48,496 bases of DNA from Hysterium pulicare CBS 123377 (Eukaryota > Ascomycota > Dothideomycetes > Hysteriales > Hysteriaceae), in contig AJFK01000975.1 in the NCBI GenBank assembly GCA_000467715.1, positions 1-48,496 of the forward strand, written 5' to 3'. Of the stretch, positions 1 to 48,496 are shown one piece after another; the stretch's first letter is position 1, and every line of letters begins with the position of its first letter. The notes beneath the pieces were generated by a model, which saw nothing but the letters and a program-made list of their open reading frames with translations, was not told the origin of the DNA and made no database searches. Both the position numbers and the translations under genes were made by a program.

Positions 1-150
1 TATATTTATATCTACTAAAAATACTATATACTTTAAGAATTAAATAATTAATTAAAGTAATTATAGCCTTTAATTTTTAATTAATTATTTAATTTTAAGC
101 TTAATTCTTAATTATTTAATTATTTATAAATAATTAATTAATTAAGGAAT
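1..150. repeat. AT-rich, RIP-like sequence
   Basis: Almost pure A/T with many TpA and TTAATTAA steps. It stops abruptly near 150, where the sequence becomes ordinary coding-like DNA. This resembles a repeat degraded by repeat-induced point mutation (RIP) and forms the 5' truncation boundary of the NACHT-ankyrin relic. No ORF or element terminus is visible. Confidence 0.6.
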
Positions 151-157
151 TGCTTGG

Positions 158-2948
158 CGCCTTAATTGTTAGCAACTCTGCGCTGGAGCCGAGACGCTCC
201 CAGAGGCGGTAATCAAGCTTGCGGATTACCACAGAAAACGCGGCTCTCATCCAAACATTGATCAACTTTTAGAAGATTTACACACCGTTATTTCGGAGTT
301 GAGAAAAGACATCTTTCTAGTCCTAGATGCGCTGGACGAATGCCACGAAGATGCCAAGGACCCAATGCAGCAAGATTTATTGAGCTTCATTGAACAGCTC
401 GTCGAAAAAGGCCACGGCAATCTTCATCTATTAATGACTAGTAGGAGAGAAGAAGACATTCTTATTAGTCTCACACGGCTGACAAATGCACCGGTGCAAA
501 TTGACGTCGAAGAAAGGATACTGGTTGATCTCGAAATATTCATTCGGACGAAAATGGAGAGAACACCCGCATTGGAACATCTTGGAGAGCAAAACAAAGC
601 TGATATTGAACAAAAGGTCAGCAAAGGGGAAGAAAGGTAACTTTACACCGAAGTCTTTGCATCCCGACACTAAGGAGATCCAGATTATTTCTTTGGACTG
701 CGTCAGTCCTCGAAGAAGTGAGCAAATGTCGCGGTAATGAGGAGCAGATCCGAATCGTCCTGCTCAATGTTTCAACGACCATGGAAGCTGGATACGAGCG
801 GGCATTGAACGGCATTTCTGATAATGACTTCCACCTTGCCAAGTCCATTCTTAATCTATTGTCTATGCAAATGCGCCCATTGGCGTTGCACGAAATTGCT
901 GAATTTGTTAAACTCAGTAATGAGGGCGATGTGATGGACGTTTGTACAAGCACGTTGCTTAAGGCTGACGATAACAACGTTGTACGGTTTACTCATCCGT
1001 CAGTGAGGAGATATTTGATCTCTAGTAAACTGAAAACAGCATAAAGCTCAGCATCTCGATTCTCAATATCTCCAGATGACGCCCACATTGAGATTGCGGA
1101 ACGCTGCTTAAGTTTCTTACTGGACAAGAAACAGACTGGTGTAGAGAGATCCTTTCAAAAGTATTCAGCTCAATATTGGTTTGAGCATTTCAAAGCCGTA
1201 AAGGATAGCACGGTGGACGACAGTAGAATCAACGCGCAGGTTGATGAACTTTTCACGCCGACTTCATCTCCAGCTTTTCATTTTTGGCTGAGCTGTTTTG
1301 ACCCTGATGATAACGATCAATCCCAAAAATCCGAGAATCAGCAGCGCCAATGCGGCTCGCCATTATACTATGCTCTATTGCTTGGCTTCCTGGATACTGC
1401 AGAAAGCTTGATCAAGAACGACGCCGACGTAAACGGGCTTGGAGGCAAACAAGGTACTATTCTACAGCTAGCGTCCTCTCTCGGCTACGGCCAAATTGTT
1501 AAGTAACTTTTGGAGAAAGGGGCGGAACCTGATGCCCAAGTCGGAGGACGAGATCCCCCTCTCTATTCTGCATCGTTGAGTGGAGATTTGAAGACGGTCG
1601 AAGCGCTGATTAGCGGGAAAGCGAACCTAAACTGGAACAAAGGCAAATATGGCAGCGCATTGCAATGTGCATCCTACTTTGGGCACATCGATATTGTGCG
1701 CCAACTTCTGCAAGCCGGTGCTAACGTCAACCTTGAAGGCGGACTGTTTGGCAACGCACTCCAGGCCGCTTGTGTCCACGGCCATGTCCAAGTTGTTCAA
1801 GTATTATTGGAGTATAAAGCCAATCCTAACACCTACAGTGGCTTACTCGGTACACCCCTTTAAGCCGCATTGACGGGCGGTTATAATGACGTTGCGGATA
1901 AACTGGTCGCCAAAGGTGCAAAACGAAGAACCACGAGCGGCGAGACCTGGAAGAAGGCTAGCAACAACGTTTACTCACAAGATCGTGAGCTGATGAAAGG
2001 GTTTTATGCTGAGTGTATAAAAGGCTTGGACATTCCGGGCGATTTAGCTACCGAACAGCAGTTGCTTGCAGCCGTGATCCTTAGGTGGACAAAGGACAAG
2101 GGGTGGGCAAAAGTTGCCAGGCTACGCGCAGACAGAACGGTGAAATCTAACATAGCGTTGCTATCCATCATCGAAAGCAACCATTCTGGTATTGAAGACC
2201 TTGAGAATGATGATTTCACATACAGGAATATATTTTGGACCGGAACAAAACTTCTCCCACAGGCAAGTATTAACAATCTTGCCTAGCATACTGAATTGCG
2301 TGCAGTATTAACGTTAAGCAGACATTTGTTTTCCCGTCAAACAGAAGTAGACCAGAACCTCTCCAAAAGTACTTCGAAGAAATTGTCAATATAGCGAACG
2401 GCTCTAAAAAATACGTGAAGATGGTCCCTGAGAGAGACGAAGTCATTTACGAGCAGCTCTGACCAGCAGCCGAGGAACTGTTCTCCGCTCTCCTCATTGC
2501 TATTGCGAGGCTGACAAAGATCTTGAAAACAAAAGCCCGACTCATGATTTTCGCTTCGGGGTTTAGGTCCCTTAATCTCGAAGACAGTCTACGCCGTATC
2601 AAAGACCTGGACGAAGTATGCAAAGCCTTGGAAAAGCAATGCGAGGCGCGAGCGGATCAAATGAAACAGATGACCATGTTAGATCACATCCGTTCCACGC
2701 AATCACAAATGGCAATGGAAATTCAATATGGTGTCTCCCAGCAGATGCAAAGGGTCCAATCCGATATCATCAACCAAATTCAAGATATGCAAGCCAACAT
2801 TTCGCAAGATATCGCTGGGCACCTTTCTGGCCAGATTGAAGCGGAGATTTCGAAGGCTTTCCAGCAATTGAGGTTGGATCTTCCAGGGATAATCGAAAAA
2901 CAGATTGGTGATCGTCTTCATTCCATGAAGGCTTCCGAAGATGCTTGA
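158..2948 (+). pseudogene. NACHT-ankyrin (NLR-like STAND) gene, 5'-truncated and stop-riddled
   Basis: Relic of a fungal NLR-like protein. Frame 2 (about 158-636) carries the NACHT segment with the Walker B block FLVLDALDEC and the LLMTSRREED sensor; the P-loop half is missing because AT-rich DNA begins upstream. A 47-nt intron (637-683, donor GTAACT, acceptor CCAG) joins it in phase to frame 1, giving LFLWTASVLEEV, as expected for the family. Frame 1 continues through the C-terminal NACHT region and at least five ankyrin repeats (about 1360-1920), but TAA stops interrupt it at 1042, 1504 and 1861 and TAG at 2284. The tail continues in frame 3 (TGA at 2460) with a Gln-rich probable coiled coil to 2948. 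Several stops fit CAA-to-TAA or CGA-to-TGA, a RIP signature. Such proteins in fungi are linked to non-self recognition; this copy cannot be functional. Confidence 0.85.
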
Positions 2949-4021
2949 ACTTGAGCATGTTTCTGGAGCCCTGAGCGTAAGGGATGTAAGGGATGCTGTC
3001 GGAGTATAACGCAGCTGATGCGGCTACTGGGCTACCTCGCTTGAACTTTGCTGTTCAAGTGGAAAAGAGTGCAAACAATGGATACTTGTATAGAGTAATC
3101 GCAATGGCAAATCCGGCATCTTTGGAAGAACTTTTAGGTGACCTTGCAATCGCCGCGCGATTTACATTGTCATATCTCTGGTACTGTTGTTAGTGGCTGT
3201 TCCACCACCATCACAACCGAAAATCAGCTAAGATATAGCCGAAAAAAACTAGGGGATTCTTAATAGAGGATTTGGTGGTAACAAATTGACGTGCATGTTC
3301 TAACTGCCAGCGCCTGGAGTTGTGCGTGCTGCTCTCTCACCCTATCTCCGCATCTCTACAGGGTGCGTCGAACTTGGCACGGGCGGATTGGTGATAGGCC
3401 CTGGGGCGAACGCGACCAGTAAGCGGGAGGATGTGTGGTATTACCTGGATCCCAGTATCCCCGCACGAACGCGCACGCGCATGGACAATTCAATGTGGCT
3501 GAGCTCTGATCCTTATTTTAGATGTGTTGTTTCCATCTTGATCTCCCGAAAGAGGCACAAGACGCGCCGGGGAAATTTCCAAGATCCAGTCTCCAAGCTA
3601 CGCACGTATTGCATCTTCAATACCTTCCGTTTTCACATCCTTCTCCCGCGCGACTGACCTTGGACGGAACTTTCGCACAGCTTGGATGAGCCTTTACCCT
3701 GTAGTCTCCGTAAAGCCAACCCAAAGCCATCCCTCAATCGCACGCAGAAGCCGGGGGAAAGGGGCGAAAACCAACACCGAAGTTGTTCTTCATCCACCGC
3801 ATCGACAAGGGGACTCTGAGCAAGTAAACGTAACAGGCGTTTTGTCTGCCCCTTCTCCACCATCCCCCGGCCCAGCGAAAAGTCTATAAGAAGGAAGAGA
3901 TTCCAGCCATGTCTGCTCTCACTCTGCTTCAACCCACTCCTCTCAACCTCACGTTCCAGCCCTCCTTACGAACAAACTCCTCCATCCACGCGAACCGTTA
4001 CTCCTCCATCCCATCTCCAAG
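2949..4021. other. Intergenic; no convincing gene
   Basis: A 66-codon open stretch at 2993-3193 has no recognisable motif and may be an extension of the dead NACHT gene. The final 150 bp is pyrimidine-rich and serves as promoter and leader for the secreted-protein gene, with a TATA-like TATAAG at 3885-3890. Confidence 0.5.
3885..3890 (+). promoter_or_regulatory. Putative TATA box of the small secreted protein gene
   Basis: TATAAG lies about 135 bp upstream of the chosen ATG at 4022, followed by a CT-rich leader typical of strongly expressed filamentous-fungal genes. Judged from sequence only. Confidence 0.4.
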
Positions 4022-4379
4022 ATGCGTGTCACAGCACTCGTCAGCCTCCTCGCCTTCCTCGGCCCCCTCGCTGCCGCTGCCCCTGCGGAGGAGACCGTTC
4101 ACCAGTTCATGGCGAGGACTTGCCCAGGTGGCAGTAGCGCCACGTGCTGCCCCGAAGGACAATACGCCGTATGGAGCGCCCCGAGCAGTGTTCAAAGTTG
4201 AACACGGGTGAAGCTAATGAGGATCTAGTGCCCATTCACTTTCAAATACCCTGAGAAGTATCACTGTATCGATTGCGGGTTCAATTGTATCTACGGCAAG
4301 GCCATCTGCTCGTATGTGAAAGGACCTTCTCTTCTTTGTACCACGTGAAGTGAAGCTGACGTGGACTTGAAACAGCTAA
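4022..4379 (+). CDS. Small secreted cysteine-rich protein, effector or antimicrobial candidate (77 aa)
   Basis: Three exons, 4022-4168, 4229-4311 and 4376-4379. Introns are 60 bp (donor GTATGG, branch GCTAAT, acceptor CTAG) and 64 bp (donor GTATGT, branch GCTGAC, acceptor ACAG); phases agree and the stop TAA is at 4377-4379. Residues 1-20 form a signal peptide (MRVTALVSLLAFLGPLAAAA). The mature part has eight cysteines, at 34, 42, 43, 50, 62, 65, 69 and 76, with spacing C-x7-CC-x6-C-x11-C-x2-C-x3-C-x6-C, which suggests four disulfides. I do not recognise the family. Small size, secretion and high Cys content fit secreted effectors or defensin-like antimicrobials, but function is inferred. It lies between a dead NLR relic and F-box copies, in an accessory region. 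Confidence 0.72.
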
Positions 4380-5204
4380 GCGGCTCGTTTCAGGGATTTC
4401 GACACGGAAGAACGGAGTGTGGAGGTAGGGAGCTGGGTGGAGATGGGAGAGCGTTGTGGACAATTAGTTTTTGGGATGCTTTTGGACTATTGTATCGTGA
4501 TCAATTCGCATGGGAGGACGGTTGGAAGATGTAAAGGAACTCTGTCTCCAGAACGCTCGTACCTAAATCAAACCCTGTTTGAAGATGGCTCAGAATCCAC
4601 TATGCAGTAATTCAGGTACTAGTCCCGTTAACAGCCTTACCATGTCGCGGATGCAGTTTGTTCGGTCGAATAGAAGTGGCACCAAAGACACACCCGCCTC
4701 TCAAGCACAGAGACGATGCACCTCCAAACAACTAACAACGCCTTTGCGGTTACGAATTCTCTTCAAAAGGTAGTCTTCACATATCTATATCACGTGAAAA
4801 TCAGTTTCTATTATAGCATGGGGTATGGCCTATATGACTTATTTGCTCGCATGTGATGATGTGCAGATTTCATGCGCTAACTTCTCTTTAGTAAAGCCAT
4901 TCTATTTGATTCTCTTCTGGTTGCGGTGCCATATTATAAGCCGCTGCCATGGCCCATCTTGAGTGAGCTTACAGATAGGTCATCGTGAAGAGCTGATATA
5001 CAAGCAAAATCTAGTCATATCTTTAGAGCTCAACTTCGCCAATCAAGCACCTTGCTTGATGTGACTACGCACTGGATAAGTGGCGAAGTCTGCAATCTGT
5101 TCTTATCAACTCTAATTCAGTGTTCGGATCCAAATGATCAGTCTGATGCGAGCATGATTTCATTGTCCCTGTACATAGTTGTAAGAACGCATGCATAAGA
5201 TCCC
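4380..5204. other. Intergenic; nothing recognised
   Basis: No ORF with recognisable motifs, no signal peptide and no clear repeat. It presumably holds the 3' end of the secreted-protein gene and the 3' flank of the convergent F-box relic. Confidence 0.5.
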
Positions 5205-5893
5205 CTATCCCACACCATCTTCCTTTTCAACCGTGATTCGTTCGTCTGATCCATGAAAAGCTACTTGAAGTTTGGTGGATGCCGGCTGTGAGATCAACTG
5301 TCGCTTCCAAGACGCAATCGCGGAAGACGTGATGGGTAGATCTTCTAGGAATCGAAGGGTTGACTGTACGTAAAGGAGTTCACGAGTGTCCGAGGGAAGG
5401 TCATTACTATCACGCCATTCCCCAACGTCCAAAAGAAGGGCGGATCCGTAACTAATCCAACAGTGATCCTGCTCTTCTCGGCCTCGAAGGAACGGGTTCA
5501 GATGCTCTTGGAAGATCTTTTCATGGGAATATGCACATGCAAAACAGGAGTTCTGGCAATAAGCTTTTACTATCGCCATTTCATCCTGTTCGAGGTCTCG
5601 ATCAAGATCCCGGTCAAGATCCCGGTCAAGATCCCTATTGGAAGAGAACTCTTCAAAATACGATTCGGCTAAGCAGTGATATAATTGAGTGATTACCAGG
5701 CCCAAATTGGGATGCTGTTGTAAAGTGCACAGTTTTCGAAGAACCTGGAATTTGTGCGGAGTCTCTCTGGTCATATAGTTCACCATGTCGTGCCCACTCG
5801 TTGTGCAGTAAATATATCGTTAATAGGCAGGTGTAAGAGGATTTGCTCTCGTAATTCGGTGGTAGCAAAAACACGATCTACCGCGGTAGTCAT
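5205..5893 (-). pseudogene. F-box protein paralogue, frameshifted (copy 1 of 5)
   Basis: Starts at ATG 5893 with the family N-terminus (MTTAVDRVFATTELREQILL) and F-box core ending AQRV-TTW. The zero frame then hits TGA at 5780-5782. The next reading frame, open from 5786 to 5205, continues with homologous sequence: the LRKLCTLQ segment, the Cys/His module C-x2-C-x3-H-x6-H-L-N-P and a degenerate ISQPAST motif matching TxPACRT of the intact copies. One missing base near 5783 explains the break, by true mutation or assembly error. It also contains an in-frame 12-bp tandem repeat (gatcccggtcaa, about 5599-5635) encoding repeated DLDR units. If functional, it would be an SCF substrate receptor binding Skp1 through the F-box; the substrate is unknown. 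Confidence 0.7.
5599..5635 (-). repeat. 12-bp in-frame tandem repeat (DLDR units)
   Basis: About three copies of gatcccggtcaa inside the frameshifted F-box gene, encoding DLDRDLDRDLDRDLE. The other paralogues lack it, so it is a recent local expansion. Confidence 0.8.
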
Positions 5894-6520
5894 GGTAGGT
5901 ATGTGTTCCACAGAGTGGGGTAGTGGACAATGGTGTTGCAAAGTCAAGCTGTAGGAAGAGTTGTACAAGATCTCGGAGTTGGTGATTATATGATGGGGCT
6001 CCAGAAATAATGCCTTTACTTCACTGTGGTCATTTGGGGGTTGCAATACTATGATTTAGTAGTACTTCACGTAGTAAGACTGCGCATGTTAATCACAAAA
6101 GCAAGACATTGGGGTTCCAAACTCAAAGGTGGAGCAACCACACCATTCAACAAAATAGCAGTTATTCGGATGTTTCATAAGTTTCATTGGTTAAATGAAT
6201 AACAAATACAGTTTGAGCTACCAAAGTAGCCCTGCCGCTGTCAAGTAAAGTACAAATTTCTTTACAGCTGGTTAATTTGAATCTGCTTCCCTCCTTAGCA
6301 TCTTCCTCAGAGAGAGACAAAAGTAAGAGCTGCAGCTGTAGTGGCGTCAAACTAGAAGGAACCTGAATATTTCTCAGATTTCTGTTATTATTGCTGAATT
6401 GCATTTAGGTAAGAAATTAACAGGAAATGCAATTTCAGCTTTCGTAAGCAGTAATCGTTTCGTGAGGCCGCTTTCAAAACCCGGTGTAAGGATTAGAGCC
6501 GAGAGACTATATGAATGGAT
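5894..6520. other. Intergenic; nothing recognised
   Basis: Spacer between F-box copies 1 and 2. The open stretch at 6162-6404 on the minus strand is leucine-rich by composition (repeated CAG/CTG-like codons) and has no family resemblance. Confidence 0.5.
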
Positions 6521-7506
6521 CTAGATCCCTTTTTTATTTTGGATCCTATATCCTGTGGAGATTTTGTGAGCATGTTGCTTTTGAGACACTGGAAACGCCC
6601 GCACTGGTAACTTACTGTCTGGCTGCGCTAGGAGAGACTGTAATCGCGCCTGTAATCCAATAGTAATAGTGTTGTGATTCGGACCCAGGCGGGATTCGTT
6701 TGCGAAAATGGGGTCATTTGAATAACCATCGAGGATAGCGCGACACAATAGGCCAAGAGCCTCTGGCAAATCTCCAGCCCGCATTCCTTCCTCTCTGTAA
6801 ACTTCGATCAAGAAATCAGTATTATGGTCAAAGAAAGCCCCAAATGTCTTGCATACAGGCTGAGTAATTTGCAGTCCACGCCAAGACGCTTTGCTTCCGA
6901 AGTTAGCGGCGATGAATTCGAGAAAGTTGATCAGCATTTCGACGTGTCTGATGGCACTGGAGTATTCAAAATCCCGCATTATCTCCAGTGTGATATGAGA
7001 TCCATGTCCGGCGGCCCAGCAATGTCGAAACGGTATGATAAGGTTGAGGAATGGGTGCAAGTGATCTACCAGAAAAACATCGTGTAGCCGGTTGCATCCC
7101 GCACAACCGTTCTGCCTTGCTTTTGTAAAAGTCATATCCCAATGCAGCCCAAGCTCAAAGAAATACTGGCTGTTCAAAATCCATAGAGCTCTACGAAACT
7201 CTCTGTAGGTGAGCTACTTGCCCTCAATGCTCGCAGCTCCTTGTAGGTATTCGGATTACCCTCCTTCCAGAACAGCTGAAAGTTCATAGTAGGGCCATGA
7301 CGAACAATGTAATGGGGATCATCAAGTGTAGTATCGATTGGAAGGAGCCAGCATTGACGTTTGAGCAAAACGGAGCCGAGAATGCAGTCACGCCAGCTTT
7401 TGCTCACGCGCCGAGCATTGTAAATAATGTCCGAAAATACGAGGTTCGAAAGGATTTGTTCTAGAACTTCGGCGATGTCTAATGCTTGGTGGTGTACGGT
7501 AGTCAT
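6521..7506 (-). pseudogene. F-box protein paralogue, frameshifted (copy 2 of 5)
   Basis: ATG at 7506 starts MTTVHHQALDIAEVLEQIL followed by F-box core RRVSKSWRDC. The zero frame ends at TGA 7174-7176; the -1 frame, open down to 6521, continues with the family body. It has the Cys/His module CAGC-x3-H-x6-HLHP, then CW and GHGSH, and ITQPVCKTF. One base is missing somewhere around 7175-7200, for example one T in GGATTTTGAAC, to restore agreement with intact copies. No GT-AG intron of plausible size and phase bridges the break. The C-terminus runs about 30 residues past the family end. Probably a dead or mis-assembled copy of an SCF receptor. Confidence 0.7.
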
Positions 7507-8097
7507 GTTGAGTGAGAGGCACTGTTGTGCTCGAATTGGTTGAATCCTTCCGAGGAAAATTCCTGAGCTTAAACCTTTCAATGGGATAGCGCGTTGCAAA
7601 GCCGGTTTAAAGTTATTACCAAATTCGGAAGAAAGCAGTGAAATGCGGGCACTGGTAACTTCGAGTACATTCTTGATCTTATCGATCTACTGCTCAATCG
7701 TCGCAACGCAATCATCAAGGCTCATTGGATGGACAGTTATTCTTGATTGACGGGTCTGTAATCTGTTCATTAAGGTATTCAATAGATGCAAATGGCCGGC
7801 CGTTAAGCTGGGAGTCGCGGCCTCTTATACGAAATGGGGCTGGCCCAACCAGCGGTAGGGAGGGCTTCAAAGTCTCGGAGCTGAAGTCGGCTGATGCTGG
7901 AGCAACCTTACCTAATCTCAAATTAGATGACGGCACTGTATTCTGCGCACACGACATGTGCTGAAGGTCCGCTCGGCTCCTATTCTAATCTCATACCAAG
8001 CGATATTTCTCGATGCATTCACTACACAGGCGATTTTATGTCTGGAGAGCGTTTTCAACATAAGAAAAATGGTGGTGAGTTCCTAGAGTGAGCTTCT
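7507..8097. other. Intergenic; nothing recognised
   Basis: The open stretches on both strands around 7715-7964 mirror each other and show no motif. This is probably the upstream region of F-box copy 2 plus the 3' flank of the NmrA-like gene. Confidence 0.45.
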
Positions 8098-9217
8098 CTA
8101 CGGCTTTCCCTCCCAGACTTTGGCGAGAAACTCCTCTATCTGAGTGAATTTACAATCCGGCAGAAGTCGATTAAATTCATTCGACACATTCCAACCCCCC
8201 TTTGCGCTGCTCACGAGAGTGCCGATGAGAACATTCTTTAAAGCCTCCTCGACCTGCTCCCCTTTAAAACTCGGGTGGCGTGTCTCCAACGACCACGACG
8301 TCTTGAGGTTTCCATTTTCGAGATCTCCAAGGTTGACTGTATCAACAACAAAAGGACGACCTCGAATTTTCTGTCCAATAGCGAGAATCTGTGAGACGGT
8401 GACTCTATTGCCACTGACACCCCCAATGATGGGCCACTCGCCATTGTAGTCTACTGCTCTGGTAACAACGGCAGCGAGATCCTGGACCGTGGTCAGAGTC
8501 ATTATGGCGTTATCTGCATAACCATCGACGACGACTGCACGCCGGTTCTGGAAATCAATCATCGTGTTTAGTGGAGTCAAATATTTGGCCGTTTTGTGCG
8601 GGAAGGCTAGATAGTTCAAAAATAGACCTGGTTGGAAGAGGGTGTATTCGAGAACCTGAGAATTGTGGTCAGAATAAGTACGAGACGAGAGTCCATGAGT
8701 GAGATGAGATCCCTACCGTTCCGTTTTCGTTCACTTCCTTCAGATACGTTTTGATCTCATCTTTTCCTGCCCACCAAGGCATGCCTACTGTCCCAGCACT
8801 TGAAAGTCGTTAGACACTGCCACGCTTGCACAATGCATCACTTTTCACTTACCTTCCCCATTCACTTGGTGCAAACCGTTTCACTCCAGCAACGATGGCA
8901 GCGTCGATCATGTTCTTCTGGGCCCTGTTCTCCGGATCGGTCAGGAGCTGAACAAAAGACAATACTGTGTGGGTTCCGCGGAATGTGTCAACCAAGCCGT
9001 TCTTGTCGTCGTAATTAACCGTGCGCCACGTAACTCTAGGTATGCCGTCGTTCCGCTCTTTTCTACTTAGGATAGTGATATCGTGTTTGTTGGCAGCAAC
9101 CAAAGCGTCGATAACTTCCCGTGCAACTTCTGGAGTGAAACGTTAGTGTGACATTCCCCTATTTTACCTGCGGAGTGATCTACCACCCGATCCACCGGCT
9201 ATTGCGATCTTGACCAT
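8098..9217 (-). CDS. NmrA-like / isoflavone-reductase-like NAD(P)-binding protein (316 aa)
   Basis: Four exons on the minus strand: 9184-9217, 8853-9129, 8717-8798 and 8098-8655. Introns of 54, 54 and 61 bp have donors GTAGAT, GTAAGT and GTAGGG, acceptors CCAG, CAAG and TCAG, and a CTAAC branch in each of the first two. Exon lengths sum to 951 nt, exactly 317 codons. The N-terminus MVKIAIAGGSGEVAREV is a Rossmann dinucleotide-binding loop, and RFAPSEWG plus LFQPGLF are hallmarks of the atypical SDR (NmrA/isoflavone reductase) family. These proteins bind NAD(P)H and act either as redox-sensing regulators or as reductases on aromatic substrates; catalysis cannot be decided here. It lies 455 bp downstream of a same-strand Zn2Cys6 regulator, a pairing common in secondary metabolism. 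Confidence 0.88.
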
Positions 9218-9672
9218 TGTAGTTGGTGGGAAAGTATCACGATAGATAGAGAGAAGGATGCTTGCTGGACGCTGAATTGGCAATCTCTACTTACCATCGC
9301 GAGAAAGATCCTTAGTATATTGGTTTGAGCCAGTTAACACAAGTACTAACCAAATCAGGGGTGAGCTAAGTTTTGTGGTTGACCTATGGGGTCTTCTGCT
9401 ATTGCTTGTCGTTCGGCCAATAGGGATCGACCTTCGGTCCCCGAAAGTTGCAAGCGGCCAGCCTCGTCACTGCAATGGTTCCTCATACTTGGCTGTCATA
9501 CGAGACCGCTCAATACAAGCGGGGTGTTCAGTTTGTAATGGAGCATGCGAATGTATCACAATTCTAGCTGGGCTAAGGATAGGCGGAAGACAGTACTACA
9601 GTAGAGGATGGAGTAACATATTTACTGTACTACCATCTGCGACAAACTAAAATGGCGATGGTTCCGGCAGTG
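9218..9672. other. Intergenic spacer between the NmrA-like and Zn2Cys6 genes
   Basis: Upstream region of the NmrA-like gene and 3' end of the transcription-factor gene. No separate gene is supported. Confidence 0.5.
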
Positions 9673-10932
9673 TTAACAGTCTAGATTCTCGTTCATTGCC
9701 CGGAGTCTTGTCCTTAAAACTCTGACAATTCTCGAATGCTCACCCCGGAGCCATGCCCCTAGATGAGTATAGAGGCTAGCCAAGCCATTTGCAGAGGATT
9801 CGTTCGAGTCTTGACAAGCAAAGAGATCAATCAGCTCAGCTGTCTTCTTGAGCTCACTTAATACCAATTGATTTCCTAAAGCAGCCTGCACATTCTGGTC
9901 CTCAATGCTGAAAGTCCCCATTGAAGCAGGAACGTGTGCGACGACGAATCCGGTGGATTGAGCCAGGGTAGGTGCTTTTGTCGTACCTGCACTAGCGTCT
10001 ATCGCCGATGGCGGCAGCGAGGACGAAGAGATGTCACTAGATGACGCTGAGCCAGCAGAAGTTGAAGACTGGGGCCCGCCAGAATTGCTGCCCGTCCACC
10101 CAGCCGCTTGTTGGTACCAAATGAGTATACGAGAAATGATGGATGCATGGACCATGACTCGATGCCCGGATCTCGCGCAAGAACATTTCAGGAGCCGTGT
10201 GAGACGTTCGATGGCGTTTCTGATGAAATGGAGGACAAAGTCGAATTGTGCGCAGACTGTATCCGAATTTGCTTCTGGTGCGTGAAGATAGGGGCTGGGA
10301 CAAATCAAATCGCGGAAAATTTCGTATGACTCCCGTGGGCAGCTATGGGATTCGTGATTGTTGAAATCTTTTCTCGCTGCGTTGGCGGGCTCTAGTGCAG
10401 GGGACGAGCTTTGATTCTCTAACATATTATTCTTGGGAATAGAGAGAATGTCCAACCCTGTTCCCAAGCCCTCAAATGAAGGCCACTCGTCGAGGGGCAT
10501 TGGAGTAAAACAGGTCAAGCCAAGCTCGGTCTGGTCGTGAACATCCATAGTATTGATTCCGGGAGGTAATGGGGGGATGTCAGTCTCCAGATCCGAGAAT
10601 TCATATCGTGCTGGTACGTAGACGCTATGGTGCCGGCCATAGCTCATGGCTGTATTATTTTCGCAACTCTCGGCAGCCCATACCCTACGCTTCTGGTTTG
10701 ATAGACCGGAGGTCGAGTCAATGGCGGTAGCAAGTCTTTTCCGCGGTGGTTTGCCAATCTTGCGTGATAGCCCATAGAGACAGGTCAGGCCGAGTGCAAC
10801 ACAGCGGCCGCATTCAGGTTGACCACGATCGCATTTAACTTTGGTGACTCCGCAGTTGTCGCAAGATGTTCGTAGCTTCGGGGCTGAAGGTCCGAGAACT
10901 GGGGGCATGTTACGCGTTGGAGCAGCCGTCAT
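9673..10932 (-). CDS. Zn(II)2Cys6 transcription factor, AflR-like (419 aa)
   Basis: Single exon. The first in-frame ATG is at 10932 (MTAAPTRNMPP); open frame extends 51 nt further upstream without an ATG. The N-terminus has a complete binuclear zinc cluster: C24, C27, C34, C41, C44 and C51, spacing C-x2-C-x6-C-x6-C-x2-C-x6-C. A basic linker follows (SRKIGKPPRKRL), an arrangement seen in AflR-type regulators of secondary-metabolite clusters. The middle is Ser/Gly/Pro-rich and low complexity; the C-terminal half is helical and resembles the AflR regulatory region. A nuclear DNA-binding activator is expected. No polyketide synthase, NRPS or terpene synthase lies in the window, so its targets are unknown; the NmrA-like gene is the only nearby candidate. 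Confidence 0.85.
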   Translation of the reverse strand: MTAAPTRNMPPVLGPSAPKLRTSCDNCGVTKVKCDRGQPECGRCVALGLTCLYGLSRKIGKPPRKRLATAIDSTSGLSNQKRRVWAAESCENNTAMSYGRHHSVYVPARYEFSDLETDIPPLPPGINTMDVHDQTELGLTCFTPMPLDEWPSFEGLGTGLDILSIPKNNMLENQSSSPALEPANAARKDFNNHESHSCPRESYEIFRDLICPSPYLHAPEANSDTVCAQFDFVLHFIRNAIERLTRLLKCSCARSGHRVMVHASIISRILIWYQQAAGWTGSNSGGPQSSTSAGSASSSDISSSSLPPSAIDASAGTTKAPTLAQSTGFVVAHVPASMGTFSIEDQNVQAALGNQLVLSELKKTAELIDLFACQDSNESSANGLASLYTHLGAWLRGEHSRIVRVLRTRLRAMNENLDC

Positions 10933-13397
10933 TGCTCGCTCCGATTGACTGCACTGATTGATGCACTTGAGAGGGGTGGTCAAGCGTCTTGCTTACAATC
11001 TCCATACGGCGGGCCGATTATTCTAGCGAGTTCGGGTCGGATCAAAGAAAACCAAAAGTTAATGCTTTTTATTTTTTTTAATCTCTTAATATTTTAGTAT
11101 TATGTATTTCTAAAGTATTTCTCTTCTTTCTTTCGTCACGTCTTGACCACGTTTCTTGCTTTACTTAAAGCTGGTATTAGACAGAATATCTGGGACAATA
11201 TACAGCTTTATGTATTACAGAAAGATAACATGGAAAGTTACAGGTCATCGCTTCTATGCATACACGCAGTCGGCTAATTTTAATTCTCACAGAGAGACAA
11301 GTTGCATTAGGCCGCATTATTTCTTGAATCTGAAGTTATATCTGCCTACCATAAACTAACGCAATGGTCACGTTGAGACAGAATTATTCTAGTAGCATCA
11401 TCATGGAATAGTTTTAATCAGACGTTATACTACTTGTTTCGTCTGGAGAGAATAACGATCATCGCGGTATTCAAAGCAACGACCAAAATCGAGCCTCAAC
11501 GACATCCCCATAGAAGTCCACCGGCTGAGCGCAGACGTTATGTTTTCTGTTGAGGTGCAAGCTAGTCCTAGAAACCTGAGCAACCGTTATGTCATGACAC
11601 TGGAAAGGAAGCATATTACTGAAAGCAACAATTGCAAAGCCGTAGAGTTTAGTGAAATTGAGGTGACTAGAATTAAGCGTCATTGTGTTGAGTATATATT
11701 AGAGTGGTTATAAGCAGCAAAAAAAGGTCCTACGTAAGTAGAACGAAAGGTCAGTTTTGAGGTTTTGCAAACTAAAGTTTGTGTTAGTACTGTCACTGTG
11801 TGCACTTATTATTCTTTTAAAAGTCCAACTTTTCAAACCTGCCCGCAAAATTTGTACTCCTGCCCCATCGCACCTTAAGTAATAATGTTGAACTTATTTC
11901 TTTATCATTTCTTACCCGAGTCATATGATGGAAGGGTAGTGGTCGATGTACCGAGCCAACTGCGGTGCAACCCTCTAAGTATTATCTATAGGAGTAACTT
12001 GCCAGATACATTAAGATAAGGATTACAATTAGGCACTTTAGTACTTTAAAATGCTTTTAATATCTCTCTACAAGTTTAAATATATAAAATTCTATACTCT
12101 AATCTAATTGCAAGCAATTATCTCTTTTATTCTTAAAACTAAATATATTTCTCTAGTTTAAAGAAAGATAAAATACTTATATTCTAAACTTTATATACTT
12201 ACTATATTGCGTATATTCTAGTAGGTAATTCTAATCTAGTTACTATATTTTGTTATAATATACCTATATAGCTTGCGTTCTATTCTAATTACCTACTTTT
12301 ATACTATATATACAATAATATAACCTTTTAAGTAACTTAAAACTACTAGTATAGAAAACTTTAAAACTAAATTATCTAAGACTAATAGTACTATATAACC
12401 TATACTTTTAGCTAGAAAGTTTAAAAAGTATAATTAAAAACGTTTTCTATAAGGCTTGCGTTGTTAAATATTAGTAAAAGCTAAGCTTTTACTTAAAATA
12501 CTTTCTTTTCCTCTTCTATATATAACTTAATAGTAGTCTAGCTCTTATAGAAAGTTAGTATAGCTATTATTTAGTAGTAAATTATTATAGAAAAGTTATA
12601 CCTAATTAACTTATTATATTATTTAGCTACTAGCTTACTTTAAAACTAATAGACTCTTTAAAAGTTAAAATACGCAACTAGCTTTATTTTTTAGTTCTTA
12701 TCTTATAACTATTTTCTTTAAATAAAGTTATATAAATATATAAGAAATAAAAGTTAGCGTATTTTTCTTAATAATCTATGTAATAGAATATACTACCTAG
12801 CAACTCTAGTAGAAAGTTAGCCTTTAAAGCTAACTTTGGAACTATAAATGTTTACATGCTCTATTCTCCGCTAATCTGTTTTAGTGAGAGCTATAGCGCT
12901 TAGTTGTGTTAGTATAGAGTTGTCGCATGTTATAAATGAGAGCTTTGACAATAATTAATGCTAACGCGTGGTTGAACTTTACCAAACTCTTCCTCGCCGT
13001 CGCACGATAAAAAGATATAGAAGCTGAATAATTAACACTCGTTCAAATAAAATCTGAGATGTTATTCGACGAGGACTATTCGAATGCACGCGAAAGCACG
13101 ATTTGAGCCCCGTTCCTTCCAATTGATAGTTAGATTCCCTAGACACTTCATGAGAAGGGTACGATTATCATTGTATCGAGCAACCTCATGATCAATTGAG
13201 TGGGCGATTGTAGAAGCTTTTTACTTCGGTGTCCGCTACAATCGAAACAAAGCAGAGAAATGGATGGTGTAGGGAAGTGCTTTAAAACAGCAGAATCCAA
13301 ACGAATCCCGGTAGAGTTAATTATCTGTTTGGTAACATGTACGAGCTGTGCCCTATAACGTATTCTGTTCCTCGCATAGCTAAAACGTCGCACTCTT
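10933..13397. other. Gene-poor region with AT-rich core
   Basis: 2.4 kb without a supported gene. 10933-11979 is moderately AT-rich with no coding signal; 12841-13397 is ordinary noncoding DNA leading to the xylanase 3' end. The centre is the RIP-like block listed separately. Confidence 0.6.
11980..12840. repeat. RIP-like AT-rich island
   Basis: About 860 bp of A/T-dominated sequence very rich in TA dinucleotides, with short G/C islets such as aagttag and ctagct repeated in altered forms. This is the usual look of a transposon degraded by RIP; no coding frame or terminal repeats survive, so the original element cannot be named. Confidence 0.65.
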
Positions 13398-14141
13398 CTA
13401 GCTCAAGGTAATACTGGAGGATCCGCTGCTATAATTTTTGCCGCTAGCATATCCCTCAGTTGCAAGTATCATGTAGTCTTGATTTCCCAACTTCAGTCCG
13501 ACTTTAGCCCATTCGCTAAAGTGTCTTCCCGTGGTAATAGTGCCACCAACCCGCGTTTCAGTACGGACGGACCAGTACTGATAAAAGGTGCTTGTGCCCA
13601 CGATAGAAGGCTTGTTAACACGTTGGCTTTGGTACAGCAGATACGTGCCCTCGTCGGAGGTAAAGTTTCCTTTGGGTGTCCATGGCTCGCCGGGACTGAG
13701 GTCGCCATGAGAGTCAACGATGTAGTATTCGATGAGAGGGTTCTTAGTCCAGCCGTATACCGAGAGATAGCCGGGGCCGGTGGGAGTGTATGTTCCACTA
13801 TATTTAACCGCCCTATTGTGAAATACTTGTTAACAGCAGCCCACTTGTGATGGTAACAATAGTGTTGTCTCTGCAAAGTCAACTGACCTGGACCCTCCTG
13901 GGCTCCATCCCTTTCCGCACACAAAGCCTCCTGGACCAGACCAACTAACACTATAGGACCCTCCCCCACCGTTGTTACATTTCACGTTACCGTTACCCTC
14001 GCTCCAAGAGGAAAAGTAGTAACCCTGCCGACGTTCGAGGTCTGCGGAGGTTGGAGAACCGAGACGCTCGAAAAGCTGTCCAGGGGCAGTGAATGCTCCT
14101 GGAACTAGGGAGATGACTGCAAGAAATTTGAAAGAGACCAT
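13398..14141 (-). CDS. Endo-1,4-beta-xylanase, glycoside hydrolase family 11 (222 aa)
   Basis: Two exons, 13888-14141 and 13398-13812, separated by a 75-bp intron (donor GTCAGT, acceptor ATAG); total 669 nt, 223 codons. Residues 1-19 are a signal peptide and LERRQ suggests a Kex2-like propeptide cut. The mature part is a complete GH11 jelly roll: [28 protein letters not shown] with nucleophile Glu113, QYWSVR, and MILATEGY with acid/base Glu204. Length is typical of catalytic-domain-only enzymes, with no carbohydrate-binding module. It would be secreted to hydrolyse xylan in plant cell walls. It stands alone beside an AT-rich desert. An upstream GGCTAA on the coding strand (14378-14383) could bind an XlnR/Xyr1-type activator. 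Confidence 0.93.
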
Positions 14142-16583
14142 GGTGACAGATGTGATTAGCGACGTCCAGCTTTTTCTTCCAAGCCCGGTCACCTCCTTTC
14201 TATACCTTTGGCCATAAAAAGGATTTACGGCCCAGACTAATTTATTAAACGTTATGTACCGTTCCTTATGTCCCTACAAGGGATCGTCCTTAGTACTCCT
14301 GGGTAGGCCTATGTGGTTAGATTAAGAGTAACGGCTCTTTTTATTACGGCCAATCGGATTTTATCGTTGGAAGTAGCTTAGCCGGTGGTTCAAGCGCGAC
14401 TCGGTTACGTCGTATATAACCCCTGAATTTCTCGTCTTCATTCCATCAATCAACTATCCTTTCAACATTCGGTTTGCAATCCTTGATCTTGATCGAGCCA
14501 ATGACTACTTGACTACTTTATATGATGATTTTGTCACACCATTCCCAATAAACTCGTGCAAAAGCACTTAATCTCTCTCAGCCGACCATACATAAGTTAG
14601 AAGTAACTTGCCTCCAGAATGTAGAGGTCTCGACTGAGTAGCTTGCTCAGCCTCTCTCTTACTCGCGCATCCACCTATTTGCTGAGTCCAGTATCAAGAA
14701 CTCGAGAATTTGGGATCTCCCATTCAACCAGAAATCGACGCTACCATTAATACCATAATCTTAGACCACTGCTAGGGACTCTCAGCCAGCACGTTGTTGA
14801 GCTCTCGCTGTCGGCAGGTTTGGAGGCTCGAATGCTGTCGGCAGGCTCACAGCTCACTGCCGGGCTCGCAGCTAGGCAGGGTTCCCTGGATTCTTGACTC
14901 GTTTATTTTCCGGCACATCGTCACTTTTAATACCTGCTAGTGAATAGCCGACTGGGTAGAGGTGCCCGCCGCCTTTGGCCACCTGCTGGCTTATATTTTC
15001 TCCATTGTCATATGAACCTAAAACATGACGTAAGCCTTCCGACTCAGGACTTGTCCCTTCTTGGAAGACTTGTCCCTTCTTGGCAGCACATCCCTCGCTT
15101 ACTTTCACGGGACCAACGTATGCGCAGGCTAGCAGCATTCAGATTCTAGGGATCTTCTGCCGCCTCAGAAATTACCTTGGTACTGGGTACTGGCCCTGCA
15201 ATTTTCACTTGTTCCCGGAACAGTTTGCACTCCTCGACGCCAACCCTCCTCTAGCTTCTTTTGTAGAGCCGCTGCTTTCATGATCCTTTAGTTGATCGCA
15301 ACACTTTTCTTGCATCAAATGCTTTTTGATGAGAGCAATTGTACGTATACACGCTTTACACGGGCGTCTGTGGCTCACTTCTTCGGGTGTTTCCCTTGCC
15401 TTTAGCAGTACCCCCACTTAAGGTATATCTTAAGTTCTAGCTTACTATCTTTAAATCCAACCATGCAGAGAAAATCTTATTTATGAGGCTTAATAGTATA
15501 TGTCACTATTTCGTACTATCTAGTCTTTTACTTGGCTATTCATATCTCCTGTAATCCTGCAGACGTGTAGCAGTAATTATTTCGCCTCAATTTGATCTGC
15601 TGGATCTTGACTTTTCCGCACTATTTCCCTTGACCAGAGACTCATGACGTTTAGTTTGAAGTCGTATAGAAGTAGAGACGGTGTTAGAATGAGACAGACA
15701 ATTTTGAGTTAGAAAGATTGAAAGATAGATTGGGCAAGACAATGGCGCGGCGCAAGCTAGAGAGGAAAATATATGAGAGGATAGAAGTAGACAATCTATG
15801 ATAGTTATGATGCACACCCCAGGGACGTGGGCTTTAAGAATCGAAACCATTTAGGGATAGCTCTTTCGACGCAACCAATTTTCTGAGCCAGGAGAACGAG
15901 TGCTTATAGGTATTCGCAGGCCATGATGTGAATTTGAATGACTCTGCGATAAGATCAGCAAGCGCTCGTTTATGTCTTCTTTCTTGGTAGGAATGTGTGA
16001 CGTGTCACAACCAGCAGTATTGCTGTAGCTTAGGCGAGCTTTGGATGTTGCCCTTCCGTTGTCAACGCCGAGCATCGAAGAGAATATCCGAATGACCTAG
16101 AAAAGATAGAATTTGCTTAAGAAGCTCTGTATGCAAGTGACGTGGAGGGCAGCTGTAGCCAAAATGACAATGCGACCATCAGCAGCAAGCCCTTGAGGAT
16201 ATATTGTGAGTGTAGACTCACATTAGCCGAACTTGTTGAAGGACTTAACTGGATGATGAAAAGTGCGCGGATAATCCCCGACCATTAAAAGGTTCTTCTA
16301 GAACGAGATAGGGTGAAGAGCAAGCACTGATGCAACATCTTCGCTGCCCAGGGCGATTTATACTTACGCGAGATTTCGAGTATACGTCACAAAATAATTG
16401 ACTAAAAACAAACATGATTGTGCTACACTAAGTTAAACCCTTCGCATTCGATCAAGGGTCAGTATTCTTGCTATACAACAATCAACATGCGGACAGCAGA
16501 GTAATTCGAACCATCCCTCAAACCGTGTTCCACAAAGCATAGAGAAAGAAACCAGAGACCCAATGTAGTCTCAGACATGAGGT
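14142..16583. other. Intergenic; no convincing gene
   Basis: 2.4 kb. Open stretches at 15587-15850 and 15851-16075 (minus) and 14872-15149 (both strands) lack motifs, splice continuity and family resemblance. A GC-rich patch at 14815-14880 has imperfect repeats of tgctgtcggcagg and ggctcacagctc. No RNA gene was recognised. Confidence 0.5.
14378..14383 (-). promoter_or_regulatory. Possible XlnR/Xyr1 site (GGCTAA) upstream of the xylanase
   Basis: TTAGCC on the + strand reads GGCTAA on the gene's strand, about 240 bp before its ATG. GGCTAA matches the known XlnR/Xyr1 core, but a six-base match is weak evidence on its own. A CCAAT pentamer lies nearby at about 14350. Confidence 0.3.
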
Positions 16584-17444
16584 TTAGGATAATGATTGCA
16601 GTAGCTCTTCTAGCTCATGCTCTTCCGGACGAAGATATTCCCAACGTGCCCATAAAAACCGTCCATGAACCATTCGGGCAATGGTCTTGATCAGCTCTAT
16701 CGAATCTTTTGGTGTCACACCCGCGAGGTCGGGATCCTCGCGCTTGATGCTCACGCTACTGGAGTAGAAAGGGTAGAAATATTCTTCACTATCTCGTATT
16801 GAGACTTCGAATGTGCGACAAGCCGGGCGAGTGATCGATGACGGTTCCCAAAAAGATGCAACAGATTTGTTGACGGCGACTAGAGAGACCACTTTCTTCA
16901 AAATAGCGATAAGGGCCGGAATATATGAGTGGTGGAGCCCTAGCGAGCCTATTTGGAGGATAACGTGATTTCCGTACCCAGAGAAACAACAGCTGTCTTC
17001 AAGCTCGCGTAGAAAAGGATGGAGGTGCTCTAATCTGAGTCGGTTGTGCACATACTGACAATTGGGGCATTTGAAGACTTCGTAGTGACGCTCGAGGTAT
17101 GGAGAGTGAGTGCGGTAGAGTTTGTCGAGCTCGTAACGAAACCAGAAGGAAGAAATCTCGCCAGATAACAGCCGCCTGCCCAGATCATGGAAAGCTGGAC
17201 TTAATGAGGAATCTACCTGATCAAGCTGATGGAACTCCAAGAAGAGAGGTTTAGAACCATCATCTTTCAGGTTGTTAGGAAGCAGCCAGAAGCGCCGTTG
17301 GAGTTGAACCGAGCCTTCGAAACATGCCTTCCAGGACTTGCAAACTCGTTGAGCATTGGAAAGGACGTCGGAATAATTGAGAGCCAGTAGAATTTGCTCT
17401 AGAAGCTCGACTGTGCCGAAGACTTGAGAAGCTGACGAAGCCAT
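16584..17444 (-). CDS. F-box protein with Cys/His module, intact (copy 3 of 5; 286 aa)
   Basis: Start chosen at ATG 17444 (MASSASQVFGTVELLEQIL) because it aligns with the starts of the other copies; the frame is open for 45 more codons upstream. F-box at about residues 5-45 (ELLEQILLALNYSDVLSNAQ, then RVCKSWK). Next comes a variable linker, then the module C-x2-C-x3-H-x6-H-L-H-P, CC and GYGNH (CPNCQYVH...EHLHP), then ITRPACRTFEV and a C-terminal helix ending LLQSLS. No frameshift or stop. By family logic it is a Skp1-binding SCF substrate receptor; the C-terminal module may bind zinc or substrate, which is inference. About 110-160 bp upstream lies a block repeated at 41964-42013. Confidence 0.8.
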   Translation of the reverse strand: MASSASQVFGTVELLEQILLALNYSDVLSNAQRVCKSWKACFEGSVQLQRRFWLLPNNLKDDGSKPLFLEFHQLDQVDSSLSPAFHDLGRRLLSGEISSFWFRYELDKLYRTHSPYLERHYEVFKCPNCQYVHNRLRLEHLHPFLRELEDSCCFSGYGNHVILQIGSLGLHHSYIPALIAILKKVVSLVAVNKSVASFWEPSSITRPACRTFEVSIRDSEEYFYPFYSSSVSIKREDPDLAGVTPKDSIELIKTIARMVHGRFLWARWEYLRPEEHELEELLQSLS

Positions 17445-17553
17445 AAAATGTAAGAACGGGAAGTTGGCTAGTCCAGTAAAGTGCTGTAGTCGTTGTGTTG
17501 AGCGTGGATTAAATGGAAAAGGAATAGGCTGGTAAAATAGGAAAACCTCTCGG

Positions 17554-17604
17554 TGAAGAAAGGGTTTGGTAAGGCTCAATCACGCGTAGTCGGTGATTAT
17601 ATTT
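17554..17604. repeat. Upstream block shared with 41964-42013
   Basis: About 50 bp, from tgaagaa through the core cacgcgta to gattatattt, in the promoter region of F-box copy 3. It is roughly 80% identical by eye to the orphan block at 41964-42013, in the same orientation. Confidence 0.65.
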
Positions 17605-18673
17605 GATATGGTTGATTTCATTGGATGATGTAACAATGAATCTCTGATGAACGAAACATTGTTTAGTGCCAATGAAAATCAGCTGACCCAAAATACTAGA
17701 TCTCAAAGTCACTTCGCAGACCTACATACATATCAGCTTTGGTGAATCAGTGCTAATGATGCCCGCCGAATTGATAGGCAAAGTAACGGCCCAGAAACCA
17801 AGGTGACTATCGACCATCAAGACATGAAAGCAATTCCAGCCATTATTTCCAGTCCTGAATACCCTTCATTCAGCATTGAAGGGAGCAGCGGGTGACAAGC
17901 AGGCTGCGGCTAGTATTACCAGTAAAATGGCGAAGAATAATCAGAATAATAAACGGAAACAGCACGCATCTAGTCGCGCTCATTAACAATAGTCGAGTCA
18001 AAGGCAGCGATAGGAGTGAGGAGGAAGGAAATAAAAAGAATGCCCTTTGACCCATTCGGGATCACCAAATATCGCATAAACACTCTACTTTCATTATGCG
18101 ACTACAATGCATCAACCAGCAAAGAAGCACAAAGCTGCTAAAAGAATAAATACATCGGGTGTTATTATTCGTCACACTGTGAACTCCGTTGGCTATACAA
18201 GTCTGGAAAGATGTTATTCTTTAAGCTGCTTTCGAGGTTAAATCGGCTGTGTAGGCTGATGGTATAGAGAGGAGTAAGCACAGGCTCACTCTCCTAAAAC
18301 GACGAATTATGATACTCCGGGTGGATAGTGTCTGAATTGAGGAGGTATGCAGGAGGGCGGTTTCAACTAGGTTAGGGTTATACTCTGAACCCTTACCAAA
18401 AATGCACTACTAATTTCACACATGCATTTTTTCGAGTATAGCAACATTGAAGTAATCATTAGTGGTCAAGTACTTGAGTAAATAATTATCCCTTTCCCGC
18501 CGATGCGGATGCAAATTTGGCAGCAGGCTCGATTTGAAGGGCAAGGATCCTGTTGGGTCTTTGCTAGAACTAGTCAAATTGCTTAGAGCTTCTCCAGTAG
18601 TTTCCTCCACCTTCCCGATTTTCCAGTAGATGCATAAAAGCTCCACCGGAAGCTACTACTGCCGAGCAGAGAA
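17605..18673. other. Intergenic; nothing recognised
   Basis: Promoter side of F-box copy 3 and 3' flank of copy 4. Short minus-strand open stretches (17870-18055, 18416-18646) show no motif. Confidence 0.5.
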
Positions 18674-19636
18674 TCAAGAGAGCGCACCAAACTCGGCCTC
18701 CCACTCCTTCAACATCCCCTGAAAGACATATCTCCCCTCTCTCTTACCAAGCCACGGCATCGGATTCTCGTCCCTTCTCCTCTTGAGGAATACCCCCACA
18801 GCCTCTGTAGCCAAATCCGCGAAATCCCGAAGAGTAAGGCCCCCAGAACTACCCTCCGGCACGCTGATTTTGCGTCTAATCGGACCAGGCCCCGAGTCTG
18901 AAAGTTGGATTTCGAAAGTACGGCAGGCGGGATGCGTAAGCATAGAGCGTGTCCAGGATGAATGCTGTTGTTCTCCAGTCTGTAGTTTCGAAAAGAAAAT
19001 CAGTATCGTTGTGAGTGCTTTGATGCTATTGAACGTTAGAGGACGCCAGATAGTATCTTGAATGTAGAGGACCAAGTGGTCGCCGTAACCAATCATGCAA
19101 CAAGCCCCCAGGAAAGTCATTTCATCCAGAGGCTGAAGCATGGGATGGATATCCTCCCATTTGAAGCGGTTGTGAGGCGTGAAGCAGTATTGGCAAGAGA
19201 GGCTTCGAACAGCCGGTGGCAATTCCGTGCATATGTCCGCCCAGCTTGTGGCCGTGCTGGGTTCGGGGGTGAGAATGCGCTTGAAAAGCTGCCACGTCAT
19301 GTCCGCGAATACGTATGGAGTCAACGAGCCTGTAGTATAAAGCCGCCTCAGTTCCGCAAACGAGTGTTGATTGGAGTCCGATTCAGGGCAGTGGCCAGCC
19401 CCGCATTGAAGAGAGTCGGGCTTAGAGACGAAGTGGGGATCTGGGTTCTCTTTACTTATTGGAATCGCTTGAAGCCAGCAGAGCTCTTGAAGGCGTTTTG
19501 ACCCATCAATGCAATTTTTCCAACTCTTACACACGGCTTCTGCGTTGCAGAGGAGATCAACGAAGTCAAGGCTGGAGAGAACTTCTTCAAGCAATTCGGT
19601 GACCCCAAAGACCCGATGGGCGACGGTTGTTGTCAT
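18674..19636 (-). CDS. F-box protein with Cys/His module, intact (copy 4 of 5; 320 aa)
   Basis: Single exon from ATG 19636 (MTTTVAHRVFGVTELLEEVL). F-box at residues about 8-50 (LEEVLSSLDFVDLLCNAEAV, then CKSWKNC). The linker holds SFAELRRLYTTGSLTPYVF, the segment around which copy 2 breaks. The Cys/His module is C-x2-C-x3-H-x6-D-I-H-P followed by CC and GYGDH, then LTHPACRTFEIQ and a Gly-rich turn before the final helix. This is the best reference for the family here because it has no frameshift or alternative start. Putative SCF ubiquitin-ligase substrate adaptor; target unknown. Confidence 0.82.
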   Translation of the reverse strand: MTTTVAHRVFGVTELLEEVLSSLDFVDLLCNAEAVCKSWKNCIDGSKRLQELCWLQAIPISKENPDPHFVSKPDSLQCGAGHCPESDSNQHSFAELRRLYTTGSLTPYVFADMTWQLFKRILTPEPSTATSWADICTELPPAVRSLSCQYCFTPHNRFKWEDIHPMLQPLDEMTFLGACCMIGYGDHLVLYIQDTIWRPLTFNSIKALTTILIFFSKLQTGEQQHSSWTRSMLTHPACRTFEIQLSDSGPGPIRRKISVPEGSSGGLTLRDFADLATEAVGVFLKRRRDENPMPWLGKREGRYVFQGMLKEWEAEFGALS

Positions 19637-20305
19637 GATGGGGTTGCGCGCGGGAAGAGTTTATAGTTTGGTTTGGTACGAGGTTGATGAGGTGGGTTGC
19701 GTAGATTTCCAGACTTGAGGTTTTGTGAGGACTTGGAACAAACATGTAAGAGATGCTAAAAGGCAATGAGGAGTGAGTTAGTGACAGCGCGGGGCGACGC
19801 GACTCGACTGGATCTGGATTCGCTCACTTACGCTCTCAATGAAGTGATTTCAATAGGAATCCCGTGTCACTGGAGTCATGAAGCTAATTCTCTTCACGTA
19901 CACTCAAGGTGAACTGACATGGTAATCTCACAATGATTGCTCGATACCAATGCCTGGGAAAGAGGGTTAGCAGAAGAGGGAGGAACGAGGTTTATTAAAT
20001 TTGTGTCGTCGCACTAGAGAGTTATACGATGAAAGACTACCGACAATGAAGGGTCTTAGGGAAGATAAGTTATGTATGTTTGTCTACCCATGCTTATGAC
20101 AAGAGTTTAGATCGTTGTAATTTCACCCCTCCGCGACAAACATCATCCATTCCAATTTAGGAACACTGCATAGTATCAGTATCGAGAATGCATTATTTCG
20201 TTATGTAGTTGAGTCAAGAGCATGTTAGATACAAAGCAGTCCCTATTAACCTTACCTATGAGTTTAAGTTCTGGACATCGAGCTACACAACCGGAGGCAG
20301 CGCAG
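19637..20305. other. Intergenic; nothing recognised
   Basis: Promoter of F-box copy 4 and 3' flank of copy 5. No gene or repeat is supported. Confidence 0.5.
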
Positions 20306-21291
20306 TCAGCCTAATTCTCGATACTGTGCACGCCACCTGCTCGCCGTTCTGGTAACGCCCCAATTTTTTACCTCAGGTTTATGCGATATGATGGACTGTA
20401 GATTGTTCTCGCTGCCCGTAATGTGAAGACCAATTGCATCCTTCAACACCTTCATGAAGTCTCGAACGACCAAACCTGCAGAATTGTCATCGCATTTGAT
20501 TTGGCTCTTGTAGGTCTCCGATACAACCAGAACCGTTAACGTGCGACATGCAGGTTGCGTGATAAGTCCCTGTTCACTGGATTGTGCTATTGCTGTACTC
20601 ATTTCCCACGAATGAAGACGCTCCAGCAAGATGTCGATGGTCGGAAATTTGCTCCTGTGAGGGTGGCACTTCGTCAGGTTCAAATAAGATGGTCGCCGTA
20701 CCCAGTGATGCAGCAGTTACGTTCGGAGACTGCATCCATAACGGCTCGTACGCGTGGGTGCATATGTTTCCAGTTGAATTGGTCGTGTCCAATCAAGGTA
20801 CTTTCGCGCCCGCGGTCGCAGCATGGAACACAATAATACTGCTTCAGTGGATCTGGGAGTTGTTCGGCCCTGATGCTTTGAGTACCACCTCCGAGACCAT
20901 GGTTGTAGACCACGCGAACAAATCGGTACTCAATTAAGCAATCGAAATCATACTTCGTAATGATTCCGGATGCGAAGAGCTTTCGAAGTTGAACAAAGGC
21001 GTCTTGATCGATTTGGAATCCCGAGAGACTTGCGGAGGAAGCGAGGTTAGGGTCCATATCCGAGCCAGAGGCAGGTACTGGCAGAAGTCGAAAGTGTGGA
21101 TCTGGATCATCCCCCTCCTCGACATCACGGAGCCAACATTGCCGTTGAAGAGTAAGAGACCTATTGATACAACCCTTCCAAAAGCTGTTGATGCGCTGGG
21201 CGTTAAAGAGGATATCCGAGTAAGAGAGATTGCTCAAGATCTGCTCAAGCAGCTCGGTCACCCCGAGGGCTTGCTCAGCTGCGGTGGTCAT
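20306..21291 (-). pseudogene. F-box protein paralogue, frameshifted (copy 5 of 5)
   Basis: ATG 21291 starts MTTAAEQALGVTELLEQIL; F-box core is followed by QRINSFWKGC. The Cys/His module is complete but carries an 8-residue insertion (C-x2-C-x11-H-x6-H-M-H-P), then CC and GYGDHLI, where the zero frame hits TGA at 20680-20682. The -1 frame continues from there to 20306 with LNLTKCHPH, ITQPACRTLTV and a typical C-terminus. One missing base in the run CTTATTTGAACC would restore the frame, giving GDHLILNL, which aligns with GDHLVLYI in copy 4 and GNHVILQI in copy 3. The rest is well preserved, so the break is recent or an assembly error. Confidence 0.75.
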
Positions 21292-22439
21292 GATGCGGAG
21301 ACTCCGAGTGCTTGTCGATGTGGTTTGGGGGGTTCCGAAGAAGGCGGAGGTGTAGCCGTAATTAAAAGGCTTTCAGAATTTGAAATTGATAAAGAGAGGC
21401 CCACCGACTTGCGGGCTGGGTGGCTGTGCGCGGCTGTTGAGTGATTCTGTTCACTAACCGTGAATGAAGTAGTAATACCTCGCTCGCATTTTTAGGCGAC
21501 TTTATTCACATTTCCGAATAACTTCAACATTAATCTTCCGGTCTCCATGTTCCATACGGCGCCTCGTATGCCCGCTCGAGCAGACTACTGGTATGCGGTC
21601 TCGATCTTTTCAATGCAAACTAGATGAACTGACATAAGGGGAGCTGACGGAACCGGAGCTGGCGTAAACAGAGCAAAAACGACACAGTGCCGATGAACAT
21701 CGCCTGTTCGATTTTGACGCGGTTTGGGCAGCGCAAGTCGCCCATTGCTTGTTAACGAGCGGAGCATGTGCGATGGATGAAGAGGTTGGAGAAGCCAGGG
21801 CGAGAGAGGATCGTGTTCGAGGTCCGACGAGGTCGAGCTACACCGCACTCATTGTCTCTTATGTGGAGAGTACATCCATATCAAAGAGCACATCTTGGTG
21901 TAAGCTTTCTGACGTGGGTACGGCTGCCCAGGTGGCCTTACGATCGAGTTGACGCGTTGGCGCTGCTACGGTGTGATTGGCCAAAATAAGCGCCTTTCGC
22001 GAGGGACTTTTTGACATCCCGAGCCCAAGTGTCGTCAAAAAGGTATGTGGAAGAAGCCATAGAGAGGCATCAACTTACCGTTCCATCGACTCCTACGTCC
22101 TTGGTTTCACAATTCCAGAGTACCGAGGAGGTTTCAATGTCATTAATTCCATTCCATTCAACTACCTACTAATGCTATCTAGGGAAACCCGTCCGTCGGA
22201 AGCAAAAGACCCCAACCAAACGTTCATCTCATGCATAGAAAAAGAGCAAACTAACATGAAGGGGAATATCCGTTTTTTGGGCCTAAAGTACAAGCACCTG
22301 ACCTTGTCCGCCATCGTTCCTCCAAAACCCACACAAGTTCATTCATTATGATGTCGTTATGCATTCAAGGCCTCGCGTTCGAAAGGCCAATGACTACTAC
22401 CTCGAGATCATTCCATGTCAAGAGACACTATGCTCACCT
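21292..22439. other. Intergenic; nothing recognised
   Basis: About 1.1 kb between F-box copy 5 and the convergent-facing Ish1-like gene. Open stretches at 21585-21989 overlap on both strands with no motif. Confidence 0.5.
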
Positions 22440-23751
22440 TTACAACTCATCCTTTTTGCTCTGAGCTGACTTTGAGGCAGCAGAGGCGGCGCTGGATGCA
22501 GACTTGGAAGCAGATGATGAAGCACTGGAAGCAGCTCTTGACGCAGAAGAAGAAAGGCTGGAAGCGCTCTTGCCCGCGGCACCGGTAGCACTGGAGCCAC
22601 TAGCCGAGGCAGTGGAGGCGGCAAGACCGAGTTGTTGCTTGAACCAGTTGGTGTAGCCAGCGAATCCATCTGTGGCGTAGGCGACGTTGCTGCCGACATT
22701 TGAGGTGGCCGCACCGTAGACGCTTGACGCGGTACCAGAGACGTTGTTACCGAGTAATGAAGCTCGGTGCTTGCGAGCGAGAGCGAGGAGTTCGTTGCGC
22801 TTGGAGCCCTGGGGAACCTTGACGCCATTCTCATCGGCCCACTTCTTGATTTGGCTGTCGCTCCAGGAGTCGAGAAGGGCATCGCTCAAGCTTTGCGTAG
22901 CGCCGTAGGCAGAAGAAGAAACGGACGACACAACAGCTTTCGCATTCAAGCTTGCGACACGGGAGTTACGACGAACAGAAGCAATAAGCTTGTCACGTTT
23001 GGATGGCTGTGGGGCGGGAATACCGCGCTCATCCAACCAAGCCTTAAGATCGGAGTCGGACCATGATTCGTAGAGCCAGTCACCAGGGTAAGCGGTGTAT
23101 TCGCTGACCTTGTTGGCGGCTGTCTGGTAGTTCTCGCGAGCTGCCTTGAGGAGAGAGTCACGCTGCCGGGGCTGGGGAACTGGAATGCCTTGACGATCAC
23201 AGAAAGCCTTCAGTTGGGAATCGGTCCAGCTATCGTTCGTTAGAACTGCATTTCTGCTTTAAAGAATATGGTGCTGCAAACATACCTGTCAAAGATCCAG
23301 TCGCTAACCTTTCCATAGGCCTGGCCAACGGAATCCTCAGTGTCGGACCAGTATGTCTTGACCTGTTCTACGAGGCTGTCTTTGTTCTTCTCGGTTCCCT
23401 TCTTGGCTTGGTAGCCCTTGGAAGAGAGGTAATTTTGAAGCTGCGGGGTATCCCAGCTGTTGTATGGAGTAACAACTTTGTCGTTCCAGTTCGCCTTGAC
23501 CAAGTTCTCGAGGTCCTTTCGGTCGGCTGCTTTGGGATAGGGAATATTGTTATCCGAGAGCCATCTCTCCAGCTCGGTCTCGTGCCACTTGTTGTAGACT
23601 ATCGATGGGGTTAAAAAATGCTCGTCAATTGGAGAGTTGGGAGAGATGAATAGGTCTCACAGTACGCACCAGCTTTGCCAAACCAACTGCTGGCAACTGC
23701 GTTCTCAGCAGCTAGTGCCACCACGAGGGCGGAAACGAATGAGAATCTCAT
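22440..23751 (-). CDS. Ish1/Msc1-type stress-response protein with ER-retention signal (394 aa)
   Basis: Three exons: 23670-23751, 23286-23598 and 22440-23229. Introns are 71 bp (donor GTGCGT, acceptor ATAG) and 56 bp (donor GTATGT, branch TCTAAC, acceptor ATAG). Total 1185 nt, 395 codons. A signal peptide (residues 1-20, ending AENAVAS) is followed by five Ish1-type helix-extended-helix motifs, each of the form SWxDxxLKxWLxxxGIPxPxxxxRDxLL. The C-terminal 70 residues are Ala/Ser-rich, and the protein ends SKKDEL, an ER-retrieval signal. S. pombe Ish1 is a stress-induced nuclear-envelope protein and S. cerevisiae Msc1 is its homologue; lumenal ER/nuclear-envelope location is inferred from the signal peptide plus KDEL. 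Confidence 0.9.
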
Positions 23752-24401
23752 GCTTAGAGGAGCTAGATGAGTTCACAAACTAGGGTGGTTGTTGATGGTA
23801 TTGAGGGTAAATTGAGGTTGATTGAGGGTGGGAGAATAAATTGAGATTGGCGGGAGGGAGGAGGACAAGGGAAGATGGAGGAGTAGCGGTGGCAGTGGCT
23901 TTAGGTGCGGGCAAAGTGTGGCCGTGACGTAGCTTTCACGTTAACGCAGGCCAAACAAGGTCTCGTAGGTGCCCGCCGCTTACAGGCCAATGACAGCCCG
24001 TGGTTGCCTGGTTTGTGCGCGGTTGGACATGGAATTCGCAATATTGCCATCACCACCCACTCATTCTGCGGGGGTGCGCGCTGGGCCATGGCCACTGACA
24101 TCACCCCGACAACGCCAAGCCGACTTTCAAGCCACATCACGTTTTCATGTGAGATGCAAAGATTTTAATGCCCTGTGTTCATAGGCTGGAGTGGCAGGCC
24201 GGAGTGGCTTCTGGAACAGACGATGTATGGATGGTTATTGAGGCGGTTCGGAGCAAACACTGTGCACGAGGAGCACCTGCAAGATGGTTTTGAGGTATCA
24301 ACAAAAGACGCCAATGCTTTGCTACATAACCATGCCGTTCATACAGTAATTATACAGTGCAAATTCCCATGCATGTATGATCAAAGTCATCTACGAGTCC
24401 C
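23752..24401. other. Intergenic; promoter of the Ish1-like gene
   Basis: The first 130 bp is purine/GT-rich (repeated gattgagggt units near 23790-23850), consistent with a leader and core promoter on the minus strand. The rest shows no supported gene. Confidence 0.5.
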
Positions 24402-24991
24402 TCACGTCTTTTTTTCGGTACCTGCGTGGCCTTTGGTGTAGACAGTCAGCTAGGTTCGTGCTCAAGATGGCAAGCAACGCAACACTTACCAGACCAGAAA
24501 CTCTTCGACACCTTATCCTTCTCTGCGTCCTCATTGCTAATCTGCTCATGTGCCTTCTCAGCCCTGTTGTCCATTTCCTCATTGTGTTGCTTCACCGATG
24601 GATCGTCTGTACTCGGCGGGTTGTCGCTTAGGATCTTTGGCTCTGCGCCATTCTTCCCTTTCTGCCTGCCTCCGCTGCTGCTGCTCTTTGCCGGAGAAGA
24701 TTGCGATTTCTTCTCGCTTTGCTGGCCCCGTTCATTGCTCTGAGAAGAGCCCCCCGAATAGGCTTTCTTTTGTCCGACATTTGGTGCTGCAGGACCGGGA
24801 TGCTCGAGGTTTTCTGAGGGGTTCTTCCCTTGGTCTTTTGGATTCTCGCCAGCAGGATTGCCTTCACCACTACCGTAGTCTTGACTTGCAAAACGCTGCG
24901 ACGTTGCTGGGAGGGCGGTTCGAGGAGCGGTGGTAAGGAATGGTCGGATGAGGTTGGAGCGGAGGCTCATAGATGACCGTAGAAAGGACAT
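24402..24991 (-). CDS. Small hydrophilic, probably mitochondrial protein (173 aa)
   Basis: Two exons, 24490-24991 and 24402-24421, joined across a 68-bp intron (donor GTAAGT, acceptor GCAG); total 522 nt, 174 codons. Start at ATG 24991 because it opens a mitochondrial-type presequence rich in Arg/Ser/Leu with no acidic residue until about residue 38 (MSFLRSSMSLRSNLIRPFLT, then QRFAS). An in-frame ATG at 25099 would put 36 unrelated residues before it. The rest is disordered and polar (Ser, Gly, Lys, Gln) with a conserved-looking C-terminus HEQISNEDAEKDKVSKSFWSG. Comparable small conserved proteins occur across filamentous ascomycetes; function unknown. Confidence 0.72.
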
Positions 24992-25387
24992 TGTAACCTG
25001 CTGTATTGAGACACTAGAGATGTCGTTACTGAATTCTGAATTGGAGATTGTTGTAGTATTGGATTGGTCTTGTCCGTACGAACGTTGAACCTGTGGCATG
25101 TAGGAACTACCTATGAAGCTTTGGCCAGCTGCTAGTATGACATCACCATGTCCAATTCACGCCAAGCCTCTGGGGTATTATGTTTCCCCATCGGAAACAA
25201 CCGTCGCCAAAACTTTCTATACATTGAATTTTGTTGCAAGGGATATGTGCGAATGCCCTACGGCAAGATTTGGCGGATGACTGTTTAAAGTGTGTTTCGT
25301 GATCTGCCTTTCAACTCACAATCGCAAATAAACTGTGACACCGATCACGTTAGAGCAATTGCAAATTGCAGGACCCTATTGAATCCA
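24992..25387. other. Intergenic; nothing recognised
   Basis: Promoter of the mitochondrial-like small protein and 3' flank of the 2EXR gene. Confidence 0.45.
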
Positions 25388-25629
25388 TTATATATAGTAT
25401 AGCTGTTGAGCTATAAACCATGCCAATCTCGTTGATATCCCGAGATGTATTATTCGCAAACTTGAGACACGTCTACCCTCCGGTTTCCTCCCTATAGTAA
25501 AAATGTCTAGGTCAACCCAAGCGAGATACCCGGCAATCGCAAACCGTGCCTCGCTATCCATGACAGTCTGAGCTTGTTCATGCAAATAATCGACAAGCTC
25601 GTGAGCTGTGCGCCCTATAACGAATGAGC
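25388..25629 (-). CDS. Possible C-terminal exon of the 2EXR gene (uncertain)
   Basis: Coding-like stretch just downstream of the 2EXR stop (RTAHELVDYLHEQAQTVM, GYLAWVDLDIFTIGRKPEGR). A 70-bp intron from GTAACC (within the stop codon at 25700-25702) to CTTAG would join it in phase (2 nt plus 1 nt), but there is no clear branch site and the donor is non-standard. It could equally be the remnant of another gene. No start codon of its own is convincing. Confidence 0.3.
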
Positions 25630-25699
25630 AAATTCTAAGCACATCGAGGATAATGGGGTTTGTGCCGCGGACTAAAACGTACCTGGCGAGATCTACGGG

Positions 25700-26896
25700 T
25701 TACTTATTCAGGGCCCCAAGGAAGGTGACATAAGAATCCTCAACACGTGTTGCGGCGGTAGGGGGAACATCAACTCCGCGCAGATGTTGATACTCCGTAT
25801 ACATCGCCCGCAACGCGACTGTGCCCACACGGAGATGATTTTCGCCAAACCTGCCTCGTCGAATTGGAACATCGCTTCCCCATTTGAGCACGAGAATCCC
25901 GTCAGAACCTTCAGGCGCATTCTTCTGGTTCTTAGGGATAGCTTGTACGAGACTCTTGAAGAAGGCCTTGTAATTCCAAGCAGCTCTAGTCCAATCCTCG
26001 ACGCTGTAAAAGCGCTTCACGCGCCGGTTGAGGTACACTGGAACGATCTGCAGGCGTCGAATAGAAGGGAGCTGGTTGAAAAGTTTCTGCCAGTCGATAT
26101 GGAAGTGCATAGCGTTAGGTTCTCTCATCTGGAGAACAATGCGCAGATTCATGATGCGAGAGAAATCGAACGGCGCGCCGAAGATTCTATGTGCACAACG
26201 GTTGAAGTCGTTGTAGTCTTTAACATGTACCGAGAATTGATTGTACATGTACATTACATCTTTGGCTTCTGCTTTGATTTGTTGACAAACTCGGAAGATG
26301 TTGGTATGTATGATGTCTTTAGGTTTCTTCTTCGTGATGCGTCGAGCGTGGGCGTCGTTCTCCCAGAGTGGGTGAGGGAGTTGATGATGGTTAGAGCTAC
26401 TGAGTTCCTTGGCATCGATCACCGCATTTTCGGGGTGGCGACAGTCGATGACAAGATAGTTGTATATCATAGTGCGAATCTCCAGAGGAAGGTCCAGGAA
26501 ACGGAACGGTACATCGGCCACTTTTTTGCGCTTGTGGAGAACCACCCGTTGTCGCCTAGAAATAAGCTTGTTAGATGCCGTGAACGTCAAGACTCGTAAG
26601 CATCCTCCGATGACTACTAGGGATAGGCTAGACAGGCGATTTTGCCAATAGAATCTCGAAGGAGTTATAGCGGTCCATGCAGGCTAGTATTGCAAAGTAC
26701 AAAGGAACGGGTGTGCTTCTAAAGGGTCGAAGAGTACGCGAACGTCATGTTGGACTTACTTGGCTTTGCGAGTGGTCTGATCTGGGTTGAAATTATCGTC
26801 AGGCGTTTCCACATCGTCAACTTCATCTTCGTCCGCCTCTTTGTAATTGACTTTTGCTCGGGAACTCCTAATGCTGCGTCGAGGTGGCATGGCCAT
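25700..26896 (-). CDS. 2EXR-domain protein (about 330 aa)
   Basis: Exon 26760-26896 (MAMPPRRSIRSSRAKVNY, acidic stretch, TTRKAK) joins in phase to 25700-26555 across a 204-bp intron (donor GTAAGT, branch TCTAAC, acceptor TCTAG). The sum is 993 nt, 331 codons. The 2EXR signature FRFLDLPLEIRTMIYNYLV lies at about residue 65, followed by IFRVCQQIKAEAKDVMY, the region typical of this fungal family. A further upstream exon (27068-27127, ATG 27127, MAMRVQLGNFRRPEGLFKRL, donor GTATGT) could splice in phase to 26917; I cannot decide between the two starts. 2EXR proteins are expanded in filamentous fungi and lack an established biochemical role. Confidence 0.75.
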
Positions 26897-27483
26897 AGGG
26901 ACACTTGGTATCGCTTTCTTCGATCAAAGAGTTAGAAATAACTTGGTAGCCTCTCTCTTGATGACGAGATTCTGACTGCGCGACTATTTTCGGAAACGGA
27001 ATGAGGAGGAAGAAGTCGGATCCAAGCGTGGGGCTAGATACAAAGAAACATCTTGAATTATACATACCAGTCTCTTGAATAGACCTTCCGGACGACGAAA
27101 ATTACCCAGTTGCACGCGCATTGCCATGGCGGGTGAGTCTTGAGTTGTCGTAAAATCCGGGGTGGGGGAGGCAAAGGCGAAGGTGGAAGGCAAGGACGAG
27201 TGGAGTTTATAAATTCGCCCGAGCGTGGTGAAGACTCCTTCACGAACCGGTGGTAATTTTGGGAAACGTTTGGAACCAAAACGGGCCCTTGCCAACCTTG
27301 CCCGATCTTAAGTGAATCCCGATACCCTTAATTAGGTAAGACTTAAGGTTTCAGAAGTGTCATCTTATGTAGAAAAGTAATGACTTATTTGACTAGTCGA
27401 GGTGTCTCAGGTATGACATTATGACAAAACGAGAAACGCGGGCCTTTCGACAACTCCAGTGAATATTCAAGATCTTGACACAC
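26897..27483. other. Upstream region of the 2EXR gene
   Basis: Contains the possible first exon at 27068-27127 (minus) and promoter. From 27300 to 27483 it also holds the 3' flank of the two-TM gene. Nothing else supported. Confidence 0.45.
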
Positions 27484-28605
27484 TTATCCGTCTTCGCCTA
27501 CGACTTTTGCGTGTCGAAAGTACTTCATCCCTACCCAAGCTACTACGACCCAAACCCACGCCATAACCGCCGTTAACACCATCAGCGCAGGGTAGTATCC
27601 AGTTATCGGCAGCGTTGGATCATCTTCGAGTTCTGGCGGGGCGTACGGCGTCTCTCCGACATCCCAAGCCCAGCTCCAGATACCGAGACATGAGCCCATT
27701 CCCACGACAAATACTATCCAAGTGACAACGAGCACAACCCAACCCCACCATTCCGTTTCGCTGTAGTCCCACTCCTCCTCCAACACAATATTAGACGGCG
27801 TGGGCACAATGGGTAAAGAAGAAGCATGCGCCGCTGCTTTGTTGGAACGCCGACGTTGGATGGACGAGGACTGCGCTGGTGGCTGTAGCTGGACAGGGTA
27901 GTACGAGGAGCTGCTGCTTGACATGGCAGGACGAGAAAACGAAAGACCTTCATCATCATCCGTTGTAGATGCATAGGCACCGATGGGGCTGGTAAGAGGA
28001 GAGGCGAGGGCACGGGGAGTCAGATGGTCACGGGTATCGTGAGAGCCGGTGCTGTCGGGGCGGATTGAGAGACCCTCCGGATTGCTTGAGGGCGCCCATC
28101 CGCTTTCAGATGAGGAATTGAGCGATGGATTCTCGTAGCTGAATCGTCGCGGGGTTGTCTCGTCGTCTACAGAGCCAGCATCCATGGCGTTCTGATGGTC
28201 GGCAGCTTGCTTTGTGGGAGATCGCTTTTGGGGGTCCAGAAGTGAGTTTCGACGTTCCCGAAATTTGCCAGTCCCAAGCAGTGCAGTCTTCCTCAATGAC
28301 CCCTTCCTCTTTCGTCCCTTGCTCTGACGCATCGCGTTTGCCAGAGCCGAACTTCTACTGTGTCCATCGCCGTCATAGACATCCGGTTCCGAGCCTTCTT
28401 CCTCGCGCTTCGGGGGGGATTGCGGAGAAGCCTCCTCAGATGAAGACCTCAAGAAGGTCAACTTGCCCAAGATGCTACCAGAAAGACTGCGTTTGTGCCC
28501 TCCGGAGCCAGGCTTGCTCTCCGAACTCTTCACCTCTCCATCTGCTGATTTGTGTGGAAATGCATCATCGCCGCCATTCTGGTTTGGGTCGCTCCCATTT
28601 TCCAT
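27484..28605 (-). CDS. Conserved Ser-rich protein with two C-terminal membrane segments (373 aa)
   Basis: Single exon; first ATG at 28605 (MENGSDPNQNGG). Residues 1-265 are disordered and rich in Ser, Pro and charged residues, with basic patches (SKGRKRKGSLRK, RERRNS) and several RxxS sites. The C-terminus has two hydrophobic helices: WWGWVVLVVTWIVFVVGMGS at about residues 280-305, and YYPALMVLTAVMAWVWVVVA about 40 residues later, with a Pro-rich acidic loop between (ETPYAPPELEDDPTLP). A short tail, GMKYFRHAKVV, follows. Many filamentous ascomycetes have such a protein, but I cannot name a function. A cytosolic, phosphorylatable N-terminus anchored in an internal or plasma membrane is the inference. 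Confidence 0.75.
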   Translation of the reverse strand: MENGSDPNQNGGDDAFPHKSADGEVKSSESKPGSGGHKRSLSGSILGKLTFLRSSSEEASPQSPPKREEEGSEPDVYDGDGHSRSSALANAMRQSKGRKRKGSLRKTALLGTGKFRERRNSLLDPQKRSPTKQAADHQNAMDAGSVDDETTPRRFSYENPSLNSSSESGWAPSSNPEGLSIRPDSTGSHDTRDHLTPRALASPLTSPIGAYASTTDDDEGLSFSRPAMSSSSSSYYPVQLQPPAQSSSIQRRRSNKAAAHASSLPIVPTPSNIVLEEEWDYSETEWWGWVVLVVTWIVFVVGMGSCLGIWSWAWDVGETPYAPPELEDDPTLPITGYYPALMVLTAVMAWVWVVVAWVGMKYFRHAKVVGEDG

Positions 28606-28935
28606 GCTCCTTTTGCTTTCCACCCATCCGTCTTAACACTTAGCGATTGCTTGTCATATTATAAAATGGAACGGTAAGGATATCGCTTGCATTTCAAATG
28701 TTTACGATTGCGGATGGTGGTGTCAAGCGTCAGGAGTGGCTGGATGGCTCGTGCTCCATGTCCCTGTCAGAAATGTTTCACCCCCAACATGTCGGAGATT
28801 GCCGTTCATCTTCACTTAGATTCACCACCCGCTCTGTGACCATTTCACCACTGTCCTTTGGCAGCCGCCTTGAATATTCACTACAAATGGAGTACAGATA
28901 ACACTCATTTTTACCATTCCCTGTGCTGCTTTACA
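28606..28935. promoter_or_regulatory. Divergent promoter between the two-TM gene and the zinc-transporter gene
   Basis: 330 bp between two divergent start codons. No strong TATA box was seen. It must carry both core promoters. Confidence 0.5.
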
Positions 28936-30446
28936 ATGGCTTCGCAAATGCCTCTTCCAATCCCTCCGCGCACCCCTACACCACCTCCTGAAGACCAAGA
29001 TCAGCCTGTTGGCCTGGGGTTAGACGAATCATTCTCACCAACCAAATTAGGATTCAACCCAGATGCGCTCTCTCCAATTTCTGCCACCTTTCCATCCGAT
29101 CGATATGGCACTCTCACAGGACCGAATGGCTCCATGTCTCAGCGACCGACTCCGAGTACTGTTTTCAGTCCCATGAGTTCGACCTTCCCACTCAGCCCCG
29201 TCAGCGCGATGAGCGGTGCAAGCGAGAACGATACACCTTCCTTGAGCGGTTCTGAAAATGTTCGGAATCCATTCAATTTCCAACCAGTGCAGTATATGCC
29301 CGGGAGGACTGCTGGGAACAAACCTCCTGTATGTGTCTTTTTGATTCGAGAGCTGGCTATTACTGATTTGAAAAGGATATTGGACGACGGCGAGGCCACA
29401 AGTACAAGCACAGTAGTGTCTCCCACCAGATCTTCCTCGAGCCACCTCCCCGCGCTCCTCTGCAACTACCTGCTGCCCTACCTATACCTACCTTCAGAGA
29501 ATATCGGTCTAGCATGTCAAACGAACAAAAGCTAAGGGGTCTATGGTGTTTCTGTCATCTCTTCATTGCAGGATTCGTACAATGGACTGCGCATGATTCC
29601 CTTGCTCTGACGGTACTATCGAGATTGTTATTCTATGATGCGCTTGGTGCATTTCTCTGCGTCGCAGTAGATGTAGGGTCTAACTTTGAGGTCTGGAAGA
29701 GATCCAGTATCCGCCATCCATTCGGCTTCGAACGCTCGGAGGTAGTTGCAGGTCTCGGCATGTCAGTCGGTCTACTTTTCATGGGACTGGACCTTATTTC
29801 GCACAGCCTTACGTACGCTCTCGAGAATAAGGGCGGGCACGAGGCGCATCATCAACACGAGCACCAACGAGTATCTCCTGGCAGCATTGATCTCGCCGCC
29901 TTGAGCGCGATAGCCTCGACATTGATTTCGGCTCTTTTGCTCAAGAACCATGCCCGTATCGGCAGAGTGATGAGGTTGGGCGCCATTTCCAGCCTACCAT
30001 CACTTCTGAGCAACCCCTCTCATCTCCTTACTTTATCGTGCTCCACTCTCTTACTCCTCCTTCCCCTCTTAAGCATTCAAATGTACGTTTGGTTAGATCG
30101 GAGCCTCTCGGTGGTCGCAGCCGTGTCCATGATCGCGCTAGGCTGGAGAATGGGCTGGACATTAGGAAAGATCCTCATGATGTCCTATACCGGACCAGGA
30201 GTATCGGATGTCATGTACGATATAGAGACGGATCCAGCTGTCAGTGCCATCGAAGAAGCGAAGTTCTGGCAGGTGCACTACGGTCTCTGCCAGGCGAACT
30301 TCAAGCTTAGAGTTTGGAACTTGGAAGAGATGGGTCGATTACGGGATCGCATCGGGAGTATGGTGCGGAATCGATTAGGCGGCGGATATGGAAGCGGGGG
30401 GCAAAAGTGGGAGGTGTCTACACAGATCACGTTGGAAAAGGATTGA
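28936..30446 (+). CDS. Zrg17-like cation diffusion facilitator, zinc transport into the secretory pathway (487 aa)
   Basis: Two exons, 28936-29328 and 29376-30446, with a 47-bp intron (donor GTATGT, branch TACTGATT, acceptor AAAG); 488 codons. The N-terminal 130 residues are Pro/Ser-rich cytosolic sequence. After the intron, RRRGHKYKHSSVSHQIFLEP leads into the membrane domain: about six segments, the FEVWKRSSIRHPFGFERSEV signature before TM3-4, and a His-rich loop HEAHHQHEHQ between TM4 and TM5. This matches the Zrg17 branch of the CDF family, which works with an Msc2-type partner to load zinc into the ER. The C-terminal cytosolic domain is complete. Highly conserved, housekeeping in style. 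Confidence 0.85.
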
Positions 30447-30999
30447 GGATGTTCAAGTTGGTCTTGCGCTGGCTTGTAACTTTACGAAGCTTTGTTGAAG
30501 ATATATACCCCAGGATCAGGATGAATAGAATAGAACTGTAGAACAACAGGCTGTGCTGCTACTATACATGGATGGCCGAACCAAAGGCACGACACTGCCG
30601 TTTGCCTTGTGTCGAGACTTGACTTGATACCGTGCCCAACACCGCTCAACAGTGTCATCTGCCATGCCGTGAGACGGACACATGTCATTCCTGTCCAGCG
30701 GGTGACAGAGGTGACAGAGGGTCCTGGCCGTGGTGGTGTCAACCCCCTGGAGCGCTAAGCACCCCCTGAGCCAATCCCCAGAAATTGGCTACCGCACGGG
30801 CCGTAGCCTCGCGACTCACCGCCTGACAATCAGGCTTGCTAGCCCAACAGCCGCCAGCCGCTACGAGACTCATGGCCCAGCTCATCTGCCCGTCTCACAC
30901 GCCCGACTCTCCTCTCCTGCGTCTGCCTCAGTGCTGCTGCCACGACTCACCTGGCTGACGCACTCTGGCAACCTCCACCGCTCTCGTTGCTCCCACCTG
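30447..30999. other. Intergenic; leader of the RBR gene
   Basis: 3' flank of the transporter, then a C-rich leader (30750-30999). The RBR frame is open back to 30730 without an ATG, so the region is taken as 5' UTR. Confidence 0.5.
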
Positions 31000-33151
31000 A
31001 TGGCCAGAACTCGAGACCGACGCGACACCGAATCTTACTTCTCAGACGAGAGAGACCGAGACAGGCCGTCACACCGCCGGCCACGACGACACAAGCACCG
31101 CTCCGAAGACTCTGACGAGAGGCGAGAACGCAGGGAAAGACGCAGAGCCGATAGATTAAGAAGGGAGGCTGAACTGGATATTGATGCTCTTAGGGCGGCG
31201 AGGGCGGATTACTACTCTCGACCGGAATCCGAACGAAGGAAAAGCGAGCCTAGGCGTATGGCACAGGAGATCGACCTTGAGAGGACCAGAACAAGGGCTA
31301 GGAGGAGTGAGGGCGGGAACGTGACGAGGGAGCTGAGGAGGGATGGGAGGAGGAAGAAGAAAAGGAGGGATACCGCTGCAGATGAAGGGAGCGAGGTATA
31401 TGTCTATGGTAGACCCGAGCCCCGGGTGGTGGAAGAAGTCAAGGTAAAGAGGTCTTCGACCAGGCGGAGAAGCGATGAGGGCGGTTCATCTAGGAGGACT
31501 CTGGAGGAGGTTTCACGGCCATTGTCGAGGCCCATATCTGTGAGGCGCGTAGAGTCGCCGAAGTTGAGCAGGTTTGTGCTCTTTGCCATGCCGCATGGCT
31601 TGTACATTTCTAATGCTTTCCAGGACCATGTCTGCGCGAGAACCTACGAGAGTCTATATGTCTACTAGACCGATACGCCGATCGAGTACTGTCAAAGTCT
31701 CCACCGCCCCTGTCACCAGAGCTCCATCTGTCTCTGCACGAGCCTCAACATCCGCAGTAAACCCACAACGTAGAAGTACTGGCGGTCTCCTCGCTTCAAT
31801 TTTCAAGCCATCCCCTCCACGACCAGCAACCACCGTACTACAAAAGGAACTCCCTAGAGTCGAATGTCTGGTCTGCATGACCGACGATCTCCCCGCCAAT
31901 AAGACTGCGAGACTTGGCTGTGGACACCGAATGTGCCACTCCTGCCTTAAGCGCCAATTCACCCTTTCCGTTAATGACCCGCAACATATGCCTCCTACCT
32001 GCTGCAGCGCCGAACACATACCCCTCAAATACGTCGAACGGCTGTTCGATGACAAATTCAAGAAGCTCTGGAACAAGAAGTATCAGGAATACACAACGGC
32101 AAACCGTCTATATTGTCCCACACAAGGATGTGGCGAATGGATAAAGCCTTCCAAGATCAGGATGGACTTGACTGTTGGAAGGAAGTATGCAAGGTGTGGA
32201 AGGTGTAATACCAAAGTATGTGTAACTTGTAATGGCAGATTTCACACAAGGAGGGATTGCCCCAAAGATGAAGAAACGAACCGACTGGTGGACTTGGCAA
32301 AGCAAAAAGGCTGGCAAAGATGTTACAACTGCAAGGCTATGGTTGAGCTGAAGGAAGGCTGCAATCATATGACTTGGTAAGTGACCTGAGATGAGTGGGA
32401 TTACTCCATTCCCATACATCACATGCTCTCATCTCGTGTTCGTGCTGATACTCTATATAGCCGTTGTACCGCCCAATTTTGCATGCTCTGCGCCGCCAAG
32501 TGGAAAACTTGCAACTGCCCCTGGTTCAACTACACCAATCTCGACGACGACGATCGTCTAAACGACATGCGTGTCCCCTATAACCGCCGCGATGTCGTCG
32601 AAGTCATCGAAATCCCCGCTCCAGCTCCAGCACCCACTCCCATCCGCCGCTCCATAAGTACTCGCACACGCAACCCAGAACGCATTGCTCAAGAACGAGC
32701 CGACGAAGCCCTAGCCGCTGCGCTCCAAGCCCAACTCACCCTCGAAAGCCGAACCACAACCCCTGTATCAGGAGCTCGCAGGAGAAGAGACGATGCGAAT
32801 GTCGAAGTGTATGGCCTTGGTAACGCAGGCGCTCATCACTTAAACGAATCATATACGGTCCGCCCCCTCGCTTCCGTCGCAAGGACTGTGTCGAGATCTG
32901 GTCCTCCGAGAGTAGTTAGACAGCGAACTGTTCGAGATATGTTCAGACCACCGCCTCGGCCCGTCGCGCCGGCTACGGCATCCGTGATGGCGGGGCTGTC
33001 TAGAGATGGGAGTCGTCGCGGGATGGGACGAGTCGGGACGTGGTTGCAGCATGTAGAGTTGGATCCGGCGGAGGTGGAGGGAAGAGGGATGAGGAGGGAG
33101 GTTGAAGTTGATGAGTGGGGTTCGGCTGGATCAGTTTATGGTGTTGATTGA
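31000..33151 (+). CDS. RING-between-RING (RBR) E3 ubiquitin ligase (671 aa)
   Basis: Three exons, 31000-31571, 31624-32376 and 32461-33151; introns of 52 bp (branch TCTAAT, acceptor CCAG) and 84 bp (donor GTAAGT, acceptor ATAG). Total 2016 nt. Residues 1-190 are extremely Arg/Glu-rich and disordered. RING1 starts at C272 (CLVCMTDDL, then GCGHRMCHSCLKRQF), the IBR follows (CPTQGCGEW, CGRCNTKVCVTC), and RING2 starts at C424 (CYNC, EGCNHMTC). C437, at the position of parkin C431, is the expected catalytic thioester cysteine. The intron splits the Cys codon at residue 442 (32375-32376 plus 32461). After RING2 come an Ala/Pro/Arg-rich stretch and a conserved end, WLQHVELDP. It would transfer ubiquitin from an E2 through C437; substrate unknown. 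Confidence 0.9.
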
Positions 33152-33925
33152 GATGGCCCCTAAGCTTTTGGCTCTCGAGTATACGGCGTGGGTATAAGTT
33201 TGGGCTCATCGTCCGGATGCTCAGCTCATGGTTTGGATGCGGCTTCTTCGATGGCAGGTTGATGGTTTTGAGTAGGAAGAGTTGGTTGATGATTTGATTG
33301 CACGATACCCCCCCTTTTTATATACCTTTTAACTTTATCTTTACAGAAATCTGTACTTTTTTATTTCAAATTCGAAGGCCATATTTCCTACATGTTTCCT
33401 ATCCTTAATTAAACATCCTACATTCTCTTAACATATACCACTATCCCACTAACCAGTGTACAGATGCTTGAGCACCACTGAGAGGGGAACCATAGGACAA
33501 GGCTGATCATCTGGAGGCATAGATTGGTGAAGCGCAACCACACGTATATTTGAGCAGTTATTATATTGAAATCTATGGTGTGGTTTGACTTTATAACTTT
33601 GTAAAACGGCCTTCCTTTACTTTCTCTTGCAATTCCTTGGTTGTAGTTCTATTTAATTTTAGTACGCTATGAGTTGCAATTGTCACGAATGACCACGACG
33701 GAGTTAATATGAGTACCTACTTTGAGTCACTCCATTGACTAAACGCGCATCTGGCGCAGTTTAAAAAGCGCTCGGTCGGTCTTCCTGCTCTTTCAGCACT
33801 CCAACAATTCAACACATTCCAACACTCTTTATCATCACCACCACAGCATGGTAGCCGGCCCTTGCCAATGCTAGACATCAACCCCAAGTGGCAAGAACGA
33901 TATCCGCACACGGCCAACCTCCGCG
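33152..33925. other. Intergenic
   Basis: 3' flank of the RBR gene (poly-C/T tract at about 33308) followed by the promoter of the dead 2EXR copy. No gene supported. Confidence 0.5.
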
Positions 33926-34391
33926 ATGAACAACAATCTTTCGCTCCACTTCAGGTTCCTCGATCTTCCATACGAACTTCGGCTCACCAATACTCGAGCT
34001 TCTACTTCTAGAGGGTTCTCCAGAGAGATCCGTGTTTCTTGCATCATCCCACTTCGATTACTATAGGGACATCTATTATGAAAGATCACATGGAGTTCAA
34101 ATGGCAATAATTTGTACGTCACGGCAACTTCACAACGAAGGCATCAAAGTCCTCTACCAAAATACATTTCGGGTAGACATCGATGAGACGCGTTCAGTTC
34201 TGGCTGAATACTCAGTGGATGTTACGATGTCAAAGTTTTACTTGCATACCGAGCTTAGTCGTGAAGGGCTTCTGTACCTCTTCTCTCCTTGTACTTATAT
34301 TTTTGTTACACTGCAAATCAAAATAGCTATTATGACTACCTGTTACTTCCTTACAGAATGTTTGGCGGCTGGGCTATATATGATAATCTAG
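33926..34391 (+). pseudogene. 2EXR-domain relic, frameshifted and truncated
   Basis: From ATG 33926 the frame gives MNNNLSLHFRFLDLPYELR, the start of a 2EXR domain. At about 33980 the homologous sequence moves to another frame (SPILELLLLEGSP, then SRQLHNEGIKVLYQNTFRV). Removing one base in cttcggctcacc restores LRSPILELLLL, so this is a one-base insertion. The frame then ends at 34389-34391 after about 120 residues of the usual 260-300, with the C-terminal half replaced by unrelated sequence. It lies 135 bp before an intact 2EXR gene on the same strand, so it looks like a decayed tandem duplicate. Confidence 0.7.
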
Positions 34392-34525
34392 TTCTTGTGT
34401 GTAACTTTACTCACTAATAAAAGAATTCAACAAGTTTCAGCCGACATCATCTGCCGCAGAGACATAACAGTCACACAAGAATCGCGACTGTCTTTTCGGT
34501 TATACAGGCTTAAGAGCTCTCAGGG

Positions 34526-35518
34526 ATGACTCGGCCCACTGAGGAGCAGCGGCAGCATGCTCTCAATGTCGTTAAGAGATCCCTTGAGAGATGCAGGTAG
34601 GTTTCTACAGTATTTTGGCACTCTCTTGTCCGGTACACCTGAAACAATAGCAGAAACCAAAAGATGAGGGCGGATAGCTTTGGCCGGCGTGCAAAGCGCC
34701 ATCGTACACAGCGCCGTCGTACAGAGCGCGAAGGGTTTCCACGCCTAGGTCTTTTTCTATTTCTCGACTTACCTGCGGAGCTTCGAGAAGCGATCTACGA
34801 GCTTTTACTCTTACAAGAAGACCATCTGGCTGTACCCCAATTTAATGCATTCACAAACACAACCAAATATAAGCCCGGACTCGTTCACAGGGTCCAAGTG
34901 GAAATCCTTCGAGTCTCAAAGCAGGTGCACATGGAAGCAGTGGACGTTCTATACCGGAACTTATTCTGGACCACTGTGAGCCAAGATCGAGTTTGTTTTA
35001 CCAGCCGTCAAGAACCAGGCCCTTCAGCCATTTGGTACGGTAATGAGATTGCAAGTTTAAGCTTTAAGAACGATATTAATGATCCAGCCCTACGATGTGG
35101 CTGGGATCTATCTCGGACTACTCGGTTCTCGCTTCACATTAATATCTCGAAGGGTACCGATATTGCTGATAGGTTCATGCGGCTTCGTTTCTGTAAAATG
35201 ACCAGTCTAAGGGAACTAGATATAACTTTCACCGACAACGACACGGGGACCGACCGGAATTTAGACGCTTTTCAACGCGGCGAGCAGCAACTCAGTTTCA
35301 TGCTTCGAAACATGATCAAGAATCTCGTAGCTGTAATTTCTAGATCGGTCAAAACGATTACGTGGGACAGGCAAAAACGTTGTTGGGATGAAGAGCATCC
35401 GGGGGGAAACGGACCGGGACACATGGATGCGAGAAAGGCTCTTGCACCGAGGAATCATTTTGAGGAACTTGAATGCATGTGTGGTGTTGACGTGCCTTAT
35501 TACTTGGATATTTATTGA
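34526..35518 (+). CDS. 2EXR-domain protein with basic N-terminus (311 aa)
   Basis: Two exons, 34526-34596 (MTRPTEEQRQHALNVVKRS) and 34654-35518, joined across a 57-bp intron (donor GTAGGT, acceptor GCAG); 936 nt, 312 codons. A very basic stretch (RRAKRHRTQRRRTERE, probable NLS) precedes the 2EXR signature LFLFLDLPAELREAIYELLL. Next come VEILRVSKQVHMEAVDVLYR, a WDLSRTTRFSLHI block and LRNMIKNLVAVI, all shared with the copies at 36678 and 39957. The conserved order implies one family with a variable N-terminal exon. Nuclear location is plausible from the basic region; function unknown. Confidence 0.78.
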
Positions 35519-36677
35519 GGATGTCGGAAATGGGAGCTTTCTAGAGCTTTCGCACTGCTTGGACACTAGCTGGAAAGTAGAAGAGGCATCAAGAAGTCTG
35601 TAACTAGAGGATCATGACATCGGGGGAGAGAATCTTGTTAAGGCACAGGAGGGCGCTGAGTTGGTAAAACATACATTTAATACTGGGTGAGATAGGACTG
35701 TGCCATGGGTGCGCGTAGATGGATCGGGCTTTGGGAAGCGGATGAAATCCAGTTCGAGTCCGTGAGAGCAAGGTTTAGTTCCTTACTTGCCAATAGTCTC
35801 TGTGGACTTCTAGGAAGTATGCTTTCTTTGTTTACCTTTAGAATGCACTTATACACAAGCTTTCAAATATATCCTAGAGTGTACCTGGAACAGTTAGGCT
35901 TTAGTAAACCGGCTAAATATAGTCCGCATCCATAAGAGCATAATCCAAGTTCTGCTTTCTTTACATCCTTTATCAATACCTACAAGAACGCTCCTTCTTT
36001 TCCTACACAAAGAGAACACTAGTACAAGCTTTCAGACGTATCCTAAGGCTGGAGTTCCCACACACAAGGTTTTCCATTCCGGTACTCCTAGCTACAAAAT
36101 TATCATATGTCATTTCAGAGCACGTTCTTCAAGGACACTCTCTTCCTCAGCTAATCAACAGCTGCACGGCCACCGGCGAGTGCAGAAGGAAATAAAGCAG
36201 CGGAAGAATCGTCTCGCTTTCCGGCTCGCTTTCTGTCTGGGCTAACAAATGACGACTAAAGATTACCCGACGCTCCAGTGGATTGTAAGAGATTCATGTT
36301 GGAGCGCGGACGCAAGGCAGTTCCAAACTTGGACCAAAAAGGACCTTCATATCTTCTAGAATGAGCTTATATGTTCGAATAAGCCGATACAAACTATATT
36401 CTGGCGAGATTTGTATGACCAAAAGCGCGGAATGAGATAAGATTTGCTTTTCCCTCCTCCTATGGTGAATCCTGTTTAAAAAGCAGTGAAGTACAGGTGC
36501 GAATCAGCGGCCGAGGAAGCAAGCAAAAGCAGTGAACAGCACGTGTTCCGGACAAAGGACCGCCTAGTCACTTCTTATGAATAAATAATACCTTGCTGGA
36601 GTGCTTCTCTGATTACCTACTAACCTCTCTGCACTGAACAACTGACTACGACTAGACTATCAAGTGCGCTAGTTGCG
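35519..36677. other. Intergenic; imperfect direct repeat
   Basis: No gene supported. Two related segments, acaagctttcaaatatatcc (about 35855) and acaagctttcagacgtatcc (about 36023), form an imperfect direct repeat of unknown origin. The last 100 bp is the promoter of the 36678 gene. Confidence 0.45.
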
Positions 36678-37868
36678 ATGACTCGGATTATGCATACGGC
36701 ACACATGTCGATTGCAGGGTGGCCTTATGTCATACCGTCACCACCGAAGCCGCTATACTTGTCTTTGCAGATGACGAGGTCCATGGTTCAAACCTCAGGA
36801 GTGAGGAAGTAGGTATCCATATCTACCATTCAAAACATCAACTAAAGAGTCAGGCGCAAAACAAAGTCGAAGTCCCAGCAGTGGTCGCGATCGAAAGGCA
36901 ACAAGAAGCAAGCTCCAACCGCAAGTGTGCAGTATGTACATCTTTATCCGCTAACATCGTAGCGGGATCACTTATGACACTCCAGACCAAAACCTCAGAA
37001 AGGCCACTTCCTATTCCTCAACCTCCCTCGCGAGCTTCGAGACTTGGTATACGAATACGTTGTTGGAAAGAACCGCAATGCCACCAAACTCACATTCCCA
37101 CGCAACTCTGACCCGGAAGAATCTGATTCTGATATGAAAGAGTATGAGGAGCCTGAGGAAGAGCCCACCGTACCTCCAGGGTTCATTGCAAGTAAGACGT
37201 CTCAGGGTTGGCAGTTTGTAGAGAGTGCCACTGGCGACACCAACTGGTATCCAGTTACAAACACACGAATTTTCAGGATCAACCACCAAATCAGCCAAGA
37301 GGCCACGCATATACTTTACCAACAGAATACGTTCTACGTCACACTCGACTGGCACACAACAATACTTGCGAAATGTCCCCCATACCCCATTTACAATTCC
37401 AGCAAGTGGGCTATTCCTTCTATGTGGGATCTATCCAACATCGCGAACTTGTGGATTCGTATCAATCTTGGTGAACAACCCGAATGGACCCCAATGGCAG
37501 AGATGGGATGGTCCGGTTTCTACCAGATGAAAAGTCTTAGATCTTTGCAAGTATTCATCACAGTGGGTAATTATAACAGAGCTCGTCCACAAGGCATCAC
37601 GAAAATAGATTTTATACCTGGATGGGATCCATACCCTCAGAATCCCCCGGAGTATCGACTCCTGATGAGGAACCTCATTGCATCTGTTCCTAAGTCTGCC
37701 GGGGCAATCAAGTTTGGTCTTGATTCTGAGAACAATGCGAAGTATTGGGTGCCCAAGAAGGAGCAAACTTGGGTGGGTGTTGTTGACAAGGAGGTGCTCC
37801 AGCGTACTGCTTCTGAGTTTGAGGCCCTTCGCGGAAGCGACGCGGAATATGCTCGAAGCTTGGAGTGA
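36678..37868 (+). CDS. 2EXR-domain protein with H3-tail-related leader exon (363 aa)
   Basis: Three exons: 36678-36808, 36854-36931 and 36986-37868. Introns are 45 bp (donor GTAGGT, acceptor TCAG) and 54 bp (donor GTATGT, branch GCTAAC, acceptor CCAG); 1092 nt, 364 codons. Exon 1 (MTRIMHTAHMSIAGW, then IPSPPKPLYL and MVQ) aligns with exon 1 of the 39957 locus, whose start is plainly H3-tail-like; here the resemblance is degenerate (M-x-R, TA, S, G). Exon 2 is 78 nt and basic (KRKTKSKSQQWSRSKG). Exon 3 holds the 2EXR signature FLFLNLPRELRDLVYEYVVG, an acidic insertion (DPEESDSDMKEYEEPEEEP), IFRINHQISQEATHILY and the family C-terminus ending LRGSDAEYARSLE. All splice phases agree. Probably nuclear; biochemical role unknown. 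Confidence 0.75.
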
Positions 37869-38326
37869 GTTCTGGAGAGGATTAGTTGAAGAAAATGTAG
37901 ACGAAGATATGCAAGTAGACTTGACGGCCAGTGCTAGAAGATGATGGGGTTGAATAGCAGGTACTCAGATAACTTGTCAGATTGCAGCTATGAAGTTCCA
38001 TTCTGAACTACGGATTCTTGATTGATTTGGAAAGAATGGAATTAAATGACTAGATTGGTGACGTCGATGTGGGTTAGACATGAAAGAAGAAGGCCTTACT
38101 TTGTCACCAAGGTCTGTCAGCGTCACACGACAAGTCTAGAGGGAGTGACTCAAAGTGAACTGGTTCAAGGCTGATTTTATATGTCCCATCGCTGTTGTCT
38201 TGGTGGCACCTTGGGCATGCAGTGCCGAGGTTTCGTCGGCCACTCCGGCCTCCGGCTACTAGGCACCCACAAACATACTCCTTCTCCACCCTACGTAGAC
38301 TGGGGAAAAGGACTCTTCAATATACA
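37869..38326. other. Intergenic
   Basis: 3' flank of the 2EXR gene and upstream region of the H3-tail-like ORF. The frame of that ORF is open back to 38195, without an ATG. Confidence 0.45.
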
Positions 38327-38590
38327 ATGGCGAGAACTGGCCAGACGTCTCGATTCTCCACTACCGGGAAGGTGCCTCGCGGACGACTTGCTTCAAAGGG
38401 GTTCGCGCAGCTGGTTGTTCACGACCAAAGCCGCATCCAAAATATCTACCCTTCCCTAGTGTCCAGGGATCGTGAGTTGTGGAAGGAGGTCCTTGGTCGG
38501 AGTGGGCTCGTGTTAATGGAAGATTTTAGCCTTTCCAACATGTCATTCTTTAAGAGAATTATCTTCAGCATGCACTACATAACAATGTAA
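38327..38590 (+). CDS. ORF with histone-H3-tail-like N-terminus (87 aa), possibly truncated
   Basis: ATG 38327 opens MARTGQTSRFSTTGK, then VPRGRLASK. Against the canonical H3 tail this is about 17 of the first 24 residues identical. In H3 numbering K4 is Gly, K9 is Phe and K18 is Gly, while R2, R8, S10, K14, R17 and K23 are kept. Resemblance stops after residue 24: the rest (AQLVVHDQSRIQNIYPSL, then RDRELWKEVLGRS) has no histone fold. The ORF ends at the edge of an AT-rich region, so a downstream part may have been lost; a possible donor (GTAAGA) lies at the very end. It lies between two 2EXR genes with related leaders. Confidence 0.6.
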   Translation: MARTGQTSRFSTTGKVPRGRLASKGFAQLVVHDQSRIQNIYPSLVSRDRELWKEVLGRSGLVLMEDFSLSNMSFFKRIIFSMHYITM

Positions 38591-39956
38591 GAAATATAAT
38601 ATTTGATCTAGAGCAATTCTAGACAAATAGAAGTATTATAATAATTTACACTAGTAAAATTTATATTACTTCTCTGGTGCTAATAAAACTTAGTAGGCTC
38701 TAATTTACATATATAGTCCTGTTTTAAAAACATTTATATAGTTTTGGAAATTTGTAATTAGTCTAGACTTCGTTAATATAAAAATTTACTAGAGAGCGAG
38801 GAGATTAGGTGTTCGTCAATCTAGATTAGTAGATCTTTCTGCCTCGACATCCGTACCAAAAATAAAACAAGGCAACCCCGCTCGATTTGCTTAACAGTTG
38901 CACTATTCAGCCTACCGTAGAGTTTATACCACATAGCTGAGCCGTATGCTTGTAGAAGAAAAAGTCCGCCCAATAGATTTCGGCTAGATGAACCTGTCGA
39001 AAATAGACTCTAGTATAGCCTTGCTACCGCTCGCGAACAATGACATTTACCGAGACAATTTGGCGACTAGATGTCAACTAAGAAATCTCTCAGCCTCCGA
39101 GCCTCTCTACGCTGCATGATATTTTACCCAATCCATAGAATGTTAAACAATCTCAAGCCAAGGAAGATTTCCCATCGTTCGAGATAGATTAGTTTAAGAC
39201 AGGATGATGAATACACCCGAAAAGGGCAGATCGAAGGGAGTGACAAAAGTGTTCGCACCCTCCCCGCCAAACTATTAAACTTAACCTTAAATTAAACCTA
39301 TTTTCGAACTATAAATTCTTGGTTTATTCATATAAAAGGTATATTTTAAGATAGATATACTTCTAGGGTTTATTTCGTGTTATTCTGATTTTTAGTTTTA
39401 ATGACTATTATTATGTAACCCAGCTACTAAAAAGCTTAGAATAGTTTTAGAACACGTTTGTCACCTGTGGATGCACATTAATTGGATGTGTGCATGTTGC
39501 TTGTAAATCTAATCCGAACTTTACACATGCGTAGCACTGGAGTTGATAGAGGTATCTACACTTTAGAGTTATAAATAATGCCTTTCGCAATTATTTGTCA
39601 AATATATAGGGGTATAAATTTCAAGCTTCAATATCATGTGCACGTCTCCGCCAGTAATTTAGAACCGATATTCTATACCCGCATCCCGTTCATTCATGGA
39701 ATAACGAAACATGCCCACGACCACAAATATTCAAATCCGCAAAATGAGGCCATCGGTGAATGAAGCAGCGGCCGATTGGCCCGTATGCTACTCAATCAGT
39801 TCGCCTAAGCTTAGTTGCGACTCACGGCAAACCGATATAAAAGCATTCGGCCTCCACTTGCCGTGACCGAGCCGAAAACACCACATCTCCCAACACCACT
39901 GTTGTCGTGTAGTAGTTCGTTTACACGAAATCGTGAAACAAAGCGACAGCCTCGTC
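38591..39956. repeat. AT-rich, partly RIP-like region
   Basis: Two clearly AT-rich blocks (about 38591-38800 and 39270-39430) flank moderately AT-rich DNA with no coding signal. It probably contains remnants of an inserted element. The last 120 bp is the promoter of the H3-tail-like/2EXR locus, with a TATAAAAG box at about 39836-39843. Confidence 0.55.
39836..39843 (+). promoter_or_regulatory. TATA box of the H3-tail-like gene
   Basis: TATAAAAG lies 121 bp upstream of ATG 39957, followed by a C/A-rich leader. It is the best TATA match seen in this part of the window. Confidence 0.5.
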
Positions 39957-41301
39957 ATGGCTCGAACTATCCAGACCGCACCAAGATCCGCCGGAGGAAA
40001 AGCACCGCGCAAACAACTCGGCGCGATGAGTGCCGCACCGTGTAGACCACTTGCTGCGATGGGTCTACCGCGGCGACAACTTGCCTCGAGTAGTGCAATC
40101 CCACCGCAGCCACCACCAATATACCTACCTTTCGCAGGGCCACAGCTGGCAATAGTTCAAAAGTGAGTTTTACACCTGGGCTATTAGTTCTTTTCTAACA
40201 GGTGCAGACCAAAGCGAAAAGCAAAATCGATTGCTCAGAGGTGGACTAGAAATAAGAGAGGACGATTGGCCAAGAAATTGTAAGCATACTATCGCTTAGT
40301 CCCTTCCCTGTGTATATCAACGCTCATCAAGCCGTAGACAAATGTCCATGGCAGTTACTGTTGAAATCTAGAAGGCTGGAAGGCCCTGAAGGAGGCTGGT
40401 AGATTTCGCTCCATTAGCTATATAACTAGGTAGCCCTCCAGGCATAGATAGTTAAGTAATCTGAACTCTTTTTCACCAGATTTCAACAGTTACAGAGGAG
40501 ACTGCAATCGTGCGCGAAGTAACCGAGCAACAGCCATTCCGGTTTCTCGTTTTGCCCCGCGAGATTCGCGATATGGTATACGAGTACGTTGTGGGAAAAC
40601 ATCGCGATGCGGCCACGACAATCTTCAATGGAAATAGGATTTCTGACATTCAAGAGAGCACTCATCATACTCGAATCAGTGGGCGTCGCCTCACGTACAC
40701 GAGGATCTTCGGCATCAACCAGCAGATATCTAATGAAGCCAAAGACATGCTTTACAGTCACAACATGTTCTTTGTGACTTTGAGACTGGGCATGATGAAA
40801 TTCGTGGTGCCGCAAAACATATACTTTGAGAGCCCCATCCCCCTAGGGTGGGATCTTTCCAGAATCCGCAAACTTTGCATTCGAATTGACTTGGATCTGG
40901 GGGACGATGTCCGCAATTTGATGGCAGGTTGCTTGTGGTCTGCGCTGTATGAGATGAATAGTCTCAAGTCCTTACAATTCTTCATCACATGGCAGGCTTT
41001 TGACAACAACTGGGCTACACCCGATCCGTCCAGCATTACGACCAGAAACTTCGTCTTGGGAGAAGGTCAATATCCCCGCAATCCTCCAGAGTACCAAGTT
41101 ATGATGAAGAACTTAATTGCAGCTATCCCCAAGTCAGTCGGAAACATTACCTTTGGTATCACTCCCAGCGATGCAAACTTGTTCCTAGAGTTCTACGAAC
41201 ACATGGAGACTGCCGTGGCAGACAAGAGTGTTCTCGAACGCACTTACAAGGAGTTTGAAGGCCTCCGGGGGACTGATGCGGAGTATGCCAACAGCATCTG
41301 A
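39957..41301 (+). CDS. H3-tail-like leader plus 2EXR domain; reading frame broken between them
   Basis: Exon 1 (39957-40162) encodes MARTIQTAPRSAGG, then KAPRKQL, about 17 of 21 residues identical to the H3 tail, then a decayed stretch and IPPQPPPIYLPF. Intron 1 (40163-40201, or to 40207) has donor GTGAGT. Exon 2 (40202-40279, 78 nt) is basic (KCRPKRKAKSIAQRWTRNKR) and matches the 36678 gene in length and sequence. Donor GTAAGC at 40280 ends in phase 2. The 2EXR part (open from 40465; QPFRFLVLPREIRDMVYEYV, then IFGINQQISNEAKDMLY, to stop 41299-41301) needs a one-base join that no visible AG acceptor supplies. A MITE at 40358-40489 occupies the intron. If intron 2 is not spliced, a 95-residue basic H3-tail-like protein results (stop 40281). 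Either a pseudogene or two separate products. Confidence 0.6.
40358..40489. mobile_element. 132-bp MITE, Tourist/PIF-Harbinger-like
   Basis: Perfect 12-bp terminal inverted repeats, CTGTTGAAATCT at 40358-40369 and AGATTTCAACAG at 40478-40489, flanked by TTA at 40355-40357 and 40490-40492. A three-base TTA/TAA target duplication is typical of PIF-Harbinger elements and their non-autonomous Tourist MITEs. The interior has no ORF. It lies in the presumed intron between the H3-tail-like exons and the 2EXR exon. Removing element plus one TTA gives ggcagTTAcagagg, a plausible original intron end. Confidence 0.75.
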
Positions 41302-42672
41302 TGTTATGGCATGTGATAGCACACCATGGCGAGTGCGGACGAGGTAATGTGGACATCACATTCAACAAAGATAAGGTGTTCAGCAAAGAAGGTAAATTGC
41401 TACCATGGATATTGCTGCTTCGAAGTGAGGGTGTCGATGATGTAACATAGCTAGGAACAGGTTAGACAAGTTTTGGCGGTGCAGCTTAAGTTTCTAGTTA
41501 CTCCCCAGACTCTACTTGTCTACATCACCCCAACTTGGCTTCCATAAATTATGCACAAAATACGAAAGTTTCGATTCATTTTGTTCACTGATGTGTTGAA
41601 TCTTAACATATTATATAACAAGAGCTAAATAAAGAGTTAGGGACAGTTGCTGCCAGAATATATTCTGGTGCTTACCACTCAGTCAAGCCTCATAAACGCA
41701 AGCCATCTTGAACGCTAGAAATCCGTTAGTAATCGGCGCAACGACACTCAACATAATGTTAGAGATGCCTATGTCGTCGAACATATCTGTTTCGGGTAAG
41801 TTGTTCGTCTAGCCTATACCATATCGCAACAGTAGAGTAAGCGTAAAGCAGTGGCTAATAATGAGTTAAATCTGCTGAGAAGAAGCACGTAATGAGAAAA
41901 TACCGCGAATATTTTTCTTGCGGCCATGCACAATCCCTCGATATCCACCCCAACGAAGCACTTTGAAGAAGAGTTTGATTAAGCTCAACCACGCGTAAGC
42001 GGCGATTATATTTAAAGCTCTCATTTAAACGATGCACTTTAAAGGCCAGAAATATAACCTCCAAGTTCTCCATTGCGCTGCGCAAAACCAAGTCTGAAAC
42101 AACGACGAGAGATCCTAATTAAAAACACATTTGATGATGCAGGGGCTAGCTATTAAGGATGAAAAGAGATTTCTTAACTATCTATGATGGATATGCTATT
42201 CTATCTCAAAGTTTCTCAGATTATGAAGGGACGTTGCCAGGCCAGGCGTTAGTATGTTCTAAACGGGGTTTATACAGTCACAATTCCAGCAAAGAAGCGT
42301 GACAATCATTTCCAGACTTTAACTGATACTATTAGGACCAATTGAACGGTTCTAAACATAGAGGACGAGGTCTTAGTTGTATAGAATACCTCTTCGAAGT
42401 TTCTATCACCGGATGCAGTCAGTAGAGTTGAGGGAGGGCTGATTTTGTCTCTTCGGCATCTTGGCTATCAAACTTATGTGAGCCTCATGCTTGCGATGGC
42501 GTACAGACTACAACATACTTGCATTAATGACCTTATTATTTGAGGAAAATACTTTTTTACGCTACTCGCACAGCACCATCAATAAGTCAAGTCCATCAAC
42601 TTGAACCTAGCCGCCCTTCGCTCATTCTCAACTCCAACCTCCATCTAAAACCCCCCCTCTACAATAATCCCC
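41302..42672. other. Intergenic; contains an orphan F-box promoter fragment
   Basis: 1.4 kb without a supported gene. 41964-42013 repeats the upstream block of F-box copy 3 (17554-17604), listed separately. No F-box coding sequence was found next to it. Confidence 0.5.
41964..42013. repeat. Orphan copy of an F-box upstream block
   Basis: Matches 17554-17604 over about 50 bp at roughly 80% by eye (tgaagaa, aagctcaa, cacgcgta, gattatattt), same orientation. It is probably the remnant of a duplicated F-box locus whose coding part was lost. Confidence 0.6.
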
Positions 42673-44541
42673 TCACAACTCCAAAGTCCCAATCCGACTC
42701 CCAACATTCCCACCGCTGCCCCACGGCCCCTCAGCAACGCGTCGCCTCAGCATCCCTTCCACATCCGCCCTCCCACCCAACTGCTTCACCCTCTCCTCAA
42801 GTGCCCTTAACAACCCGAATTTCGCCATCGCAACCAGATACGCCGCGCTCTCCGCATCCCCTCTCCCACCCACCAGCCCCGAGAATTGAGTCGCGGGCTT
42901 CATGAGATAGGGTAGAACCCCACCGCTGATGCTCGGTTCAAGAATGACTTCGACACCTGTGCATGGGAAAGAGGAGAGGCGAAGGAGAATGGGGTCCGAG
43001 GAGGCTGTTGTGTGGTCGATTGGGGCGGTAGACCAGTTTGAGGTTATGATTGCGCGGAGGAGGAGGAGGGATGCTAGGGCTGTTTCTTTCATGGCGATGG
43101 TCTCCGCATGCTTGACTATGTCTGTGAAGAAGGTGGCGTGTTTGGTTAGGAAGAGGGAGAGGAGGAGACGGGCGTGGGATTTTTCGGTCTCGTGGCGTGA
43201 GGGCGTTACGTGGATTTGAGCGGGGGAGGGGAGTGGGTAGGTTAGTTCGACGTCGATGGGGCCGTGGAAAATGGTTGCGAGGGTTTTGAGGGCGTCGGGG
43301 TTTGTGCGGGTTATGGGTATGCTGAGAATAGGACTTTCGGACCAGGATATGTTGGTGGATGTTTGAGGGATGAGGCTTGTGCGTGGAAGGGAGGCGAGGA
43401 CATGCAGGTCTTCGGGCATGCAGTTGGGGATGACTCGAGAGAGACGGTTGAGGATGGTGGACTTTTCTGCACTGCGCTCGAAGTTGTCTAGGTAGGTAGA
43501 GGCGTAGACGGAGATGTAATTTGCGGAGGGGGACTTGAGGAATGTTTGTTCGATTGAGTGATCGTCCGTCATGTAGAGATTGAGCATGTCTTTGTGGATT
43601 GAGCGTGATTTGAGCCATTCTAGGGATACGCTAGAGTCGTTAGTTGCTGGCGCTGCGGTCTTGACCGTTGCTATGAGATCTGAGAAGAAGTTGACAAGAC
43701 TCATGTGCATCAAGATGTCGTCATTTGTATCGACCATTTTAAGCGCGGCGAAATGTAAGAGGCCCTCTCCGTCCTTGAGACCGACGTGCTTCTCGATCTC
43801 GGGGTGGTGGCTTGAAGTGATGATATCCCAATCTAGAGCTCCGACTTTAGGAAGCCACTCCATGAATCTGGCTTGAGCAATTGTCTTATCCCGTTTGCTG
43901 AGTGGGACTTCATCCCCGATAGGAAGAGACTTGTGACTGCAGAAAAGGAAGAATAAGCTGTAGATATCTTTGTCCTCGAACAAGCGTTTCCACATCGGTC
44001 CTCTGCCATACAAGCTCACACCAGCTGGACTTAGCTCATCGGGTAGACTTTTAGAGACCGTTAATAGGGATATCAGGAATCCTCCTGCTTTTGAAGCGAC
44101 GCCAGTGTCAGGTGTACATAGCCATAATCGAACTACAGCTTGGACAACCTCAGGCTTGTTTGCGAGTTTATCCGCATGGTTCCCGCTCGCTGCAGCTTTT
44201 TCAAGCAAGGAGAGGATCAGTTCATGAAACGGGCTGGCCGATAGATCTAGCCCCATACGGAAGTCCAGGTCCTTCACATGATCGAAGCTGTAGGGTTCAG
44301 ACAGCTTCTGGATGAACTGATTCAGCGGAGAAGGATCTTGCTGTAGATTCGGGAGAAGCTGTGCGATTTGAAAGAAGAGTGGCTGGGTCTCTTGCCACGT
44401 TCGACTTCGGTACTCGGGGGTTGAGGTGTAGAGTTCGCATTGCTCTAGAAGCTGGACATCGAGAGGTACAGTAGGGTCCTCGTCTACCTTTTGTAGATGA
44501 CCGGAGAGATCGATCAAGACTGTTGGAGGAGAGGTAGACAT
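42673..44541 (-). CDS. HSM3/PSMD5-like proteasome assembly chaperone (622 aa)
   Basis: Single exon from ATG 44541 (MSTSPPTVLIDLSGHLQKV) to 42673. The protein is helical and Leu-rich throughout, like an ARM/HEAT-type solenoid. The motif KPEVVQAVVRLWLCTPDTGV followed by ASKAGGFLISLL is characteristic of the HSM3/PSMD5 (S5b) group. These chaperones bind Rpt1 during assembly of the 19S regulatory particle; yeast Hsm3 was first described in mismatch repair. The C-terminus (YLVAMAKFGLLRALEERVKQ, then GTLEL) is complete. Family assignment rests on motif memory and overall shape, so the name is moderately sure. Confidence 0.65.
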   Translation of the reverse strand: MSTSPPTVLIDLSGHLQKVDEDPTVPLDVQLLEQCELYTSTPEYRSRTWQETQPLFFQIAQLLPNLQQDPSPLNQFIQKLSEPYSFDHVKDLDFRMGLDLSASPFHELILSLLEKAAASGNHADKLANKPEVVQAVVRLWLCTPDTGVASKAGGFLISLLTVSKSLPDELSPAGVSLYGRGPMWKRLFEDKDIYSLFFLFCSHKSLPIGDEVPLSKRDKTIAQARFMEWLPKVGALDWDIITSSHHPEIEKHVGLKDGEGLLHFAALKMVDTNDDILMHMSLVNFFSDLIATVKTAAPATNDSSVSLEWLKSRSIHKDMLNLYMTDDHSIEQTFLKSPSANYISVYASTYLDNFERSAEKSTILNRLSRVIPNCMPEDLHVLASLPRTSLIPQTSTNISWSESPILSIPITRTNPDALKTLATIFHGPIDVELTYPLPSPAQIHVTPSRHETEKSHARLLLSLFLTKHATFFTDIVKHAETIAMKETALASLLLLRAIITSNWSTAPIDHTTASSDPILLRLSSFPCTGVEVILEPSISGGVLPYLMKPATQFSGLVGGRGDAESAAYLVAMAKFGLLRALEERVKQLGGRADVEGMLRRRVAEGPWGSGGNVGSRIGTLEL

Positions 44542-45246
44542 CGTGAAAAAAGTTCTAGGTATCCTCTAGACAAATTAAATGGCTGGTGATTCGCGCGAGC
44601 CTTTGATGTATCCGATGGACGAGACCATGTAAACAGTGGCAAGGTTGTTTAGAAATGGGAAAGAATGTTCTGGTGTGCCTCGCGTAAGGTAGAGTAAATA
44701 CCTAGGTAGGCACAGGAGTAACGTATCACGTGCTTCATAGAAAGAAGAGGATGAATACAAATAGGAGACGAGGTGAATGTGAAGCTCACTCACCTCTCCG
44801 GAGCTCCGGAATAGCTCTGACGTCAACTGAAGCTTGCTGGCTGAAGTGAATGAGCCCTCATCGACTGTTCACGCCGTCCCAGGGTTCTCCGAGCAGAATA
44901 CCTTGTTCAAGGAGGCATAATAGTATTTGAATCTATTGTATCACGAACAACAGGCAGCCGTTGGGTGTAGGTGACGGAAGAGCAGTTTGGCCGGCGTGGG
45001 GCGGTAGGCGATGGCACCCCACCATACAAATTCAGCGCTACGAGCTTCACCCAGAAATTTTCCTTCACCGCAAAACTCAACGTCAAACCCTTTCCACAAT
45101 AATTCTGCCTGCACTGAACACCTCTCCAAGACCATGCTCCTGCTATCCTCAATAGCATTGCTTTCTCTCTCTTTCTCCCTGCACTGCCGGTAGCGAAGCG
45201 CCAACGCCTGCCCTCGTCACACTCTGCACACACTTCGAACGGAAAC
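44542..45246. promoter_or_regulatory. Divergent promoter region, HSM3-like and Rpc31 genes
   Basis: About 700 bp between divergent starts. It contains cctaggtagg (about 44699-44710) and tandem ccggagctccgga (about 44798-44812), a short palindrome. No gene supported. Confidence 0.45.
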
Positions 45247-46398
45247 ATGTCACGAGGCGGGCGTGGAGGCACACGGGGTGGGGGAGGAGCTGGCCGTGGT
45301 GGAAAGGGCGGCAAGGTCAAGATAGCTGGCGTCGATATGCCCTGGGACTTGACTGGCTTGGAGGTTAAGACAACGCCAGCAGAGCTCTATCCCGTGAGTT
45401 TGACATTCCTTTGTCGCTTCTTCTCAAGCTCCAACACAACACCATCGCTTTGTCTACCGCTCCCCGCCTGTCGCACCCTACACCTCCCAACAACACCACC
45501 TTCAACCACATCATTATCGTTATCATGTCGCGTCAGCAATGCCTCAGCGCCAACCCCAGCAAGACGATGCAACCACCCTCTCGAAGCCATTCGAGCATTA
45601 TGACCCTTTCCCCAAAGCTCCCGGCAATCTCACGCTAAGTCATGCGTTCTATGGACTAAGAGATGGACAGCCTATACCACCACCGCAAGCCGCACCTGCG
45701 ACATCCGACGAGAAATCTGCAAGCCAACGATACCGTGCGTTACGCGATCGCATCCACGAAGGTCCGCTATACACTATACTGGGCGATGGAGTCAAGGTTG
45801 GCGAGAAGAGGAAAGCGGACGAGCCACCCCCGCCTCCAGGCGCCCTGTTCGATCCCTTCACAGGCACGCAGACCTACACGGCGAAGTATATGAAGCAGCG
45901 GAGGAAAATACCAAAGTTGGATACAAGGCCCTATGGTGAGTTTGGGGGACATAATTGCAGGCATTGTTGGGACGAGGTCTGACCGATGCGCTATCAGTCG
46001 TGCACTTCTTCCCAGCCGAACTACGCTCGATGCTCGACTCGGCACCGAAAACGAACGGCGCAGTTAACGGCGATGAACCACCATCGAAGAAGCGAAAACT
46101 CCTGACGATCTCGCGCGCAACTGCGATGACGAAACTCGAGCGACTGGAGATGGAAGAGGAGCAGCGACGCGCAGAGGCGGAACAAGCTGAGCAGGAAGAG
46201 GAAGAAGAGGAAGACGATGAAGATGAGGAGGAGGAGAAAGAGCCCGAGGTCATTGAAGACGACGATAACCTTTCCGCCGTTTCCGAAGACTCCGAGGATG
46301 CGGATGACGATTACAACGCCGAGAAGTACTATGATAACGGGGAGGACGACTTTGGCGGAGATGATGGCGGTGGTCACGACGATAACTACTATGATTGA
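45247..46398 (+). CDS. RPC31: DNA-directed RNA polymerase III subunit C31 (Rpc31; 311 aa)
   Basis: Three exons. Exon 1 is 45247-45393 (MSRGGRGGTRGGGGAGRGGK, then VDMPWDLTGLEV). Exon 2 ends at 45935 and most likely begins at 45548, after an in-phase AG. Exon 3 is 45998-46398. Intron 2 is 62 bp (donor GTGAGT, acceptor TCAG). With this choice the total is 936 nt, 312 codons. Family marks are the Gly/Arg-rich start, LRDRIHEGPLYTILGD in the middle, VVHFFPAELRSML, and a long Glu/Asp tail ending NAEKYYDNGEDDFGGDDGG. Rpc31 belongs to the Pol III-specific C31/C82/C34 trimer needed for initiation at tRNA and 5S genes. The exact start of exon 2 is the weak point: the 154-bp first intron lacks a clear branch site. 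Confidence 0.85.
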
Positions 46399-47847
46399 GG
46401 TTATGGCGTCTCGGCCGTAACAGCAATCACCTTGCATTATTCGATTCTTGGTTCTATATTGGAGGAGTCAGCACATCCTTCACAATTATGACTTGCATCG
46501 AGCGAATGGCGTTACTTTTCTGGTATATTATTGCCAGGCAACATCCCGGCATCCTCATGGCCTATGGGTTGATTAATTCAATCTGTGCTTCGATTCCCAG
46601 CTAGATAGATTATTCCTGCTCTGCTGCGGGGAATATAATATTGACTCCATTTCGTCTGCAGCTTACTTGTGAATAATATGGACATGACTATCAGATGGTG
46701 GATATGTAACTCGATTAGACCTTAACGCGTACCCTTAGTATGAGATAGCTTCATTCTTTCATGATCCAAGACCGGGGAAAGTGAGAGGGGTTTGGCTCAG
46801 GGGACTGCATTTCCCGATTGGAGTGTGTTTTGAAGACTCGCGAATTATGTCTGACGATGGCGTGTAAACCTCCGCACTTAACAGGGTCGGCATCACTAGT
46901 AATACAATTGCTGGTGTGGGCGTGATGGTCGTACTCGTGATATATTAAGGCTGTGTTCGGTAAAGTATGCAGACGGTGCAATCTATCAGGGGTGGATTCT
47001 GCCCACAAGACAGATGGGAATCCTCAATACAAGTGTATGCTTCTTTGTTACTCAGATTAGACGTGATTATCTGGTACATCTCGGAAAACCTAAGCCCGCG
47101 CGTGAATGGATAGAGCAAGGTATTTCTCGTCCCTTAAAAGCGGATTTTCCCAGTACAGCAGAAGCAGACATGCATTAAGTCTTCCATAAGTAGCATAAAA
47201 ATATGAGTCTATGCCAAGGGCTCTAATCCAATGATAGGTATCTGGATGGTGTGAAGAGACATTGAACGTTATTAATTTTACCAATTTATTTGGTTATAGA
47301 ACATATAGAACGAGTAGTATTGAAGATTTATTACTATTAGAACAAGCAGTTGACGGGAGCGCTATCCTATTGGAGGAACTACGGCAACGCTACCAAGGTT
47401 TACCTACCTAGTTCTATCTACTCCTCGCCTAGGTAGGTAGCCAGTCGAGTAGCATCAGATTCCATCAGATTCCCAAATTTTGTTAGAGGATATGAGAAAG
47501 CATGATCGAGGATGTAAACCATAAGAATAGAACGACCAAAAGACGGAGGCAAGCTTGTGCGCAGGGCGCCCTTCTTCAATCTAGCATTACAGCTTTGCTA
47601 AGCTCACTATTTAGTTGACGACTTTTGATTGGTATTATTAATAATCTGCTAAGTTGATCACTATAGGCCTATATTTATGAGTAAACACCAGAATGATTCC
47701 CAATTGTGATACTTTTCTACTTTTGCGTGCTCGAAGATCATTATTGTATACCCACTGCCATATTCCGTCTCTCTTGTATAGATTCGAAGTCCCCAAATAT
47801 TCCAGTAAAAGCGTGTAGTCATCTTAGTTAATGTTCTTTCTGCGATT
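46399..47847. other. Intergenic
   Basis: 1.45 kb with no supported gene. 47260-47340 is AT-rich. An 11-bp inverted repeat lies at 47401-47439 (separate entry). Confidence 0.5.
47401..47439. repeat. Perfect 11-bp inverted repeat with 17-base loop
   Basis: TACCTACCTAG (47401-47411) and CTAGGTAGGTA (47429-47439). It could form a hairpin or be a dyad binding site. The same CCTAGGTAGG core recurs near 44700. Function unknown. Confidence 0.6.
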
Positions 47848-48359
47848 ATGGAAGAAACTTTCGCATACAAATCATTCACCATAACTTCGATTGGGGGCAG
47901 CCAGCACGCTCTACGCCTAGCCGTCTCGAACCCTCCGATAAATCTAATCGACCAAACGCTGTTAGATGACCTGCATGCCTTTTCAACTCTATCGGAAACT
48001 TGCCAAACGCGCCAAACGTCGTCGTCATATCAAGCAACGACCCCAAAATCTGGATCTCACATCTCGACTTGCACATCATCAGCGCCAAATACCCCTTACC
48101 CGCAGATCAGGATGCCGCTCGGCTCCTGCATCTTCTGGGGGAGATTCTGCACTCATTCAATACACTCCCTACCATCTTCGTCGCCGAGATAAACGGGCTC
48201 GCTGTTGGCGGAGGGAACGAGTTCCTGCTAAACATAGACATGCAATTCGCAGGTCCCTCTGCCCGCTTCGGAATCCCAAAACTCGCTGGAGGTGTCATTC
48301 ACGGCGGAGGATTGCAGAGATTGACAAAGCTGATCAGGCCGGAGAGAGCATTGGAATGA
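47848..48359 (+). pseudogene. Enoyl-CoA hydratase/isomerase (crotonase) relic
   Basis: Frame 1 from ATG 47848 gives the family N-terminus (MEETFAYKSFTITSIGG, SNPPINLIDQTLLDDL). Near 47990-48000 homology moves to frame 3 (LPNAPNVVVISSNDPKIWIS) and continues through the oxyanion-hole region AEINGLAVGGGNEFLL and FGIPKLAGGVIHGGGLQRLT. A one-base loss at about 47995 explains the shift; no intron fits. The frame stops at 48357-48359 right after RPERALE, where intact members continue for some 90 residues, so the end is missing too. It would have acted on acyl-CoA substrates. Decayed copy, or damaged by proximity to the contig end. Confidence 0.7.
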
Positions 48360-48474
48360 TAACGAGTACGGAAATTTGGCAAAGCTCGGCATCATCGGCT
48401 CAACTATTACTGGAATAGCATAGCCCAGAGAATGAATCAAGGACCGATTCTGCAGACCTAGTGAAGTTGAATAG

Positions 48475-48496
48475 CCCCCCCCCCCCCCCCCCCCCC
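48475..48496. repeat. Terminal poly-C run (22 C)
   Basis: Unbroken C from 48475 to the last base. No telomere-like hexamers precede it. Most likely a contig-end or homopolymer assembly artefact. Confidence 0.75.

Follow-up and report, generated by a model that had tools for sequence, protein, structure and literature searches.

The window analysed here, a stretch of 48,496 nucleotides, is one whole contig (C560) of the 37.2-Mb, 596-contig genome of Hysterium pulicare CBS 123377. Between 36.7 and 41.3 kb it carries three genes or gene remnants that are related to one another, A, C and B, all on the same strand (Table 1). ATG 38327 in gene C and ATG 39957 in gene B had been described in an original prediction as the starts of two neighbouring open reading frames that begin like the tail of histone H3, and both ATGs and both peptides were located as given there. 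The two tails stood, but their description as two neighbouring frames was incomplete: B appears to be exon 1 of a DUF7730 gene with three exons, and C a frameshifted remnant. The membership of B in a DUF7730 gene, the upstream paralogue A and the damage to B and C had been overlooked.

Table 1. Features of the A-C-B region, in window coordinates; exon borders of A, B and C are inferred.
Feature	Position	Strand	Description
Gene A exon 1	36678..36808	+	MTRIMHTAHMSIAGWP..., degenerate H3-like start (6/14), linker PPKPLYLSL; GTAGGT donor, phase 2
Gene A exon 2	36854..36931	+	basic segment RKTKSKSQQWSRSKGNKKQ; a 15-aa stretch matches B exon 2 at 60% (E 0.04)
Gene A exon 3	36986..37868	+	DUF7730 (Pfam 3.8e-8), open frame to stop
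Gene C remnant	38327..38471	+	H3-like tail 38327-38398; PKPHPKYLPF 38425-38454 in +1 frame; GTGAGT donor 38472
AT-rich, RIP-like stretch	38580..39440		35% GC; composite +0.38 vs window -0.37; expected site of C exons 2-3
Gene B exon 1	39957..40162	+	H3-like tail, its best-scoring prefix spanning 39957-40034, followed by PQPPPIYLPF in a Pro-rich linker; phase-2 donor GTGAGT at 40163
Gene B exon 2	40208..40279	+	basic segment PKRKAKSIAQRWTRNKRGRLAKK; an alternative acceptor gives an exon from 40202
Gene B exon 3	40338..41301	+	start inferred from splice phase; MITE-interrupted; DUF7730 from about 40537 (Pfam E 1.7e-6)
MITE	40358..40489		132 bases, inverted ends CTGTTGAAATCT/AGATTTCAACAG, TTA on both sides; in-frame TAG at 40369-40371

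The start of gene B reads MARTIQTAPRSAGGKAPRKQLGAM and shares 17 of 21 residues with H3 by eye, as predicted (18/26 over the best-scoring prefix). The start of gene C reads MARTGQTSRFSTTGKVPRGRLASK, for which the predicted count of 17/24 had to be lowered to 16/24. Residues A1, R2, T3, Q5, T6, S10, G13, K14, P16, R17 and L20 of H3 are common to both. Position 4 is occupied by Ile in B and Gly in C, and position 9 by Arg in B and Phe in C; B lacks K4 and R8, and C lacks K4, A7 and K9, losses which would weaken many readers. In a PDB search the best 60 of 129 rows for B (best E 7e-6) and the best 60 of 127 rows for C (best E 2.6e-4) were H3-type chains or peptides, Cse4 and H3-CENP-A chimaeras being included among the rows listed, and the K4M peptides 5h6q and 5x60 (SRTMQTARKSTGG...) were among those listed for B. 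The listed matches run in H3 register from query residue 1 or 2. The continuation into the H3 core is missing, just as claimed: matches with full H3 end at H3 residue 32 in B and 25 in C, neither contains an H3 core, and Pfam returned zero matches for the exon-1 frames of both.

All 1,651 ATGs of the window were scored by ungapped BLOSUM62 comparison with H3, anchored at Met. B scored 85 and C 73, and the next best start scored 26. In order-2 Markov DNA the best of 8,474,383 ATGs reached 48, so that the scores of B and C were never attained, in agreement with the earlier claim that chance was very unlikely; the genome-wide expectation extrapolated from the fitted tail of this Markov null was 2e-7 for B and 1.7e-5 for C. 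Two less telling tests would speak for an accidental resemblance. When the comparison was not tied to the initiator Met, B and C reached genome-wide E-values of 0.004 and 0.16 with H3 residues 1-60, and of 0.02 and 0.48 with full H3. The 20-base MARTxQT codon pattern, allowing two mismatches, was found twice in the window versus 1.02 expected, which is not significant (27/100 shuffles reach two) and marks the short pattern as not rare, although the B and C sites both fit it with no mismatch. The exact pattern occurs at five places in the whole genome versus one for the reversed control, and two of the five are chance-like. Against accident stand two matches only 1.6 kb apart, both beginning at Met, and a linker and donor common to B and C; the Met-anchored scores, compared with 8.5 million random ATGs, rule it out, and we give it a very small probability.

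The tail of gene B fits into one gene plan, in which it would be followed by the Pro-rich linker, the basic exon and the DUF7730 exon. The first intron measures 45 bases with CTAAC close to its 3' end, and exon 2 ends at a GTAAGC donor at 40280. The DUF7730 match in exon 3 (27.9 bits) lies just above the cut-off of 27, and 2EXR remains below its cut-off of 24.8 in both A and B (15.4 and 14.6). Exon 3 is interrupted by the 132-base element. A query of 40350-40500 gave nine further genome rows at 81-100% identity, comprising five longer copies at 81-95% (C414, C156, C373, C94 and C464) and four shorter matches. Since the element is multi-copy and its longer copies, when aligned, have common ends and unrelated flanks, it is classified as a MITE, probably PIF/Harbinger-like in view of its 3-base duplication. 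Owing to the TAG within it, the B message as drawn ends after 103 residues (tail, linker and basic exon), before DUF7730; the tail and basic exon are thus retained and separated from the domain by the MITE stop. At the right end of the MITE, CACCAG resembles an acceptor and is in phase with DUF7730, so that a weak donor might allow the element to be bypassed. No relatives joining the tail to DUF7730 emerged from the homologue search, which gave two distant proteins (P0001 and P0002), both tail-less. The structure model of the B DUF7730 exon, built with 7 sequences, was poor (mean pLDDT 60.6), and a PDB search with this poor model gave zero matches at E ≤ 0.001. A weak match to B exons 1-2 on contig C429 (E 0.01) contains internal stops.

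Gene A, located upstream of C and B, shares the three-exon plan of B with a nearly erased tail. Its H3-like start ranks fourth among the 1,651 ATGs with a score of 25, which is weak on its own. Its introns (45 and 54 bases) are both in phase 2, the full frame 36678-37868 is open, and DUF7730 is recognized by Pfam at 33.3 bits versus the cut-off of 27. In exon 3, A and B share 122 of 257 aligned residues, and their differences by codon position (98/87/159) show that both evolved as coding sequence. Gene C is frameshifted, its GTGAGT donor being in phase 2 only in the +1 frame, in which the PKPHPKYLPF segment matches the B linker at 7/10 residues (E 0.03); the linker and exon 2 similarities are short, with E-values of 0.03-0.04. 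Exons 2-3 of C were not found downstream by translated comparison, and no second copy of the AT-rich stretch at their expected site was found in the genome. With a MITE stop in B, a frameshift in C and an eroded tail in A, the cluster is, to judge from its sequence, decaying. B is cut off from the domain, C retains the tail alone and A the domain alone; an undamaged tail and an undamaged DUF7730 frame are thus not clearly united in any of the three, and a present function is doubtful.

The H3 gene of this genome starts on contig C444, where it is cut by the contig end and reads MARTKQTA followed by a single C and GTAAGT. This inferred intron donor lies after eight codons plus one base, a point which B and C read through. 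On the strength of this inferred intron position, B and C are rejected as exon 1 of the H3 gene in this genome. As they run on, a captured H3 first exon, one of two origins offered in the original prediction, is unlikely; an intronless H3 retrocopy or convergence would fit better. The comparable stretch is short, at eight codons, and within it H3 and B differ at 0/1/7 sites by codon position (7 residues and 1 codon the same), and H3 and C at 3/1/7 (6 residues and 1 codon the same). B and C differ from each other over 24 codons at 8/9/13 sites, with 12 residues the same, a silent bias too weak to establish constraint on the tail since they split.

The debris reading that the original prediction had set against its own was not borne out. 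A genome search with full-length H3, in which the best candidates were scored, pointed to six places: two exons on C565, C478, C526, B and C. The two C565 exons belong to a gene that we name CENP-A/H3-variant-like, and no other H3-core copies were found among the best candidates, a search which heavily mutated copies could escape. The canonical H3 core is itself missing from the assembly, and with this limit the absence from the genome of H3-core copies of the hAT type, known from other Dothideomycetes, is no more than likely. Exon 1 of B has no second DNA copy in the genome. Recent H3 debris is thus rejected, as the differences over the eight comparable codons are mostly silent, no H3-core copies apart from the C565 gene were found among the best candidates, and B exon 1 is unrepeated.

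Further starts of this kind were revealed elsewhere in the genome. A gene at C478:43956-44078 has an H3-tail-like start (genome search E 4.3e-6) with a Met-anchored score of 60, and its partly guessed gene model gave one weak match, a histone-fold protein, at E 0.68. A VWA protein on C526 contains the H3 segment KAPRKQLASKAARKSAPS close to its C-terminus, and an ATG 2.3 kb upstream reads MARTKQPARGYSAPHICGCYF, which by eye fits the way in which P0019, a VWA protein, begins. H3-like ATGs were also scanned beside DUF7730/2EXR genes in a set of 94 loci, which took in 30 of 132 matches from one search and 30 of 48 from another, with flanks of at most 1.5 kb, many of the loci overlapping and many not being DUF7730. 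Scores above 30 were given by B, C, C478 (60), the C444 H3 start (48), C4 (40), the C565 H3 variant (40) and C526 (37). MARTxQT-like starts with one mismatch occur at 21 places in the genome versus 5 in the reversed control. Five of these are known (C444, C478, C23 and two in the window), and seven of the other sixteen were inspected (C4, C94:11350, C526, C543, C347, C381 and C591), along with the exact-pattern place on C486. Among those inspected, the place on C526 proved to be where the VWA gene starts; C4 reaches a score of 40 (10/25), and the others score at most 29 among the best 30 rows, with C381 and C591 lying outside these rows.

A protein search with the H3 region of the C526 VWA protein retrieved 45 proteins at E ≤ 10, many of them at E 0.01-10, with the H3 segment nonetheless plain in their sequences. 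By a simple string test H3-core strings are present in 13 and absent from 32. Three of the 32 (P0027, P0031 and P0036) begin with MARTKQTAR, and Pfam finds VIT and VWA domains in P0027 and P0036. A precomputed VWA_3 domain is present in 10 of the 45. Twelve share, by eye, a MASSGSVFSxTLQ-type start; two of the twelve (P0006 and P0041) bear a reverse-transcriptase source label, and Pfam found no domain in two such proteins (P0012 and P0015). Judging from these sequences, the H3 tail recurs in unrelated fungal proteins (VIT-VWA and reverse-transcriptase-like) of several Ascomycota. The recurrence bears on mimicry in general, and a descent of B and C from those proteins does not follow. Fungal proteins fused to an H3 tail were not found described in a literature search that queried VWA/VIT and DUF7730 thinly and covered few subscription papers and preprints.

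Most known cases of histone mimicry concern proteins of animals or pathogens that act on a host. The SNAG domains of Snail and GFI1 resemble H3 over a few residues, lack Lys at position 4 and are followed by zinc fingers. Their N-terminal rule, a small residue and Arg after Met and a residue other than Lys at position 4, applies to both B (MARTI..) and C (MARTG..), which likewise carry the H3-tail-like peptide at the extreme N-terminus of a non-histone protein. In B and C, however, the likeness spans 24-26 residues, and DUF7730 follows in the plan of B. The SNAG domain has been described as mimicking the H3 tail and recruiting LSD1 (PMC12612597). H3K9-like mimic motifs have been reported in WIZ and other non-histone targets of EHMT (G9a/GLP) (PMC10611923); these surround a methylated Lys, whereas B and C lack K9. 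The fungal VIT-VWA and reverse-transcriptase-like proteins also have an H3 tail sequence without H3-core strings, but their domains are unrelated, the segments are mostly internal, and K9, K14, K18, K23 and K27 are usually retained. The H3 captured by hAT elements (H3L) of Pyrenophora, Pseudocercospora and relatives is likewise H3-derived, intronless and present in fungal genomes. H3L differs in having the H3 core and many copies inside a transposon, whereas B and C have the tail alone in an exon context, and exon 1 of B has no repeated copy; H3-core copies repeated within a transposon, which mark hAT transduplication, were not encountered among the best candidates scored.

Histone-tail mimicry, the other origin offered in the original prediction, appears to be the best reading of the sequence and gains from the resemblance beyond chance, the silent differences and the other carriers. 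In the mechanism that we propose, the ancestral protein would have been nuclear, as its basic exon suggests, and removal of Met would have exposed A1-R2-T3-x4-Q5-T6 as in H3. With Ile or Gly at position 4 and Arg or Phe at position 9, the tail cannot carry K4 or K9 methylation; the exposed N-terminus may have served as a pseudo-substrate or decoy, as animal SNAG domains dock on LSD1, recruiting or blocking an H3-tail enzyme or reader, its presumed binding partner, for the DUF7730 module. The genome contains four SWIRM loci; SWIRM is found in LSD1 and also in other chromatin proteins. A, B and C would then be decaying relics of this SNAG-like mimic, a proposal to which we assign a little less than an even chance.

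A rather unlikely alternative is that the cluster is dead, with no function at present or in the recent past; its tail would have been acquired when an H3 retrocopy, such as one carried by a hAT element, became fused to it, and would have drifted since. The visible damage to all three members speaks for it, as do the RIP-like DNA adjoining C, the differences between B and C (8/9/13), which are weakly biased to silent sites, and the intronless state of both where the H3 start of the genome has its inferred intron. Elements of the hAT type have taken up intronless H3 in Dothideomycetes (PMC6710886, PMC3538342). The published captures, however, mostly concern H3 exon 3 (94%) and not the tail (PMC6710886). 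The mostly silent differences in the eight H3-comparable codons, the lack of H3-core copies besides the CENP-A/H3-variant-like gene (heavily mutated copies could escape) and the unrepeated DNA of B exon 1 argue against it too. Less probable again is that the H3-like segment is solely a nuclear import signal or a DNA-binding basic stretch and not a ligand of an H3 reader or enzyme. A nuclear import signal of H3 is read by Kap123 (PMC5677370), and exon 2 is basic too, but this exon already supplies a basic cluster, and charge is not what persists in the tail: K4 and K9 are lost, while the eleven residues listed above are retained in B and C.

Beyond the cluster, and quite tentatively since we consider it improbable rather than probable, the H3 tail may act in filamentous Ascomycota as a reusable docking or decoy module for H3 enzymes, placed on unrelated proteins (VIT-VWA, reverse-transcriptase-like, DUF7730 and C478) and sometimes exactly at the N-terminus. 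The tails of B and C (K4 to I/G, K9 to R/F) would be its non-methylatable form, akin to inhibitory K-to-M/I histones. If this is true, organisms repeatedly imitate their own histone tails, with an H3-like tail set on other domains in fungi. The natural variants K4I, K4G, K9R and K9F would test the tolerance of H3 readers and enzymes, and fungal studies relying on antibodies or mass spectrometry for H3-tail marks may pick up non-histone proteins.

The genome search with H3 identified the minus-strand gene on contig C478 as the genome's top H3-tail match among non-histones. Its H3-like start, in which K4 and K9 are both kept, is followed by unrelated sequence, and a database search with a partly guessed gene model found no non-histone relative. 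The sole canonical H3 start found in the genome lies on contig C444, and a full-length H3 search of the assembly, in which the best candidates were scored, found no canonical H3 core. By eye, the frames adjoining the C444 start resemble histone H4.

Coordinates of H3-related and other features
Feature	Location	Strand	Remark
H3-tail gene (L083)	C478:43956-44078	minus	genome search with H3
VWA protein gene (L084 + L090)	C526:57900-60350		
Canonical H3 start (L009)	C444:1-74		truncated by contig end
MITE, 132 bases	window 40358-40489		TTA on both flanks
Related F-box-like ORFs, several	window 5205-7686 and 16584-21372	minus	named by eye

The C526 VWA protein carries KAPRKQLASKAARKSAPS close to its C-terminus, and an upstream ATG in the locus opens MARTKQPARG. 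Longer H3 segments are present in VIT-VWA proteins from several Ascomycota, and three proteins of this H3-segment-bearing group start with MARTKQTAR. A MASSGSVFSxTLQ-like start was common to the fungal-type database matches P0006, P0012, P0013, P0015, P0016, P0017 and P0041 (689-994 residues); these seven proteins, two of which are labelled reverse transcriptase in one source, bear a closely H3-like internal segment.

Exons 1-2 of gene B are weakly matched (E 0.01) by C429:5262-5462 (G000), which contains three stops and is possibly a remnant; the same contig carries a SWIRM locus. Longer copies of the MITE in gene B occur at five other places in the genome (81-95% identity). Elsewhere in the window, positions 12001-14000 form an AT-rich block (35.5% GC) with a strong RIP-like index (+0.78), and the F-box-like ORFs, with GVTELLEQILSNL-type starts, apparently constitute a local family.
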